Shown one piece after another: positions 1 to 64,000 of a stretch of 64,000 nt of DNA (the first letter of the stretch is position 1; each line of letters starts with the position of its first letter). Location of the stretch: contig CAIYHQ010000134.1 of the NCBI GenBank assembly GCA_903926075.1, forward strand, positions 1 through 64,000, in the 5' to 3' direction. This DNA is from an uncultured Methanomicrobiales archaeon. Its GTDB lineage: Archaea > Halobacteriota > Methanomicrobia > Methanomicrobiales > Methanospirillaceae. The position numbers and the translations under genes are program-made. Under the pieces are notes generated by a model, which saw nothing but the letters and a program-made list of their open reading frames with translations, did no database searches and was not told the DNA's origin.

Positions 1-683
1 AGAGCTATAATATCAGGTCTGGGAACCATAACTGAAGCAACATCACGGTCTGCAAACCGAAAAACACTCTGGACAATCTCCTGCTCACTCTCTTCAAATA
101 TTCCGGCCCGCGTGCCCTCTTCCAGAAGTGAGGTTATCTCCTCTTCTGTTACAACTGATTTATCTATACTTCTCTTTCCTGTTAAACGCAGTACAAAGTC
201 GGTTGAACCTGATGTAAGTCTGATTGCAGGTTTAATTATATTAACAAGGTATCGAACAGGTTTTGCGGTTAAAATAGCTACACGTTCAGGGTTAGAAAGG
301 ACAATACGCTTTGGGACCAGGTCTCCAAGGACAATTGCGAAAAACGTTATTACGACTGCAAGGATAAATAGACTGATAAAATAGCTGTGAGGCACAATAA
401 CTGGAATTTGGGCGAATATGATTGAAAAATCACCTGCAAAAGATATACCAGTATAAGCCCCTGTCAGAATGTATAGAAAAGTACTTATAATTTCTATTGT
501 TGAGTGGAATGTTACCGGTTCTGAGATAATTTCAAGGGCGATAACTGCACCTTTTATATTTTCATCTGCCAATTCCTCAAGACGACCCTTTCTTGATGAA
601 ACGAGTGCAAATTCAGCCATGGATAAAAATCCATTAAACATTATAAGGAGAAAGATAATTATAACTTCAATAAGAATTGACAT
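1..683 (-). CDS. CNNM/CorC (HlyC) family membrane protein, N-terminal part, runs off the left edge
   Basis: Reading the minus strand from the ATG at 683 gives an open frame of 227 codons to the window edge, so the C-terminus is missing. It begins MSILIEVIIIFLLIMFNGFL followed by SMAEFALVSSRKGRLEELA, the typical start of the CNNM transmembrane (DUF21) domain. Further hydrophobic segments lie near residues 60-80 and 100-125, with the conserved LGDLVPKRIVL stretch around 125-135. After that come a typical linker with EEEI.SLLEEG..AG.FEE.E and the start of the first CBS domain (VMVPRPDIIA). The family is implicated in divalent cation (Mg or Co) transport or in tolerance, and acts in the cytoplasmic membrane. 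The gene lies 45 bp downstream of a response-regulator gene on the same strand and may be cotranscribed with it. Family call is firm; substrate is unknown. Confidence 0.88.
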   Translation of the reverse strand, partial: MSILIEVIIIFLLIMFNGFLSMAEFALVSSRKGRLEELADENIKGAVIALEIISEPVTFHSTIEIISTFLYILTGAYTGISFAGDFSIIFAQIPVIVPHSYFISLFILAVVITFFAIVLGDLVPKRIVLSNPERVAILTAKPVRYLVNIIKPAIRLTSGSTDFVLRLTGKRSIDKSVVTEEEITSLLEEGTRAGIFEESEQEIVQSVFRFADRDVASVMVPRPDIIA

Positions 684-728
684 AATGGTAGTTATTAGAA
701 TCTTTGCATCCTGATATTAATACACTTT

Positions 729-1889
729 CTAATGAAGATTTTGCGATTTATCTGTAAGTTTTCTTTCGTTATCGCTATCAAAAACCGAGATAAAATAACC
801 TTTTCCCGGGCTATAAACCGACATGCGGAAGCAAATTTTCAAAGAATTAAGGAATATTTCAAACTTTTCAGGCGTTCCTGCGAGAGAAACTTTTCCATAA
901 ATTTCAAACAGTCCAGGATCTGATTCATATATGCCTGGAATGACATCTGTTACTTTTTTACCAACTACATTTGATAAACCGGTTAATTTTTCAAATGCCG
1001 GGTTAACTTCAAGATATATAAAATCTATAGGTTTTTTGCCTTCAAAGACCATTTTACAGTATGCAAAACCCTCATTTAAATTTTCAAATAGTGAGCGATA
1101 TCTCTCTTCACTCTTGATTAAAGAATCAAACAATTTTTTTTTCGCTGTAATATCAATCAATATTGTTGCAAACTGGGTGTAACGCGGAGAATATGCAAGA
1201 ATGTCATACCATTTGGCAAGGTCTCTATTATAGTTCTCAATTCGTTTCTGCTCTCCTTTTACTGCAACATCACCATAAATCTCAATCCAGTTTTCTTCAG
1301 TATCCGGAATTACCTCTCTTGCAGTTTTCCCAATAATTTCGTTCCTAGAGAGGCCGGTCATTTGTTCAAAAGCTGTATTCACTGCAAGAAATCTGTAATC
1401 AACCGGTTTTCCTTTATTGTCCGTTATAATTTCGTGAAGGGCAAATCCTTCAATCATATTCTCAAAAAGGAGTCGGTATTTCTCTTCACTTTTTATTAGC
1501 TCGATATCTGCCCTGTGAACTTTAACTGCCTGACGAATTTTATGAGATAGTTCTACAAATAATGCCGGAAGGTCAGTTCCTTTCTGCAGGTAAAAATCAG
1601 CACCACTGTTTATTGCCTCAATCACTATCTCTTCTCTGCCCTTTCCGGTAAAAATTATAAAAGGTATTGTATTACCACTAGACCGGAGTTCCTTTAAAAA
1701 TTCAATTCCGTCTTTTTCAGGCATCTGGTAATCGGATAAGATCAAATCATATTTTTTAATTGAAAGACTTTTAAAAGCTTCAGTGACTGAAGAGGTAGTG
1801 TCTACTGAAAACTCTTTTTTTCTCTCTAGAAACAGTTTAACGACCTCCAGAAGTTGCAGCTCGTCATCAGTATATAGTATTGAAATCAC
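729..1889 (-). CDS. Response regulator with two PAS domains, no kinase domain
   Basis: A 386-residue protein. Residues 1-120 form a receiver domain: acidic pocket D8/D9, phosphoacceptor D53 in LILSDYQMP, T81 in FIIFTGKGREE and K103 in FYLQKG. Two PAS domains follow, about residues 130-255 and 260-380, each starting with a SEE(K/R)YR.LFENL.EGFA signature. There is no HisKA or HATPase domain and no DNA-binding domain, so it is an orphan signalling protein that probably receives phosphate from a separate kinase and passes a signal by PAS-mediated contacts. It is soluble, with no membrane segment. The ATG at 1889 gives the standard MISILYTDDE beginning. It sits upstream of the CNNM gene and near a second receiver-PAS gene, so the area is a signalling cluster. 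The input ligand cannot be inferred. Confidence 0.88.
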   Translation of the reverse strand: MISILYTDDELQLLEVVKLFLERKKEFSVDTTSSVTEAFKSLSIKKYDLILSDYQMPEKDGIEFLKELRSSGNTIPFIIFTGKGREEIVIEAINSGADFYLQKGTDLPALFVELSHKIRQAVKVHRADIELIKSEEKYRLLFENMIEGFALHEIITDNKGKPVDYRFLAVNTAFEQMTGLSRNEIIGKTAREVIPDTEENWIEIYGDVAVKGEQKRIENYNRDLAKWYDILAYSPRYTQFATILIDITAKKKLFDSLIKSEERYRSLFENLNEGFAYCKMVFEGKKPIDFIYLEVNPAFEKLTGLSNVVGKKVTDVIPGIYESDPGLFEIYGKVSLAGTPEKFEIFLNSLKICFRMSVYSPGKGYFISVFDSDNERKLTDKSQNLH

Positions 1890-2015
1890 AAACTACACCC
1901 GAATTTTTTTAGAGGTGTAGAGATATATTCAGGTTATATTTAAATTTTTTTAATAAAATGGAAATCTATTATCTTAAAATATATCAGTTTAACCCGTAAA
2001 CAGAAAGGGGTTTAA

Positions 2016-2245
2016 ATGAAAGTGAAACACATATTCTTAACGGTGGGAACGGTGTAACGGTCAGGCTGATTAAATCCGATAAAAATCGGATCTCATCATT
2101 ACTCATCTCGGTAAAATCACTAGGCAGGGCAAGGAGTGTTCTTGAAGAAATAGGAATATTTGATAGTGAAGATTCGAGCCGGAATTCGATTAAACCGGAT
2201 GCAATATCAGGGCTGCAGATCTCACTTTCAGAGAGAGTTAAATAG
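2016..2245 (+). pseudogene. Possible small decayed or frameshifted ORF in the 376-bp gap
   Basis: This gap lies between two minus-strand regulators. An ATG at 2016 opens a frame (MKVKHIFL) that stops after 13 codons, while another frame is open from about 2000 to a TAG at 2243-2245. That second frame encodes roughly 70 residues with a plausible charged/hydrophobic pattern (e.g. ISSLLISVKSLGRARSVLEE) but has no ATG, GTG or TTG start. A one-base indel near 2040 would join the two. I do not recognise the product. It could equally be non-coding DNA that happens to be open. Confidence 0.25.
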
Positions 2246-2265
2246 AATTTTTCGTTGATTTTTCT

Positions 2266-3680
2266 TTATTTTGGAGGGTTGCTTTTATAAAGGTCTTTGG
2301 GAACATGAATCTCAAACCGAACTCCTTTTTTTGGATCACCTGTCTCTTTTATTGATATTCCAGTAATACTGAGTATCTCACGACAAAGATAAAGCCCGAT
2401 TCCAAAATTTTTTCCGTACCCCCTTTCGAATATTCTCTCTTTTTCTCCAACAGGGATGCCTGAACCATTATCTTCCCAAATAAGAATCAGGTCATCGTAA
2501 GCTTTCTGAACGCTTACTTTTATTTCTGTTGCCCGTCCACCATATCTGAGGGTATTGCCAATCAGGTTTGAAAAAACTTTTCCAAGCATTGGATCGGCAT
2601 AAAGATAAAGGGAGTCAACATTTTCAGTTTTAATTGAGACCGATCCCGTTAGCCTGGATATATTGGTTTTAACCTCCTGCCATTGCGGAGCATCCTGACC
2701 AAGGTCCTGGTATTGCCTGCTGAACTCTATCTGACGTTCAATAGCACTGAAATGTTCCCTGAATTGATCAAGGTATTCTTTTAATTCAACCAGATTTTCA
2801 TTTTTTTCTGCCATATCTAACAGTTTTTCACAGAGTGCTATTTCGTTTGAAATATCCTTATTGGTAATTGAAGAGAGGAGTTTTAATTTACGGTTAACGT
2901 CAAGAAGGGCTTCTTCCGCTTTTTTCTGTTCACTTAAATCTATATCAATACAGAACAGCATGGGTTTTTTGCCTTCAATCTGCACAACAGCATGACTCGA
3001 AAAGACAGGAACCATTGAACCGTTTTTATGAGTAAGGTACATTGCTCCGGCAGGGAGAGGAACACCTGTTTTTGCCATTTTTGATATTTCATTTGTGACG
3101 AGTTCCCGCGCTTCAGGTGGAATAAGCAAATCGCAGATATCACAGCCTATTGCCTCATCAGGTGTGTACCCATATATCTTGGTATTTGCTTCGTTCCAGT
3201 ATACTACTTTATGATCAGGGAAATATCCCTGAACCGCTACAGCAGGTACAGACTGGAGCAGTGTACGGAAACGTTCTTCACTTTCACGCAATGCACATGC
3301 AGCCTGTTTTTGTTTAACGGCCTGGACTATTTTATGAGTAAGTTCTGCAAACAAAGGCCCAATAGCACCGCCTTTCTGAAGATAAAAATCAGCCCCTTCA
3401 TTGAGTAGCTTGATAATAATCTCTTCCCTTCCTTTTCCAGTAAAAACAATAAATGGTATCTGGTTTCCTTTACTTCGAACCTCTTTTAAAAATTCGATAC
3501 CATTCATTTTGGGCATCAGGTAATCTGATATAATTGCATCGTAGTTTTTTTTTTTATAACTTCAAGTGCATCCAGGGGGGAGGTTAGTGTATCAACACTG
3601 AATTCCTCATTTTGTTCCAGAAATAATTTTCCAATTTCAAGTAAACCCGGTTCATCATCAACGTAAAGAACTGAGATCAT
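2266..3680 (-). pseudogene. Receiver-PAS-histidine-kinase hybrid, frameshifted at an A11 tract and lacking the phosphoacceptor His
   Basis: From ATG 3680 the minus strand encodes MISVLYVDDEPGLLEIGKLF and a receiver domain, then reaches a run of 11 A (3545-3555 as T on plus). Twelve or nine A would continue in frame to YDAIISDYLMPKMNGIEFL; with 11 the frame breaks, and only a 416-codon frame starting at 3516 remains open. The joined protein would be about 471 residues: receiver, one PAS domain, a dimerisation helix pair and a complete HATPase (N box SNLIGNTLRYGG, DNGSGIP, GIGLYLCREIL). Where related proteins have SITRHDL, this one reads SITNKDIS, so the phosphoacceptor histidine is replaced by Lys (codon at 2857-2859). 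It may therefore not autophosphorylate. The break may be a sequencing error, a phase-variable tract or decay. Confidence 0.8.
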
Positions 3681-3765
3681 ATAACAACACCCTTGAACTC
3701 TATAATGTCAATATTCCATTATCTTATTTAATCAGATCGTTTTAAATTTTGATTACCTGAATATT

Positions 3766-5133
3766 TCACTTATCAGATATTATGATCAAGAGAATTTTCT
3801 TCTGCTTATTTGTCCTGTTAAATGAAAGAGAAAAAGAATATTCAACCAAAAGTTCATTTAAAAACCCATGATACTTGTTAAGATCGATTACAAAAGTCTT
3901 TTTCACATCACTGCCTGAAAAAAATTCATCGATGGACTCACGATTACGTTCAACCAAAAGCGAATATGGTTTTTTTTCGGATGCAGGGAAGTATACTGTT
4001 ATGCTAATAGTGTTATCAGATGCCGCGAGAAGTTTTTTTGGTATAGTTTCAACATTAAACTTCATCTCTTTGTAATTTGAAGAGGTTTCCTGGTTTTTAA
4101 ACCCGATAGAATAAATGATAAACGGTGGGACCAGTGTTAATGGAATATGGGTCTTTACACTACTTTTCACATCCTGGTACACTAGTGTTATATCCTGTTT
4201 TAAATAAAGCGAAAAGTTATCAGGCCCAATTAGCTGATCGTATCTAAGTCTTCCATCAGATGTAACAGCCGCTGGTGGTTTGATTTGGTCAGGTCCAATT
4301 ACATCAATTACCAATTGCCGATATTCATTCGCTTTTTTTACTGGTCCGATAATATCAGGTTTTATAATAAAAGATAACTCAGGGACGATAGAAAACTCAA
4401 CACTGTACAGACCAGACCTTGATTTCCCCTTAATTATTTTTATCGTGTAATTTGAAGCAGTAGAATCTGAAATATCTATAACCTCTTCGAGATCTAGTGC
4501 TGCATATTTCGAAGTCCTGTCAATGACCAGGTTTTTTTCCAGAAAAAAAGAATCTAATATTTTATTTGTACCTGTACCCTCGATTATAAGACTCCATGAA
4601 CTGGTAGTCTCATCTTCGCCAAGGGGAATGAGAACTGTCGGAGGTCTAGTGAAAAATCGTTTATCGTCTGTTGTGGGTAAATTCTCGATTGGTTTACCAC
4701 CAATGAGCATGAGACTGCCATCAAATTTCTGGACTTCCAGAATTCCAAGTGCTATAAGTGTCTCCTCTTTCACCACTGATTCAAAATAAGGATATCCGAA
4801 CCTGTCTATATCAACTATTAATTCGTTATAACAGACCGAAAGATCTCTGTTTATAAAAGTTTCAGTAAAAAGATCAAAGGAATGAAAATTACGGAGATCT
4901 ATCATTTTATCTTCGCAATTCTCTCCTGTTTTATTTATTGACGCAATAATTTCGCTTTTTAGAGGGATTGTATCCAGCAACAGTTCACACTTGATACAGA
5001 CAATTTTAATGAATTGGGCCTTATCACTTTCTCTTATTCGTAAATCACTATGAAATACATTGTTCCTCTGAGGGACCGGTTCTGTGCTTAAAAAAAAAAT
5101 TAACATTGATGTCAATTTCCTGTGTATTGACAT
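3766..5133 (-). CDS. C-terminal half of a large WD40 protein, separated by a frameshift at a T10 tract
   Basis: This 455-codon frame starts inside the end of the preceding WD40 frame. Its first residues (MSIHRKLTSMLIF) are out-of-frame translation. The coherent sequence begins at FFLSTEPVPQRNNVF, which would follow INVNF of the upstream frame if the T10 tract (5090-5099, A on plus) had nine or twelve T. The part from about residue 15 on is beta-rich with several repeated modules of about 90-110 residues (for example SLLIEGTGTNKILDSFFLEK and YSVEFSIVPELSFIIKPDII), with no recognisable catalytic motif, signal peptide or membrane segment. I cannot assign a family. Most likely it is the C-terminal region of one protein of about 870 residues that starts with WD40 blades. 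No separate promoter or ribosome binding site was seen for it. Confidence 0.6.
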   Translation of the reverse strand: MSIHRKLTSMLIFFLSTEPVPQRNNVFHSDLRIRESDKAQFIKIVCIKCELLLDTIPLKSEIIASINKTGENCEDKMIDLRNFHSFDLFTETFINRDLSVCYNELIVDIDRFGYPYFESVVKEETLIALGILEVQKFDGSLMLIGGKPIENLPTTDDKRFFTRPPTVLIPLGEDETTSSWSLIIEGTGTNKILDSFFLEKNLVIDRTSKYAALDLEEVIDISDSTASNYTIKIIKGKSRSGLYSVEFSIVPELSFIIKPDIIGPVKKANEYRQLVIDVIGPDQIKPPAAVTSDGRLRYDQLIGPDNFSLYLKQDITLVYQDVKSSVKTHIPLTLVPPFIIYSIGFKNQETSSNYKEMKFNVETIPKKLLAASDNTISITVYFPASEKKPYSLLVERNRESIDEFFSGSDVKKTFVIDLNKYHGFLNELLVEYSFSLSFNRTNKQKKILLIIISDK

Positions 5134-6391
5134 AACAAGGGGGTGTTATTTCTCCATTTGGTGAATTTAAGGCAGGAATCTCTAGATTTATAAAAGGAAC
5201 TCCTGACCCTTTTTTTGTCTGGGTTAGCCTGATCTCTTCAAACAGATGACCGGATGAAAATATATTCCGAAGGATTACCTCTACACTTTCCCATTTGAAA
5301 GATGATTTTCTCTCTTTTATGGCTAGTTTGCTGTCAACAACAGATGAGAACTTTCCGGTTTTTTCAAGTTTGTAATCCACAAATTCTCTTTTTATAGTTT
5401 TTAAACGTATATCCGGGGACTCGTGATTATAACCATTCCTGACTTTATTTATTTTCAAATTATGTTTTATCACTCGTTTCAAGGGTTCATTAAAGATAAA
5501 TGGAGGTTTAACTGGAAGATTAATTCCAAAAACCATTGTTCTATTGGCTGTGTCAAAGACTCTAAGAGAACCATCACTGAAAATTGCTGCAACGAGCAAT
5601 GATCCAGGGTAGGAATTAAGTGAAAGAACAGGTATCTGTTCACAATGGATGGTATCGAGGTATCGTGGGTGATCACCGCTCCAGAAATTTATCGATCCGT
5701 CTAAATGGCCGCTCACATAAATATTCTGACCCTCAAGCATCACAATCGCGTTGACTGCACTTTTGCTGCGTGCCACTTTTTGAATTATTTTGCAATTTGC
5801 AATATTCCAGGTCGTGATCGCTCCATTTTCTGATCCTGAAATAAGATACGAATTATCATAAGTCAGCGCGAAATCTGTCACTCCGCCCTCGTCTGTATTG
5901 ATTGAAATCATCTCGTCACTGGTGGCAATATTCCAGAACCTTATTGTACCATCAAGTGATGAGGAAATCAGCGTTTCATCATCAGGTGAGAACAATATGC
6001 GTGTAACAAGTTTAGTATGTCCTAAAAAGAGTCCGACTGGCGATCCTATAAACCGGTCAAAAATTTGTATTTTATTTTCAGAAGAGCTGACCGCAATAAA
6101 CCGGCCGTCATGTGAAATATCGCATGTTTGTAAGTTATCAGGTTTACCGGGTATCCTTGAGTAAATGCCTTGTTCAAGGTCTTGTATACTAATAAGTCCG
6201 TCTTTGTAGCACTCGCACCTTAAATTTTTATTTGGTAAAAAAGAAAAGGCAGATATTTGGACGTCTCTATATTGCGATTTTCCGATTGTCTCTTTTGCGT
6301 AAATGTCATATGTAGTAAATAATCCCTTCTTATCAATAACGACTAGTTCCTGCCCTTCATTTTGAAAGTAACAACCGGTAATGGAATCCAG
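5048..6391 (-). CDS. WD40 beta-propeller protein, N-terminal part, probable CTG start
   Basis: The open frame encodes about six WD40-like blades between residues 40 and 290, recognised from DGRFIAVSSSENKIQIFDRF, DDETLISSSLDGTIRFWNIA, NSYLISGSENGAITTWNIA, GQNIYVSGHLDGSINFWSGD and GSLLVAAIFSDGSLRVFD. Such propellers are protein-interaction platforms. The first canonical start in frame is a TTG at 5995, which would cut off the first blades; the frame is open further to 6391. A strong ribosome binding site GAGGTGA at 6398-6404 precedes a CTG codon by 7 nt, so CTG 6391 is my preferred start. Alternatively one C too many in the CCCC at 6391-6394 hides the GTG at about 6400. The end of this frame (HRTGPSEEQCIS) is produced by the T10 frameshift; see the neighbouring C-terminal half. 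Soluble, no signal peptide. Confidence 0.65.
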   Translation of the reverse strand: MDSITGCYFQNEGQELVVIDKKGLFTTYDIYAKETIGKSQYRDVQISAFSFLPNKNLRCECYKDGLISIQDLEQGIYSRIPGKPDNLQTCDISHDGRFIAVSSSENKIQIFDRFIGSPVGLFLGHTKLVTRILFSPDDETLISSSLDGTIRFWNIATSDEMISINTDEGGVTDFALTYDNSYLISGSENGAITTWNIANCKIIQKVARSKSAVNAIVMLEGQNIYVSGHLDGSINFWSGDHPRYLDTIHCEQIPVLSLNSYPGSLLVAAIFSDGSLRVFDTANRTMVFGINLPVKPPFIFNEPLKRVIKHNLKINKVRNGYNHESPDIRLKTIKREFVDYKLEKTGKFSSVVDSKLAIKERKSSFKWESVEVILRNIFSSGHLFEEIRLTQTKKGSGVPFINLEIPALNSPNGEITPPCYVNTQEIDINVNFFFKHRTGPSEEQCIS

Positions 6392-6397
6392 GGGTAT

Positions 6398-6404
6398 TCA
6401 CCTC
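6398..6404 (-). promoter_or_regulatory. Strong Shine-Dalgarno deciding the WD40 start
   Basis: GAGGTGA on the minus strand is a 7-nt match to the archaeal anti-Shine-Dalgarno. It lies 7 nt upstream of a CTG codon in the frame of the WD40 blades, and no ATG, GTG or TTG lies at a suitable distance in that frame. Confidence 0.5.
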
Positions 6405-6581
6405 GTCAGAAATAATTGGGTGCTGATACAATAAACCCTTATGCAATATCCGGGTTTAGGGTAAATAATCTATTAGTATCCCTGTCTTATTGCTGACCTA
6501 ATATTTCCCTGGATTATTTAATAGGAATCCTTTTACCTTTTCAAAGAAAAGAACAATAATAAGAGATGGAGTGAAACGGAC

Positions 6582-7778
6582 GTGGAAGTAGAAGATATGG
6601 AGTGTCTTATAAACCGTGGAGAAAGGTTTACCTCTATTGGTAATTGTTCAATGCAGGAAAAAAATTATCGTGAAGCCATCATGTACTATGACAAAGCAAT
6701 AACCCTTTTCAAGGATAAAACAACTCCCCTTCCTAAATTCCTCGCTACTGCCTGGAATAACAAAGCTGAAGCCCTTCAAAATATCGAAGAGGTCTCTCTT
6801 GCCGAAGAAGCATATGAAAATGCTCTTGCTATTCTTCCGGATTCACAGGCAGTTCTCCTCAATTATGGAAACTACCTGCTTGAAAATGGCGATTACAATA
6901 GGGCAATTGAACAATTTGATAAATTAATTGAATTAAATGGAGAGGATGACCTCATATTGCATAAGGCTGTGATAAGCCTGAGTCTTGCCTATTACCACCT
7001 TGGTGCCTATGATAGTGCGTATGAGAAGATCCTGCCCCTGACAAATGACGAACCAATCCGGACCCCTGAAGCCCTTAATGTTCTGGGTCTTACATATTTT
7101 GGGCAGGATCTCTTTCTTGATGCACTTGATGCGTTTTCACAAGCTAAGTACCTTGACCCTGATTCAACTGAAATTGCAAAGAACTGGGAGGCAACAATAA
7201 CACAGATAGCCTCTGTTTATTATGATGAAGGTGATATACCTTCTGCTCTTGAGATGTATGCAAAAATTCCGGATAACCTAAAGAATGATATAATCCTCTA
7301 TAACGAAGGGATATGTTATACAAAAATTAAAGAACCCAAAAAAGCAGAACTATGTCTCCGAAAATCCCTTGCTCTCAATCCTGATAGGTCTGAAACCAAG
7401 TACTCCCTTGCCTGGACTATTGCAGGCGGTCTCGATGAGAAAGACGATATAAGCCCAGATATTGACTGCGAAGAAGCAAAAAGGTTATATCAGGATATAA
7501 TTGATAAAGAAGAGGATAATAGCGATATTAAGATTAAAGCCTATAATAACATTGGATGTATCTTTTATCTTCAGAAAAACTATGAGGAGGCTCTTAAAAT
7601 ATTCTCTGACGGGATTAGTATCCGTGATGATTCACCTGACCTCTGGCAGAACAAAGGACAGGTCCTCTACAGTATGGGTCGGATATCCGATGCAAAGGAC
7701 GCATTCAAAAAAGCTGAAAAATATTCGGTCATCGTACATTTTCCTGAATCAGTAAGAGAGAATTATCCATGCTCGTAA
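6582..7778 (+). CDS. TPR-repeat protein
   Basis: A 398-residue cytoplasmic protein built almost wholly of tetratricopeptide repeats, e.g. NYREAIMYYDKAITLF, SLAEEAYENALAILPDSQAV, DYNRAIEQFDKLIEL, KKAELCLRKSLALNPD, NYEEALKIFSDGISI and RISDAKDAFKKAEKY; roughly nine to ten repeats. TPR arrays are scaffolds for protein-protein contacts. The start is a GTG at 6582, preceded by GGAGTG with an 8-nt spacer; an internal ATG at 6597 has no such site. No signal peptide or membrane segment is present. It is divergent from the WD40 gene, and the roughly 180 bp between them must hold both promoters. Two scaffold-type genes back to back suggest a common complex, but this is inference. Partner and process are unknown. 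Confidence 0.85.
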   Translation: MEVEDMECLINRGERFTSIGNCSMQEKNYREAIMYYDKAITLFKDKTTPLPKFLATAWNNKAEALQNIEEVSLAEEAYENALAILPDSQAVLLNYGNYLLENGDYNRAIEQFDKLIELNGEDDLILHKAVISLSLAYYHLGAYDSAYEKILPLTNDEPIRTPEALNVLGLTYFGQDLFLDALDAFSQAKYLDPDSTEIAKNWEATITQIASVYYDEGDIPSALEMYAKIPDNLKNDIILYNEGICYTKIKEPKKAELCLRKSLALNPDRSETKYSLAWTIAGGLDEKDDISPDIDCEEAKRLYQDIIDKEEDNSDIKIKAYNNIGCIFYLQKNYEEALKIFSDGISIRDDSPDLWQNKGQVLYSMGRISDAKDAFKKAEKYSVIVHFPESVRENYPCS

Positions 7779-7841
7779 ATGTTTAACTCTTTTTTCAACT
7801 TTTTCATTAAATCAGTTGCTACGTAAAATGCAAGAAGAGAA

Positions 7842-7876
7842 AATATACTTTAAAAATTCTACTCTATCCAAAGAGG
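7842..7876 (+). promoter_or_regulatory. Promoter and ribosome binding site of the first duplicated secreted protein
   Basis: AAATATACTTTAAAAA (TATA-like) followed by AAAGAGGAT, the Shine-Dalgarno. The same order and wording is repeated before the second copy at 8391-8426 (TATATACTGTAGAAAG ... AAAGAGGTAT), which supports both as real. Confidence 0.5.
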
Positions 7877-7884
7877 ATATTTTT

Positions 7885-8301
7885 GTGTCGGTTAGATCTT
7901 ATCTAAAATTATTATGTATTTTTCTTTTGATAGCATTGATTATAGCAAATTTAGTAGGTTTTGCCGGGGGGAAAAAAACCACAGGGAATAAGAATTTGAC
8001 CGGTGATAATACTTCCGTGAATGAAGTTTCCCCAATTAATAATTCAGGATCAAGTCAGGTCTTACCAGTTACTTCCGATTACCGAGCTAGCGTAATACAA
8101 ATTTCAGATGATATTAAAGAATATTTAGATCAAAATAACAGTTTTATAGGAAATTCAACAGTCTATGCATACTCTAACCTTACACTTGGTCAGTTTGGTC
8201 AGAATCAGTATGCGTTAGCACCAGCTGAAACTACTACTCTATCAAAGCCGGATTTAGTTAATTCAATTTTCAAGTCAGTAAAAAATTTTTCCTTCCTTTA
8301 A
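7885..8301 (+). CDS. Small secreted or membrane-anchored protein, copy 1 of a tandem pair
   Basis: Start chosen at GTG 7885 because the DNA around it matches the start of the next gene: AAAGAGGATATTTTT-GTG-TCG against AAAGAGGTATGTTTCT-ATG-TCG. From there the 138-residue protein begins VSVRSYLKLLCIFLLIALII, a signal peptide or N-terminal anchor, followed by a Thr/Asn/Ser-rich extracellular region with several N-glycosylation sequons. Near the C-terminus NLTLGQFGQNQYALAPAETT matches LILGQAGQNQFIPTSSITT in the next gene, so the LGQxGQNQ motif defines this small family. A longer frame is open to TTG 7816 but would put about 23 charged residues ahead of the signal peptide. Function unknown. The gene follows the TPR gene on the same strand but has its own promoter-like region. 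Confidence 0.6.
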   Translation: MSVRSYLKLLCIFLLIALIIANLVGFAGGKKTTGNKNLTGDNTSVNEVSPINNSGSSQVLPVTSDYRASVIQISDDIKEYLDQNNSFIGNSTVYAYSNLTLGQFGQNQYALAPAETTTLSKPDLVNSIFKSVKNFSFL

Positions 8302-8390
8302 CGGATGGTTGATTCCCATGTATTTGATGAGCTATTGAACCTTTGTCTTTTGGATGTTTTTTTTTTCAATATATTGCAATCAGAGAAAAG

Positions 8391-8426
8391 TATATACTGT
8401 AGAAAGTCCATCTCTCTTCAAAGAGG
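8391..8426 (+). promoter_or_regulatory. Promoter and ribosome binding site of the second duplicated secreted protein
   Basis: TATATACTGTAGAAAG at 8391 followed by AAAGAGG ending at 8426, nine bases before the ATG at 8436. It resembles the copy at 7842-7876, so the duplication included the promoter. Confidence 0.5.
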
Positions 8427-8435
8427 TATGTTTCT

Positions 8436-9050
8436 ATGTCGTCTCAATCTTATCTGAAAATACTATGCTGCTTTCTCGTTGTTTTAGTGGTTATAGCGAT
8501 TGCTGTAAGTGCTGTAGGTGTTCAAAAACCTACATTAAAAAATAACCTATCAATTAACAAGTCACAGAATGGAACAAAACTGAGAAATATTACGCTAACG
8601 CCATCTTTACAAAATACAACCGTCAATGTTACTCCAATTGTTTCCTCGTCTCATACTCCCAGAGGGACTGTAAAACCCACTACTATAATTACAACTGTAA
8701 ATAAGGATTTGACTAGTACTCAGACTTCCTCGAATGGATATCCCGCATTTAATAGTGCAGGATCAGGTCAGGTTTCATCGACACCATCGGGTACCGTGGC
8801 GGGTGCAACACAGACTTCAGATGGTTTCCTTCAAATTGCAAATCCACCGAACAGTAATTATGTTTCTCATGGAAGTACATTATCAGGCCTTATACTTGGT
8901 CAGGCTGGCCAGAATCAGTTTATACCAACGAGTTCAATAACTACTGTCCAATCAACTTCGGGTTCAGATTTTACCATCCTCCATCCTGTTAACGGTGGAA
9001 ATATCTTCAATGGCGGAGGGTTAACTATCAGGTCATTGGGGAGTTTGTAA
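8436..9050 (+). CDS. Small secreted or membrane-anchored protein, copy 2 of a tandem pair
   Basis: A 204-residue protein: MSSQSYLKILCCFLVVLVVI is a signal peptide or anchor closely matching copy 1, then a long Thr/Ser/Asn-rich region with repeated TT and TS runs, then the shared motif LILGQAGQNQF near residue 155 and a Gly-rich end (NGGNIFNGGGLTIRSLGSL). Many N-x-S/T sequons suggest glycosylation outside the cell. Compared with copy 1 it is longer by about 65 residues in the low-complexity middle, which is what repeat expansion would give. No enzyme motif is seen; a surface-layer or adhesion role is possible but unproven. ATG with a clear Shine-Dalgarno, so the start is secure. Confidence 0.7.
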   Translation: MSSQSYLKILCCFLVVLVVIAIAVSAVGVQKPTLKNNLSINKSQNGTKLRNITLTPSLQNTTVNVTPIVSSSHTPRGTVKPTTIITTVNKDLTSTQTSSNGYPAFNSAGSGQVSSTPSGTVAGATQTSDGFLQIANPPNSNYVSHGSTLSGLILGQAGQNQFIPTSSITTVQSTSGSDFTILHPVNGGNIFNGGGLTIRSLGSL

Positions 9051-9186
9051 ACTCAATTTCATCATTTTTTTAGAGATTAAGGCGGGAAGAAAATGAGAGG
9101 TATAAAAAGATTATCTATTTTTGCATAGAAACAACCTGATATTATTTTTACATTTTAAAAAATAGAGGATAGTGAGGGTTTCCAGG

Positions 9187-12100
9187 ATGAAAATTGATTG
9201 CAATCTGTTCACTTTTTTGGTCTTTCTTATAATTCTTTTTTTGCTTCCAGTACATGTCTTTGCCGAGGGAAATTACATGACAGTAGGAGATCACCTCATG
9301 AAGACAGATATTTTTCGTCAAATGAGCGGGGTAAATGGAACGGGTATAAAGGTCGGTGTAATCTCGAACGGAGTTACTCACTACATGGATGCAGTAAAAA
9401 CCGGGGACCTCCCGCCTGATCTTACTGTTGTCGGCTCAATGGGTGACGGTGATGAAGGCACAGCCATGCTTGAAATTATTCATGATATTGCACCCGGTGC
9501 AAAACTTTATTTTACTCCGGTCGAAGGCGGAATTGAAAGTTTTAATGATGCAGTTGATAAACTTGTAGGCGTGAACTGTGACATCATCTGTGATGATGTT
9601 GGCTGGCTCACAGACCCGTATTTTGAAGACGGACAGATATCAGATCATCTCAATAACATATTTTCAAAAAATCCAAAATTAATATATATCAGTGCTGCCG
9701 GAAACCAGGCTCAATATCATATTCAAACCTCTTTTCAGGACGGTGGAGGCGGATGGAGCCTTTTCTCTAATAAAACAGGCAAGAATACAGAACTGCCTCT
9801 TGAAGTAGATCCGGGAGGGTCAGTCAAAATCTTCCTTGAATGGGATGATCAGTTTAAAAGTGCAAAAAATGTCTATGATCTTTACCTGGTAGATCCAAGG
9901 ACCGGGGATGTGGTTTCAAAGAGCCCTGACATTGAAACCGGAAAGTCACCGCCACTTGCCTATATTGTATATACAAATGATGGCAATGAGACAATTCCCC
10001 TTGTTCTGAAGGTTAAAAAGGCTGGATCTTCAGAAAAAAAGACACTTGAACTATTCCTGTCATTGTCTGGTGCGAGGACCGATACTTCATTTTTAAATCC
10101 GATTGATTCGATTCATGGATTAACGGCTGCCCCTGAAGTCATTAGTGTTGCAGCAGCATCACCATTGGAAATCCCGGTTTCTGAACCTTTTTCGTCGCAA
10201 GGGACAATAACAATTTCATATCCTAAACCGGAGAAGAGAAAAAAACCTGATATTACAGGAATAGATGGGGTTCAGGTTTCTGGTTCAGGGGGTTTCATTA
10301 CACCATTTTACGGGACAAGTGCTGCGACCCCTCATATTGCAGGTTTTATTGCACTAGTTCTTTCATATGATAAAAACCTCTCAAGAAAGGAGATATATAA
10401 TCTCCTGATAAAGACCGCAGATGATCTTGGACAAAAAGGCTGGGATGAGGTTTACGGTTATGGACTCCCTGATGGAGAAAAGGTCTATAACTATCTATCC
10501 GGATTAAACATAAAAATCAGTGGGACAGAGAATAAAACTAATCAACCCGGAGAATCAAATACAAAGAAAAAATTAAATCAATTAGAGAACTGTCCGGAAG
10601 GATCTGAATGGAATCTTCAAGAGCAAACCTGTGTTTTAATACCCGGACGCTTCGAAATTACAAATCCAGTAACTATCTCATCTCCGGGAGTATACGATAT
10701 TGGCAAGGATATCGAGAGTAATCGGGAATACGCAATCAGAATCACTTCATCAGATGTCAGAATTGAAGGGAATGGTCATATAGTCCAATCAGTCCCGGTT
10801 CAGATTGGTATTACCCCTTCAAAACCTCAGACTGGTATTTATATAGGACCTGACTCAGATACGAGACAAATTACTAATGTTACAGTAAACAATTTGGTAG
10901 TCTCACACAGTTACGAAGGAATTGGTGTTAAAAACACAGAATTTTACTTATTAACAAACTGTGTCCTTAATGGTAATTCAAGAGGTATCGATGTTTTAGA
11001 GAGTTCCAGTGGAATAATATCAGGTAATAAAATTAACAATAATGGAGAGAGTGGAATTGAATTAGGTGATGGTTCAAACTTTAATACGGTTGAAGGAAAT
11101 GAGGTTAATAAAAACCTGAACGGAATAGTAATCCGGGGTGGTGAGAGAAACCAGCTTAAAGAGAACCTCTGCAATTCCAATTATTATGATGGAATTCTTC
11201 TCACAGGGAATTCACAAAAAACACGAGTGTTGAATAATACATGTGAGAATAATGGACAAGGTGGAATTTCTGCCAGAAATTCAAATGAAAATACAATTGA
11301 GGGGAACATCGCAGATGACAATATGTGGTGGGGAACCTCACTATACGAGAGTTCGGGAAACACTCTTTTGCTAAATAAATTTTTCAATAATTTCAGGGGA
11401 ATTAATCTCTTTTATGCAGATTCAAACACAATCCAGGGCAATATTCTTTCAAATAATATTGAATCCGCCATTTTATTCCAGCCTTCCGGGAATAACAGAG
11501 TTTCTGAAAATACCATTGTGAATAATGAAGGAGAAGGGATAATGATAGCTAATGGTGCAACATCCTGGCAGAGAAACTATATCTTTGACAATTATTTCCT
11601 GAACAAACTGAACCTCTTTATAGAAAATGGAGCAAAACCTGTTTATATCTGGAATTTATGTCCAAAACCTGGTACAAATATTATTGGTGGTTTAAATATC
11701 AGTGGAAATTATTGGGGTACCACAGATGGACAAGGTTACTCCCAGAATTGTAGTGACAGCAATAATGATGGATTTTGTGACCATTCTCTTGTCTTGTCAG
11801 ATAGTATGAAGGATGAATATCCACTCTCTTCAAAAAACCAGGTTATTCCATCATCTCTCAAAAATACAGATATTAGTCCAAAGCCAATTTTGCAAAACGA
11901 AGTCAGAACAATTTTGCGGGAAGGAATATCTCACTCGTTCAGATATCAAAAAGATGAGGCGATCAAATCATTCCAGGACGTCCTTAAAAAGGAGCCACAG
12001 AACACAGAAGCACTAATGTATCTTTCAATATTCTATTCAGATATTGGTTCATTTAAGGAATCAATCGAAACAATCGATAAGGCAATTGCGATTGCTCCAT

Positions 12101-14070
12101 ATTCAGCCGAATTATGGAATGCAAAAGGAAATACCCTCCTTTTAAAGATGCAAAACTATGAGAAAGCAGTCCTTGCTTATGATGAAGCAATCAGAATAAA
12201 CCCGTATGACATCAACAGCATTTCAAATAAAGGGTTTTCGTTATTCAACCTGGGCAGATATAATGATGCAATCGCAGAATACAACCTCGCAAACTCAATT
12301 AACCCAAAAATTGCAGATACATGGAACAAACTGGGAAATGCACAATTATCAACCGGTAATGTATCTCTTGCAATGGCATCCTATGATAAATCTCTAGAAC
12401 TGGACCCTGAATTCATATTTTCATGGAACAACCGTGGAATAGCACTATTAGAACAGGGAAAATACGAAGAAGCCGTTTGTTCATTTGGAACAGCCCTTTC
12501 TCTTGACCCCTCGTATGCAGCTGCAAACCTTGGGAGGGCAACTGCCCTGATGGCCCTTGGTAGGTATAATGAAGCAGTGGAGGATTATACTTCTTACCTG
12601 AAATTTGAACCAGATAGCCCTGCAGTTTCTGCAAATCTTACCCTTGCAAAGAGCAAGTCTGATACGTCTGGGGGAAATCAGGTTAGCATCGATTGTAAAT
12701 CGGGTTTATCAAAATTATCAAAAATAAATAATTATAATCTTGAAGCGATTGTCTCCTGCCCTAAATCTGTAGATAGCGATATTTTCGTTACTCAGTCTGG
12801 AAAATCCACTGTTATGCCGGCGGCCCAAATAAATAAATGTGCTCCTGCCTGGCTGCCGGTTACAAAAAAAGCAACAGGTACCAAAAAGATACTTGTTGAT
12901 CTTTCACATGCAGAAAGAGTAAAAATTGATAATAAAACAGCCCCTTCTTTGGACTTTGAGAAAAACCCGCGTCTTTTTAATTGGCAAAGCTGGGCTGATG
13001 ATATGCGCAAAAACGGGTACAGTGTTGATTCTATACAAAATAAATCAATTACTGAAGATACCCTTGCCGGTTATGACCTTCTCATCATAACTCAGCCAGA
13101 CAGTACAAAAGATGGAATTGCATACTTTACAAAGAATGAAATTGCTGCTATCAGTAACTTTGTGAACAGTGGAAATGGGTTACTGCTCATGGGTCAGCAA
13201 TTTATGGGTGGAATGAATGAGGAGGAGTATAATTCAGATTATTGGAGCAGATATTCTTATGATTTGATTCTAAATAATCTCCTTATGGAACTGAAACTCC
13301 CAATGCGGTTTACTTCAGGAAATACTGGAGATTATCCATATGATCTGATAGTTAGTGACAATCCGATTATTCAGATAAAGAACGAACTTCCTGACATCTG
13401 GATAAGTACTGACAACCTTAAAAATAATTCTACAATAAAATTTGCATCTTTCCATGCAAACTCAATTAGTTCAAACGGAGGGCAGGATATTGCAAAGGGT
13501 GACAACAGCGTTTACACAACGCCCAGGAATAATAATTTCAGCCCGGTCATTTCACCAAAAAAGAGCCAGCCTGTTTTAATTGCCTCCTCGCGTTCGGGTT
13601 GTGGATTGGTTGTTTTGTATGGTGACCCTTCAGCATGGCAGACAGAGAACTATAATGGAATTATTTATGCGAATTCCAATTATAATGAAAAGGAAGTTGC
13701 ACAGTCGCTTGTAAAATTACTTACTTCAAACGACATTCTTTGCGAGTATTCGGTTGAAAGAGGATGTGACGAAAATCTAATAAAGCCAAAAAAAACTCCA
13801 GAAGGTTCTTTTACCGCAGTAAATACGGTTAATTCTGATAAAACCAAAAATTTTATTCAAATTACGACTAATCCAGTTGCAGCAGTTAAAACTAAATCAC
13901 GGATGGTTGCTGCCAATCCAACATTATTATTTGATGTTGTACCATCGACAGAGGTAAAATATCAAATAGTTGCAGCAGTTACAACTGAATCACGGGTGGT
14001 TGCTGCCAAACCAATTTCATTTAGTTTGCTACCCTTGGACGATGGGAGAATGGTAAGGAGGACTATTTAA
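9187..14070 (+). CDS. Giant secreted protein: subtilase-like domain, NosD-type beta-helix, TPR array, C-terminal GATase-like domain
   Basis: A 1627-residue protein. The ATG at 9187 is preferred over GTG 9172 because GAGG lies about 8 nt upstream and the protein then starts with a clean signal peptide (MKIDCNLFTFLVFLIILFLL, cut near VFA). Residues 35-420 are a subtilase (S8) fold: GIKVGVISNG, DEGTAMLEIIHDIAPGA, SAAGN, and the nucleophile motif GTSAATPHIAGF with Ser378. The usual Asp of the first motif is Asn61, and Glu90 occupies the place of the usual HGT His, so the triad is atypical. About 480-870 is a parallel beta-helix of the periplasmic copper-binding NosD kind (repeats such as NNGESGIELGDGSNFNTVEGN). 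About 905-1155 are TPRs. About 1230-1540 resemble a class-I glutamine-amidotransferase-like fold (YDLLIITQPDS, GNGLLLMG). Probably extracellular; proteolytic activity is uncertain. Confidence 0.82.
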   Translation: MKIDCNLFTFLVFLIILFLLPVHVFAEGNYMTVGDHLMKTDIFRQMSGVNGTGIKVGVISNGVTHYMDAVKTGDLPPDLTVVGSMGDGDEGTAMLEIIHDIAPGAKLYFTPVEGGIESFNDAVDKLVGVNCDIICDDVGWLTDPYFEDGQISDHLNNIFSKNPKLIYISAAGNQAQYHIQTSFQDGGGGWSLFSNKTGKNTELPLEVDPGGSVKIFLEWDDQFKSAKNVYDLYLVDPRTGDVVSKSPDIETGKSPPLAYIVYTNDGNETIPLVLKVKKAGSSEKKTLELFLSLSGARTDTSFLNPIDSIHGLTAAPEVISVAAASPLEIPVSEPFSSQGTITISYPKPEKRKKPDITGIDGVQVSGSGGFITPFYGTSAATPHIAGFIALVLSYDKNLSRKEIYNLLIKTADDLGQKGWDEVYGYGLPDGEKVYNYLSGLNIKISGTENKTNQPGESNTKKKLNQLENCPEGSEWNLQEQTCVLIPGRFEITNPVTISSPGVYDIGKDIESNREYAIRITSSDVRIEGNGHIVQSVPVQIGITPSKPQTGIYIGPDSDTRQITNVTVNNLVVSHSYEGIGVKNTEFYLLTNCVLNGNSRGIDVLESSSGIISGNKINNNGESGIELGDGSNFNTVEGNEVNKNLNGIVIRGGERNQLKENLCNSNYYDGILLTGNSQKTRVLNNTCENNGQGGISARNSNENTIEGNIADDNMWWGTSLYESSGNTLLLNKFFNNFRGINLFYADSNTIQGNILSNNIESAILFQPSGNNRVSENTIVNNEGEGIMIANGATSWQRNYIFDNYFLNKLNLFIENGAKPVYIWNLCPKPGTNIIGGLNISGNYWGTTDGQGYSQNCSDSNNDGFCDHSLVLSDSMKDEYPLSSKNQVIPSSLKNTDISPKPILQNEVRTILREGISHSFRYQKDEAIKSFQDVLKKEPQNTEALMYLSIFYSDIGSFKESIETIDKAIAIAPYSAELWNAKGNTLLLKMQNYEKAVLAYDEAIRINPYDINSISNKGFSLFNLGRYNDAIAEYNLANSINPKIADTWNKLGNAQLSTGNVSLAMASYDKSLELDPEFIFSWNNRGIALLEQGKYEEAVCSFGTALSLDPSYAAANLGRATALMALGRYNEAVEDYTSYLKFEPDSPAVSANLTLAKSKSDTSGGNQVSIDCKSGLSKLSKINNYNLEAIVSCPKSVDSDIFVTQSGKSTVMPAAQINKCAPAWLPVTKKATGTKKILVDLSHAERVKIDNKTAPSLDFEKNPRLFNWQSWADDMRKNGYSVDSIQNKSITEDTLAGYDLLIITQPDSTKDGIAYFTKNEIAAISNFVNSGNGLLLMGQQFMGGMNEEEYNSDYWSRYSYDLILNNLLMELKLPMRFTSGNTGDYPYDLIVSDNPIIQIKNELPDIWISTDNLKNNSTIKFASFHANSISSNGGQDIAKGDNSVYTTPRNNNFSPVISPKKSQPVLIASSRSGCGLVVLYGDPSAWQTENYNGIIYANSNYNEKEVAQSLVKLLTSNDILCEYSVERGCDENLIKPKKTPEGSFTAVNTVNSDKTKNFIQITTNPVAAVKTKSRMVAANPTLLFDVVPSTEVKYQIVAAVTTESRVVAAKPISFSLLPLDDGRMVRRTI

Positions 14071-14135
14071 AAAATATTGTCAAACTTCCTATTAATTCAG
14101 CCTGATAAACTTTATTTTACTTAATCTGGGAATCT

Positions 14136-14630
14136 ATGAATAAAAATCTCTTTAAAACCGGAATATTTCTCTCTTTTGTAATTATCATTATATTCTGTAA
14201 TATAACTGTAGTTTCCATTAAAATTCCGGTAACACAAAAAATTCCTAAACCGATAGACCCAATTATCGGTGCCTGGGTTACTCCAATGGTTCTCAATAAA
14301 ACACCGTCTGATCTTTTTATTGCAAAGGATTCAAAAAGGGTTGACTGGGTAAATGTCATTAACACGACTTGTAGTACATATGTGGCTGAACGCTGGTTTT
14401 TAGGAAAATGGCAGAAGATAAACGAGACTACATACTCAATAACGGGTAAGGAAATAATCAGCTTCGGCAATAACAGTTCACATTCTCAACGTAAGTTGAA
14501 ATTCTCAATTCAATATTGTTCATTCAATAATACTCTCACAGGTTTCGGAGAAACAAATACCCAATACAGAAAAATTTCATCTGAACCGGTAATTCCTGAA
14601 GGAATTAATGCGGTTATTCCTTTCGATTAA
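14136..14630 (+). CDS. Small secreted hypothetical protein
   Basis: A 164-residue protein starting MNKNLFKTGIFLSFVIIIIF, an N-terminal hydrophobic segment acting as signal peptide or anchor. The mature part contains IIGAWVTPMVLN, WFLGKWQKINETTYSITG and FNNTLTGFG, the spacing of a small lipocalin-like or beta-barrel ligand-binding domain, but identity to a known family is not certain. Several N-glycosylation sequons are present. It follows the giant subtilase-like gene by 65 bp on the same strand and could share its transcript. Nothing in the sequence points to a catalytic role. Confidence 0.65.
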   Translation: MNKNLFKTGIFLSFVIIIIFCNITVVSIKIPVTQKIPKPIDPIIGAWVTPMVLNKTPSDLFIAKDSKRVDWVNVINTTCSTYVAERWFLGKWQKINETTYSITGKEIISFGNNSSHSQRKLKFSIQYCSFNNTLTGFGETNTQYRKISSEPVIPEGINAVIPFD

Positions 14631-14693
14631 AAAGTGAGACAATAACCTTATACGAAATTAAAAAGAAAGTATAGAAATTCAAGAGTCACCTTC

Positions 14694-15647
14694 ATGGAAT
14701 CCGGACATCACCATACTAACAAAGATAAAATTGGAATAGCCAGGCTTTCTATCTTCTCAAATACATGTCTTTTGCTTTTAAAACTTATTGTTGGCCTTCT
14801 TTTGGGTTCTGTGAGCCTTATATCAGAAGCGATTCACTCAGGGATGGACCTATTTGCCTCAATAATTGCTTTTTTTTCAGTCAGAAGCTCTTCATTGCCT
14901 CCAGATGATAAGCACGCCTTTGGTCATGGGAAATACGAGGACTTTTCAGGCCTGATTGAAGCGACCCTTATCTTTATTGCAGCATTACTGATAATCTACG
15001 AGGCTGTTCTCCGGCTTATGGAACCCAATAAGGGTGATCTCAGTGGCATCCTTCTTACGGCCGGTATAGCGGTGATGGCTGTTTCAGCAGTTGTAAATAT
15101 GTTTATATCATCCCGATTGATGCATGTTGCAAAAGCTACCGAATCAATAGCGCTTGAAAGTGATGCATGGCACCTCAGGACAGATGTGTATACATCACTC
15201 GGAGTGCTTTTAGGTCTTGTTCTTATTAAATTTACAGGAATTCTAATTTTTGATTCAATTGTAGCCATTGGCGTTGCATTAATTATTATGAAGACTGCAA
15301 TAGAACTAACTCTCAGATCCTACTCGGACCTTATAGATCACCGTTTAAACGATATGGAAGAAGGTCGGATTCGTGCGATTGTATCTAACCACCAGTCGCA
15401 ATTTAAGAATTTCCACAACCTCCGGACCCGTAGGGCAGGGCCGCAACAGTTCATAGAATTTCATCTTGTTGTAGATAGAGATATTGTAATAGAAAAGGCC
15501 CATGATCTGACAGACCACCTTGAATCAGATCTTCAAAGTGAATTTCCTCGTTCTACAATCACAATTCATGTTGAGCCATGCACTGGAGGTGGGACCTGCA
15601 CAAATTGTTCTAAACCATGTGAGTTCCCAACTGTTAAAAAAGGATAA
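14694..15647 (+). CDS. Cation diffusion facilitator (CDF) family transporter
   Basis: A 317-residue CDF protein of normal length. Six membrane helices lie between residues 15 and 215 and a cytoplasmic metallochaperone-like domain at about 220-300. The metal site is visible as ISEAIHSGMD in TM2 and DAWHLRTD in TM5 (two HxxxD pairs, the pattern usual for Zn/Co/Cd carriers). The start has a His-rich stretch (SGHHH) and the end a Cys cluster (PCTGGGTCTNCSKPC), both candidate metal ligands. It should export divalent metal in exchange for protons across the cytoplasmic membrane. It ends 7 bp before the convergent regulator gene at 15655. Confidence 0.92.
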   Translation: MESGHHHTNKDKIGIARLSIFSNTCLLLLKLIVGLLLGSVSLISEAIHSGMDLFASIIAFFSVRSSSLPPDDKHAFGHGKYEDFSGLIEATLIFIAALLIIYEAVLRLMEPNKGDLSGILLTAGIAVMAVSAVVNMFISSRLMHVAKATESIALESDAWHLRTDVYTSLGVLLGLVLIKFTGILIFDSIVAIGVALIIMKTAIELTLRSYSDLIDHRLNDMEEGRIRAIVSNHQSQFKNFHNLRTRRAGPQQFIEFHLVVDRDIVIEKAHDLTDHLESDLQSEFPRSTITIHVEPCTGGGTCTNCSKPCEFPTVKKG

Positions 15648-15654
15648 AGCGTTT

Positions 15655-18036
15655 TTAGGAAGATGACAAATTAGTAATGGCTGATCTGTAACTGATATTT
15701 GGAATAAAAATTTCAATTCTTGTACCTTTTTCCTCTGTACCTGTTTCATCGATCTCAATATCAGTAATCGAAAGAATCTCTCTTGAAAGAAACAGCCCAA
15801 AACCGCGTTTACTTCCACGAACTTTTTCAAAAATCTCTTTTTTTCTTTCAGCAGGAATACCCGCGCCATCATCGGATATAATGATAATAAGGCCCCTATC
15901 GTCTTTTTTTGATTCAAAGAGAATATTGGTGGTTTTTATTCCATGCCTGATGGAATTATCAAGTATGTTTAGAAAAACTTTCTTTATAAGAGAGTCAGCA
16001 TAAACCTCAAGACCCGAATCTATTTTGTTACTTATACTGATATTTCGATGTCTTGTCGCACTTATTGCTTCATCAACCATGTTAGTTATATTCTGCCATG
16101 TTGGCGGGGTAAGACCAACCCCCTGATAATCTTTTGTAAATTCTATCAGATTCCTTATATTTTTTATTGAAGGACCTGCGGCATCGAGATATTCCTTTAT
16201 CTCAGGGGAAATTCCGGATGACTTAGCAAATGTAAGGTTACCGTCAATTATCATAAGCTGGTTTGTCAGGTCATGTCTTGTAATGCTCGTGAAAAGTTTA
16301 AGTTTTTGATTTGCCCGTAAGAGAGACTCAATAATCCGTTTTTGTTCATCATGATCGACTTTGTTTATGAATAAAAGAACGGTATTCAATCCATTATGAC
16401 TTATTAATTCTCTTCTCACTACTACAGGTATTTTTTCACCTGATTTCGTAATCAAACAAATTTCATAGATTAATGTTTCATCTTCAGTCAGTTCTTGCCC
16501 TAAAATAGAATTTAACGTTTCACTGTCTTCAGGAGGAATACAGGAAAAAAGAGATGATTTTACAATATCATTGTATTTATAACCAAATTCAACTGTAAAA
16601 GCCTGATTTATTGTTAAAATTTCACCATCACTATTTGCAAGAATTACAGGTCTAGTAAAATTTTCCATAAGCTTGTGGTTGATTGCATTCGTTTCTTTTA
16701 AAGCATCGGCAAAATGAATCCTCAAAATAATATTTTCAAACTGAATTGAAAACATTTCAAGCATACTCCGAGCTCTTTTTGGTATTTCATCAAGAGTGTG
16801 TGAACCTGTTAATATTATTGCAATCATCTCTCCGTTGTTTCGGATAGGGATAGCTGCAAATGCTTTAAAATTAAAATCAAAACAGGATTCTGAGATTTCA
16901 AATTCTGGAATATCAGAGTATGATGTATAGAATGGTTTTCCTATCCCGATCCTTTTTACAATCTCATTATCTTCCTTTAATTGCGGCATATAATTTACAA
17001 CTTCGTGATAAAAACCATATTCAAACCTGAACGATCTTTCTCTCTTTTCTATATCACGGATATAGAGAAAACACGAATCTATTCCCTCGATTTCCAGGAT
17101 GGCAGAAAGCATTATATTAAAAGCTTCTTTGAGGTCTGTACAATTATTAAGAAGAATACTCGTTTCATACTGGGTCCTGAGGTTCTCTTCCGCCTGTCTT
17201 CTTTCAGTAACATCAATAAGTGTACCTCTTGCACTTTGGAATATGCCACCTTCAATTACAGGTTTAGTTTGAGTCCTTATCCAGCGAACTTCGCTAAATT
17301 TATTAATAACACGGTAGTCTGTCGGATATTCCAGCCCCTTTGAGAGTTCTTCAAATTCTTTTAGGAGGAGATCCTTATCCTGTGGATAAACAAAATCGAT
17401 AAAATTTTTTCCAATAACTTCATCCGGGTTATATTGTAGCACATTGCTGATTACCGGGCTTATATACGTAAAAACGCCATTATTGTCAATTTCATAAATA
17501 ACATCGCTAATATTTTCTACAAGTTCACGATATTTCTGATCGCTTTTTGCGAGTGTTTCTTCTGCTAATTTCCTATCTGTAATATCCCTTCCTTCACCCA
17601 GTATTGAGACAGGAACTTTATTTTCATCACTCTCTTTTAATGCCTCATTTGACCTTCGTTGCTCTATGGCACGTTTTACATTGTGAGCTAATTCTGCAAA
17701 CTGGGCAACCGGGTCCTCACCTTTCTGGATATAGAAATCGACTCCGGCATTGAGGGCTTCGATAACTACTTCCTGTCTCCCTTTGCCTGTAAAAATGATA
17801 AATGGAATCATAATCCCAAGTCTGCGGATCTCTTTTAATAAAGAGATTCCATCCATCAATGGCATCTGATAATCGGATATTACTGCTTCAATTGAGCCCT
17901 GCATCAGTAAATTAATTGCATCCTGGGCTGACTCTGTTAAGTTTACAGAGAAGTACCCAGTCTCTTCAAGATATACTTTACAAAGTACCAGAAGGTCCGG
18001 TTCATCATCTACATACAGAATATTGTAAGGGGACAT
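15655..18036 (-). CDS. Receiver-PAS-GAF-PAS histidine kinase
   Basis: A 793-residue soluble hybrid. Receiver 1-120 (MSPYNILYVDDEPDLL; phosphoacceptor in AVISDYQMP; FTGKGRQEV; FYIQKG). Next is a short remnant VPVSILGEGRDITDRK that looks like only the last strand of a PAS domain. A full PAS domain follows at about 165-290 (YRELVENISDVIYEID), a GAF-like domain at about 295-450 (LNNCTDLKEAFNIMLSAIL), a further PAS domain at about 455-580, and the kinase: SITRHDLTNQLM with the phosphoacceptor His, N box LNILDNSIRHG, DDGAGIP, FGLFLSREIL. Unlike the kinase-like gene at 2266-3680 it has all catalytic elements. A receiver at the N-terminus of the kinase suggests control by an upstream phosphorelay. 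It is downstream of another receiver-PAS gene (59-bp gap, same strand). Confidence 0.9.
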   Translation of the reverse strand: MSPYNILYVDDEPDLLVLCKVYLEETGYFSVNLTESAQDAINLLMQGSIEAVISDYQMPLMDGISLLKEIRRLGIMIPFIIFTGKGRQEVVIEALNAGVDFYIQKGEDPVAQFAELAHNVKRAIEQRRSNEALKESDENKVPVSILGEGRDITDRKLAEETLAKSDQKYRELVENISDVIYEIDNNGVFTYISPVISNVLQYNPDEVIGKNFIDFVYPQDKDLLLKEFEELSKGLEYPTDYRVINKFSEVRWIRTQTKPVIEGGIFQSARGTLIDVTERRQAEENLRTQYETSILLNNCTDLKEAFNIMLSAILEIEGIDSCFLYIRDIEKRERSFRFEYGFYHEVVNYMPQLKEDNEIVKRIGIGKPFYTSYSDIPEFEISESCFDFNFKAFAAIPIRNNGEMIAIILTGSHTLDEIPKRARSMLEMFSIQFENIILRIHFADALKETNAINHKLMENFTRPVILANSDGEILTINQAFTVEFGYKYNDIVKSSLFSCIPPEDSETLNSILGQELTEDETLIYEICLITKSGEKIPVVVRRELISHNGLNTVLLFINKVDHDEQKRIIESLLRANQKLKLFTSITRHDLTNQLMIIDGNLTFAKSSGISPEIKEYLDAAGPSIKNIRNLIEFTKDYQGVGLTPPTWQNITNMVDEAISATRHRNISISNKIDSGLEVYADSLIKKVFLNILDNSIRHGIKTTNILFESKKDDRGLIIIISDDGAGIPAERKKEIFEKVRGSKRGFGLFLSREILSITDIEIDETGTEEKGTRIEIFIPNISYRSAITNLSSS

Positions 18037-18095
18037 TTGATGACTCTTTTGACTAACTGGATTATATCATGTAATAAGAGAAAAAGTATTCTGTG

Positions 18096-20099
18096 TCAGA
18101 AATTATCTCGTTTATATTTTATATCCTCATAAATTGAGACAATTTCGCCGGAGTGCAATTTATAAACAAAATTCTCCAGATAACCATATTCCCTGTCATT
18201 TTTATCATTGGATACAATATGACTCTCAGGTCGACCATCAGTCCATACCCTGCAGAATACAGAAAAAAGGCCGGAACTTTTCATTCCAGGTAAAACATCG
18301 GTAATTTTTTTACCAATAATATCTTCACGTTTTATATTTTCAATTAATTCGACACCATGATTAATATCTTCAAAGATAAAATCAGAACCATTATCGATAG
18401 CCCTGTATACGGCAACTCCGCTCTTCATATTATTAATTAGTTCCCTGTACCGCTCTTCACTTGCCTTACTTCTCGCTATGTCACGTTTCCGTTCTGTAAT
18501 ATCACGGAAATACCATACCCGTCCAAAATACTCGTTCTTATCGTTGAGCATGGGTGCTGAATAGCGTTCGAGTATTCTGCCGTCTTTCAACAAAATTTCC
18601 TCGTAACTCTTCTCATTAAGGTGCTTATAAAGATATTCGATACGGAAAATAAATGCATCAGGGTCGACAACTTTACCTAAAACAGATTTTATTGCACGTT
18701 CATCTGATTTTGAAGTGATGATCTCTTCTGGAATCTCCCAGATCTTCATGAACTGGTTGTTAAAATTAATAATCTTCCCTTCTTCATCTACAATGAGAAT
18801 GCCGTCAGGGGAAGCCTCCTGCTCTGTTGAAAAGAGTAAGTTTTTGAACAGTATCTCCTCTTCAAATGACTTTCGTCCCGAAATATCAACTATTGAACCT
18901 TCAGCTATGTCGCGTTCCGGATCAATTCTCGCATTAAACTCTCCCCAAAAATTCTCTCCTGTCAACTGGTTGCGGAATAGAACAATATTATCTGCAATAA
19001 ATCCCTGTTCCCGCATAATCCTTTTAACTTCTTCCCTGTCTTCGACTTTAACATAAAGGTGGAGTACATCTTTTCCTATAGCCTCGTCGACATTGAGAAA
19101 TCCAAAAAGGTCGCAATAACGCTGATTGCAGGCGATTATTTTGGCATCACCAAGACTTGTTTCAAAGAGAGCTACTTGTGCATAATGAAAGAGATTCCTG
19201 TACTTTCTTTCACCATCCTGAAGTTGAGTCTCTTTCAGAGTGAGTTCATTCATTGTCTGTCTTAGGACTTCATTTGTTGCAGTAAGTTCTTCATAAGAAG
19301 CTATAAGGTCCTCATGGTTTTGCCTGACTTCATTCTCTGCGTTTACCCTCTTCGTAATATCTGTCACCATTGCAATGGAACCCTCAAAAAGCCCTTTTTC
19401 ATCGATAAGAGGGCTAGCTGATACAATTCCTATACATACAGTGCCGTCTTTCTTTCGAAATGACCTTTCGTATTTCCCACTTTTTCCGCGTCTCCTGTAT
19501 TCCATCTTCATGCTATGATCAGCGAACTCGCCATTGACCATGAATGAGGTGACTGATCTTCCAATCATCTCCTCAACTTTATAGCCAAGCATATTTGCCA
19601 TCTGCTCATTGACAAATGTCGTCTTATACTGACCGTCCATTGACCAGATGCCTTCAAGTGAAGTTTCGACTATCCGCCTGTATTTTTCTTCACTTTCCTT
19701 CAATAACCTCTCTGCACTTCTCCTTCTCACAGCCTGACGTATTTTATGCTTTAATTCCACGAACTGTGATGCGGGGTCCCCTCCTTTCTGAAGATAAAAG
19801 TCAGCACCGGCATTAAGTGCTTCAATGACCACTTCTTCTCTTCCTCTCCCGGTAAAAATAATAATTGGTATTTTATTTCCTGAACTTCGAATCTGCTTTA
19901 ATAGTTCAATTCCACTCATCCCAGGCATCTGATAGTCAGAAATAATTGCATCAAATTTATTTTCCTTTAATGCTGAAAGTGCACTCTCACCTGTCTTTTC
20001 AAGTGACACTGAAAAATCTCCGGATTCTTCAAGAAAAAGTTTGCATAATTCAAGGAGATCTGGCTCGTCATCAACATAGAGAATAGAACATGGCAGCAT
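18096..20099 (-). CDS. Response regulator with four PAS domains, no kinase domain
   Basis: A 667-residue protein from ATG 20099 (MLPCSILYVDDEPDLL); a TTG four codons upstream is possible, but paralogs begin at the equivalent of 20099. The receiver domain is complete (AIISDYQMPGMSG, FTGRGREE, FYLQKG). Four PAS domains follow, at about 135-255, 295-410, 425-545 and 550-665, separated by ITKR / ISGRK / ITERK-type connectors; a coiled segment near 255-295 (ENEVRQNHEDLIASYEELT) links the first two. The protein stops right after the last PAS, so there is no output domain. It may take phosphate from the kinase encoded 59 bp downstream. The gene is divergent from the AIM24-family gene. Confidence 0.88.
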   Translation of the reverse strand: MLPCSILYVDDEPDLLELCKLFLEESGDFSVSLEKTGESALSALKENKFDAIISDYQMPGMSGIELLKQIRSSGNKIPIIIFTGRGREEVVIEALNAGADFYLQKGGDPASQFVELKHKIRQAVRRRSAERLLKESEEKYRRIVETSLEGIWSMDGQYKTTFVNEQMANMLGYKVEEMIGRSVTSFMVNGEFADHSMKMEYRRRGKSGKYERSFRKKDGTVCIGIVSASPLIDEKGLFEGSIAMVTDITKRVNAENEVRQNHEDLIASYEELTATNEVLRQTMNELTLKETQLQDGERKYRNLFHYAQVALFETSLGDAKIIACNQRYCDLFGFLNVDEAIGKDVLHLYVKVEDREEVKRIMREQGFIADNIVLFRNQLTGENFWGEFNARIDPERDIAEGSIVDISGRKSFEEEILFKNLLFSTEQEASPDGILIVDEEGKIINFNNQFMKIWEIPEEIITSKSDERAIKSVLGKVVDPDAFIFRIEYLYKHLNEKSYEEILLKDGRILERYSAPMLNDKNEYFGRVWYFRDITERKRDIARSKASEERYRELINNMKSGVAVYRAIDNGSDFIFEDINHGVELIENIKREDIIGKKITDVLPGMKSSGLFSVFCRVWTDGRPESHIVSNDKNDREYGYLENFVYKLHSGEIVSIYEDIKYKRDNF

Positions 20100-20224
20100 G
20101 AATATTTCCAATTTTTAGTTATATTGTATTGTGTCAAAGGAGAAAAAGCATTCCGAAATAAATTTTTTTAAATGTGTATAAGTTGAAACATTCAGTTATA
20201 AAATTAGAAATGGAGTTGTTAATA

Positions 20225-20920
20225 TTGAATTATGAGATTAAGTACAAACCCTCTTATTCTCTCCTCGTTGTGACATTAAATCCAGGAGAGGCAATGATTG
20301 GCGAGTCAGGCAGCCTTGTTTATATGCAACCAACGATTGGTGTCCAGACACATGGGAGAAAGAAAAGCATTCTTGGAAGTATCGGAATGGCTATTCTTGG
20401 GGGCCAATCGTTTTTTGTGAATGAATTTTCTGCAACCGGAGGTCAGGGGGAAGCCGGTTTCTCTGCTGCACCCCTTGGAGATATTGAAGTACTTGAAGTC
20501 AGTCCTGATAAAGGATTCATTATCCAGAAATCTTCGTTTATTGCCTCGCAAAAAGAAGTCAATCTCGACACTGAGTGGCAGGGCTTCACAAAAGGTCTCT
20601 TTGGACAGGGCCTTTTTATGATAAAAGTATCAGGAGGCGGCCTTCTTTTTATAAACACATTTGGGGCAATTGACAAACATATCCTTGCACCTGGTGAAAA
20701 ACTGATTGTTGACAATTTTCATCTTGTAGCATTTAGTGATACATGTCAATATAAAGTAACCAAATTTGGTGGCTGGAAAGAGACAGTTCTAGGGGGTGAA
20801 GGGTTTGTTACAGAGATAACCGGCCCTGGTGAGATTTATATCCAGACAAAGAACATTAATGAACTTGCAAACTGGCTCTGGACAATTTTAGAGCCACGAG
20901 TCCAGGCAAAAGCAAGATAA
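20225..20920 (+). CDS. AIM24 / TIGR00266 family protein
   Basis: About 231 residues, beginning LNYEIKYKPSYSLLVVTLNP, the usual start of TIGR00266 proteins. A TTG at 20225 with GGAG nine bases upstream fits this start; an ATG at 20210 and a GTG at 20174 are in frame but add residues not seen in the family. Family hallmarks include GEAMIGESGSLVYM, GGQSFFVNEF, GDIEVLEVSP and FGGWKETVLGGEGFV, giving a Gly-rich, all-beta double-psi-like fold. The biochemical role of these proteins in archaea and bacteria is unknown; the eukaryotic relative AIM24 affects mitochondrial inner membrane organisation. Predicted cytoplasmic with no membrane helix. It sits between a divergent regulator and a convergent exporter gene. 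Confidence 0.85.
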   Translation: MNYEIKYKPSYSLLVVTLNPGEAMIGESGSLVYMQPTIGVQTHGRKKSILGSIGMAILGGQSFFVNEFSATGGQGEAGFSAAPLGDIEVLEVSPDKGFIIQKSSFIASQKEVNLDTEWQGFTKGLFGQGLFMIKVSGGGLLFINTFGAIDKHILAPGEKLIVDNFHLVAFSDTCQYKVTKFGGWKETVLGGEGFVTEITGPGEIYIQTKNINELANWLWTILEPRVQAKAR

Positions 20921-20960
20921 AAAGAGAGAATTTCCCAAAAATGATTTTTTTTTAGAGGAA

Positions 20961-23222
20961 TTAAATAAGGTTCTTCCTTTTTCTTCCCCACCGCTGCTCA
21001 ATTTTTATTGCTAGATTATCAATAATCGGAATAATTGCAGGCATTACTATTATTGCACCAAGTAGTGAGAAACCTACGGCAATAACTGTTGTTATACCAA
21101 AATTTGAAATGATGTTAAATGATGAAAAGATTAGTGCAGAGAACCCGAAAAAGGTTGCAAGACCCGAAACTGTGATAGCTGAACCTATCCTCTGGACACT
21201 CTCACGAATTGCCTCAACTGGGTCATCTGTCTTTTCCCGCTCTTCAAGATATCTTTCCATGATAAGGATTGTGTACTCTGCTGCAACACCAATCGTCATT
21301 GAGCCAAGTGTTGCAGTCATGGGTGAATAGTTAATTCCCAGTGTATACATTGCAACTGCATTCCAGCCAACAATAAAGATAATAGGAATAATTGGTGACG
21401 CAGCCTGAATCTTTCGGTAAATCAGTAATAAAAATCCAAGTACAAGCCCGAATCCAAGGAACGTCATTGTCTCTTTACTCTTCGTAAGGCCGCTTATAAG
21501 GGATGTGAACAGATCAAAGTTACCGGTAATTTTTGCCTGGACACCAATCGGGGGTTGTATTTGTTTTAAATCCGCATATACCAGGTCTTTTACGGAACTT
21601 TCAACCGACATATCCATGTTTGTCGTGAAAAACTCAATAATCGTCTCAGAACCTCCTTTCAGATAGTGGTCCTTAATTGATGCAGGGATACTGTTGAGAG
21701 CTGCATCAAGTTCCTGTTGTGTTTCAGGTAATTTACCACTGTTATAACTTTTAATATAGGTTACAATGCTTGTTGCTGCAATGAATTTATCATTATGGTT
21801 TGTTATCTCATAATTACTGAATTTATCTATCCACTGTATTGTATCGAGTTCTGTTATTCCATCTCCATATACATATATGGGCATCGAATCTGTCGACCCC
21901 ACTGCACGCGTTACTTTGTCAAGTGTCACTTTTGCTGGCATATCCGGGGGAACGAATGCTTTTTCACTTGTATCTACCGGTATTAACCCATCTAAATACA
22001 GACCCGCACATGCAAAAATCCCTGCTATAAGGATGACAGGAATTGGATTTCTTGCGATTTTCACCGCTGTAGTAGCAAGAAGTTTGTTGTAACTTCCCAC
22101 TTCTCCTTGTCCTTCTCCTTCCTTGAATTTTTTTCCTTTGGGTTTATACTTAATAAGAATTGCAAAAACGGGTATTACGATGAGTGAAGTAACATAGCAG
22201 AGCATAACTCCGATCATTGAGACGATACCAAATGTCCTGATCATTGGAACTTCTGATACCTGCATTGCAATAAAACCCATCGAAGTTGCGAGCATCGCAT
22301 AGAGTACTGCAGGGCCTGTCTTTTTAATTGTTATCGTAACCGCACTGGCTAGAGTACTACATTTTCTTGCCTCTTCCTCAAGCCGCGACTGGAACTGTAT
22401 GGCATAGTCGATACCAAGGCCGATGAGGACCGGAAAAGCTCCAATAACTGCTGTATTTACCTGTATTCCTACAATTCCCATAAATCCGAATGTAAGAATG
22501 AGGCCAATAAACACAATTAATACCGGAAGGAAGCGATGGTTCACATATGAGAAGAGGAGTCCCATAACAACGACCATCAGAATCATTGCAATAAGGATAA
22601 GACTTCCCATAGAACCACTTAGCTGCTGTCGCATCTGACTCTGGAAAGCAGGATTTCCTGTTACTGTTGCCGTTACGCCAGGTGGAGGTGATGAGTCCCT
22701 TACTATTGCCTCAACATTTGCAAGAGTTGCCTTACTTTTTGAATCCGGTATTCCCTGGTCAAGAGTGATACGAACAAGTGTCATTGACCCGGCAGGAGTA
22801 TATTTAGACAGGATCTCCTTAGGCAGTTTTGATGAAAGAGCATCAACTTCCTCTGGAGATGTGGGAATATTCCCATTATTTACTCCTCGATAGAGATCAA
22901 CAGCACTGTCAATATTCCATATATACTGTTGTTGCTTGATATTTTTTGAAAGTCTGTCGATGTAGTCCATTACGGGCGGGCTCATAACATTGTCAGCTTC
23001 AATGATGATGACAAGATTGTCAGCAGAGAAGGTGTCAATATAATGGAAGAATATCCTCCCGCTTTGTGAATCTCTATCTAGATATGTCTCTGATCCGGTC
23101 GCCATTGTGACATGCGTCATCCCAATGAGTGAAATAAGGATCATTACCCCAAAAATAGCTGCAACAAGGCGTGGCCTGTTTTCTATTTTGTGAGCTATTG
23201 CGTGGTATATTTTCTCGATCAT
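20961..23222 (-). CDS. RND/MMPL superfamily exporter (HAE3-type)
   Basis: A 753-residue membrane protein with two repeated halves: one membrane helix near residue 20, a large extracytoplasmic loop (about 45-205), five helices (about 205-365), then a second set with a helix near 395, loop 420-580 and helices 585-740. The GIDYAIQFQSRLEEE motif after helix 4 of the first half and AAEYTILIMERYLEERE in the second are the usual SSD/RND signatures. This type moves hydrophobic or amphiphilic molecules out of the membrane using the proton gradient. It starts 28 bp after the COG1361 protein gene on the same strand, and the two genes almost certainly form an operon, a pairing common in methanogens. Substrate unknown. 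Confidence 0.9.
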   Translation of the reverse strand: MIEKIYHAIAHKIENRPRLVAAIFGVMILISLIGMTHVTMATGSETYLDRDSQSGRIFFHYIDTFSADNLVIIIEADNVMSPPVMDYIDRLSKNIKQQQYIWNIDSAVDLYRGVNNGNIPTSPEEVDALSSKLPKEILSKYTPAGSMTLVRITLDQGIPDSKSKATLANVEAIVRDSSPPPGVTATVTGNPAFQSQMRQQLSGSMGSLILIAMILMVVVMGLLFSYVNHRFLPVLIVFIGLILTFGFMGIVGIQVNTAVIGAFPVLIGLGIDYAIQFQSRLEEEARKCSTLASAVTITIKKTGPAVLYAMLATSMGFIAMQVSEVPMIRTFGIVSMIGVMLCYVTSLIVIPVFAILIKYKPKGKKFKEGEGQGEVGSYNKLLATTAVKIARNPIPVILIAGIFACAGLYLDGLIPVDTSEKAFVPPDMPAKVTLDKVTRAVGSTDSMPIYVYGDGITELDTIQWIDKFSNYEITNHNDKFIAATSIVTYIKSYNSGKLPETQQELDAALNSIPASIKDHYLKGGSETIIEFFTTNMDMSVESSVKDLVYADLKQIQPPIGVQAKITGNFDLFTSLISGLTKSKETMTFLGFGLVLGFLLLIYRKIQAASPIIPIIFIVGWNAVAMYTLGINYSPMTATLGSMTIGVAAEYTILIMERYLEEREKTDDPVEAIRESVQRIGSAITVSGLATFFGFSALIFSSFNIISNFGITTVIAVGFSLLGAIIVMPAIIPIIDNLAIKIEQRWGRKRKNLI

Positions 23223-23250
23223 TTCATGTCACCTGGAAAAAAAGAATTGG

Positions 23251-24573
23251 TTACTGGCCCTTCTTTTTTCTATAGATGAAGTAATAGTAATATCCGGCGC
23301 CAATAAGGATGATAACAATAATTACGTAAGGTACAAAAGAAAGAGCCCCTGCAGGAGTTACTTTTACAGGAAGCTTCATTGTATCTGATACCTGGCTGTT
23401 ATCAAGTGAGTCTCTGTATCTGACTTCAGTGTCCAGTCCGTAATCTTTTGAAACAGCACTTTTATCAACTGTTACTTCAAAATGGGCGTCCACTGATTCG
23501 CCAGGCTTCATATCACCAAGATATGAAGTGTCATCACTGCTTGTAAAAGGGTCAACCGCACTAATTCTTGCCTGGGCACTATATGCTGTCGCTGCCCCCG
23601 TATTTTTTATGGATACCTCAAGGACTTTCTTTTCTCCGGGATGTATCTCATTCGGTGGCGAATCAATTGCAAAATCAATTTTCCCTCCAACAGGAATACT
23701 TACGGTCTCAATAAGTGATGATACAGTATCTCCGTCGCCATTCTCATAGACTGCCACAACATCAAGAGGATATTCTCCAGCCTGAGCGTCTTTGTCGACA
23801 GAGATCTTAAACTTTGTTTCAATTGTAGAGTTCTTTGTGAAGTCTCCAATATACTTGCTTGCTTCAACTGGAATTACCGGGCTTCCCGGATTTCTTACAA
23901 TCTTTATAATTGCCTTCTTACCCGAATCCTGGCCTGAATTCTGAAGGTCCAGTGTAACATAACCCTCTGTACCTGCATTGACCTGTTCTGCTGTTACATT
24001 AATAATATCAAGTGCTATTACTTTCTTTATTTTTATTACAAGGGGAAGTATTACGTCCTTATCCCGGTAAATATAATTTATACTGTCAAGGCCTTCCTGT
24101 TCAGCTGAGTCCAGGTATGTATATTTCAGGTCAAGCGGGAGTTCTAATGTGCCTTCACTCGTTGCCTTTGGAATTTTGACCTGGAACTTTACTTGCGTAC
24201 TTGTCCCACCTTTAATATCTCCGATCATCTGCGGGTCTGTTTTAATAATTACCCCTGAATTTCCAGGACCTAATGAAGCTTTTACAAGCTTTGCTGTATT
24301 TGGGAGGTCATCCCTGTCCACAATCCCGGGCCTTACGAATTTTAGATCATTGAGGCCATGATTTTCGATGTTGACTGAAAGGTTCGCAAAGTCACCTGGA
24401 GTAAATTCGTTCTGGCCCATGAGTGCCGCAGAGAGATCGGGTGAACCAGACATATACTGGGTACCTGCCGATACCGGAAACGCTGCGAGTAGAGTCACAG
24501 AGAAGAGCACTGTAGACAAAAGCAGCATTTTTTTCAAAGAAGATTTCATAAAATGCTTATTAAACATGTTCAT
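23251..24573 (-). CDS. COG1361 secreted protein (NPCBM/CARDB-like domains) with C-terminal membrane anchor
   Basis: About 440 residues from ATG 24573; a longer frame runs to 24648, but GGTTGA 7 nt before 24573 and the signal peptide favour this start (signal region SSLKKMLLLSTVLFSVTLL, cut after VSAG). Three or more immunoglobulin-like CARDB/NEW3-type domains follow, with motifs such as FTPGDFANLSVNIENHGLND, VNAGTEGYVTLDLQNSG and IHPGEKKVLEVSIKNTG. The C-terminus is a membrane helix (FVPYVIIVIILIGAGYYYYF) and a basic tail, so the domains are displayed outside the membrane. It is the first gene of an operon with the RND exporter and probably acts as its extracytoplasmic partner. Confidence 0.88.
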   Translation of the reverse strand: MNMFNKHFMKSSLKKMLLLSTVLFSVTLLAAFPVSAGTQYMSGSPDLSAALMGQNEFTPGDFANLSVNIENHGLNDLKFVRPGIVDRDDLPNTAKLVKASLGPGNSGVIIKTDPQMIGDIKGGTSTQVKFQVKIPKATSEGTLELPLDLKYTYLDSAEQEGLDSINYIYRDKDVILPLVIKIKKVIALDIINVTAEQVNAGTEGYVTLDLQNSGQDSGKKAIIKIVRNPGSPVIPVEASKYIGDFTKNSTIETKFKISVDKDAQAGEYPLDVVAVYENGDGDTVSSLIETVSIPVGGKIDFAIDSPPNEIHPGEKKVLEVSIKNTGAATAYSAQARISAVDPFTSSDDTSYLGDMKPGESVDAHFEVTVDKSAVSKDYGLDTEVRYRDSLDNSQVSDTMKLPVKVTPAGALSFVPYVIIVIILIGAGYYYYFIYRKKKGQ

Positions 24574-24699
24574 AGTTTTCAACCGTAGAATTCTTAATAG
24601 CAGATGTTGTATTGGATTATATTTATATTTTCTGGTTATTTGTAACAAATATAAGATTCAAATATCAATAACTAATATAGGTTTCGAATCTAGAAAACA

Positions 24700-24707
24700 T
24701 TTAAATA
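24700..24707 (+). promoter_or_regulatory. TATA box for a leaderless regulator transcript
   Basis: TTTAAATA centred about 27 bases before the ATG at 24731. No Shine-Dalgarno is present before that ATG, so the message probably starts at or next to the start codon. Confidence 0.55.
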
Positions 24708-24730
24708 CTAATAAAGATCATTCAGTTCTG

Positions 24731-26038
24731 ATGTATCGGTTTCATGAAGAGCTCAGGCGTATTAAGGACCTTCTGCAAAAGTCGTCCCATGGCATGAGCA
24801 TAACCGAAATTGCAATGGCTGTTTCAAAGAATAAACATTCAGTCGGTAGATACCTTGATGTTCTTCAGGCCCTTGGGCAGGTTGAGATGAGGACATATGG
24901 GATGGCGAAAGTATATACTCATTCCCAGAGGGTGCCCTTCTCTGAAATACTTAGTTGTTCAAGAGAGCTCTTTATCCTAATTGATAACGATGAGAGAATT
25001 ATACAGATCAATGATTTATTTCTGGAACTTCTACAAAATACGCGGGAACAGGTCATAGGAAAAAATATAAGGTTTGTCCAGTCTACAAGACCCGGTGTTG
25101 CAGACCTTCTCCAGGAGATAGCAAACACTCTTAATTCTAAAAAAATACCAGACAGCCTGACTCTTGAAGACGAAAAAAGATATTTTCAACCAAGGTATAT
25201 CGCCACAACACTTGAAGACGGTAACAATGCTACAATTATTACACTTAATGAGATAACTGACAAAGTAAAGGCGTACGTTGCGCTCAAAGAGAGTGAAACT
25301 CTCTTTCGTGGCCTTGCAGAGAACACAAAGGACGGAGTAATAATAAGTGAAGGTGATTCTTATCTCTATTGTAATCCTCGTTCTGAAGAAATTCTTGGAT
25401 ATTCACGCGAAGAAATACTATCAGCCGATCCATTCCAGTTTATTGTACCTGAAGAGAGGGAGAAGATACAGGAGTTATCTGCACGCCACCAGGAAAAAGG
25501 TGATACACCTGAAGAATTCAGGGTATGGATCATGCGAAAGGACGGCGAAAAGAGATATCTGCTTTGCAGACTTTCAAAGGTTGCGTATGAAAACAATTAT
25601 AGGTTTTACATAGTCCTTACCGATATAACGGATTGGAAAGAGCGAGATGATGAAATAAAAGACCAGGTTGCTTTAATACGCCATCTTATGGATGCTTTTC
25701 CTCGCCCAGTTTACTATATGAATGCCGAAGGCCAGCTTATGGGTTGCAATAAGGCATTTGAGAGTGCAACCGGAATCGAACGCCAGGAGTCGATTGGAAG
25801 GCCTATTCGCGATATCTGTCCAGAAGATCTCTCTTTTGCATTGATGAAAGGGGCAGGTGAATACGTCTCTACCGGTGGTTCTTTCTCGCACCCCGCAAAA
25901 ATTTTGTATAATGACGGCTCGATACATGACTTACTTATAGAGAAAGCTGTAATATCGGGAAATAGTCCCAATAAAGGTTGGTTGATTGGCATTCTTGTGG
26001 AAAAGATTGAAAAGAACAAAATTTCTGTCAATTGTTAA
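24731..26038 (+). CDS. HTH-PAS sensor-regulator, divergent from the RND operon
   Basis: A 435-residue protein. The longer open frame from 24368 overlaps the opposite-strand COG1361 gene and is not real; ATG 24731 fits the leaderless promoter. Residues 1-65 form a winged-helix-like domain (SITEIAMAVSKNKHSVGRYL, then LQALGQVEMRTYGMAKVY). Three PAS domains follow at about 72-185, 188-310 and 318-430 (e.g. LFRGLAENTKDGVIISEGDS, LMDAFPRPVYYMNAEGQLMG). There is no kinase domain, so this is a one-component type in which PAS ligand or redox sensing would alter DNA binding directly. Its position, head to head with the exporter operon across 157 bp, makes that operon the likeliest target. Confidence 0.85.
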   Translation: MYRFHEELRRIKDLLQKSSHGMSITEIAMAVSKNKHSVGRYLDVLQALGQVEMRTYGMAKVYTHSQRVPFSEILSCSRELFILIDNDERIIQINDLFLELLQNTREQVIGKNIRFVQSTRPGVADLLQEIANTLNSKKIPDSLTLEDEKRYFQPRYIATTLEDGNNATIITLNEITDKVKAYVALKESETLFRGLAENTKDGVIISEGDSYLYCNPRSEEILGYSREEILSADPFQFIVPEEREKIQELSARHQEKGDTPEEFRVWIMRKDGEKRYLLCRLSKVAYENNYRFYIVLTDITDWKERDDEIKDQVALIRHLMDAFPRPVYYMNAEGQLMGCNKAFESATGIERQESIGRPIRDICPEDLSFALMKGAGEYVSTGGSFSHPAKILYNDGSIHDLLIEKAVISGNSPNKGWLIGILVEKIEKNKISVNC

Positions 26039-26122
26039 AAAAGCATCAACGAATAGCAGAAATTTCTTTAATTATAGATTTTTGCACCAGATATTTCATT
26101 TTATTTTAAATTCTTTTGATTT

Positions 26123-26500
26123 TTAAACATGAAGATAAATAATTGACCATACAAGGTCTGATTGTTGCATTATGATGGTCATTTGATACGAATTTTCGTT
26201 TATCTCTTCCCCGTCTGTCCTCCAGAGAGTGGATTTTACAAGAATAAGAACTTTAGATTCAAGAGAAACAAGTCTAATATCAGTAAACCGAAGGATGCTT
26301 TTTTTGATTCCTTCAAAATGTATTACAAGAATATTTTTAACCTGTTCTCTTCCTTCAATCCTTTTTAACCCTATTATGCCTGTAAAATCAGGGTCAAAAT
26401 TTAAAATAAGACTATCAATATCCTTGTTATTATATTGTGAGGCTACCTGCTCAAGTTTAGCAAAGATCTCTCTCCGGTTTTTTTCTGAAATATGAGTCAT
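26123..26500 (-). CDS. NTF2-like / SnoaL-type small protein
   Basis: A 125-residue protein with the layout of a DUF4440/SnoaL-like alpha+beta barrel: helix EIFAKLEQVASQYNNKDI, then LILNFDPDFTGIIG, EGREQVKNIL, and beta strands RLVSLESKVLILVKSTLWR and ENSYQMTIIMQQSDLVWSII. These proteins bind small ligands or act as dimer partners, and no catalytic pair is obvious here. It begins 13 bp after the end of the ATPase gene on the same strand, so it looks like the last gene of a three-gene operon (28980 to 26123). Its role in that operon is unknown. The ATG start is ordinary. Confidence 0.7.
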   Translation of the reverse strand: MTHISEKNRREIFAKLEQVASQYNNKDIDSLILNFDPDFTGIIGLKRIEGREQVKNILVIHFEGIKKSILRFTDIRLVSLESKVLILVKSTLWRTDGEEINENSYQMTIIMQQSDLVWSIIYLHV

Positions 26501-26513
26501 CCAGAAGTAAATA

Positions 26514-28286
26514 TTACGTTATAGTATAAGGAAAATGCGGGTCGGATGGCAGATGAAATTCAGATTCCAGGAAGAGATCAATCTCTACCCGGGTAATCAT
26601 GCGCAAAATTCCATCTTCTCCTTCAACCATCAGATCTCCGTTTTCAGTCTTCAGGATTAAGAGAGCAAGTGCATACCATCTTTGCACTTCCCGGTCCTCC
26701 AGGTTCCAGACAGACCCTCCTCTTTTGATAAACTCCTCCATCCTTTTATTTGTAACTTTCCAGCCTGGTTTCTTTAATGTACATCTTGAGTCTGTAATAT
26801 AGATACATCTTCGGGTTTCATTATTCATGAATTGTATTCCCCTTTCTGCACAACTTCTGACCGAGTAATGGGAGTTGGATGTGTTGATTATGAATCCAAC
26901 GTAAATTGAGTCTCCTTTTTGCAATTTTAAAGTGGCATAGAGATTAACTCGATCTTTCTCAGTTTTAACAATGTCAGAGATATACACACGGCTCTTAAGT
27001 AAAAAGGATAAAGCGTATTTAAGGAGTCCGGCATCCGGAGGGAAATTTTTAAAATCCCTACAGAGTTCTCTAAATTCAGCCTGAAATTCATTTTTCAGCA
27101 AATCATTTATAGATATTGGTATAAGATCGTTCGAACATAGATCATGAAGTTTCCTGTTGGCAAGGAGAATTATCTGTCTTGGCGAATATCCTTCTTTAAT
27201 TGACTCCTCTATTTCATTTCTAAAACTGGTATATAAGTTCTCTGAGTTATCTCCGAGAAAATAACTTATTCGTGAATGAATTATTTCAAGGGCCTCGCCT
27301 CGAGTACACCCACTTAAAGCAAACTTGTTCATTTCAAGTCTCTGAAATACTGCGGGGTCCATCTTCTTAAAAAAGAACGTATTCCAGGAATCTGCCCTGA
27401 CAAAGGCTACCGGCATCATTGAATATGTTTCATTGACGAGTGTATGGATAATAGATCCAAATGCATCAACAAGGTCCGGATTTTTAATTGTATCAAGCTG
27501 ATCAAAGCAGATTATTGCTGATTCATGATAGATTTCCATTAAAATCCCAAGCGAAATTATGATTTCACGGGCCTCTTCCTCAATTATCCCCTTTGTTTTA
27601 TCAGATCTTTTAACTACACCGATCTTTTTACAATCTCTTTTATCGATTGTGTTACCCGCTAACCAGTCAAACAGGATTCTCTCTTTATTCAGGGACCCCA
27701 ACTGCAATAGAACCTCTAAAAACTCTTTGTTTAAATCCCTGTTTTTATTAAGGAGATAACTTTTTACCTCTCTTCTGTTCTTTTTAAGAATACACGTTAT
27801 TTGTTTATGGTCAGGAGCGGATTTTGTATTTTTTAGAACAGATGAAATTTTCTTTGGTACTCTTTTGTTATTTGCGTTTGCCCAGTCAAAAAAAATTTTA
27901 TTTAACAGGCGGCAAATAGTTGACGACCCGCCTTTCTTATCAGTTGACCTGAATATATCTACCATTATTCCCTTGAGTAGATTGCGAACTGGAAAATCAG
28001 GATCAAGAACCGGTCTGATATTTACAAAAGAAACAGATCCCTCAGTCTGTACAGATAAACGGATCCTCCTTAACAGATGTGTCTTGCCACTACCGGATTC
28101 TCCCAGTACAAGGGCTGCAACAGGTTCCCTGGGATTGTTTTGTTTTTGATTTAAAAGTAATCCAATATTTCGGAATGCTTCACTGTTTATTGATATAATA
28201 TCCGGATATTTATTATCCCATGGACCTGCTGCAGCATTATTGGAAAATGGATTATTTTCGCAGAGTTCAAGCCATTGATTATTCAT
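26514..28286 (-). CDS. Large P-loop (AAA-type) ATPase of unknown function
   Basis: A 590-residue protein. Walker A is VLGESGSGKTHLLRRI near residue 62 and Walker B is SAIICFDQLDT near 265, followed by a sensor-like FVRADSWNTFF. The N-terminal part (EAFRNIGLLLNQKQ before Walker A) and the insert between the motifs resemble Orc1/STAND-like AAA ATPases. Residues 430-590 form a second domain (SIYVGFIINTSNSHY, RCIYITDSRCTLKKPGW, MEEFIKRGGSVWNLEDREVQ) resembling a nuclease-like or sensor fold seen in some bacterial ATPases; this is from memory and uncertain. The start overlaps the stop of the upstream winged-helix gene by 8 bp, with GAGGAAGA as ribosome binding site, so the two are translationally coupled. 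A DNA-related or defence role is possible but unproven. Confidence 0.75.
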   Translation of the reverse strand: MNNQWLELCENNPFSNNAAAGPWDNKYPDIISINSEAFRNIGLLLNQKQNNPREPVAALVLGESGSGKTHLLRRIRLSVQTEGSVSFVNIRPVLDPDFPVRNLLKGIMVDIFRSTDKKGGSSTICRLLNKIFFDWANANNKRVPKKISSVLKNTKSAPDHKQITCILKKNRREVKSYLLNKNRDLNKEFLEVLLQLGSLNKERILFDWLAGNTIDKRDCKKIGVVKRSDKTKGIIEEEAREIIISLGILMEIYHESAIICFDQLDTIKNPDLVDAFGSIIHTLVNETYSMMPVAFVRADSWNTFFFKKMDPAVFQRLEMNKFALSGCTRGEALEIIHSRISYFLGDNSENLYTSFRNEIEESIKEGYSPRQIILLANRKLHDLCSNDLIPISINDLLKNEFQAEFRELCRDFKNFPPDAGLLKYALSFLLKSRVYISDIVKTEKDRVNLYATLKLQKGDSIYVGFIINTSNSHYSVRSCAERGIQFMNNETRRCIYITDSRCTLKKPGWKVTNKRMEEFIKRGGSVWNLEDREVQRWYALALLILKTENGDLMVEGEDGILRMITRVEIDLFLESEFHLPSDPHFPYTIT

Positions 28287-28980
28287 TCTTCCTCATTGTT
28301 ACAGTTATATGGAGGAAATGGTTCTCATCAATATAAGAATCATTCACTTGGGAATCGTCCATTGCTGATACATCCCCGCTGTGAAGCTGAATAACTCCAT
28401 GGTCCCGCAGTTCTTCAATTACTGAATTAAATTTATCAGTACTCCACATAAGCCTCTTTCGCAAATCACAAATCCTTACAAATATCCTGCCCCTGTCAAG
28501 GTTTTGAAATTCTTTCCTGAAGGTTTCAAAATCATTATTTTTTTCAGATTCTGTTTTAAATGGAACTTTTTTATTCAGGTAAAGTTTGGTTAGATATTTT
28601 TTATCATATATTATCAATATCTCTCCTGATTTCAGAAGAACATTTAATTCTCTTATAAATTCATCTTTTAACATGGGCAGGTTTTTTACAACCTGCTTTG
28701 GCGTCAGTCCAGGATGCTTTCCAATATAATCACTAACAATTTTATTATGCTGAAGTTTTAATGCGAGATACTTACTACGGTTTCCCTTTAAAATCTCCAA
28801 ATCATTTCCCAGATGCGGCTGAATTTTTTGTTCTATTTCAATATTTGTGGAACCCCGGTGAAAGCCAAAAATCTTTTGATATCGTTTCGGTGTATTTTTT
28901 AATTTTGAAAAGCTTATAAAAAAAAGATTACTTTCTTGTAACAAATTCAGAAGTAATATTGATTGATTGGATTCCTGCAT
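28279..28980 (-). CDS. Winged-helix-like partner of the P-loop ATPase
   Basis: A 233-residue basic protein. Two winged-helix-like segments can be read: about 85-140 (KHPGLTPKQVVKNLPMLKDE, then ELNVLLKSGEILIIYDKKYL) and about 165-230 (IFVRICDLRKRLMWSTDKFN, then IEELRDHGVIQLHSGD). It ends DENHFLHITVTMRKNE, a beta wing. No membrane segment or enzyme motif is seen. It is the first gene of the operon, coupled by an 8-bp overlap to the ATPase. Such a pair suggests an ATP-driven DNA-binding complex. It is divergent from the PAPS-reductase gene across about 137 bp. Family not recognised; confidence is for the gene, not the function. Confidence 0.7.
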   Translation of the reverse strand: MQESNQSILLLNLLQESNLFFISFSKLKNTPKRYQKIFGFHRGSTNIEIEQKIQPHLGNDLEILKGNRSKYLALKLQHNKIVSDYIGKHPGLTPKQVVKNLPMLKDEFIRELNVLLKSGEILIIYDKKYLTKLYLNKKVPFKTESEKNNDFETFRKEFQNLDRGRIFVRICDLRKRLMWSTDKFNSVIEELRDHGVIQLHSGDVSAMDDSQVNDSYIDENHFLHITVTMRKNE

Positions 28981-29117
28981 AATATGAATTTACAATTGCT
29001 GGAATAAGGGTCTTTTTAAAAAAAAGTTTTTAATTTTAAATTTTGCCCTCACAAGCTTCTTAACACCTGCAGCACAAACGAGATGATTAAGTAAACCCGG
29101 CACCAATTACCTCATGC

Positions 29118-30503
29118 ATGCAGATTTTACCCCTGAAAAAAACTCTCTACTGGTGTAGCAAGTGCAATGTTCCACTTATCGGCCAGACCTGCGGTTGTCG
29201 GAATGAAGGTTTTAAGGTTCCACTTGTCCAGCCCTATGAGTTGAGGCCCGCCCTTTCATATGATATCTCTCTACTCAATGAATGCCTGATAAGACAATTC
29301 GGATCTACACCTCTGCAAAAAATAATATTATTCAACAAAGCAGGCGGTGTTGACAGGAACGAACTTGTTATAATGAACGGCGAGTGGTTTGGTTGGATAT
29401 CTTTTGACCCACAAAAGAGAGAGACAATATTTGTGCCTACTGAAGAGGGTCTCAAATATATTATCCCTTATGCGGGAAAGGGACTTGTCGACCTTGGGAG
29501 TATTCTTCACTCCTTAAAAGAATCCGGAAAAAAAGTGAGAATTGGCGGGAAAAAGTTTCCATTGCCGGATTCACACCCGGACGGCCCTGTTATTGTAAAG
29601 TATGGCGAAAAATACGGGGTTGGATACATTAAAGAAGGTTATATCAGGGTTAAGAAGATAATCACAATCAATCCGGCAGGAAACTTACATAATCCAGACT
29701 GGGATATTGTAATCCGGCAGAATAAATACCACCTGAAGAATATTGAACGAAATGCAATCCGGGCCATAAAACAGCATATGCACGACAGGCCGGTAGTTAA
29801 TATTTCATTTTCGGGAGGAAAAGACAGCACTGCTGTATTGAACCTTGCACGAAAAGCAGGTGTAGAGGACGCCTATTTTGTTGATACAGGTGTTGAATTT
29901 CCAGAGACCTATCAGTTCGTGAAAGAACAGGGAATAACAAATGTGCTTGTCGGAGGAGACTTTTGGAAAGGAGCGGTTCATGCGGGTCCACCTGGAAAAG
30001 ACAACCGCTGGTGCTGTAAACTTCTAAAGATGAATCCTGTAAAATTGTATCTCCAGGAAACCGGCCCTTGTGTGACCGTTCAGGGGAACCGCTGGTATGA
30101 GTCATTCAACAGGGCATCACTTGAAGTCACAAGTGAGAACCCCAATAACCCGCTACAATTAAATCTTTCACCTATCAGGAACTGGAGGGCATTTGAAGTG
30201 TTTCTCTACCTGAAATGGGCGGAAATTCCATACAATCCGTTGTATGAGATGGGAATAGAGAGGATTGGGTGCTATGTATGTCCCTCGATGCTTGAAAGTG
30301 AATATGAGCGATTAAGGGACCTTCACCCGGAACTAGCTGAAAGATGGGACTTAATGCTTCAGGAATGGGCAGAAAAAGAAGGGTTTTCAAAGGACTTTAT
30401 CAGCTGCGGTCTTTGGAGGTGGCAGGAATTACCTGCAAAAATGCTGGAATTTTGTAAAGAGAGAAATATCACTACCAGACTACATGAGATAGCTGCTGAA
30501 TAA
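29118..30503 (+). CDS. PAPS-reductase/PP-loop family protein with zinc ribbon and PUA domain
   Basis: A 461-residue archaeal COG0175-type protein. An N-terminal zinc ribbon is formed by C13, C16, C25 and C27 (YWCSKCNVPL ... CGC), followed by a region (about 40-185) ending in a PUA-like domain, the ATP-binding PP-loop VNISFSGGKDSTAVLNLAR (SGGKDS at 232-237), and a C-terminal reductase-like domain with DNRWCCKLLK and the Cys motif GCYVCPSM. PP-loop enzymes adenylate their substrate; this archaeal type is annotated as phosphoadenosine phosphosulfate reductase by homology, but the PUA domain suggests an RNA-related substrate. All motifs are intact. It stands alone, divergent from the ATPase operon, and ends about 110 bp before an IS element. 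Confidence 0.85.
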   Translation: MQILPLKKTLYWCSKCNVPLIGQTCGCRNEGFKVPLVQPYELRPALSYDISLLNECLIRQFGSTPLQKIILFNKAGGVDRNELVIMNGEWFGWISFDPQKRETIFVPTEEGLKYIIPYAGKGLVDLGSILHSLKESGKKVRIGGKKFPLPDSHPDGPVIVKYGEKYGVGYIKEGYIRVKKIITINPAGNLHNPDWDIVIRQNKYHLKNIERNAIRAIKQHMHDRPVVNISFSGGKDSTAVLNLARKAGVEDAYFVDTGVEFPETYQFVKEQGITNVLVGGDFWKGAVHAGPPGKDNRWCCKLLKMNPVKLYLQETGPCVTVQGNRWYESFNRASLEVTSENPNNPLQLNLSPIRNWRAFEVFLYLKWAEIPYNPLYEMGIERIGCYVCPSMLESEYERLRDLHPELAERWDLMLQEWAEKEGFSKDFISCGLWRWQELPAKMLEFCKERNITTRLHEIAAE

Positions 30504-30610
30504 AAAGCCGTAATTGTTCAACCTGAAACAACTTTTTTTATCAAATGAAGTTATGGTACGTATTGACATAGAGGACATCACATTAATATCTATAAGATAA
30601 TTTTTATTTC

Positions 30611-30633
30611 TGTAAGTGGTCAGTTATCTGAAG
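30611..30633 (+). repeat. Left terminal inverted repeat of the IS66-type element
   Basis: TGTAAGTGGTCAGTTATCTG then AAG. It matches the reverse complement of the right end except at three adjacent bases (TAT against GGC). Confidence 0.85.
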
Positions 30634-30750
30634 CATTATTCATCTCAAAAATTTTAAGATCAACTTTTTTCGTAATAATCAATTCCTATTTATAAATTCA
30701 AGTAAGAATTAAAAGAACTAAATACTTTAGATATCTTAAATATATCTGAT

Positions 30751-30930
30751 ATGAAGAAAGTTCCTATGAACAGTTCAAACGAACTGACGGTCAAGAACAT
30801 TGAAGGGTTCTATGTTCGGAAAGTCACCCCCTTTGGAACAAGTGCAAAGGTTGACTGCCCAAAAGAGCATCTTGGGAAAACTGTATTTCTCGTTGTCACA
30901 AGCAATGAATCCGAATCCGTCAGCCTTTGA
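30751..30930 (+). CDS. DUF2080 family transposon-encoded protein
   Basis: A 59-residue protein, MKKVPMNSSNELTVKNIEGF then YVRKVTPFGTSAKVDCPKEH and LGKTVFLVV. The VTPFG.SAKVDCPKEHLGK core is the signature of DUF2080, a short protein found in archaeal transposons just upstream of the transposase gene. Its fold resembles AbrB/SpoVT-like swapped-hairpin proteins, so it may bind DNA near the element end or regulate the transposase; that is inference. It overlaps the transposase frame by 26 bp, since the transposase ATG lies at 30905, so the two are probably translated in a coupled way. It is complete and intact even though the transposase is not. Confidence 0.88.
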   Translation: MKKVPMNSSNELTVKNIEGFYVRKVTPFGTSAKVDCPKEHLGKTVFLVVTSNESESVSL

Positions 30931-32323
30931 TGACTTAGTCCAAGAAAATGCAGCATTGCAGATTGAGAACGCTTACCTATGGAATCAAGTCAATACTCTG
31001 GAAATTGAAAAATCAGACCTCATCGCAGAAAACGCATCACTTGTTGACAAATTTAATGAGTACATGTATCTTCATCCAAAAAGAGTAGGAGTAAAAAGTG
31101 GAAAGGCGTATGAAATTAAACCACCAATTCCTCAAAACTCGATTAGTACCAATCCTGATGAATTGCTAGAGAGAAAAAAAAGAAACCTGGTGGTCAACCA
31201 GGTCACAAAGGTCATAGCAGGAAAAAGCCCGATAATATTACAAAAATCGAAATAATCGACGTTAATCGATGTCCACACTGTGGTAACCATGACTTAAGCG
31301 AAATTCAGGAAACCAGAACTAGAATTGTTGAAGACGTTCCAATACCTCAGCCAATAGTTACTGAATATTCGATACATCGACGATATTGTAAATGCTGCAG
31401 AAAGTTGGTAGAGGAACCGATCTTAACTGCATTACCCCAGGCAAAATTGGGGTTAAACGTCATGCTCATCATTGTCTGGCTAAAAATCGGAATGAGATTG
31501 ACTGAAGAAGCAATTCCTAAGATTCTTGAGCAACTTAATGGGATTCGCATAAGTGAGGGAGAAGTTTCTCACATTTGTACAATGATTGCAGAAGAGTTTG
31601 GGGAGTATTATGCCCAGTTGAAAGAAGAAGTCAGACAAGCTCATGCACGATATATCGATGAAACCTCTTGGAGAGAGAATGGGAATAACCTCTGGATGTG
31701 GGCATTCGTCACAAAAGGAGTCACATTATATAAAATTGCTAACAGTAGATGGCATCAAGTTCCGTTAGAAGTTCTGGGAGAAACTCCTAATGGTGTTGAT
31801 GTCCATGATCGGTTCAGGGAATATAATAAATTGGAGAAAGAAACTGGAAATCGACCTCAGCAGTACTGCTGGTTCCATATTTTGGGGGACTCTAAGGAAC
31901 TGGCTGAAATCTATGGTGAAGAAGGAGAATTCATTCATATTGGGTTGAAAGAGGTATTTGACGAAGCTAATAAATTTGAACACAAGGGCACCCCAGAGGA
32001 TGTTGAAAAACTGATTGAGAGACTTGGGCATGTATTAGATCGTAGTTTCAACAATCTAAAGTGTAGAAAATTTTCAAACAATTTTTAAAGAGCGAGATAA
32101 ATTGTTTCAATTTGTCACCAATCCCGATGTTGATGGAACGAACAACCGGGCGGAAAGAGCTATTCGACCCAATGTCGTTTATCGGAAAATGTCCGGAGGT
32201 ACGAAATCAGAAGTAGGAATAAAAAGATATGCGGTACTTGGATCACTATTCCAAACTCTAAAATTAAATGGCTGTAATTTTATTGGGGAATCACTTGAAA
32301 TTATTCAAACTTCAGGCCACTGA
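30905..32323 (+). pseudogene. IS66-family transposase, two frameshifts
   Basis: ATG 30905 starts MNPNPSAFDDLVQENAALQI, the leucine-zipper-like N-terminus of IS66 transposases. At the A8 run at 31174-31181 the frame breaks; one more A restores KKPGGQPGHKGHSRKKPDN and the zinc-finger region with CPHCGNH and CKCCRK. The frame then stays open to 32088. A second break near AAATTTTCAAAC (about 32060-32065, one T too many) separates it from FQFVTNPDVDGTNNRAERAI. All three DDE residues can be identified: Asp in ARYIDETSW, Asp in VDVHDRFREY and Glu in NNRAERAIRP. The catalytic core is therefore conserved, and the interruptions are single-base changes in homopolymers that could be sequencing errors, recent inactivation or, less likely, a recoding signal. 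Confidence 0.85.
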
Positions 32324-32332
32324 CCACTTACA
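32310..32332 (-). repeat. Right terminal inverted repeat of the IS66-type element
   Basis: Reverse complement reads TGTAAGTGGTCAGTGGCCTG then AAG; it pairs with the left end at 30611-30633. Confidence 0.85.
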
Positions 32333-32340
32333 GAGAATGA

Positions 32341-32685
32341 TTATTTTCTGCAGGTGCAACCGGATTTCGGAGTGAACTTAGTACTACAGTTTTCTTTATT
32401 TATCCTTGAACAATTAGCCTGCATTTTGCAGTTACTCATCATCTCCCCACATCCCTCTCCCTTCATAGGGCATGTTATGCTCTCAAATGGACCTCTCGCC
32501 TTCCAGTTTGTTTCATTGAACTTCGGCCCGCAATCTGACGAACTGTTATGTAATAATGATTTACCCGGGTTATCAGGAGATAATAACTTCCAGTTTACAG
32601 ACTCTGAACTGAAGCATGCTGCAAGGGCAGCACTGCAAAGCAGTAGTAAGATAACATAACCGACTATAATAAACTTAAATCGCAT
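32341..32685 (-). CDS. Small secreted cysteine-rich protein
   Basis: About 114 residues from ATG 32685, which has GGTGGAG six bases upstream; a GTG 12 bases earlier is in frame but is part of that ribosome binding site. MRFKFIIVGYVILLLLCSAA is a signal peptide cut near LAAC. The mature part holds about 11 Cys (SSDCGPKFNE, ITCPMKGEGCGEMMSNCKMQ, NCSRINKENCS, SGCTCRK), a density that suggests disulfide knots or metal binding. I recognise no family. The last codon lies only 8 bp beyond the IS end, so the insertion has replaced the sequence right after this gene. Confidence 0.7.
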   Translation of the reverse strand: MRFKFIIVGYVILLLLCSAALAACFSSESVNWKLLSPDNPGKSLLHNSSSDCGPKFNETNWKARGPFESITCPMKGEGCGEMMSNCKMQANCSRINKENCSTKFTPKSGCTCRK

Positions 32686-32774
32686 TACAAGCTCCACCGA
32701 ATTATTATTCCGGTAATGTTTACCAGAATGCTATATATAACGGTGCTATCTTTTAAGATATATGGTTTCCTGCG

Positions 32775-33419
32775 TCAGGATGAGACTTTGGATCTTTTAA
32801 TTTTTGCCTGAATTACCTGTTTTTTCAATTCTGCTACAGAATGAGTAATATCCGGGCTGCAGAGGACTGCGGATATTACTGCAACTCCATCCGCTCCTGA
32901 CCATATTACATCCTCTACGTTTTGTGGACCAATACCACCTATTCCTATGACTGGGATTGAAACTGCAGTCCTGATTTCCCTTAATAGAGAGAGGCCCAGG
33001 CCCGGCCCTGCGTCGTCTTTTGATTTTGTGGAGAATACCGGGCTTACGGCAATATAGGAAGCACCATCCTTTTCAGCACTAACCGCTTCAGATAATGATC
33101 CGACAGATATACCTATGATAAATGGTTCAGGTGCAATCTTTCTGGCAACATGAAGCGGGAGGTCGCCCTGGCCCAGGTGAACCCCGTCTGCCTCAACTCC
33201 TAGGGCAAGGTCAAGCCTGTCGTTTACAATAAAAAGAGCATCAAAACTTTGCACTAATCCTTTTATTTTAAGTGCAACAGGAAAAATGTCTCGTATGCAC
33301 CTTTTTTTATCGCGCAACTGAATAACGTCAGCCCCTCCTTCAAGTGCAAGTTTAGCAACAACAACGTCTATTAACCCTGATAACTCTTCATCAGTAACTA
33401 CGTAGAGGTCGTATGCCAC
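32775..33419 (-). CDS. thiE: Thiamine-phosphate synthase
   Basis: A 214-residue TIM-barrel enzyme that joins HMP-diphosphate and thiazole phosphate to make thiamine monophosphate. Family motifs in order: VIQLRDKKR (pyrophosphate-binding arginine), FIVNDRLDLALGVEADGVHL, GQGDLP, SVGSLSEAVSAEKDGASYIA, SPVFSTKSKDDAGPGLGLSL, IGIGGIGPQN and DGVAVISAVL. Length is normal and all motifs are intact. The start is a GTG at 33419 that follows the thiM stop codon by one base, so translation is coupled. With thiM it forms the thiazole salvage branch of thiamine synthesis; no HMP kinase (thiD) gene is in the window. Cytoplasmic. Confidence 0.95.
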   Translation of the reverse strand: MAYDLYVVTDEELSGLIDVVVAKLALEGGADVIQLRDKKRCIRDIFPVALKIKGLVQSFDALFIVNDRLDLALGVEADGVHLGQGDLPLHVARKIAPEPFIIGISVGSLSEAVSAEKDGASYIAVSPVFSTKSKDDAGPGLGLSLLREIRTAVSIPVIGIGGIGPQNVEDVIWSGADGVAVISAVLCSPDITHSVAELKKQVIQAKIKRSKVSS

Positions 33420-33420
33420 T

Positions 33421-34230
33421 CTATACCTGCCGGATTTTCGCGTCGTCTGCTATATCATCAAGAGTCAGTGAAGCAAGTGCATCAAAGAGGTGTAATTTAA
33501 AGGAGCCAGGTCCTCGTGCTTCTTTTGCAGCTCTCTCACCTGCTATCCCGAATGAAGAAAGTGCTGCTACTGAAGAGATACAATAGTCTTTGGAGACCGC
33601 AGCACATGAACCTATTACCGATGACGCCATACAACCAGTACCCGTGATTTTCCCCATCATAGGGCTACCGTTATCAACAAGAAAAGCGCTCTTACCATCG
33701 CTGATGATATCAGTTACGCCACTCATCACTATTATCGCCTGGGTTTTCTCTGCAAAGTTTTGCGTGACTTCAACAGGGTCTCCATCGATTCCAACTGAAT
33801 CAACCCCTCTTACCCGAGCTTTACAGTGGGCAAGGGTTCCAATTTCGCCCATATTACCTTTGATAACAGAGATTTCCAGTTCATCGATTAGCCGTTCAGC
33901 TATACTTGATCTCAATTTTGAGGTCCCTACACCTACGGGGTCAAGAATTATTGGTATATTCTCTTTATTTGCTTCAATACCTGCAAGGATCATTGATTCT
34001 AACAGCCCTGAATCCGGAGTGCCGATATTGAGTACAAGGGCTCCTGCATTTGAGACTATTTCAGAGACTTCTTCGGGTGAATGGGCCATGACTGGAGATG
34101 CACCAATACAGAGCGTAATGTTTGCACAGTCATTTACTGTAACGTAATTTGTTATATGATGGACGAGAGGTCTCTTCTTTCTTACATCCCTTATTATTTC
34201 CAATACCCTCTTGAAATCCATGAGGATCAT
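33421..34230 (-). CDS. thiM: Hydroxyethylthiazole kinase
   Basis: A 269-residue ribokinase-like enzyme that phosphorylates 4-methyl-5-(2-hydroxyethyl)thiazole with ATP, feeding thiE. Motifs: [20 protein letters not shown] at residues 20-40, [48 protein letters not shown] and the catalytic loop [16 protein letters not shown] near residue 200. Length and motifs are normal. The ATG at 34230 has no Shine-Dalgarno, fitting a leaderless message; an ATG three codons downstream is the alternative. The gene is first in a thiM-thiE operon and divergent from the large Cys-rich gene at 34340. I see no thiamine riboswitch in the 109-bp gap. Confidence 0.95.
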
Positions 34231-34308
34231 TTAACTTATTTAGTTTTATGTATTCGTTTTCAGGTTATTATTATTGTACCTTTTTTTTAAATGACACAAT
34301 ACCTATGA

Positions 34309-34328
34309 TTATATATAATATTGTGTTC
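34309..34328 (+). promoter_or_regulatory. Shared TATA/TGTTC promoter, copy 1
   Basis: TTATATATAATATTGTGTTC, with the TATA box about 27 bases before the ATG at 34340. The same wording recurs at 37690 and 41486 before the other two large Cys-rich genes, implying one regulon and near-leaderless messages. Confidence 0.6.
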
Positions 34329-34339
34329 TCTTACTATTT

Positions 34340-37300
34340 ATGAGGCAAAAATTGTTGTCTTTAAAAATTTTTATCGGTTTTTTTATAATTTGTAGTATAG
34401 TAATTGGAATATGTAATGCAGCTTTACCTACCTCACCCTGTAGGTCCGGTTGGATTGAGTATGATGGTGGACCGGGCTGTTATTATTGTGAATCCAGTGG
34501 TGAATGGGCTCCATGTTCTCAGGGAGGAGGTAATTATGGTACTCCCGGTTCTTCTTCATCAAATCCGGACTGTCCCTCTGGAACATATTATGATGCCTCG
34601 CAGGATGCATGCATAATGACAGTCGTAGAAGGCTGCCCAACCGGTTACCATACAGATTCTGACGGCTCGTGTGTTTCCAACAACAATCCATCATGTCCGT
34701 CCGGGACGACTTGGGACTCTGTAGAGCAGGCTTGTATTAAAACCACCATTGTATGTCCGGACGGCTATACCTTTGACTCTCAGCAAAGTGCATGTATACC
34801 GGCAGATAAGGGATGTTATCCAGGTTCAACCTGGGACTCGGTGGAGCAGGCCTGTCTTTCTGATTCATGTCCATATGGAACAACATGGAGTGACGCAGAC
34901 AACGCGTGTGTTGCCTGGATTCAGGGTAAATGCCCGATAGGGTACCATGAAGACAGTTCAGGCAACTGTATACCAGATGTCCCTGTTGGAGATTGTTATC
35001 CGGGTTCAACATGGGACCCTGCGGAAAACGCCTGTGTTGCTGATTCCTGTCCTGAAGGTACTACATGGAGTGACGCAGATAATGCCTGTGTTCACACTTC
35101 GGTTATGGACTGCCCGGAAGGTGACATGTACGATGCCGCCCAGGATGCCTGTGTTCCGACCAGCGGACCTGAGTGCCCTTCCGGTTCAACATTTTATGCA
35201 CCTGAACAGTCATGTGTTTCATGTTCTGAAGGCTCTACATTAGACTCAACAAATGGGAATTGTGTTACGAATTGCCCTATAAAAGGCGGTTCTGTAGATG
35301 TTGAAGTAAAGGGTGCTGTTTTGGACATCACTTGTCCAAATACAAAAGAAGGTAAACCCCAGGAACTTCCGGTTGATCTGAATGCAGTAAAACCGGTTCC
35401 ACCAGGTTTGAGTGCTGATGATCTTGGTAAAATTGTTGCGGATAATGCACTCTTACCAATTAAAGATGCAAAATGTCAGCCTTGTGCAGAATCAGGGTGT
35501 AAGTACCCGTCAAGTGTTAAGATAATATCTTATGGAGGTTCTGCAATAGGGAAAAACGGGGAAGAGATCGTTCAGCAGGTCTGGGACCTGGGTGATGGTT
35601 CGTATTCGGAAGGTGCTGGCGGGGTAAAAGTATATGGCGAACCAGGGACCTTCCAACCGGTATTTCACTATGTTGATCAATGTGGAGACGATAAAACAGC
35701 ATCAGGGGAACCTGTAACAGTTGAAAAACCGTGCTCTGCAAGTGGCTCATGGAAATGGAGTTCGACTGCTGATTGTATTCCTAATGCAGATGGCAGTAAA
35801 AAATGTGAAATTAAAAATACTGTAACAGAAACAGGTGACTTAAAGGTTACATCTCTATTACTGGACTATGGTGACGGTACACCGCCCGAAGAAGTCCAGA
35901 AAGAAGGAACTGTGACTCATACCTTTACTAAACCCGGTTGTTATATATTAAAAATGACGATTACGGACCAATGCAATGAGCCACAAACATCATCATACAC
36001 TGGAGATCCAATATGTGTCTGTGAAAAAGGGTTAATTTATGATGAGAGTCAGAAAAAATGCGTAGTACCTCCTACAATAACAACACCAACCGCGAAAAAG
36101 ACGCCCAAAGTGATTGTGGTGGTTGTAACTCCAATTATCAAACCCGTAACATCTCTCTCTGTAATTAATAAGGTAACGCGTCCACCAATAGTAACTCCAA
36201 CCCCGAAGAAATTCGTTGTAATAACAAAGATTTCAACAAAGGTAGTGAAACCAGGTACACAACTCACTGTAGTCAAGAAGACTCCTACGGGGCAGACGCA
36301 GACAATAAAGACTCCGACAAAGTTACCTGTAACGGGTGTAAAACTTACTCCTCGTGCAACAAAGTTACCGGGTACTGGTGTAACCCTCACCTTGCCACCG
36401 ACAAAAATACCAACTATAGTTCCTGTCACCCCGATATTTACAAGAGTGACATCATTAGAAACTCCGACGCCTCAGGTAACGAAGAAAAAATTCAGGGTTA
36501 TTACTAAAGTAGTAACTAAGAAGGTAAAGGAGTCAGGTACCCTGAAAGTACTTACACAGACAATAAAGCCACCAATAAAAACAAATACCCCATTACCACT
36601 GAGAACAGGCACAATAGCGGTAATCTCTACCGGAAAATCTGACCTGGGTATTACAGTCACCAAAGATGATTTTGACAATGTTATAAAGAAAGCAAATGTG
36701 AATGTACCCAGTGACCCGTCTGACCTTAACATTATGGCGCCAATCTCCTGGGGACCAGCAGTACCGCTTGACATCGTCCTTACTAGCGGAGAACTTACTG
36801 CACTGATGCAGACAACAAATGCCAAGGGGCCCCTCAAAAACATTCAGATAAAGATTTTGCCAGACGGTTCACTTGAGATGATTTCCTTGGTTGACCTTAG
36901 CAAGTATGGTCTCAAAGTAATGGGTCAGCTTTATGTTAAAGGAACATTCGAAAGGATGACCGATAACACGATTAAGATTACCTTGACAGAGGGAACAATT
37001 GCCGGAGTACCAATACCAAAGATCCTGTTAGGCCAGATCGAAAAATTCCTTGATAAAGCAATAAATGACCAACTTAAAACGATGTCTGGATTGAAGATTA
37101 CCACTCTAACCTTTATGGATGGTAAACTGACATATTCAGGGATGTTCCCCCAGAGCGTCTCTTTAAAATCCTCTTCAACCTCTTTAACTGGTACAGTTAA
37201 ACCATCTCCCACTGAGACGCAGGTTCTGAATGTATGGTCAATCTCCACTGTCAAAAATAACCCTAAGGATTTGGCAAAATTAACAATCACCAAACCTCTT

Positions 37301-37591
37301 AAAGTCACAAAGATTCAGACATACCATTGGAATGATGGTAAAGGTGCTACACCCGGATCTATTATGATTCTTGATACTAATAAGAAGGTTCTCGGGACAT
37401 GGCAGGCGACAGGCGAATCAGGAAATAACAATGTCCAGAATGCAGCCTGGAACGCAGTTCCGAATTTTGACCTCCAGCCTGGAACTTACTATGTCAAGGA
37501 TACAAGTCCTGAGACCTGGTCCTGGAACAGCGATACAAATAACCAGGGGATGACGAAGGTCTGGGGAGTTTACAAGACTGTAGTGGTTTAA
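34340..37591 (+). CDS. Giant secreted Cys-rich repeat protein with PKD domains (paralog 1)
   Basis: A 1083-residue protein starting with a signal peptide (LKIFIGFFIICSIVIGICNA). Residues 74-317 hold about ten short repeats of the form CPxGTxWDxxxxACV (e.g. CPEGTTWSDADNACV), a pattern of small disulfide-bonded units. Two PKD-like beta-sandwich domains follow (about 390-463, QVWDLGDGSYSEGAGG; 467-556, LLDYGDGTPPEE), then a Thr/Pro/Lys-rich linker (577-753) with repeats such as PTPKKFVVITKISTKVVKPG. A mixed domain of unknown type spans 755-945, and a C-terminal beta domain lies at about 960-1083 (YHWNDGKGATPGSI). No catalytic motif is seen; a surface or sheath-associated structural role is likely but unproven. 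ATG 34340 fits the promoter and has no Shine-Dalgarno. Confidence 0.82.
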   Translation: MRQKLLSLKIFIGFFIICSIVIGICNAALPTSPCRSGWIEYDGGPGCYYCESSGEWAPCSQGGGNYGTPGSSSSNPDCPSGTYYDASQDACIMTVVEGCPTGYHTDSDGSCVSNNNPSCPSGTTWDSVEQACIKTTIVCPDGYTFDSQQSACIPADKGCYPGSTWDSVEQACLSDSCPYGTTWSDADNACVAWIQGKCPIGYHEDSSGNCIPDVPVGDCYPGSTWDPAENACVADSCPEGTTWSDADNACVHTSVMDCPEGDMYDAAQDACVPTSGPECPSGSTFYAPEQSCVSCSEGSTLDSTNGNCVTNCPIKGGSVDVEVKGAVLDITCPNTKEGKPQELPVDLNAVKPVPPGLSADDLGKIVADNALLPIKDAKCQPCAESGCKYPSSVKIISYGGSAIGKNGEEIVQQVWDLGDGSYSEGAGGVKVYGEPGTFQPVFHYVDQCGDDKTASGEPVTVEKPCSASGSWKWSSTADCIPNADGSKKCEIKNTVTETGDLKVTSLLLDYGDGTPPEEVQKEGTVTHTFTKPGCYILKMTITDQCNEPQTSSYTGDPICVCEKGLIYDESQKKCVVPPTITTPTAKKTPKVIVVVVTPIIKPVTSLSVINKVTRPPIVTPTPKKFVVITKISTKVVKPGTQLTVVKKTPTGQTQTIKTPTKLPVTGVKLTPRATKLPGTGVTLTLPPTKIPTIVPVTPIFTRVTSLETPTPQVTKKKFRVITKVVTKKVKESGTLKVLTQTIKPPIKTNTPLPLRTGTIAVISTGKSDLGITVTKDDFDNVIKKANVNVPSDPSDLNIMAPISWGPAVPLDIVLTSGELTALMQTTNAKGPLKNIQIKILPDGSLEMISLVDLSKYGLKVMGQLYVKGTFERMTDNTIKITLTEGTIAGVPIPKILLGQIEKFLDKAINDQLKTMSGLKITTLTFMDGKLTYSGMFPQSVSLKSSSTSLTGTVKPSPTETQVLNVWSISTVKNNPKDLAKLTITKPLKVTKIQTYHWNDGKGATPGSIMILDTNKKVLGTWQATGESGNNNVQNAAWNAVPNFDLQPGTYYVKDTSPETWSWNSDTNNQGMTKVWGVYKTVVV

Positions 37592-37689
37592 TTAATTTAT
37601 TAAATTTTAAAAATTCCCCTTTTTATTCGTATTTTGGCTTTATCCCAAACGAAATTACAATTTTTCAAAAAATAGCCAATCAGAACATT

Positions 37690-37709
37690 TTATATATTAG
37701 TATGTTCTT
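37690..37709 (+). promoter_or_regulatory. Shared TATA/TGTTC promoter, copy 2
   Basis: TTATATATTAGTATGTTCTT, with the TATA box about 30 bases before the ATG at 37723. This spacing argues that 37723, not the upstream in-frame 37702, is the start. Confidence 0.6.
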
Positions 37710-37722
37710 TTTAGAATATACC

Positions 37723-40700
37723 ATGAATCAAAAAGCGTTATTATATAAAATGTTAATTGGAATCCTTTTTTGTTCCCTGGTGATCGTAGGGTCTTCCACT
37801 GCTTTCTGTAGCGGTGGCTCATGCTCTGGTAATACCGGAAACACCGTAAGTTCTGGGAGTTCAGATTGTCCCGCCGATACATATTATGATGCCTCGCGGG
37901 ATGCATGCATAAGGACAGTCATAGAATATAATTGTCCAACCGGTTACCATATGGACAATGACGACAGTTGTGTTTCCAACAACAATCCGTCGTGTCCTTC
38001 AGGTACAAAATGGGATTCGATTGAGCAAGCCTGCATTAAAACAACAATTGTCTGTGATGAAGGGTTTACTTATGACCCGCAGCAAATGGCATGTGTTCCG
38101 TCTGGTACAGGGGGGTGTTATCCTGGTTCTACATGGGACTCAATAGAACAGGCCTGTGTAGCAGATTCATGCCCCTCTGGAACAACATGGAGTGATCCCG
38201 ATAATGCTTGTGTGGCAGTGATTCAAGGTAACTGCCCGCAGGGATACCATGATGACGGGACAGGTGGTTGTATACCTGACACAGAGAATGGTGGTTGTTA
38301 CCCGGGTTCAACATGGGATCCAGCCGAGAATGCCTGTGTTTCTATAGGCGGTTGCCCTGAAGGGACCACATGGAGTGACGCAGATAATGCCTGTGTCCAT
38401 ACTTCGGTACAGGAATGCCCTGAAGATTATGTCTTTGATTCAGCTCAAAATGCATGTGTTCCAATAAACGGACCTGAATGTCCTTCCGGCTCGGTGTATT
38501 ATGCACCCGAACAGGCCTGCATCTCGTGTGAAGATGGTTATAAATTGGACACGGTTAGTGGAGGATGTGTACCTGATTGTCCGCTCAAGGGTGGTTCGGT
38601 TCAGGTCACAGCTCAAATGGCTTGTATGACATGCGGAGAAGGCAAAGTTTGGGATACAAATAAAAATGACTGTGTTGATTCACCTACAGCAACCGATAAG
38701 ATCCAGGTCTGTAAATATGGAGGAGATGTAACCGGTACAGGAGGAGTAGATATCGTCCAGAAATACTGGGATTTTGGTGACGGGACTTTCTCTAATGAAT
38801 TGAGTGGGACTAAAATATACAATCAGCCCGGGACTTTCACACCCAAGCTTGTTTTTATAGACCAGTGTGGAAATGAGCAGTCGTCAACTCCAGAAAGCGG
38901 ACCAGTCACGGTTGAAACTCCATGCACTGTTACTGGTTCAGTTGATATGAGTGCAAGTTACCAGTGTGTGGTAGATGCGTCAGGTGCATCGAAGTGCGAC
39001 TTTACAAGCAATGTTAAGCCAAATGGTGATTTTAAGGTCAATACTACGAAATGGGACTTTGGTTGTGGATGTCCCACATCAAGTGATCCCTCAACAAGCC
39101 ATACATATACTGAACCAGGCTGTTACGAACCAAAGTTCACGATAACTGACCAGTGCGGAAAGGAACATACTATAACACCTCAGGGTGACCCAATATGTGT
39201 CTGTGAAAAAGGACAGATCTATGATGACAGTCAGAAAAAATGTGTAAGTCCACCCCCAACATACACGCCAACTCCCAAAAAGACGCCAATTGTGATAGTA
39301 ATCCATATTACGCCTATCATTAAACCCGTGACACTTCCACCTGTAATCGAAAGGCAGACGCGTCCTCCAATGATTACTCCCACTCCCAAAAAATTTGTAG
39401 TGATTACAAAAATTTCGACAAAGGTAGTGAAACCAGGTACACAACTGACTGTAGTCAAAAAGACTCCTACAATCAAGCCTCAGACTTTTAAAACACCAAT
39501 TACTACTAAAACAACGCCGACAGCTAATTCCGGTATGGGACCTGAAACAGGTACACCTACTACCAAATGTGACTGGAGCGGAGTCTGGAATGTTGACGGC
39601 AAGGGCGATATTACCTTTACCCAGTCAGGAAACCAGGTAAAAGGTACTTCTTCGGACGGGAAAATAACGATAGATGGAACAGTTTCAGGTGATGGTAACA
39701 CATTCACTGGAACCATGACTGAAGGAGCAAATTCGGGAAGCTCCGGAAATTCGGGGAACCCGGGCGGTTCGGGCTCATGCCCGTCTCCACCAAACGGAGG
39801 ATCTAAAGAGCAGCAGATAGCATACTGGATCTTTAAGTATACCAATGATGCAAGGGCTAATGCCGGCCTTGCACCTTATTGCTGGTCTGATGAATTAGCT
39901 CCTGTTGCAACACATTATAGCGGAGTGCTGGCTGCAAGCGGCAGTGCCAGCAGCCATGACCTGGACGGTCCCTGGCAGAACAGGTTTAATGGAATTTCGA
40001 ATCAGGCGAATGGCGAGAATATTGCTTTTACTATAACTGGTATTAATGTCATTAACAACCCCATCTCAACCCCGCCATGCACACTCTATTCGGGTACCAG
40101 ATACATCCAGGACACACCTGAAGCTATAGCAAAAGACCTGGTTGATTCTTGGATGTTAAGGGACGGTTGTGCAAACCCGCCTGACGGGCATAAAAAGAAT
40201 ATTCTGAGCTCCGACTTCAATATGATAGGAATAGGCGTTGCTACAGGGAGTATTACGGATTCAGGAGGCAATTCACACCCTGCATATTTCGCTACCCAGG
40301 ACTTTATAAAGGCAACTAATACAATCTCTTCCACACCAACAACACCCTCACCAGGCAGTACAATAACGCAGTTGACCCTTAAAATGTCAGGCACATGCTG
40401 TGGATTCACTGGATCGCTAAATGGGAAGAAAGATAACTGTGGACCGGTCATAACTCCTTCAAAAGGTCAAACGAGTACACCTGTTACCTCTCCATCCCCT
40501 TCACCATCAGCATCACCTTCTCCAACGATTATATCCACGCCTCAGACCCCGATATTCACTCCACCACTTACCCCTGCCTTAACATTACCACCTCTGACTG
40601 CAAATCCAACGCATAAAAAAGTGAAAGTCATAACGAAGGTTATAACAAAGGTTGTAAAAGGGCAGCCTAGTCTGAAAGTAATAACACAAACATTAAAAGG

Positions 40701-41181
40701 GCCAATAATAACGCCACTAACTGTGAAACCAGGGACCCAGTTGACAATTATGCCTAAAGGGACTCTATTGATCAAGGGGAAATCCCCTATAATTACACTC
40801 TCCAGGGGAATGTGTTTCGGTACTTGTCCGGTTTACAACCTGTCAATATTCCAGGATGGTACTGTTACTTATGAAGGAAAGGAGTATGTAAAGATTAAAG
40901 GGACAAAGACTGGAAAAATAAATTCAAGCGAATTGAATAATCTCGTAAACCTCTTCAGGACTGACAAATATATGGATATGAATGATCAATACGTGCATGT
41001 CAGTATGACAGATCTCTCATATGTCACAACTTCCTTCATAGATAATGGGATAAAAAAGACAATTTACCATTACGAAGGAGATGACTCTGCTCCGAAAGAC
41101 CTAACAACACTCGAAGATGCCATTGACAAGGCGGTAAACTTAAAACAATGGACAAATCCTTATACTCCAACTAAAAAATAA
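37723..41181 (+). CDS. Giant secreted Cys-rich repeat protein with PKD, CAP/SCP and DUF6438-like domains (paralog 2)
   Basis: About 1152 residues from ATG 37723 (MNQKALLYKMLIGILFCSLV, signal peptide). Residues 46-322 carry the same Cys-rich repeats as the neighbour (CYPGSTWDSIEQACV). Two PKD-like domains follow (about 325-400, YWDFGDGTFSNE; 408-492), then the same Thr/Pro/Lys linker, and a Gly/Ser beta segment (about 600-690). A CAP/SCP domain lies at about 695-862 (WIFKYTNDARANAGLAPYCW, GENIAF, HKKNILSSDFNMIGIGVA), a second linker at 890-1015, and a C-terminal domain resembling DUF6438 (ITLSRGMCFGTCPVYNLSIF) at about 1022-1132. CAP domains in secreted prokaryotic proteins are linked to adhesion, lipid binding or proteolysis. 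The tandem arrangement with paralog 1 suggests duplication with domain exchange. Confidence 0.82.
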   Translation: MNQKALLYKMLIGILFCSLVIVGSSTAFCSGGSCSGNTGNTVSSGSSDCPADTYYDASRDACIRTVIEYNCPTGYHMDNDDSCVSNNNPSCPSGTKWDSIEQACIKTTIVCDEGFTYDPQQMACVPSGTGGCYPGSTWDSIEQACVADSCPSGTTWSDPDNACVAVIQGNCPQGYHDDGTGGCIPDTENGGCYPGSTWDPAENACVSIGGCPEGTTWSDADNACVHTSVQECPEDYVFDSAQNACVPINGPECPSGSVYYAPEQACISCEDGYKLDTVSGGCVPDCPLKGGSVQVTAQMACMTCGEGKVWDTNKNDCVDSPTATDKIQVCKYGGDVTGTGGVDIVQKYWDFGDGTFSNELSGTKIYNQPGTFTPKLVFIDQCGNEQSSTPESGPVTVETPCTVTGSVDMSASYQCVVDASGASKCDFTSNVKPNGDFKVNTTKWDFGCGCPTSSDPSTSHTYTEPGCYEPKFTITDQCGKEHTITPQGDPICVCEKGQIYDDSQKKCVSPPPTYTPTPKKTPIVIVIHITPIIKPVTLPPVIERQTRPPMITPTPKKFVVITKISTKVVKPGTQLTVVKKTPTIKPQTFKTPITTKTTPTANSGMGPETGTPTTKCDWSGVWNVDGKGDITFTQSGNQVKGTSSDGKITIDGTVSGDGNTFTGTMTEGANSGSSGNSGNPGGSGSCPSPPNGGSKEQQIAYWIFKYTNDARANAGLAPYCWSDELAPVATHYSGVLAASGSASSHDLDGPWQNRFNGISNQANGENIAFTITGINVINNPISTPPCTLYSGTRYIQDTPEAIAKDLVDSWMLRDGCANPPDGHKKNILSSDFNMIGIGVATGSITDSGGNSHPAYFATQDFIKATNTISSTPTTPSPGSTITQLTLKMSGTCCGFTGSLNGKKDNCGPVITPSKGQTSTPVTSPSPSPSASPSPTIISTPQTPIFTPPLTPALTLPPLTANPTHKKVKVITKVITKVVKGQPSLKVITQTLKGPIITPLTVKPGTQLTIMPKGTLLIKGKSPIITLSRGMCFGTCPVYNLSIFQDGTVTYEGKEYVKIKGTKTGKINSSELNNLVNLFRTDKYMDMNDQYVHVSMTDLSYVTTSFIDNGIKKTIYHYEGDDSAPKDLTTLEDAIDKAVNLKQWTNPYTPTKK

Positions 41182-41183
41182 AC

Positions 41184-41191
41184 TTTTTTTT
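41184..41191 (+). terminator. Possible T-rich terminator
   Basis: TTTTTTTT just after the stop of the second giant protein; archaeal termination often occurs at such runs. No stem-loop is needed and none is evident. Confidence 0.35.
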
Positions 41192-41485
41192 GCGATCCCG
41201 GTAACAATAAAATTGTGATTAGGATTAAAAGATTTTAAAGAATGGAAACATTTCTTAAGTAACTGGATAATTTCAGGTGAAAAGGAAATTTAAGCTGAAA
41301 GATCTAACCTATATATAAAGATATGTTTATCTGCGGTATTTCCATCAAATTGGTAAATTGAATAATTTTTTTGAAATTTATTGGTTTTTAGAATTGATTT
41401 GAACTTTTTATATGTTTAATACTGATTTTTAAATACTCTTTTTCCTGGATATTTCAGGATTTAAACATTGAATCTTTACGATATT

Positions 41486-41505
41486 TTATATAGTAGTATG
41501 TTCCT
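41486..41505 (+). promoter_or_regulatory. Shared TATA/TGTTC promoter, copy 3
   Basis: TTATATAGTAGTATGTTCCT, with the TATA box about 30 bases before the ATG at 41519. It nearly matches copy 2 from the TATA through TATGTTC, and both continue to an ATAxxATC/ACC-ATGAA start region. Confidence 0.6.
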
Positions 41506-41518
41506 GTATGATAATATC

Positions 41519-42853
41519 ATGAAGCCGAAAGTGTTGTATTATGGATTGATAATTGGACTGATCCTGGGTCTTTTCATCATAACAGGAATAGTCAGTGCAT
41601 CATGTAGTGAAGGAGTATGTTCCGGCGATTCAGGTAGTTACGTTTACACCACACCAAGTTCACGATGGGTATCATCAGACCCATGTTCAGTATATTGTTC
41701 AAGCTGTGCATCCGGATATTGTGACGATTGTAATGGTGATGGTTATTGTGATAGTTCAGAAAGCAATAGCGGTAATTCTGGTTCCTGTACAGTTCATTGT
41801 TCGACTTGCGCGACTGGTTATTGTGATGATTGTAACCATGACGGATATTGTGACAGTCCCGAAGGCTATAGCAGTAATTCAGGTTCCTGTACAGTCCATT
41901 GTTCGAGCTGTGCTTCTGGTTATTGTGATGACTGTAACCATGATGGATATTGTGACAGTCCCGAAAGCAATAGCGGTTATAACCCCGGGTCAAGTAGTTC
42001 AACATTTACCGGGACAAGCATCCTTATAATTTCAACTCCACAAAGCCCTGTCTACCAGCCTACGCCTACACCCACAAAGAGTAAGGTTAAGGTTATCACA
42101 AAAACGGTTACTAAATTGGTGAAAAAAGGAACAGACGTAGCAGTAGTCGTTAAGACAGCCCAGCCACTCGACGCAAGTACGAGCGATAAATCCAAGTCAT
42201 CCGGAACAGCAGGAACTACAGCAAAGACCATCACAACTTCTGCAGGCCAGGGATCAACAGGTACTGGAACAGGTACTGGGAGCACTGGTTCAACTGCCTT
42301 AACCGGTAGCGCAACCTGGACAAATGAAAATTCAAACCCGGTTCTGAATGGCCCAACAAAACCTACAACAATAACATTCTCAACATGTGTAAAAATAGTC
42401 TCGATTAAAACTGTTCACTGGAATAATGGAAAGGGACAGACACCTGGAACAATAGCCCTGAAACTCCCTGATGGTACTCAATACGGCCCGTGGACTGCAC
42501 GTGGTGAAGCAGACCGGACAGGTGCACCGAATGTAAACTGGGTAGCTGAACCACAGATAACAATAAAAGCAGGCACCTATACCGTTGTAGACTCAGACAC
42601 AAAGACATGGTCATATAATTCAGGAAGCCAGAATAGTGGGATAGCAATTGTAAGTTATGATAAGGTTGCATGCCCGGCGGGAATGGGTACTCCAATTCCG
42701 ACAGTACGCCCGGCTGGAGTAGTAGCACCAACTTCGGGTCAGAGTGTCCTTATATCAAGTAATATCGGCAGTTCATTCAGCAGCAGCGGAAGTTCATTAA
42801 GCTTTGGTTCCGGCAGTACAAGTTTTAGTTCAGGCGGCTTTAGTTTTGGATAA
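41519..42853 (+). CDS. Secreted Cys-rich protein with three 34-residue repeats (paralog 3)
   Basis: A 444-residue protein. ATG 41519 is chosen from the promoter position; the frame is open to 41468, but that would place 17 residues before the signal peptide (GLIIGLILGLFIITGIVSA). Residues 54-157 are three tandem copies of a 34-residue unit with eight or nine Cys (CTVHCSTCATGYCDDCNHDG), whose xDGYCDS part resembles a calcium-binding thrombospondin-like or EF-like loop. A linker (PTPTKSKVKVITKTVTKL) related to those of the two preceding giants follows, then a C-terminal beta domain at about 264-381 (VHWNNGKGQTPGTIAL ... GTYTVVDSDTKTWSYNS) homologous to the last domain of paralog 1, and a Ser/Gly-rich tail. 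Probably a cell-surface protein. Confidence 0.8.
   Translation: MKPKVLYYGLIIGLILGLFIITGIVSASCSEGVCSGDSGSYVYTTPSSRWVSSDPCSVYCSSCASGYCDDCNGDGYCDSSESNSGNSGSCTVHCSTCATGYCDDCNHDGYCDSPEGYSSNSGSCTVHCSSCASGYCDDCNHDGYCDSPESNSGYNPGSSSSTFTGTSILIISTPQSPVYQPTPTPTKSKVKVITKTVTKLVKKGTDVAVVVKTAQPLDASTSDKSKSSGTAGTTAKTITTSAGQGSTGTGTGTGSTGSTALTGSATWTNENSNPVLNGPTKPTTITFSTCVKIVSIKTVHWNNGKGQTPGTIALKLPDGTQYGPWTARGEADRTGAPNVNWVAEPQITIKAGTYTVVDSDTKTWSYNSGSQNSGIAIVSYDKVACPAGMGTPIPTVRPAGVVAPTSGQSVLISSNIGSSFSSSGSSLSFGSGSTSFSSGGFSFG
41678..41983 (+). repeat. Three tandem 102-bp coding repeats
   Basis: Units begin at 41678, 41780 and 41882. Units 2 and 3 are nearly identical, unit 1 is more diverged. Each encodes 34 residues of the Cys-rich module. 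Confidence 0.85.
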
Positions 42854-42885
42854 AAAAAATATAATCTTTTCAAAAGGGCTTCAGA

Positions 42886-43950
42886 TCAGAAAATAAAATC
42901 CGCAAGAACCGTTTGTCGTGTCGTCGCGGGAAGCAGATTTGATAATTTTATTCCAACAAGCCGGATTTTATCTTTTTTTATAAAATCTGCAAGTATCTTG
43001 TCAGCATTCTCCTTTATGCATATAATTGCCTGACTAGGATGGTTTAAGGTTACTGAACGGGTATATGTTTTAAACCCGGTGTAACGGATTTTTACTGTAA
43101 CTGTTTTAAAAAGGATTTTTTCTGCAATAATCACATTGTGAAGTTCATTAATAAGTATTTCTAGCGTATTAATAACGAGCGTTTTGTCATTTGTGTCCTC
43201 TTCAAATGTATATTCCCTTGATACTGACCTGAAACTCTCGTTTTCCCTGATAGCCTCCCTGTCAATTCCCTGCGAAAGTTCAGACATTCTCGCACCAAAT
43301 CTTCCAAATTTTTCTGTCAATTTCTGGACATCTGTATTCATCAGATCGCCAATGGTTTTAATTCCCATGCCATCAAGGATCACGCATGTCTTTTTTCCTA
43401 TCCCCGGGACCGTACGAACCGGCAGTGGTGAAAGTATCGGGATAATTGTTTCAGGCCGGATGATGACAAGGCCATCTGGTTTATTGAGATCAGAAGCTAT
43501 TTTTGCAGTGACCATTGACGGGCCAATACCTATAGAGCATGTGAGGCCTTCAGAGTTTAAGATAGATAACTTTATTTCGCCTGCCAAATTCTGTGCAGAT
43601 TCATAATTTTCAAGTGTTGATACATCAATATAGGCCTCATCGATGCTGACCTGTGAAAAAGGGTAACCAAATGAGATGAGAATTTTCATTATCCTTTGTG
43701 AGACTACCTGGTAATATTTAGTGTCAGGTGGCAGAAAAATGGCATGTGGACATAAAACCCATGCCCTTGAGACTGGCATTGCTGAATGTATTCCAAACTT
43801 TCTTGCTTCATATGAGCATGTACTTACAACCCCACGGCCTTTTCCTTCTTTTGGGGGTGCTCCGATAACAAGAGGTTTTCCCTGCAGTTCAGGGTGCCGG
43901 ATAACCTCAGCTGACGCAAAAAAACTGTCCATGTCAATGTGAAGAAACAT
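42886..43950 (-). CDS. dinB: DNA polymerase IV (Y-family translesion polymerase)
   Basis: A 354-residue Y-family polymerase of normal length. Palm metal ligands are seen in MFLHIDMDSFFASAE (D7, with D9 in the IDMDSFF motif) and VSIDEAYIDV (D and E near residue 105); fingers residues in CSYEARKFGIHSAMP; HhH region in VRTVPGIGKKTCVIL near residue 180; little-finger domain at about 240-345. It copies past damaged bases with low fidelity. ATG 43950 gives the standard N-terminus. It is convergent with the Cys-rich gene at 41519-42853 and may share transcription with the genes upstream on the minus strand, several of which are DNA-repair-like. No sign of truncation. Confidence 0.95.
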   Translation of the reverse strand: MFLHIDMDSFFASAEVIRHPELQGKPLVIGAPPKEGKGRGVVSTCSYEARKFGIHSAMPVSRAWVLCPHAIFLPPDTKYYQVVSQRIMKILISFGYPFSQVSIDEAYIDVSTLENYESAQNLAGEIKLSILNSEGLTCSIGIGPSMVTAKIASDLNKPDGLVIIRPETIIPILSPLPVRTVPGIGKKTCVILDGMGIKTIGDLMNTDVQKLTEKFGRFGARMSELSQGIDREAIRENESFRSVSREYTFEEDTNDKTLVINTLEILINELHNVIIAEKILFKTVTVKIRYTGFKTYTRSVTLNHPSQAIICIKENADKILADFIKKDKIRLVGIKLSNLLPATTRQTVLADFIF

Positions 43951-43997
43951 TTATGAGATCCGTGAGAAAGGTTTGATATTAAAAAATTAATTTATAA

Positions 43998-44585
43998 TTA
44001 ATCCTGCATAACAAGAGTTGATGCTATCATGTCATGAAGTCCCTGTTTCTTCTCTGTAAAAATAATCAGGAGATAACCGATACCAAATGTAATATGGCAG
44101 AAAAATCTTCCTATAAACCGCAATGTCGCTCTTCCAAAACTAATTCTATCTCCGTTCAGATTCGTCACCCTGAGGTGAAGGATAATTTTTCCAAGTGTTC
44201 CCTGGTGTCTTGAACTTTCCATTAAGGCATAATAAAGCCATGTAATAATTATTGAAACTACAACGATGACAAGGTAAGCCCCTAAAAAGATACTTATAAA
44301 GCTTCCCGGATTTTGTCCCAGCGTTTTTTCCGTTACTCCAGGAATTATTGCAGAAAATATCCAGATTGCTACAAGGATCCCAATTACAATTCCATTTATT
44401 AGTGCGAGAATAATCATATCAATTATCCAGGCTATAAGTCGCTCCAAAAAACCAGCATAATGAGGTCTTATATCTGTTATTATTGATGCAGCCTCTGAAC
44501 CAAGCCTCACGCCGCAAGATGGGCAGTATTGAGCACTGCTGTCTTTAATATCATGACCACACTTTGGGCAGGTATTTTCCGTCAT
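43998..44585 (-). CDS. Zinc-ribbon RDD-family membrane protein
   Basis: A 195-residue protein. An N-terminal zinc ribbon is formed by CPKCGHD and CPSCG (residues 5-30). An RDD domain follows with three membrane helices: FLERLIAWIIDMIILALING (about 45-75), the VVVSIIITWLYYALMESS region (about 105-130), and FCHITFGIGYLLIIF (about 160-180). The typical Arg/Asp pair is visible as LERLIAWIIDM, and RHQGTLGKIILHLRVTNLNG is the conserved loop. RDD proteins are of mostly unknown function; some act as sodium/proton exchangers. It lies between dinB and the YhaN-like ATPase on the same strand (51-bp gap from the ATPase). Confidence is in the family, not the function. Confidence 0.88.
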   Translation of the reverse strand: MTENTCPKCGHDIKDSSAQYCPSCGVRLGSEAASIITDIRPHYAGFLERLIAWIIDMIILALINGIVIGILVAIWIFSAIIPGVTEKTLGQNPGSFISIFLGAYLVIVVVSIIITWLYYALMESSRHQGTLGKIILHLRVTNLNGDRISFGRATLRFIGRFFCHITFGIGYLLIIFTEKKQGLHDMIASTLVMQD

Positions 44586-44636
44586 AGTTAAGTGAACTCC
44601 ATTATCATATTTATGTCCTCTGTTTCAATTACAGGA

Positions 44637-47600
44637 TTATAACAGTATCACTTTAAGGTCAGGTTTAACCGATTGAAATATTTCGAGGACTGAAGGATGG
44701 CATGTAAAGTAAATTACCTGGTTATTTTTTGAAATATTACTAATTATCTGACACACTTTTTTTAACCGGTTGTGATCAAAGTTAACAAGCGGATCATCAA
44801 ATATAAGGGGGAAATGTTCTCTTTCCCTCTCATATTCTTTAATATATCCAAGCCTTAATGACAGATAGAGTTGTTCAAGAGTCCCCCTGCTGAGTCGGGT
44901 AGCATCAGTCTCTTTGTTCTCCTCATCAATTACACTAAGACCATTGTTTGTAGATGTATTGATTATCTTTATATACCGGTTATCAGTAATTTTTTGAAAT
45001 ATTTGTTCAGCTTCCTTTAAAACTTTCGGTTCATGTTCCATTTCAAAGATATGCATTGCCCTTTTTAAAAGGTTTCTCGCAAATACAATCTTAGACCACT
45101 CTTTTGCAGATTCGTTTAAAGAATCAATTAATTCCTCTCGTTTTTGCCTCAATAAAGGAGCTGTATTCATTCTTTTTAACTCTTCAAGTCCTTTTTCCAT
45201 CCGGCCCCTTTTTTGGTTAAGTTTAGCCGTTTCTTCATGATTGTTTGTAAGAACATCTGATAACTGAAATAACTTTTCGCGGTAAATTGAGAGATCTGCT
45301 GATAAATAAAGGTTTATTAAGTCTTCAATTATCTCTCCTTCCGACAATGTCTTTTCAATATGGGCTTTTGCTAAATTGAGGCGTTCACTATCGAAATTAA
45401 GCCCGTCAATTTCATTTGCTTTTCTTCTAAAATCCTCTTCACTAGTACAATCACAACTAAGAAATAACGATTGAATCTCACTTTCTAAATATTCTTTATC
45501 TTTTTTTATAATGTCAAGTTCAAATTCAAGTGAAGCCAGTTCTTTCGTTTTACTCTTTACCTCATTGGACCTTTCTATATTTTTCTCATATAACCTGGTA
45601 AGTTCCTTCGCGATAAATTCAATCTCTCTCCCCTCAACAACAATTCCACATTTGGACCCGGTTTCTCTTGCATATGCTTCATATTCTGAAATAATGCGTC
45701 CCAGATGATCAATTTCCATTTTTCTTTCTCTAATTATTTCAGTTTTTTCTTTCACTGCTTTTATAAGGCTGAAACTCTCCATAACCCCCAGAGGAGAAAG
45801 ATTTGAAGATAAATGATAAGTTTTTCTCCAATCATTCCACTCATCCATCAAAACTGATCTCTTTAGTTTCAAGTCTTCTATTTCGTTTTCATTCTCCTGA
45901 ATTGAAGAATTACATGTAATAAGATCCTTATTGAGACTGTCTATCTTCATTCTCACTTCATAAACTTGTTTAACTCCTTCAAGTTCTCTCGTATATTTTG
46001 CATAAAGGGATTCCAGTTCGAACGGGTCAGGGTAGTTATCGAGTTTGAAAACCTTTTTTATTGTTATCAGTGACTCCTCGATTCCATCAATCTGCTCTTC
46101 TAAATGAGTATTTTCAGAAACAATTTCCTTAATCTTTCCTTTTTTCTCGCTAGATCTCTTTTCTTTGGTTTTGAGAGTTGTAAAAAAAATATAAACCGCA
46201 TAAAACCCTCCAAAAAGAAAAGAAATAATGGTACAATAAAAAAGAATGGTAAACATGAGATTGTTTTTAGCAGTCAGGCTTAATAGTAGTAAAACCGTCC
46301 CTGCAAAGATAAAAAGAAAAGGTTTCAGATAGGGAAAGTCACGAATATTTTCCTTAACCTTTTCCTGCTGCGCTAATATTTGGATCAATGCAAGATTTGA
46401 CGAAATCTTATCTTTTCGTCTGATATAGTCTGGATATTTAACCCTGAAATTTTCTATCACCTGGATTCTTCGCTTCAATTGAATAATATCTGTTTCTGTG
46501 GTGTTTGCAATCTCATCTGATAATATATGTATCTCGTTTTCAATTTCTGTTTTTTTTCCTTTCAATTTTTCTTTTTCATCAATTTTTTTGTTTAACGACG
46601 CTTCAAGAGCCTGATATTCACGAGATTTTTCACTTACATATTCACGGGTTGGAATTGAAACAGGAATCTTCTCAAAGAGGGAATCTTCCCAACCCTCTCC
46701 AAGTTCTTTGTAAATGGTCTGTAACTGCTCATTTGTGATTATCTGTTTATTGGAAAGGTCATCGTACCTCTTAACATTCTCCTCATACCGCAAAAATCCG
46801 TCCCTGAGTGCAATAATTACAGGGTGAAAATCATTAATAATATTATCAGCGTTAATTTCCGATAATAATGTTTTAGTTGATTCATATTTCTCACTTGTTT
46901 TCTGTAGAACACCTGATAAATTTTCATATTGCGTTTTTTGGCTGTTTAGTTTATCAAGTCCGTTTACTGGAAAAAATGAGTTTTGTATTTTGTGATCAAC
47001 TTGATCTTTTAAATTAATATAATTGGTAATATCACCCCATATTGAGATGATGCGCTCAATATTCTGGATTTCAGTTTCGGTTCCGGCTCTCTCACCTGCA
47101 ATTTCTTTCAGATCTTTATCTGTTTTTTTTAGTTCCAGTTCAATTTTGTCATATCTATCCTGATAGTTGGAGAATGCATTAAGTTCAGTGTCTGTTGATG
47201 CTATCTCTGATAAAATTGAATGAATCTTTTCGGTACGTCCTCTTTCTTTGAAAATAATATCTGCAGTGGAATCAAGTTCCTGATAAATGCTGTTTAAAGA
47301 AATTTTCCCGGTTCCTGTTTCTGCACTTGTAAGGCGTTCACGGATAGCTGAATCATTAAGCCCCTCAAACTGGTGTATATCGTCCAGAGTAAAAAGGTAA
47401 ACTTTCCTGACAACCGAGGAATCACCATCCTTTAAAAATTCTAAGTACTGGTTAAGATCTTTTGTTAATCTATCCTCATGAGGAACGTTTAAGTCAGCAT
47501 CGCCGTTGCAATAACGGGTCAGGAAATATTTTCTGTTATTATCAGAAATAAGAACTCCTTTCGCAAAGGGAAGCTCGCTATCAGTAATACCTTCATCTTT

Positions 47601-47774
47601 CAGGACTGACTTCTTCTTTGGGAGCCCAAACAACATATAGATGATAGAATTGAAAAAAGTTGACTTTCCCGCTTCATTTGGGCCGTAAATAAGTGTTAAT
47701 CCTGGAGAAAGCAAATCTATCTCTTTATTACTAAATCCATGGAATGAGCAGATGCGCAGAGATTCAATCTTCAT
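44637..47774 (-). CDS. YhaN/SbcC-like coiled-coil ATPase with central membrane hairpin
   Basis: A 1045-residue SMC/Rad50-type protein. ATG 47774 follows GAGG by six bases, and a TTG four codons upstream is disfavoured. Head parts: Walker A LIYGPNEAGKSTFF near residues 30-42, signature LSRGTLEQLYLSLRLGY near 965, Walker B FPLIFDDPLVNFD near 1000, and the His switch YFTCHPSVLE. Between them lie two long coiled coils (about 175-460 and 535-930). At about 476-531 two adjacent hydrophobic helices (FLFIFAGTVLLLLSLTA, FTILFYCTIISFLFGGFYA) break the coiled coil, as in the YhaN (AAA_27) branch rather than true Rad50. It overlaps the nuclease gene by 11 bp, so it is the ATPase half of a nuclease complex, possibly held at the membrane. 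Confidence 0.88.
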   Translation of the reverse strand: MKIESLRICSFHGFSNKEIDLLSPGLTLIYGPNEAGKSTFFNSIIYMLFGLPKKKSVLKDEGITDSELPFAKGVLISDNNRKYFLTRYCNGDADLNVPHEDRLTKDLNQYLEFLKDGDSSVVRKVYLFTLDDIHQFEGLNDSAIRERLTSAETGTGKISLNSIYQELDSTADIIFKERGRTEKIHSILSEIASTDTELNAFSNYQDRYDKIELELKKTDKDLKEIAGERAGTETEIQNIERIISIWGDITNYINLKDQVDHKIQNSFFPVNGLDKLNSQKTQYENLSGVLQKTSEKYESTKTLLSEINADNIINDFHPVIIALRDGFLRYEENVKRYDDLSNKQIITNEQLQTIYKELGEGWEDSLFEKIPVSIPTREYVSEKSREYQALEASLNKKIDEKEKLKGKKTEIENEIHILSDEIANTTETDIIQLKRRIQVIENFRVKYPDYIRRKDKISSNLALIQILAQQEKVKENIRDFPYLKPFLFIFAGTVLLLLSLTAKNNLMFTILFYCTIISFLFGGFYAVYIFFTTLKTKEKRSSEKKGKIKEIVSENTHLEEQIDGIEESLITIKKVFKLDNYPDPFELESLYAKYTRELEGVKQVYEVRMKIDSLNKDLITCNSSIQENENEIEDLKLKRSVLMDEWNDWRKTYHLSSNLSPLGVMESFSLIKAVKEKTEIIRERKMEIDHLGRIISEYEAYARETGSKCGIVVEGREIEFIAKELTRLYEKNIERSNEVKSKTKELASLEFELDIIKKDKEYLESEIQSLFLSCDCTSEEDFRRKANEIDGLNFDSERLNLAKAHIEKTLSEGEIIEDLINLYLSADLSIYREKLFQLSDVLTNNHEETAKLNQKRGRMEKGLEELKRMNTAPLLRQKREELIDSLNESAKEWSKIVFARNLLKRAMHIFEMEHEPKVLKEAEQIFQKITDNRYIKIINTSTNNGLSVIDEENKETDATRLSRGTLEQLYLSLRLGYIKEYEREREHFPLIFDDPLVNFDHNRLKKVCQIISNISKNNQVIYFTCHPSVLEIFQSVKPDLKVILL

Positions 47775-49056
47775 CCTGGCCCTCAATAATCAGTCTTGTG
47801 AGAAGGAAATCCAGTGCGTCATCAAGTATCTGTTCGGATTCTTTCTTATCAGGTTTCGTCAAATATCCTGAGGCTTTTGATGAGGTATATAACTTTTTCA
47901 GGTCTTCACTGAATTCGCTAAAAGACGAGGTGTTTTCTTTCAAACTTCTCCAGACTTTTATAATTTCACTTGAGAGGTTATTTTTCCTTTCAAGAGCCAT
48001 TAGGTCCAGATCAACTTTTGTTCGGTCAAAAATTCTGTCAGTCCAGATAAATTTTTTATCATGTTTTTCACTCTCATTCAGTGCTTTGTTTATTTCATGT
48101 ACGGTACCTGGCTTTTTTAATTCATGGCTTAAAATTCCCCTGCCTCTCAGTATCAATGACCAGATTGCCGGGTTATCAAGCCCTTCTTTCTCTTTGGCTT
48201 TAATATTCTGAATATAGGAAAAAAGGTTCTCTATTCGCAGAAAAGGTTCTATCGAGATCTCTTTTTTTCTCCAGCTTATACTTTCAGTCGGATGAAACTG
48301 GTAGGATGACCTGCCCTCTCTTGAGACTTTTATAACAAAGCATCCTTTTTCACCAGTTTCACCCCTTTGCATACCCTGGATATTTCCTGGATAAAGGATG
48401 AGCGGGTTATTGGTGCTTATAAATGTAGTTTTATGGATATGACCCAGAGCCCAGTAGTCATATCCCTTATTTCGCAGGGTATCTATAGTACATGGTGCAA
48501 TAGTCTCGTGCTGCTCTGAAGAGAGTGCTGATGCATGAAGTAATCCAATGGTAAAAGGCCATTCATCTTCCCGTTCAGGAAACTTTGATGCAAGGTCCTC
48601 TTTTTCAAAATGCTTTAAATGAGACCGGCCTATTATTGTAGCTACAGGAGTCCCTTCTTTCTCGAAAAATCGAATTTCAGGTTCTTTTTCACTGAAGACT
48701 ATTGTTTTTTTTGGCCATGAAAGCATATGAGCCCATTCGCCGAACGGGTCATGATTACCAAAGACAATATACGTCCAGATGCCAGCTTTCGATAATTCTT
48801 CCAATCCGTCAATGAATCGAAGCTGGGCTGAAAGGCTTCTGCTGACACTGTTATATATGTCTCCTGCAATAAGAACGAAGTCGACATTTTGGGTTATACA
48901 TGTTTCAATAAGATTCCTATAAGCAAGGAATGTAGATTCCTGAATTATTTCTCTGAAAGGTGTGCTAAGATCATGGATACCAGAAAATGAAGTTTCAAGA
49001 TGGAGGTCTGATGTGTGGACAAATGAAAACGGCACACTCAACCCCTTTCGGTTCAT
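47764..49056 (-). CDS. YhaO/SbcD-like metallophosphoesterase nuclease
   Basis: A 430-residue protein with all calcineurin-like phosphoesterase motifs in order: HTSDLHL (D and H), LIAGDIYN (GD), VFGNHDPFG (GNHD), LLHASAL and ALGHIHK (GHxH); metal-dependent DNA nuclease activity is expected. After residue 270 is a C-terminal region (about 270-430) that should dock to the ATPase. ATG 49056 has only a weak and distant Shine-Dalgarno (GGAG 13 nt away), so an internal GTG at 49035 is a possible start. It is coupled by an 11-bp overlap to the YhaN-like ATPase, in the order nuclease then ATPase seen in yhaO-yhaN of Bacillus. Role: processing of DNA ends or aberrant DNA. Confidence 0.9.
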   Translation of the reverse strand: MNRKGLSVPFSFVHTSDLHLETSFSGIHDLSTPFREIIQESTFLAYRNLIETCITQNVDFVLIAGDIYNSVSRSLSAQLRFIDGLEELSKAGIWTYIVFGNHDPFGEWAHMLSWPKKTIVFSEKEPEIRFFEKEGTPVATIIGRSHLKHFEKEDLASKFPEREDEWPFTIGLLHASALSSEQHETIAPCTIDTLRNKGYDYWALGHIHKTTFISTNNPLILYPGNIQGMQRGETGEKGCFVIKVSREGRSSYQFHPTESISWRKKEISIEPFLRIENLFSYIQNIKAKEKEGLDNPAIWSLILRGRGILSHELKKPGTVHEINKALNESEKHDKKFIWTDRIFDRTKVDLDLMALERKNNLSSEIIKVWRSLKENTSSFSEFSEDLKKLYTSSKASGYLTKPDKKESEQILDDALDFLLTRLIIEGQDED

Positions 49057-49165
49057 TTCACAAAATATTCTCCTCTATCACCAAAATAACTTTTGATTGA
49101 ATTTTTTTAACCATCCTAAACGCAGGGTCTTATAACTGAATAGATAAACTTCAACTATAATTGCA

Positions 49166-49699
49166 ATGAATAAAACTAATGGTAAATTAATGATGATACT
49201 TGTTAGTTTTACATCTAAAAATGGTTCGACTGCTGAAATTGCTGAATGTATAGGAAAAGAAATTGCAAAGGCCGGTATTTCATGCGATATATCAGAAATG
49301 AAGAAGGTAACTTCAATTAGTAATTATGATGCGATAATAATTGGGGCCCCATTTTATATGGGTCATATCATGAAGGAGTTCCCTGCATTTATAAACCGAT
49401 ATCATGCTGAACTTGTTAAATTGCCTGTAGCTGCTTTTGCTGTCGGCATGGCACCCCTATCTAACGAACCTGGATCAGTGGAGCATGCAATGGAAGTATT
49501 TAGACGTTCTCTCCAACCCCTATCTCCTGTAACAACAATACTATTTGCAGGAAGGCTTGAAGTCCAAAAACTTTCGTTTATCTCGAGAAAAATAATTAAA
49601 CTCGTTAATTCGCCCACAGGTGACTATCGGGACTGGGATGTTATTTCATCGTGGACACGGGAGTTTCTGGATATGCTTAATGAAGACAAAACAGGGTAA
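49166..49699 (+). CDS. Flavodoxin-domain protein (HemG-like)
   Basis: A 177-residue flavodoxin-fold protein. The FMN phosphate loop is SFTSKNGSTAEIAECIG (residues 14-30), with later isoalloxazine-side elements YDAIIIGAPFYMGHIMKEFP (about 53-72) and AVGMAPLSNEPGS (about 92-104). Arrangement and length resemble HemG-type protoporphyrinogen oxidase and other menaquinone-dependent flavodoxins rather than small electron-carrier flavodoxins. Whether it has that activity in this organism is unknown. Start ATG 49166; an in-frame ATG eight codons later is possible. It stands alone with the divergent nuclease gene on one side and a convergent small gene on the other. Confidence 0.85.
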   Translation: MNKTNGKLMMILVSFTSKNGSTAEIAECIGKEIAKAGISCDISEMKKVTSISNYDAIIIGAPFYMGHIMKEFPAFINRYHAELVKLPVAAFAVGMAPLSNEPGSVEHAMEVFRRSLQPLSPVTTILFAGRLEVQKLSFISRKIIKLVNSPTGDYRDWDVISSWTREFLDMLNEDKTG

Positions 49700-49753
49700 T
49701 AAACTCTATTTCATCACTTCTCTATTAAACTCCAGAATATTTTTTAAAAACAA

Positions 49754-50029
49754 CTATCTAATTTGTCCATGTAACAGTTCCTCATACAATATGGTTCCTG
49801 CACTCTTCAATCCTATTTTTTTTATATTTTCAGGAGGAAACTTTCCAGGGATCCTCTCTACACGGATAGCTTTCATTCGTTCCAGGTCTAAAATTATTCC
49901 ATTGACCTGTTCCAGAGTTAGACCTGTCCTCTCTACAACCTGCTGCGGGCTGGCCTTGCCATTAAATTCATTGCCAAGTAACCAGATGCACCAGGCTTCA
50001 TTGTTCTCAATAAAATCCGGTTTAAACAT
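49754..50029 (-). CDS. Small HTH-like hypothetical protein
   Basis: A 91-residue acidic-to-neutral protein: EAWCIWLLGNEFNGKASPQQ, VVERTGLTLEQVNGIILDLE, RMKAIRVERIPGKFPPENIK, then IGLKSAGTILYEELL. The central part has the helix-turn-helix plus wing layout of a small winged-helix protein (SPQQVVERTGLTLEQVNGII followed by a beta hairpin around AIRVERI). It may be a DNA-binding regulator, though no family is recognised. Complete, with an ATG start. It is convergent with the flavodoxin gene and divergent from the amidohydrolase gene. Confidence 0.55.
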   Translation of the reverse strand: MFKPDFIENNEAWCIWLLGNEFNGKASPQQVVERTGLTLEQVNGIILDLERMKAIRVERIPGKFPPENIKKIGLKSAGTILYEELLHGQIR

Positions 50030-50245
50030 AAAAAATCTCTATATGTATCCTTATCATTATTATATTAAACTTATATTGAACGTGTTTAATTTAAAAATTA
50101 CTTATTAACAGGACTCCTGACCCGGTTAAGAACAATATAAACGTTTTTGCTATGATTCTGAGATTTGCGATCCTTTTACTTCCAGACATCTCTTTTTTAT
50201 AAGACTGACCATAATATTATCTGTTGTAAAAGGTAGATTGTTTTC

Positions 50246-51466
50246 TTGATATTAATCAAAGCAGGGAATTTCTGGGACGGGAGGAGTGACCAACCTTCAG
50301 GCTACAGGGAAATTCTCGTTGAAAACGGAATAATCAGTGCGGTTGATTGCGAAGTCGATTGTTCAAAGAGTATCCAAATTATCGATCTCACCGGGTACAC
50401 CGTAATGCCTGGATTTATTGACTGTCATCAACACCTCACACTTCGCCCTTCAATGTTTGGACAGTTCTGGAGGTATGCTCCCGCCTACAAGACCATATGT
50501 GGTGTCGATGCACTACGGCATAACCTCATGAACGGCTTTACAACGGTGCGGGACTGCGGGGATATGGACCTACATGGTTACACAGTCCGGGAGCTTAGCC
50601 AGGCAGTTAAAACAGGGATGATTACTGGCCCAGAAATTGTTGTCTCGGGTCATATGATCTCTTCAAGGGGCGGCCACATGGATGTTACCTCGTCATTGCC
50701 AGCTGACTCCATACCATTTGAAAACTGCCTAGCTGATGGTCCGGATGAGATTCGCAGGGTAGTTCGTGAAGAAATAAACCGTGGGTGCGACTGGGTGAAA
50801 TATGCGGGTTCCGGTGGTTTTACCTCTCCATCAGACGACCCCTCACAGGTCACTTTCACCCAGGAAGAGATGGACACAATCATCGGGACTGCAAAGGATT
50901 TTCTGCGTCCGGTTGCTGTACATGCTATCGGACCAGATGCGATTCGTCGATCATTGAAAGCCGGTGTAAGGTCTATTGAACACGGCAGCCTCATTACACG
51001 GGAACTCCTCTCCACTATGGAGAGAGATAAAGTTTTTCTTGTTCCGACACAGGTTGCGGCCATCCGCTCGATGAAAATAGCAAAAGACCCGAACTCCAGT
51101 ACTCAGGTTCCCCGCCATATTATTGAAAAATTCTCAAAATACCAGGACGACCTCATCGAAGGAACACATGCAATCGCAGAAAGCAAGGTTAATATCGCGT
51201 TTGGAACCGATATGGGCATCATTTCGTATGCAATGAATCCTGCAGAAGAATTTTACGAGATGGTGAAAAACGGGATACAAACGCTAAGGGCACTTAAATC
51301 TGCGACCAGTGTTGCTGCAGAACTGTTAAAGAGGGAAGATCTCGGGGTCCTCGCTCCTTCTAGGTCAGCAGATATTATTGCAATGGCCGGTAATCCTTTT
51401 ACCGACATCAGGGCAACCGAAAACATCACATTTGTGATGAAGAAGGGAGTAATCTATAAAAAATAG
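50246..51466 (+). CDS. Metal-dependent amidohydrolase
   Basis: A 406-residue amidohydrolase-superfamily enzyme close to the imidazolonepropionase/Xaa-Pro dipeptidase-like group. The small beta domain is split between both ends. The metal ligands are all visible: HQH at residues 61-63 in PGFIDCHQHL, a likely carboxylated Lys in GCDWVKYAGSGGF, His in VAVHAIGPD and in SIEHGS, and Asp in IAFGTDMG. It hydrolyses a C-N bond, probably in a cyclic amide or dipeptide. Start TTG 50246, with AGGT about 10 nt upstream; no ATG fits, so the start is the weak point. A broken carboxymuconolactone-decarboxylase-like gene follows directly. Confidence 0.88.
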   Translation: MILIKAGNFWDGRSDQPSGYREILVENGIISAVDCEVDCSKSIQIIDLTGYTVMPGFIDCHQHLTLRPSMFGQFWRYAPAYKTICGVDALRHNLMNGFTTVRDCGDMDLHGYTVRELSQAVKTGMITGPEIVVSGHMISSRGGHMDVTSSLPADSIPFENCLADGPDEIRRVVREEINRGCDWVKYAGSGGFTSPSDDPSQVTFTQEEMDTIIGTAKDFLRPVAVHAIGPDAIRRSLKAGVRSIEHGSLITRELLSTMERDKVFLVPTQVAAIRSMKIAKDPNSSTQVPRHIIEKFSKYQDDLIEGTHAIAESKVNIAFGTDMGIISYAMNPAEEFYEMVKNGIQTLRALKSATSVAAELLKREDLGVLAPSRSADIIAMAGNPFTDIRATENITFVMKKGVIYKK

Positions 51467-51502
51467 AGTACTGAGAACATCCTCAAATGATTGTATTCGT
51501 AG

Positions 51503-51733
51503 AGTTGGACAGATGAAAGAAGAGAACCGAAAGTTGCGGAACTCATTGCTGTTGCGGCAGCTGCGGGAATGGGAGCACATTACTGTCTGAAAATCCATAT
51601 CAAGGCAGCAATACAGGAGGGAGCGACACGTGATGAGATATATGATACGATTATGATAGCAGGACTTGTAGGAAAAACCCGGGTTCTTGCAACCTCACTC
51701 CGTGAGATGGAATATATTTTTTCACGGGATTAA
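51503..51733 (+). pseudogene. Carboxymuconolactone-decarboxylase-like protein with disrupted start
   Basis: From a TAG at 51500-51502 the frame is open for 76 codons: KVAELIAVAAAAGMGAHYCL, KIHIKAAIQEGATRDEIYDT and VGKTRVLATSLREMEYI are typical of the AhpD/CMD family (HYCLKIHIKAA lies where active proteins have a C-x-x-C-x-x-H motif; here only the second Cys is kept). No start codon lies in frame before residue about 23, while an ATG at 51513 sits one base off and would give MKEEN and then the CMD sequence if one base were lost or two gained. So the gene is either frameshifted near its start or missing its N-terminus. It directly follows the amidohydrolase gene. Confidence 0.65.
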
Positions 51734-51816
51734 CCGAATAGATAAATTTTTTTAAAAAGCGGCAGTCATTAAATCTCTGACTGGATATATGTGGTTCAAT
51801 GCAAAAAAAAGTGGGT

Positions 51817-52002
51817 TTATTCCTTTATTTCTTCTACATTTGCGGATGCAGCTGTCTTTTTGACGCTCTCTATCCCACTCATACAGGAGGCTTTTGAACT
51901 GTACCCCTGTCCCATTGCGATAATCTCACCATTTGATGCTTTAAGTCTGAATCTGTACTTTCCTGCCTTGTCGGTGTATACTTCAAATTTTCCTGTTGTC
52001 AT
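51817..52002 (-). CDS. DUF1508 (YegP-like) protein
   Basis: A 61-residue protein: MTTGKFEVYTDKAGKYRFRL, KASNGEIIAMGQGYSSKASC, MSGIESVKKTA. The KFEVY.D..G.YRFRLKA.NGE.IA..QGY.SK..C..GI.SV pattern is the DUF1508 repeat of the YegP family, a small alpha+beta fold of unknown function; two repeats are usual in bacteria but single-copy forms like this are common in archaea. It is complete, with ATG start and TAA stop. It stands alone on the minus strand between the CMD remnant and the ABC-binding/peptidase gene. Confidence 0.88.
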   Translation of the reverse strand: MTTGKFEVYTDKAGKYRFRLKASNGEIIAMGQGYSSKASCMSGIESVKKTAASANVEEIKE

Positions 52003-52099
52003 TTATTTCACCTGTTCTCTGTTTAGGAGTTCTGACATTATTAATCTTATTGGAGGATATTAGTTATGGAGTTATGCAATTCCCAATTACCGTGATGGT

Positions 52100-52108
52100 G
52101 ATATAAAT
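52100..52108 (+). promoter_or_regulatory. Possible TATA box of the ligand-binding/peptidase operon
   Basis: GATATAAAT, about 20 bases before ATG 52124. Spacing is short for a leaderless start, so the assignment is tentative. Confidence 0.35.
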
Positions 52109-52123
52109 CAATACAAAAAAGGT

Positions 52124-54197
52124 ATGGATTATTGGTTTAGCGCTTCTTTTTACCGTAACCATCTGCTGGGCAGGTTATACGATAATTCATTTACATACAC
52201 CTGTCAGGATTGGCGTTCTTCTACCTCTGACAGGTGACGTTGAACTGAAGGAACCACTTGAATGGGCAAAGGATAACATTAACAGGGAGGGAGGTTTAGG
52301 TGGAAGACCGGTTGAACTTGTATACAAGGACACGAGTACCGGGAACACAACCGAACTTGCACAGGAACTTCTTAGAGACAATTCAATCAGGATTGTTATA
52401 GGACCTCCAACAAGTGACGATGTCTATTCTCTTGCGCCGGAATTTAAGAGGCAGCAAAAAATGCTTATAAGTCCGCTTGCAACTTCCGGGGATATTATTC
52501 GGGCGTTTGGGAAGGAAGGCTATTTCTGGCGTACAACACAAGGCGATGTTGCACAGGTGAAAGTGATTGTTTCAATTCTTAAGGAAAAGGGAGGAGAGAA
52601 AATAGCCGTTTTTGCAGAAAACACTACCTATGGAAATACATTTTATGACTGGACCGGTTTCTTTGCTACGGAATATGGTCTTAACATATCATACATACGA
52701 CAGTTCGAACCTGGTTCAATAACACTCAGTAAAGACGTTGCAGATGCTTTAAAAGGAAATCCAGATTATATTATCGCTGCCTGTGGATCATCCGATGCTT
52801 CATGTATCAAAAATGAGGTTGACCATTCAAAAAAACCAACAAAACTCTTCCTTACTGATTCGTCAGCAACACCGAACCTAATAAGCACACTTGGAGCAGC
52901 AGCGGAGGGTCTCGAAGGAACATCGCCGACTGTAGATCCTTCTTCTGGCTTTTCCATCGCTTATCAGGGGAAATTCGGGCATCTGCCAACTGATTTTGCA
53001 GCACCTGCTTATGATGCCGTTCTACTTGCTTCATACACTACCGCTCGACAAGATGCAACCATCATTGAGTCCCAGGCTGATTCTATAAGGCATGTTGTAT
53101 ATGGAAACGGGACACCAGAGGGTTGGGATGCACAGGGTTCACATGAAGCAATCGCAGATATACGCAGAGGTGGGAGCCCTGCCATATCGGGTGCGAGCGG
53201 CCCGCTTGATTATGATATTGAATACGGGGTGGATCCTCTCTTTACTTACTATTCCCACTGGGTTGTCGAGGATGGCGGTTTCAGAACCGTTTCTGTAATT
53301 GCTTCAGCAAAATCCGGGACACCGATTGTAAAAGGTGAATCTGTTGCAAGGTCACGTGCATCTGAAAATTTGATGACGATTCCGAAAACCGGGATAGTAT
53401 CGTATAAACCGGCAGCAAATAAGACTGATTTCCAGGCGGTTATTCTCGGTCCTTCACGTGGCTGGATGAATTACCGGCACCAGTCAGATGCACTCGCAGT
53501 ATACACTCTGCTTCGGGAGAACGGTGTCCCAGACAATAAAATCATCCTTATGCTCTATGATGATGTGCCCTTTACGTCGGAAAACCCGATCAAAGGTGAT
53601 ATCCACAACGTCCTTGCAGGAAAGAATCTTCGTTCAGGAGCCGGAGTTGACTATTCAGGCGAGCAGGTAACACCTTTAACTCTGAAACAGGTTCTGTTAG
53701 GTAATAAAACTAAAACAACTCCGGTTGTCCTTGAAAGTGGTAATAGTACAGACGTTTTTGTGTATATCGCGAGCCATGGAGAACCAGGAGAAATCGATTT
53801 TTCGACGAGGCATAGTACGCTTAGCACGAGTGATTTTAGAGATGTCACAGAGACAATGTACCGTGAGGGAAGGTACCGGCAGATTGTCTTTTTTGTTGAT
53901 ACGTGTTTTGGCGAGAGCATCGGCATAAATGCAACTGTCCCAGGGCTTCTATACTTAACAGCTGCAGCCAAAGACGAGCCTTCGCTAGGGACCACTTATG
54001 ATGCGTCAATCAGGCAGTGGCTTTCGGATGAGTTCACTGAAAGTGTACTTGATACAATCCAGGCTGATCCGGACATTACGTTCCGTGAACTCTATACCGC
54101 CGTATACGAAAAAGTCATTGGTTCTCACGCGAGGATATTGAACACAGAAAATTTTGGGAATATTGATATTCCGGTGAAAGAATTCCTGCAGCCATGA
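52124..54197 (+). CDS. ABC-type ligand-binding domain fused to a C13 (legumain/GPI8-like) peptidase
   Basis: The frame is open from 52107 to 54197. It encodes a membrane segment (WIIGLALLFTVTICWAGYTI), then a type-I periplasmic binding domain of the Leu/Ile/Val kind (VRIGVLLPLTGDVELKEPLE, REGGLGGRPVELVYKD, RIVIGPPTSDDVYSLAPEFK), about residues 35-400. A C13 cysteine-peptidase domain follows, starting GWMNYRHQSDALAVYTLLRE, NGVPDNKIILMLYDDVP, GVDYSGEQVTPLTLKQVLLG. The catalytic His is in VYIASHGEPG (codon 53775) and Cys in FFVDTCFGES (codon 53904). No ATG, GTG or TTG lies in frame before 52461, so the start is uncertain: an ATG at 52124 is one base out of frame, and one G fewer in the GG at 52126-52127 would restore it. 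The stop overlaps the next gene by 4 bp. Probably anchored with both domains outside the cell. Confidence 0.85.
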
Positions 54198-55189
54198 ACG
54201 ATAATCAAATAATCTCAATACTTGCTGTTGCAACTGCAGTGGTCATTGTTATTACTCTGTTCATGATAAATCCAAACACACCGAATCTCCCGGTTATTTA
54301 TATTGTATACGGTTCAGAGAAGGGCGATCTCTCGTATACAGACTGTGCTTACCTGGGCCTTTTTACCGCACAGGAATCAATGCCATTTATCAAGCAGGAA
54401 TTTACATCAATTGACCCAGACCGGTTTTCCGGGTTTTTAAACGGCTCCGGAGAATTAAAGAAACCAGGATTCGTTATTACTGTAGGTTTCCAGTACGCGG
54501 GTGATACGCTGCACTTTTCCCAGGAGCACCCTGAAACCAGGTTTCTTGCGGTCGATGAGGCTGGAATTGGATCAAATAATACGAAGGCATACGAAGTATC
54601 CTCGTATGGTGAGAGCTACCTTGCAGGGGTTCTTGCAGCATCTGCCACAAAAACGAAAAGAGTTGGTATAATTCTTGGAATGCCATCAAGACCACTCGAG
54701 GGGTTCAGGCTCGGATACGAAGCCGGAGTCCGGGCTGCTGACCCATCAGTAGTTCTCGAAGAGGAATATATTGGCAACACAGTTAGTAGTTTTTCTGACC
54801 CAAAAAAAGGAGTTGAGATAGCTGATGCGATGTACCGGAATGGGACCGATATTATCTTTACAGTCGCAGGTTATTCAGGAACTGGCGTTATTAAAGCAGC
54901 AAAAGCAGATTCAGGAAGATACGTTATCGGTGTGGATTCAGACCAGACTTACCTTGGTCCATCAGTTGTCATCGCATCGGCAGTGAAACGGGTAGACCGA
55001 ATCGTCTATTCTGGTACAAATGAATATCTCGAGGGGAGATTTTCAGGTGGGAACGTCACAGGTGGATTGAATGAAGGTGTGACTGGAATTGTGTTCAACC
55101 CAAAATTTGAGGCATATAATGCAACAATAAATGCATGGGAAAAAGAGGCCCGCCAGGCAGAGGAGTGGTATCTGGCTTTACAAAAATAA
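54194..55189 (+). CDS. BMP-family (PnrA/Med-like) ligand-binding protein
   Basis: A 331-residue protein. The N-terminal hydrophobic stretch SILAVATAVVIVITLFMI is a membrane anchor or signal; no lipobox is seen. The rest is a BMP-type periplasmic binding domain: FVITVGFQYAGDTLHFSQEH, RFLAVDEAG, SYLAGVLAASATKTKRVGII, GFRLGYEAGVRAADPS and GTDIIFTVAGYSGTGVIKAA then VIGVDSDQTYLGPSVVIASA. Bacterial relatives bind purine nucleosides or other small molecules for an ABC importer or for sensing, but no permease or ATPase gene is nearby. It overlaps the stop of the ligand-binding/peptidase gene (ATGA), so the two are made together. Possibly a second receptor of the same surface complex. Confidence 0.88.
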   Translation: MNDNQIISILAVATAVVIVITLFMINPNTPNLPVIYIVYGSEKGDLSYTDCAYLGLFTAQESMPFIKQEFTSIDPDRFSGFLNGSGELKKPGFVITVGFQYAGDTLHFSQEHPETRFLAVDEAGIGSNNTKAYEVSSYGESYLAGVLAASATKTKRVGIILGMPSRPLEGFRLGYEAGVRAADPSVVLEEEYIGNTVSSFSDPKKGVEIADAMYRNGTDIIFTVAGYSGTGVIKAAKADSGRYVIGVDSDQTYLGPSVVIASAVKRVDRIVYSGTNEYLEGRFSGGNVTGGLNEGVTGIVFNPKFEAYNATINAWEKEARQAEEWYLALQK

Positions 55190-55207
55190 TTAGCCTTCAA
55201 GAATGCA

Positions 55208-55952
55208 TCATATGTCATTGAACAACGCTTCTGCAGATGGTCCTGCCATACCCGCTTCGCTGTGACCAATAGCTGGGACAATATGATATTCCCACATTAT
55301 GGGGATATGGAGTTTTTCTGCTTGTTTTTGGGCAATATCAAAATAAAATTTTGCCCGTTCAAATCGTGTTTTTCCTTGTGCTTCAGCTGCTGGGAAATTT
55401 GCAAGGCTGGTATCATTTGGATCAATATCTTTTTCACCAGACATGATTATCAGTTTTCTTGCAAAGACGGTTTTTAAATCATTCTCGGTAATGGGAGAAC
55501 CCTGGAGGCCCAAAGGAAACCTGACTGTAAATGTCGGTAACGTCCTTTGCAGTTCCGTTCATATCAAACATGTTGCCACCGGTATACCAGGAATCCCCTG
55601 GGTAATATTCATTGGAGAATTCAGGGGCTATTAAAAGTGTCGAATACTTTTCGCTATACGGGACCCACACATCACGGGAAGCTGACGCATCTCTTCCTGC
55701 ACCATGCATCACTATAAGAACAGGATCAGAAAGGTTCCACGAGGCCGGTCTATAGGTATAGACTGTAATTGGACGGTCAGAGTTCCCTAGTTTATTGATA
55801 AAAACATATTTGCCAGTCCCAACAGGAATTTCAGTTGTTGCTGTCGCTGTAGTTTGAAATTTATTATTCCCGCTGGAAGTCATGGAAGAACATCCACTTG
55901 CAGCAAGGGTTAAGAAGAGAATTAAGTAAACAAAAAAATTGAGAATCTTCAT
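55208..55952 (-). pseudogene. Alpha/beta-hydrolase (esterase) with its central part deleted
   Basis: The upstream frame (55952-55479) has a lipoprotein-like start (MKILNFFVYLILFLTLAASG then CSS) and the first half of an esterase: PVLIVMHGAGRDASASRDVW, STLLIAPEFSNEYYPGDSWY, NMFDMNGTAKDVTD. It then breaks near ATTTACAGTCAGGTTTCC (about 55525-55540), and the remainder (55513-55208) is the C-terminal half in another frame (GLQGSPITENDLKTVFARKL, YHIVPAIGHSEAGMAG, with the catalytic His in GHSEAG). The section with the nucleophile Ser motif (usually GHSAGG) and about 100 residues is absent, so the protein cannot be a normal esterase. An internal deletion plus frame loss explains this. It is the first member of a small group of remnants that ends near 56.5 kb. 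Confidence 0.75.
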
Positions 55953-56001
55953 ACTGTCAATAATGAACTTTTTTCATGATAGAGTTGTTGGCCAATTTAT
56001 T

Positions 56002-56526
56002 TCAATCCGGATTAAGAGTATAAGAGTAAACAACCTTCCCATTTTTTTCGCTGCACCTAGTATCATTTGAAAGACATGCACCAATATAATCAACTCTCAT
56101 TGATTCGGGAGATATGGCAACCCGTAAATGGCCGGGACTTCCTAATATTACTCCATTTACATATCCGTACTCAGTGCCAGGACTTGATTGCTTTGATCTT
56201 ATGGTTGCAGGCTGAGGAACCTCCTCGTAAGTCACATTGTCAAGTTCCTGTTCTGCAAAAAAATGGTCATGGCAATGGAAAAATATCGTTACATTATTTT
56301 TTACAAGTAGTTCGTGAATAGGAACTCCCCAACCTGGCCTGTGCTCGTCGAATCCGTAAGTATCATCATTGTTATTCCTTCCCCACTCATAGAGAGACAC
56401 AAATTCTGTACCTCCCCTGCCCTGCGGGTCCCCGCCGACTAGATGGTGGGAGAAAACGAATTTGTACCTGGCACTGCTATTTTCCAGAGTGTTTTTTAAC
56501 CAATTGTACTGTGTCTCTCCCAGAGT
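56002..56526 (-). pseudogene. Metallophosphoesterase, C-terminal fragment
   Basis: The frame from 56526 to 56002 encodes TLGETQYNWLKNTLENSSAR, YKFVFSHHLVGGDPQGRGGT, VSLYEWGRNNND, RPGWGVPIHELLVKNNVTIF, FHCHDHFFAEQEL and YEEVPQPATIRS. It is the second half of a calcineurin-like phosphoesterase: the late histidine-rich motifs (SHH, HCHDH) are present but the D-x-H, GD and GNHD motifs of the N-terminal half are missing. A TAG at 56527-56529 in frame precedes it and nothing upstream continues the protein. So it is a 5'-truncated remnant. An internal ATG-like start at 56400 would give only 132 residues. It follows the esterase remnant on the same strand. Confidence 0.7.
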
Positions 56527-56730
56527 CTAAGCCCAATCATCAGTTTTTCCGCTTGGTTTTGTAGTTTTTCTGGTAATGTCCCTTTTGATGAGTGGATTTT
56601 TTCACCTAAAAAGCCTGAAAAAAATACCGCCCAAGTTACAAAAACACAAAAAAGATAATTTTATTATGGTTCTTTTTTTCTTCCAAATCATGGAAGTAAA
56701 AAAATTCCCAGACTATATTGTTTCCTTATA

Positions 56731-58584
56731 TCATGGTTTAGGTAGCAACCCTGGTTTTAGTGACGGCTGGGGTCCGGGCTTTTGTGTTGGCTGTGGTCCC
56801 GGTGTAGAGGCCTGAATTTGAAATTGGACATCTGTGTTGCTCATAATAGAAAATTGTTTTACTACAACATTCCAATTTCCGCTGTTTGCATTTGTCGGAA
56901 TATTGAAACTACCTTTAATTTTGTCTGAACTCTGGATTGAAACCGAAACTGCTGAAATATCAATTCCATTGCGCTGCAGACTTACCTGGGCATCCTTTGC
57001 AAAGTTCTGGCCTGTAAGTGTGAATAAGGTGGTTGTTCCTACATTACCCGAATTCGGACTGATACTCTTCACAACAGCAGATTTTCCCTGACCGGGTCCG
57101 ATTGGTGTAGAGGTAGATGTTGGCACTGATGTAGTGGATTGAGTGGTTGGTAATGTAGTAGGTTGGGTAGTGAGCTGAGTTGTGGGTGGTGTGGTAGGTT
57201 TGCCAGTCGGCTGAGTGGTTGGTGGTGCGGTGGGTTGAGTAGTAGGTAAAAGTGAGATCAGGCTCTGTATCCATGCCGTGATATCACTCGCATTGTATGT
57301 CCCCAGTCCAAAGAGGAAATTTACAGGAATATTTGCCGGCATGCTGATTGGTTGAGAGTAAAGATAAGCTCCTGAGCAAATCAGACCGCCTAGATTCCTC
57401 ATTGCCACCATCTTCTGTTTTTGGTCACTTGTAAGTGTATTTCCAACATCTGTAAAGTGTGTCGCGTAATAATACGATATCTCACCGTCAAGTTCCCCAT
57501 ACCGTGCTGAAAGTGAACGGATGAGATTCTCATCGATTGTCTCCCCGTTTAATGCACGACGGAGTTCTGTTGAAATTGCCTGTCTTTTTGCTACAATCTC
57601 ATTCAGGTCAGCACGCTGAAGATCAACGAGACCTGTAATCTTTTCCCTTTGCGTATCATCTAATAGAGCGAGGAAAGCTTCTCCTGAATCACCTGTAAGT
57701 GTTGTACTTATGGAATAGTTCGGGTTTCCAATTGCAGGACCATCTTTCATATAGAAAGAACCAAAGTATGTTGCCTGTCGTTCAGGACAGAAATATACAT
57801 CTGCAGTGACGGACCCGGCGTACCAGGCAAACATCTCACTTGCATAGGTTCTCATTGCGACTGAGTTATCCTGACCGCTGTTTTTCAGGACGTCTGACAC
57901 ATCTACTACCGGCCAGTTCAGCATACCCTCTGAGGCCATCTTGTCCAGATATGCTCTCTGTGTTGTATTGAATGACCGGATTACACTTGCATATGTTTTT
58001 GTCCGGGCTATGCTTATACTTGCATCAACGTCATACAATTTTGCTGAATAGTTCATAACAGCAGATTTATCGAGCCCGCTGCTTCCTGAAGGAGCACTTC
58101 CTGAAAGTTGTGTGCGGAATGCATTCATTAATGGGAATCGCATATACGCATACTGGCTGGATAATGGTGCTTCTGCGTTAGAGAGAGCTATAAACTGGGC
58201 TAACTGGTCGCTATTCATTATATACAGGACATTGTCTGCAACACGGGTGACAAAATCAGTATTGTGACCCATCTGTGTTGCATCATTGTCACGGAGATAC
58301 TGGAAACCTGCATAATCGGCTACTTTCCCGGGTGGTATGAAAGTGTCGCTGCATGCATCTCCTGAAATAAATGCCAGAGCGTCAAACGCTATGGTATCCC
58401 TCTGGGCCTGGTCTGAAATGGTCTGCTCGATGGTGTATTGCTGCGTTACACCTGCACCCTGAGGTGGACGATTTCCACCCGGCGCAATCGTTCCGGATGC
58501 ATCTGCTGCACTGACCGCTACTGCCAAAAGTGCAAGGAGACAGAATGCGGTAAAAATATAACCCCACGTTCGTGATATTTTCAT
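56731..58584 (-). CDS. Large secreted protein with N-terminal helical domain, Thr/Pro linker and IPT/TIG-like domain (paralog A)
   Basis: About 617 residues from ATG 58584, which has GGTGA seven bases upstream; the frame extends to TTG 58605 but the extra seven residues precede the signal peptide (WGYIFTAFCLLALLAVAVSA). Residues 35-440 form a mostly helical domain shared with the neighbour (YTIEQTISDQAQRDTIAFDA, CSDTFIPPGKVADYAGFQYL, MRTYASEMFAWYAGS). A Thr/Pro/Gln linker (about 445-501) and a beta domain of the IPT/TIG type (about 508-578, VKSISPNSGNVGTTTLFTLT) follow, then a Pro-rich tail. I do not recognise the helical domain. Exported, probably held by the IPT-like module in the cell envelope. 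Upstream it has the shared TTGGG-type promoter. Confidence 0.8.
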   Translation of the reverse strand: MKISRTWGYIFTAFCLLALLAVAVSAADASGTIAPGGNRPPQGAGVTQQYTIEQTISDQAQRDTIAFDALAFISGDACSDTFIPPGKVADYAGFQYLRDNDATQMGHNTDFVTRVADNVLYIMNSDQLAQFIALSNAEAPLSSQYAYMRFPLMNAFRTQLSGSAPSGSSGLDKSAVMNYSAKLYDVDASISIARTKTYASVIRSFNTTQRAYLDKMASEGMLNWPVVDVSDVLKNSGQDNSVAMRTYASEMFAWYAGSVTADVYFCPERQATYFGSFYMKDGPAIGNPNYSISTTLTGDSGEAFLALLDDTQREKITGLVDLQRADLNEIVAKRQAISTELRRALNGETIDENLIRSLSARYGELDGEISYYYATHFTDVGNTLTSDQKQKMVAMRNLGGLICSGAYLYSQPISMPANIPVNFLFGLGTYNASDITAWIQSLISLLPTTQPTAPPTTQPTGKPTTPPTTQLTTQPTTLPTTQSTTSVPTSTSTPIGPGQGKSAVVKSISPNSGNVGTTTLFTLTGQNFAKDAQVSLQRNGIDISAVSVSIQSSDKIKGSFNIPTNANSGNWNVVVKQFSIMSNTDVQFQIQASTPGPQPTQKPGPQPSLKPGLLPKP

Positions 58585-58643
58585 AAAGAAATCACCTTTT
58601 TTCAAGTCCCATTGTAGGACAAACTATCAGTTAATCGCGAAAA

Positions 58644-58699
58644 GGGATAATAAAATGCCAGAGTCTATTCCAGATTACACCCAAATCTTACCCCAATCC
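58644..58699 (-). promoter_or_regulatory. TTGGG-box promoter A
   Basis: On the minus strand TTGGGGTAAGATTTGGGTG (58678-58696) lies about 28 bp upstream of a TATA element GCATTTTATTATCC at 58645-58658. The layout recurs at 60941-60993 and 63523-63575. Confidence 0.6.
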
Positions 58700-58832
58700 A
58701 ATACAAATTTATTTGATTTAAGATTTAGAAAAATTTTATTTTAATATTGGGACTGGGAGGAAAAAATGCAATGATTTGAAGGATGATATAGTACAATCAA
58801 TTTTGATTGTTCCTGCTTATTCCTTGCTTTTA

Positions 58833-60878
58833 TTATGCCAGAACCGATGTATTCTGAGTATCTCCAAATTTATCATTACAAGCGGTTCTGCAATACCTGT
58901 AATCTCCGCATTGCAATCCAATTGAATTTTCGCAGCACACTTTACATTCATTGGAACTGCCTTTTTCAACACACACTGAATAGTCACCGTCAGGGCCCAA
59001 GACCGAAGGAGCCGAAACAGTAATGAAATTTGAATTTTTGCTGAAATCGTGAATTGCGCAAGTATCTCTGCACATTGTCCTCGCTTTACTATCAGCACCA
59101 ATTAAGCAGTCACAACAATCCTTGCATTCTGGATTGTCTTTTGTATTATTGATACAGACTCCTTGATCCTTGATAGTAGGGGTTGTTTGAGATTTGATAC
59201 TGGTTGTAACCGGTTTAGTACTAGCCGGATCCTGTCCTTGCCCCTGGTCTCTTGACGGGGCACATGCGAGTACTCCTGGCTTATCATCGCAAGTACCAGT
59301 TACATTACCTTGTCTATCGTTAAATTGACATTTATCGCCAACTTTTTTCCCCTTACATGATAAAATTGCTTCAGTCGGGGGCTGGTTATGAGACACTTGT
59401 GAACCAGTATTTTGTGTGACCTGTGTCTTTTGAGTCTGTGTGGGCCGTTGTAACCCTGAACTTATAGTTGAAGGGATATTGGTAATCCTTTTAATAATAT
59501 TTGTAATTGTAGTTGTTAATGATGGTTGAACCGGCGGCTTCAATGTTGGCCCGTTAGTGGGCAATAGGGTTTGAAGGCTTTGTAGCCATGCAGATACTTT
59601 GCTCGCACTATACTTCCCTACACCAAACAGAAAGTCAGAGGGAACATTCGGTGGCATACTAATCGGCTGGGAGTACAGATAAGCTCCTGAGCAAATTAAA
59701 CCTCCAAGATCCCTCAGTGAATGGGTCTTCTGTTTCTGATCACTTGTAAGTGAATTTTTAACATCTGTAAAGTGTGTTGCGTAATAATACGAAATTTCAC
59801 CATCAAGTTCTCCATACCGTGCTGAAAGTGAACGGACCAGGTTTTCATCGATGTTTTCACCGTTTAACGCACGACGGAGTTCAGTTGCAATTGCCTGTCT
59901 CTTTGCTACTATTTCATTTAAGTCAGAACGCTGAAGATCAACGAGACCTGTAATCTTTTCCCTTTGCGTGTCATTTAAGAGAGCAAGGAACGATTCTCCT
60001 GAATCACCTGTCAGTGTCGTACTTATGGAATAATCCATGTTTCCAATTGCCGGACCGTCTTTCATGTAGAAAGAACCAAAGTAAGTTGCCTGCCGTTCAG
60101 GACAGAAATAAACATCTGACGCAACAGAGCCCTTATACCATGCGAACATTTCGCTTGCATAAGTCCTCATGGCGACTGAGTTGTCCTGACCGCTGTTTTT
60201 CAGGACGTCTGACACATCTACTACCGGCCAGTTCTGCATACCCTCTGAGGTCATCTTGTCCAGGTATGCTTTCTGTGTTGTATTCAATGACCTGATTACA
60301 GTTGCATATGTTTTTGCCCTATCTATGCTTATACTTGCATCAACATCATAAAGTTGTGCCGAATAGTTCATAACCGCAGATTTATCGAGTACACTGCTTC
60401 CTGCAGGTAACGTCTCATCGAGGTTCGTGCGGAATGCATTCATTAATGGAAACCGCATATAAGCGTACTGGCTGGATAATGGTGCTTCTGCCTTTGAAAG
60501 AGCCATAAACTGTGCGAGTTGGTCACTGTTCAAAATATACAGTACATTATCAGCTGCACGGGTTACAAAATCCGTATTGTGACCCATCTGTGTTGCATCA
60601 TTATCACGCAGGTACTGGAAACCAGCATAATCTGCAACTTTACCTGGTGGGAGGAAGGTGTCACTGCACGCATCTCCGGTAAGGAAAGCGAGAGCGTCAA
60701 ATGCTATGGTATCCCTTTGTGCCTGGTCTGAAATGGTCTGTTCAATATTATACTGCCCGTTATTATTTCCAACCGGGCCAGACGTACCTCCCATGTTGGC
60801 AGTACTAATCGCCACTGCAATAAGTGTCACGATGCAGAACGCGGCCAATATAAATCTTAATTCCCTTAATCGTTTCAT
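58833..60878 (-). CDS. Large secreted protein with the same helical domain and a Cys-rich C-terminus (paralog B)
   Basis: A 681-residue protein from ATG 60878, with GGTGA seven bases upstream and a signal peptide (LRFILAAFCIVTLIAVAIST). Residues 30-440 repeat the helical domain of paralog A at high identity at both protein and DNA level, e.g. QTISDQAQRDTIAFDALAFL, DACSDTFLPPGKVADYAGFQ, KTYATVIRSLNTTQKAYLDK. The C-terminal third differs: a Thr/Gln linker and about 18 Cys in two clusters (LSCKGKKVGDKCQFNDRQGN; ECKDCCDCLIGADSKARTMC; CVEKGSSNECKVCCENSIGL). The duplication has therefore swapped the exposed C-terminal module. No enzyme motif is seen. Confidence 0.8.
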   Translation of the reverse strand: MKRLRELRFILAAFCIVTLIAVAISTANMGGTSGPVGNNNGQYNIEQTISDQAQRDTIAFDALAFLTGDACSDTFLPPGKVADYAGFQYLRDNDATQMGHNTDFVTRAADNVLYILNSDQLAQFMALSKAEAPLSSQYAYMRFPLMNAFRTNLDETLPAGSSVLDKSAVMNYSAQLYDVDASISIDRAKTYATVIRSLNTTQKAYLDKMTSEGMQNWPVVDVSDVLKNSGQDNSVAMRTYASEMFAWYKGSVASDVYFCPERQATYFGSFYMKDGPAIGNMDYSISTTLTGDSGESFLALLNDTQREKITGLVDLQRSDLNEIVAKRQAIATELRRALNGENIDENLVRSLSARYGELDGEISYYYATHFTDVKNSLTSDQKQKTHSLRDLGGLICSGAYLYSQPISMPPNVPSDFLFGVGKYSASKVSAWLQSLQTLLPTNGPTLKPPVQPSLTTTITNIIKRITNIPSTISSGLQRPTQTQKTQVTQNTGSQVSHNQPPTEAILSCKGKKVGDKCQFNDRQGNVTGTCDDKPGVLACAPSRDQGQGQDPASTKPVTTSIKSQTTPTIKDQGVCINNTKDNPECKDCCDCLIGADSKARTMCRDTCAIHDFSKNSNFITVSAPSVLGPDGDYSVCVEKGSSNECKVCCENSIGLQCGDYRYCRTACNDKFGDTQNTSVLA

Positions 60879-60940
60879 AATGGTATCACCTGTCCGGTAT
60901 CCTAACCTAGGACAATTCTATCTGTTGATTATGAAAAGAG

Positions 60941-60993
60941 ATAAAAAAATTCCAGAATTCTACCCGCATCACACCCAAATTATACCATAATCC
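60941..60993 (-). promoter_or_regulatory. TTGGG-box promoter B
   Basis: Minus strand TATGGTATAATTTGGGTG (60972-60989) upstream of TATA ATTTTTTTATC at 60940-60950, distance 27 bp, as at the other two loci. Confidence 0.6.
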
Positions 60994-60996
60994 GGA

Positions 60997-61509
60997 TTAT
61001 TCGAGGCTTATCCGGGTAAGGCTTATGAGGGCAACAGTTGCACAAAGATCTGGTATAATCTGAAACAGTCCAATGTATCCTGCACGGAAACCAAAAAGGT
61101 TTACCAGAAGAGGATTAGATGTCACAGCGTACATCCCGAGGGCAAAGATAACAGTCATCAGGCCGAGAGTGAAAGAGCTTCTCATTTTCCGATAAATTCC
61201 AGCATAGATAATAAACAGCGGTATAATCAGGCCTATATTAATAAATGATATAAGTGATTTCAGTTGTTTGCCCTCTTCCTGTCCAGGGGGTGGTGGGAGC
61301 TGTTGGCTGGGATTTGCTTGCTGAGGCTCATTCGGGTTTTGTCCGGATTGATCACGGAACGGAGGCGGGCTATTGATTTGCCCTGGCTGACCAGGTAAGG
61401 GTTCTACTCCAGGATGTGGTACGTTAATAATTATTGGGATTACAAAACTTGCAATTACCACGATAATGACTGAAACAAGAATAAGCCAGATAATGTCTTT
61501 TCTTTCCAT
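60997..61509 (-). CDS. Membrane protein coupled to the winged-helix regulator
   Basis: A 170-residue protein with four predicted membrane helices: residues 6-28 (IIWLILVSVIIVVIASFVIP), about 85-105 (LISFINIGLIIPLFIIYAGI), 112-130 and 140-165. Between the first and second lies a Pro/Gln/Gly-rich loop (about 33-78, QQLPPPPGQEEGK) that is probably extracytoplasmic. No transport motif is seen. Its ATG overlaps the stop of the preceding regulator gene (TAATG), so both are translated together. Possibly the membrane sensor that controls that regulator; this is inference. Function unknown. Confidence 0.7.
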   Translation of the reverse strand: MERKDIIWLILVSVIIVVIASFVIPIIINVPHPGVEPLPGQPGQINSPPPFRDQSGQNPNEPQQANPSQQLPPPPGQEEGKQLKSLISFINIGLIIPLFIIYAGIYRKMRSSFTLGLMTVIFALGMYAVTSNPLLVNLFGFRAGYIGLFQIIPDLCATVALISLTRISLE

Positions 61510-61814
61510 TATGTCAAAACCTCCCCCTTATCTTCTTTTATACCAATCTGCTTCCAGATCTCCATAAATTCATCAAAATTTGATTCCGTTTGTTCAGTAA
61601 GAAAATACATGGCGCCATATCCTTCTTCCATCGATGTAATTACATTATGTTTCTTCATAACGTCCAGATGATGACGAATTGTTTTGTAATCAAGATGCAG
61701 GGACTGTGTTATCTGGTTCGCATTATATGGCCGCTGGTGAAGTAACAGGATTATCCGGGCCCGGTTAATCCCTCCTTTAGAACCTGCTATAAGCCACCAG
61801 AGAACCTTATTCAT
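61509..61814 (-). CDS. Winged-helix transcription regulator
   Basis: A 101-residue ArsR-like winged-helix protein: INRARIILLLHQRPYNANQI, TQSLHLDYKTIRHHLDVMKK, HNVITSMEEGYGAMYFLTEQ. The helix-turn-helix is NANQITQSLHLDYKTIRHHL and the wing EEGYGAMYFL. No metal-binding Cys or ligand domain is present, so control may come from the coupled membrane protein. The start ATG 61814 is preceded by an AATTGGG palindrome (61820-61834) that would cover the transcription start, suggesting autoregulation. A related TTGGG element precedes three neighbouring loci, which may be its targets. Confidence 0.82.
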   Translation of the reverse strand: MNKVLWWLIAGSKGGINRARIILLLHQRPYNANQITQSLHLDYKTIRHHLDVMKKHNVITSMEEGYGAMYFLTEQTESNFDEFMEIWKQIGIKEDKGEVLT

Positions 61815-61819
61815 ACTTG

Positions 61820-61834
61820 CCCAATTTAATTGGG
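61820..61834 (-). promoter_or_regulatory. AATTGGG palindrome before the winged-helix regulator
   Basis: CCCAATT-T-AATTGGG (plus strand), an inverted repeat with 7-bp arms, ends 6 bp before the ATG. A TATA-like CATATAGTAC lies at about 61842-61850, so the palindrome would overlap the transcription start. Proposed operator for autoregulation. Confidence 0.45.
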
Positions 61835-61908
61835 GGTGAAGTACTATATGGGTTTGTGGCTTGTGGGGTATTATCTCTGATTTTTCCTGTTATTTCGGAA
61901 AGTAAATT

Positions 61909-63483
61909 CTAAATTACCTGAGTAATACTTTTAATCGCCGGACTTAACTGAGGGACCAGCAACCGGGTTACCGAAGAATGCGGACTGATAGTATGTGTCG
62001 GTAAAGGGGAAGGTGAAGGTATTGAAATGCCGGATGTATCCCGTACCAGACGTACATAATTATAGATCCTGATTGCATCTCCCTGTGGACCTCGCCCCTG
62101 CGGATAATCAGCAGGGTTTCCGGCTTTAGGATCACTACGCTGGGCACCAGCTCCGTGAACGTCCTGCCACTTTCCGTCCATATAGCCCATAGCTCTTCCA
62201 AATGCAATATAAACTCCTGCAGTACCTGAACCATCTGCACTCCCGTGGGTAGTTCCGGTCCAGTAATATGGGAAATCAGGCTGCCCTGCCTCATTCGTGA
62301 TCCTGGTTGAATTAAAGACCGGGTCAATTGCTGCAGAACCTGTTGTGTCTGGAGAACGTGTATAATCAACAATGCTCTGAAGTTCTTTTGTATTTGGAAG
62401 TCTCCAATCGTTGTATCCAAGATAATTCATACTGTTCTTTGTCTGAACCCAGGCAAGGGCGTCCTTCCAGTTCATGCCTGTGCCACTGTCGGCCTGGGAC
62501 CACATTAACCCTGTTGCACTGTCAGTAATCGTCCCATCGCCAGTGTTTGCAAGTTTATTTTTACCATATCCAGTATTTCCACTGACACAGATAAGGAAGA
62601 ATGTCTTTTCAGTAATTCCAGATTTAGCTGCGATTAGAGTGGGTCCTATCTGACCCGGCATACCACCATTTCCCATAGGGGGTAATCCAACCGGACCTCT
62701 GGGAACTTGACCGTTTTGTCCGAGCATTATAAGTCCGTATCCTTTTATTCTACCATCTGCAAAATTAACACCAAAAAGTTTCTGTCCGGTCGAGCCGTTG
62801 CTGACATCCAGGGTTCCGGATGCATACTGAGAGTCAATGATCCTTTCTCCGTTCTCGGTCTGTCCATAGGCAAATTTAAAGTAGTTTGCATCTATGAAAG
62901 GAGTAAGACCTGAAATCGAGGCACCTGTAGGACTTGGGTCAGTTCCTTTGAAATTTATCAGTGAAAATAGTTCCTTGATGGTTGGGACCCTCCAGTCATT
63001 GTATCCCCCAAAATTCATGTCGTTCAGTTTTGCGGGATATCCCTGCACATTAGTCCAGGTAAGCTTGTCAGTTGAGGTAAGCGAACCATCGCCATTGGTG
63101 TCAGGGGACCGCTGCCAGGTGAGGCCTGTGTTATTGTCATATACTGTAAGGCCATCGTTGCTTATTCTGTAAAACGGCTGATTCCTACTAAACTGAGCAT
63201 CTTCTCCATAATATGGATCACATGGTTTCGGGGCAGCAATCTGAACCGATGAATCATAGAATGCAGTCTGCCCAGTATCAACTATTGTATAGGGGTACAC
63301 GGAAATATTTGAGACTGCAGACCTTGCAGTCTCAAGAGTTGCTGTTTTCAGATTAGTACCAGATAAACCGGGGAGTCTGAACTTTGAACTATCAGCCGGA
63401 ACTGGCCCTGTGTCTGCGAGTACCAGACAAGTAACGAAAATTTCAAGACATATTATTGTTATGAATATTTCATACGCTCTCAT
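61909..63483 (-). CDS. Secreted protein with two DUF1566 (Lcl C-terminal-type) domains
   Basis: About 524 residues from ATG 63483 (AGGTG 8 nt upstream); a TTG seven codons earlier is out of place ahead of the signal peptide (YEIFITIICLEIFVTCLVLA). Two copies of the DUF1566 domain are clear: about 95-190 with TGLTWQRSPDTNGDG, MNFGGYNDWRVPTIKELFSL and FIDANYF; about 320-490 with TGLMWSQADSGTGMNWKDAL, YLGYNDWRLPNTKELQSIVD, YYWTGTTHG and IYNYVRLVRDT. This domain is of a C-type-lectin-like or formylglycine-like fold and is found in many secreted bacterial and archaeal proteins; function unknown, likely binding. A short Ser/Pro-rich tail ends it. It shares the TTGGG-box promoter. Confidence 0.88.
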   Translation of the reverse strand: MRAYEIFITIICLEIFVTCLVLADTGPVPADSSKFRLPGLSGTNLKTATLETARSAVSNISVYPYTIVDTGQTAFYDSSVQIAAPKPCDPYYGEDAQFSRNQPFYRISNDGLTVYDNNTGLTWQRSPDTNGDGSLTSTDKLTWTNVQGYPAKLNDMNFGGYNDWRVPTIKELFSLINFKGTDPSPTGASISGLTPFIDANYFKFAYGQTENGERIIDSQYASGTLDVSNGSTGQKLFGVNFADGRIKGYGLIMLGQNGQVPRGPVGLPPMGNGGMPGQIGPTLIAAKSGITEKTFFLICVSGNTGYGKNKLANTGDGTITDSATGLMWSQADSGTGMNWKDALAWVQTKNSMNYLGYNDWRLPNTKELQSIVDYTRSPDTTGSAAIDPVFNSTRITNEAGQPDFPYYWTGTTHGSADGSGTAGVYIAFGRAMGYMDGKWQDVHGAGAQRSDPKAGNPADYPQGRGPQGDAIRIYNYVRLVRDTSGISIPSPSPLPTHTISPHSSVTRLLVPQLSPAIKSITQVI

Positions 63484-63522
63484 CTTTTTGGCACCTAATA
63501 CCAATTATCTAAGTGTGGTAAG

Positions 63523-63575
63523 ATAAAAAAATGCCGAAATTACACCTGTTTTTCACCCAAATCTTACCCAAATTG
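63523..63575 (-). promoter_or_regulatory. TTGGG-box promoter C
   Basis: Minus strand TTGGGTAAGATTTGGGTG (63554-63571) about 27 bp upstream of TATA ATTTTTTTATC at 63522-63532. It is the cleanest copy: TTGGGT is repeated with 11-bp period. Confidence 0.6.
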
Positions 63576-63621
63576 TTAGGATATAATGATAATACATCTT
63601 CATTGCCCGGGTTTTCTTTAG

Positions 63622-64000
63622 TTACATAGGAAAATACTCTTTCAGATAGAGTTGGTCTTTAATATTATTCTTCTGTAGTTCTTTTACTTTTTTATGGACC
63701 GCGTTTATTTTATCAACAACTCCATTATCAGGTTGAACTGCTCTATTTATCAACATAAGGATAGGATTGTGTAAAAACCACTCTTCCCTTACTTTATCTG
63801 CCAGTTTTTTATTATAAAAAAGGTTTACAAGGTGTGAAGATGCATCAAGAGTTATACCATTAGCAATAGAGATGAGATAGGTCTTAAGACAGGAATAGTA
63901 CTTAGAATTTTCTGAAACTTCTTCAGTCATTTCAAGTTCATGGGCAAAAAGAGCAGCCTGTGAAAAGCGTTTCATTTTGATGAGGAGTGCAATTGCCAGG
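63622..64000 (-). CDS. Helical-repeat protein, C-terminal part, runs off the right edge
   Basis: The frame ending at 63622 is open through 63975 (an ATG) and on to the window edge, reading LAIALLIKMKRFSQAALFAH and then ELEMTEEVSENSKYYSCLKT. The pattern of paired amphipathic helices (LLIKMKRFSQAALFAHELEM, TYLISIANGITLDASSHLVN, DKVREEWFLHNPILMLINRA, VDKINAVHKKVKELQKNNIK) looks like TPR or another helical repeat. The start is beyond the window, so the ATG at 63975 need not be the true start. Length so far 125 codons. No family can be named. It lies upstream of the DUF1566 gene on the same strand. Confidence 0.6.
   Translation of the reverse strand, partial: LAIALLIKMKRFSQAALFAHELEMTEEVSENSKYYSCLKTYLISIANGITLDASSHLVNLFYNKKLADKVREEWFLHNPILMLINRAVQPDNGVVDKINAVHKKVKELQKNNIKDQLYLKEYFPM

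Follow-up and report, generated by a model that had tools for sequence, protein, structure and literature searches.

A type I binding protein fused to a legumain-like peptidase and paired with a BMP-type binding protein in archaea and bacteria

Two overlapping genes of an uncultured Methanomicrobiales archaeon, located in the window (the whole stretch of 64,000 nucleotides that was analysed), encode what we propose, with a probability of about 0.6, to be a surface-anchored module of two receptors, one of them coupled to a legumain-type endopeptidase, in which ligand binding would control cleavage after Asn or Asp. According to this proposal, the amino-acid-type receptor domain of the first protein is rigidly coupled to the cysteine endopeptidase, and the second protein, a nucleoside-type (BMP) receptor, would most likely assemble with that receptor domain. 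A ligand bound to one or both receptor domains would then control the cleavage of surface substrates; such ligand control, like the formation of the heteromer, is plausible. The features of the locus are the following, all on the forward strand.

52097..52102, +, GGTGAT, Shine-Dalgarno-like site, 5 nt (counted from GGTGA) ahead of the ATC at 52107
52107..54197, +, gene 1, membrane-anchored type I binding protein with C13 peptidase (Pfam; AF2)
52113..52196, +, N-terminal hydrophobic helix of gene 1, residues 3-30 (AF2 model, comparison of N-termini, lipobox count)
52200..53336, +, type I periplasmic-binding (HAAT/LivK-like) domain of gene 1, about residues 32-410 (Pfam, PDB matches, Foldseek, pocket conservation)
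53427..54182, +, C13 legumain-like peptidase domain of gene 1, about residues 441-692 (PF01650; phmmer; Foldseek)
53469..53471, +, Asn455, equivalent to legumain Asn42, with Arg457/His458 equivalent to Arg44/His45 (invariant, 67/67)
53775..53777, +, catalytic His557, equivalent to legumain His148 (invariant, 67/67)
53904..53906, +, catalytic Cys600, equivalent to legumain Cys189 (invariant, 67/67)
54194..54197, +, ATGA, stop of gene 1 and start of gene 2, 4 bp overlap (sequence; paralogous pair alike)
54194..55189, +, gene 2, BMP/PnrA-type binding protein with an N-terminal membrane helix, residues 3-24 (PF02608; AF2; Foldseek)

The gene 1 frame (52107-54197) holds 696 open codons and a stop. 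Pfam placed Peripla_BP_6 at residues 32-307 (1.8e-26) and Peptidase_C13 (PF01650) at residues 444-677 (3.4e-50, 171.4 bits for a cut-off of 22.8) within this single frame, so that the fusion of a receptor to a C13 peptidase, as announced by the original prediction, was borne out. The C13 motifs NYRHQ, SHGEPG and VDTCFGES stand at residues 455, 556 and 597. Structure prediction, which had been suggested as a check, gave a confident two-domain AF2 model of the whole fusion (pLDDT 94.4, pTM 0.91), and Foldseek matched the receptor domain to LivK 3td9 and 4mlc. Gene 2 encodes a Bmp protein (PF02608, 6.3e-47; AF2 pLDDT 94.7) with fold matches to BmpD 6shu and PnrA 2fqw. It shares with these nucleoside-binding proteins the fold and the GD..Y.D and D.DQ motifs, but its partner is the protease-receptor gene, whereas theirs is an ABC transporter. 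A paralogous pair with the same gene order and the same 4 bp overlap was found elsewhere in the window genome (G000:C35), and the arrangement is therefore not an accident of this locus. In terms of families, the two proteins belong to Peripla_BP_6, C13 and BMP; they lack the LSAM of a legumain zymogen, and they are unlikely to be a GPI transamidase or components of an ABC importer.

The predicted gene coordinates held for the extent of the gene 1 frame, while the start at 52107 has to be qualified. The frame opens directly after a TAA (52104-52106), its first codon is ATC, and no ATG, GTG or TTG occurs in it before 52461, which is already inside the receptor domain; 52107 is thus either a non-AUG start or the edge of the open frame. 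The arrangement GGTG(A), 5 or 6 nt, AT[CTA] was present in 18 of the 20 listed relatives of the clade (an additional row was a duplicate), the codon after the Shine-Dalgarno-like site being ATC, ATT or ATA. The start region lacks ATG, GTG and TTG in the window and in two relatives (L033 and L035); other clade members have an in-frame GTG within the site. In those few window genes whose Shine-Dalgarno site is clear, the spacing was 6-7 nt, to which the fit of gene 1 is good, if inexact. Judging from the conserved arrangement, it is possible that gene 1 has a conserved AUC/AUU/AUA start codon; a nonsense change or an assembly error in the window copy is a possible alternative.

The active site of the peptidase is intact. 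Equivalents of legumain Asn42, Arg44, His45, His148 and Cys189 were invariant in 33/33 sequences of the order and in 67/67 sequences of archaea and bacteria. Loss of the catalytic His or Cys among homologues, looked for in both sets, was seen in neither, in agreement with the original prediction that both catalytic residues are present. The S1 pocket of the window protein is also intact and consists of R457, D598 and D641 (legumain Arg44, Glu187 and Asp231); across the 67 sequences, the residue at the Glu187 position is always E or D, and at the Asp231 position 36 have D and 31 have N. In the PDB, the sequence closest to the C13 domain was human legumain (phmmer, 8.9e-35), with GPI8 behind (7e-28), and superposition of the AF2 model on active legumain 4awb by Foldseek gave a TMt of 0.92 and an rmsd of 1.7; GPI8 chains were also among the sequence and fold matches. 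The likeness to legumain (MEROPS C13) thus covers the catalytic core fold, Asn42/His148/Cys189 and the Arg44, Glu/Asp187 and Asp231 equivalents. Legumain, however, has a C-terminal LSAM prodomain, whereas the gene 1 protein ends at residue 696, just past the catalytic core; moreover, unlike legumain, the gene 1 family has an N-terminal receptor domain, a partner receptor, and Asn in place of Asp231 in nearly half of its members. That the C13 domain is an active enzyme, predicted to cleave after Asn or Asp, is well supported.

Both proteins are placed outside the membrane by their N-termini. In archaeal members, a membrane helix at the N-terminus (residues 3-30 in gene 1) acts as a signal anchor; most bacterial relatives have a lipobox in its place: in the Bacteroidota and Treponema set, 29/40 fusions and 27/40 BMPs had one. 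In the same two groups, the gene preceding the pair on the same strand encoded a lipoprotein in 14 cases out of 24, compared to 14/82 for distant ORFs. These upstream lipoproteins belong to different families in each clade, MACPF-domain proteins included, and we infer that they are candidate substrates or partners. A cluster of MACPF (perforin-like) lipoproteins, c9, lies beside the BMP/C13 pair in Bacteroidales and Treponema (L175, L176, L151, L167 and L179).

When the fusion was sought in related genomes, it was found within Methanomicrobiales and far beyond. In the order, a strong C13 match (E < 1e-40) was found in 30 genomes, almost always in an open frame of about 670-760 codons; the short C13 frames were contig-edge or broken copies, and in one genome (G158) a version of 394 codons lacked the main receptor part. 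No other C13 of legumain strength was found in a phylum-wide sample. A scan of named genomes returned 181 related stretches, from which 79 loci were kept, belonging to Bacteroidota, Treponema, Myxococcota and other deltaproteobacteria, Actinomycetota, Methanocalculus and Methanospirillum; altogether, full-length fusions were present in Methanomicrobiales, Bacteroidota, Treponema, Myxococcota/deltaproteobacteria and Actinomycetota. Among Bacteroidales, such a C13 was found in 6 of the 295 genomes sampled, always in a frame of 700-782 codons. The tree gave no clear single transfer route. Bins such as those labelled ‘Coriobacteriaceae’ (L111) and ‘Patescibacteria’ (L113) grouped with archaea and may be misbinned. 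One fusion was frameshifted (L049, genome G191).

The partnership of the fusion with a BMP protein, also part of the original prediction, proved to be conserved beyond Methanomicrobiales. Among the 76 full-length fusions of named genomes, 54 had a directly adjoining, co-directional BMP gene, which was upstream in 44 (most bacteria) and downstream in 10 (archaea). Sixteen fusions with both flanks in hand had no adjoining BMP, and 6 further ones were at a contig edge; in four fusion genomes (G126, G127, G132 and G157), no BMP homologue was found. Distances between BMPs and between fusions were correlated (Mantel r 0.92 for 42 pairs, permutation maximum 0.20), to which shared species ancestry contributes; the correlation within Bacteroidota and Treponema was 0.91.

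Departures from this arrangement were of two main types. In about 20 archaeal genomes, the family's Peripla_BP_6-like domain and a BMP domain are joined in one chain of ∼735-855 codons without C13 (in the order, for instance, L058-L064 and L071). At the six loci examined of the Methanospirillum stamsii type (L065-L070, genera g13 and g3), a second Peripla_BP_6 protein after the fusion replaces the BMP. What these arrangements share is a pair of type I binding domains, one of which carries the protease. The remains of a BMP pseudogene, including a stop, were seen immediately downstream of one fusion (G181:C5:46205-46390). In L189 and L190 (genomes G044 and G031), the Peripla_BP_6 and BMP genes are separate and at most a few kb apart, the adjacent genes in L190 matching Nramp-like and SNF (sodium symporter) families, not ABC parts. 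Unlinked BMP genes of the order mostly had no conserved partner; one of them (L183) adjoins a gene with an ABC-signature motif.

Both receptor folds are those of amino-acid and nucleoside binding proteins, for which membrane or lipoprotein anchoring is usual, and the pair could accordingly serve a secreted scavenging protease: C13 would degrade external protein, and the receptors would capture amino acids and nucleosides for unlinked transporters. Binding proteins of the two classes (HAAT and BMP) work with BPD_transp_2 permeases. The original prediction had noted the lack of a nearby transporter, and indeed no ABC permease or transporter ATPase was found among the window genes from 44.6 to 60.9 kb. 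BPD_transp_2 (PF02653) was moreover absent from 14 of the 30 fusion-bearing genomes, including the single-contig G192, G193 and G201, with a weak match in 3 more, and for this reason the fusion and BMP proteins are probably not parts of ABC importers. In the window genome, a single permease pair is encoded on a different contig (C42), so that the argument there rests on distance and on the relatives. Scavenging would have no need, either, for a rigid two-domain fold and a strictly co-inherited second receptor, and we regard it as clearly unlikely. Compared to the HAAT/LivK amino-acid binding proteins (3td9, 4mlc and 4nqr), the gene 1 receptor has the same fold and amino-acid pocket positions, but it is fused to a protease, and a permease is absent nearby and often genome-wide. 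A different reading is that the receptor domains have ceased to bind small molecules and now only provide the protease with a scaffold or a docking site for substrates. Type I binding folds can dock proteins, as in LpoA, and the BMPs of Bacteroidota have strongly diverged (about 15-20% identity), because of which their ligand may differ or be lost. Both binding pockets nevertheless look intact at the level of sequence. Receptor residues S103, T126, Y175 and D251 correspond to LIVBP Ser79, Thr102, Tyr150 and Glu226 in our own motif alignment, on which the mapping rests, LIVBP itself being a weak match. Among the 67 sequences, 59 keep S103 (4 more having T), 64 have T or S at 126, 60 keep Y175 and 63 keep D251, which suggests an alpha-amino acid as the ligand; in the BMP proteins, conservation is 90% or more at Asp45, Asp250 and Ser262. 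Loss of binding in both receptors is thus fairly unlikely.

C13 enzymes include GPI8 and the plant asparaginyl ligases, and a ligase or transpeptidase that, like the GPI transamidase, anchors proteins at the cell surface, as the original prediction had envisaged, would suit both the GPI8 matches and the enrichment of surface lipoproteins beside the bacterial pair. GPI8/PIGK (7wld, 8imx) and the gene 1 protein have peptidase family, membrane anchoring and catalytic residues in common. However, the C13 domain is nearer legumain than GPI8 in sequence and fold, GPI8 has a C-terminal TM whereas the gene 1 chain has the N-terminal anchor only and ends with the peptidase domain, and its peptidase, unlike that of GPI8, is fused to a receptor domain. 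The lipoboxes of the neighbouring bacterial lipoproteins are of the ordinary kind, and no hydrophobic C-terminal signal was present in the two tails that were read (c3 and c4 in L146). Models of GPI16/PIG-T and GAA1 had no match in the window genome, although the control genomes were likewise without a match. Anchoring of the GPI-transamidase type is unsupported, and we consider a ligase role in it very improbable; a transpeptidase activity as such is conceivable. A ligand-controlled legumain-type endopeptidase, coupled to two receptors, is the reading that we retain.

A broader and more tentative idea, which we hold somewhat doubtful, is that of an undescribed class of prokaryotic receptors, in archaea and several bacterial phyla, where an amino-acid-type and a nucleoside-type domain pair and switch on an asparaginyl protease or ligase, the variable neighbouring surface proteins being its substrates. 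The two type I domains would pair as the ligand-binding halves of eukaryotic dimeric receptors do. The open-access titles and abstracts searched contained no description of a fusion between a C13 peptidase and a binding protein, or of a C13 peptidase accompanied by a BMP. If the idea is true, the output of a prokaryotic receptor would be extracellular proteolysis, rather than transport, phosphorylation or transcription; type I binding domains would be linked to the legumain/GPI-transamidase enzyme family, and there would be a route to the role of prokaryotic C13 peptidases. Among the bearers, Methanospirillum, Methanocalculus and Plesiocystis are culturable, which opens the archaeal and the bacterial versions to direct tests.

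Two other settings for the pair were considered and set aside. The pair is unlikely to belong to a mobile or defence system: PADLOC returned nothing for either protein, no phage match was obtained for C13, and no plasmid matched the fusion over its full length. A kinase-coupled system was dropped as well; histidine kinases lie near some archaeal copies, but no conserved linkage was seen. In the window, the neighbours of the pair encode an SMC-like ATPase (SMC/AAA_27-like, 44637-47786), a phosphoesterase, a flavodoxin, an amidohydrolase and secreted proteins. A secreted hydrolase-like gene on the reverse strand (55208-55952) is made of two overlapping frames (55208-55513 and 55479-55952), possibly as the result of a frameshift. 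Further on, also on the reverse strand, two adjacent and closely similar secreted proteins of 624 and 681 aa (56731-60878) differ in their C-terminal tails, one having a TIG domain and the other being Cys-rich.
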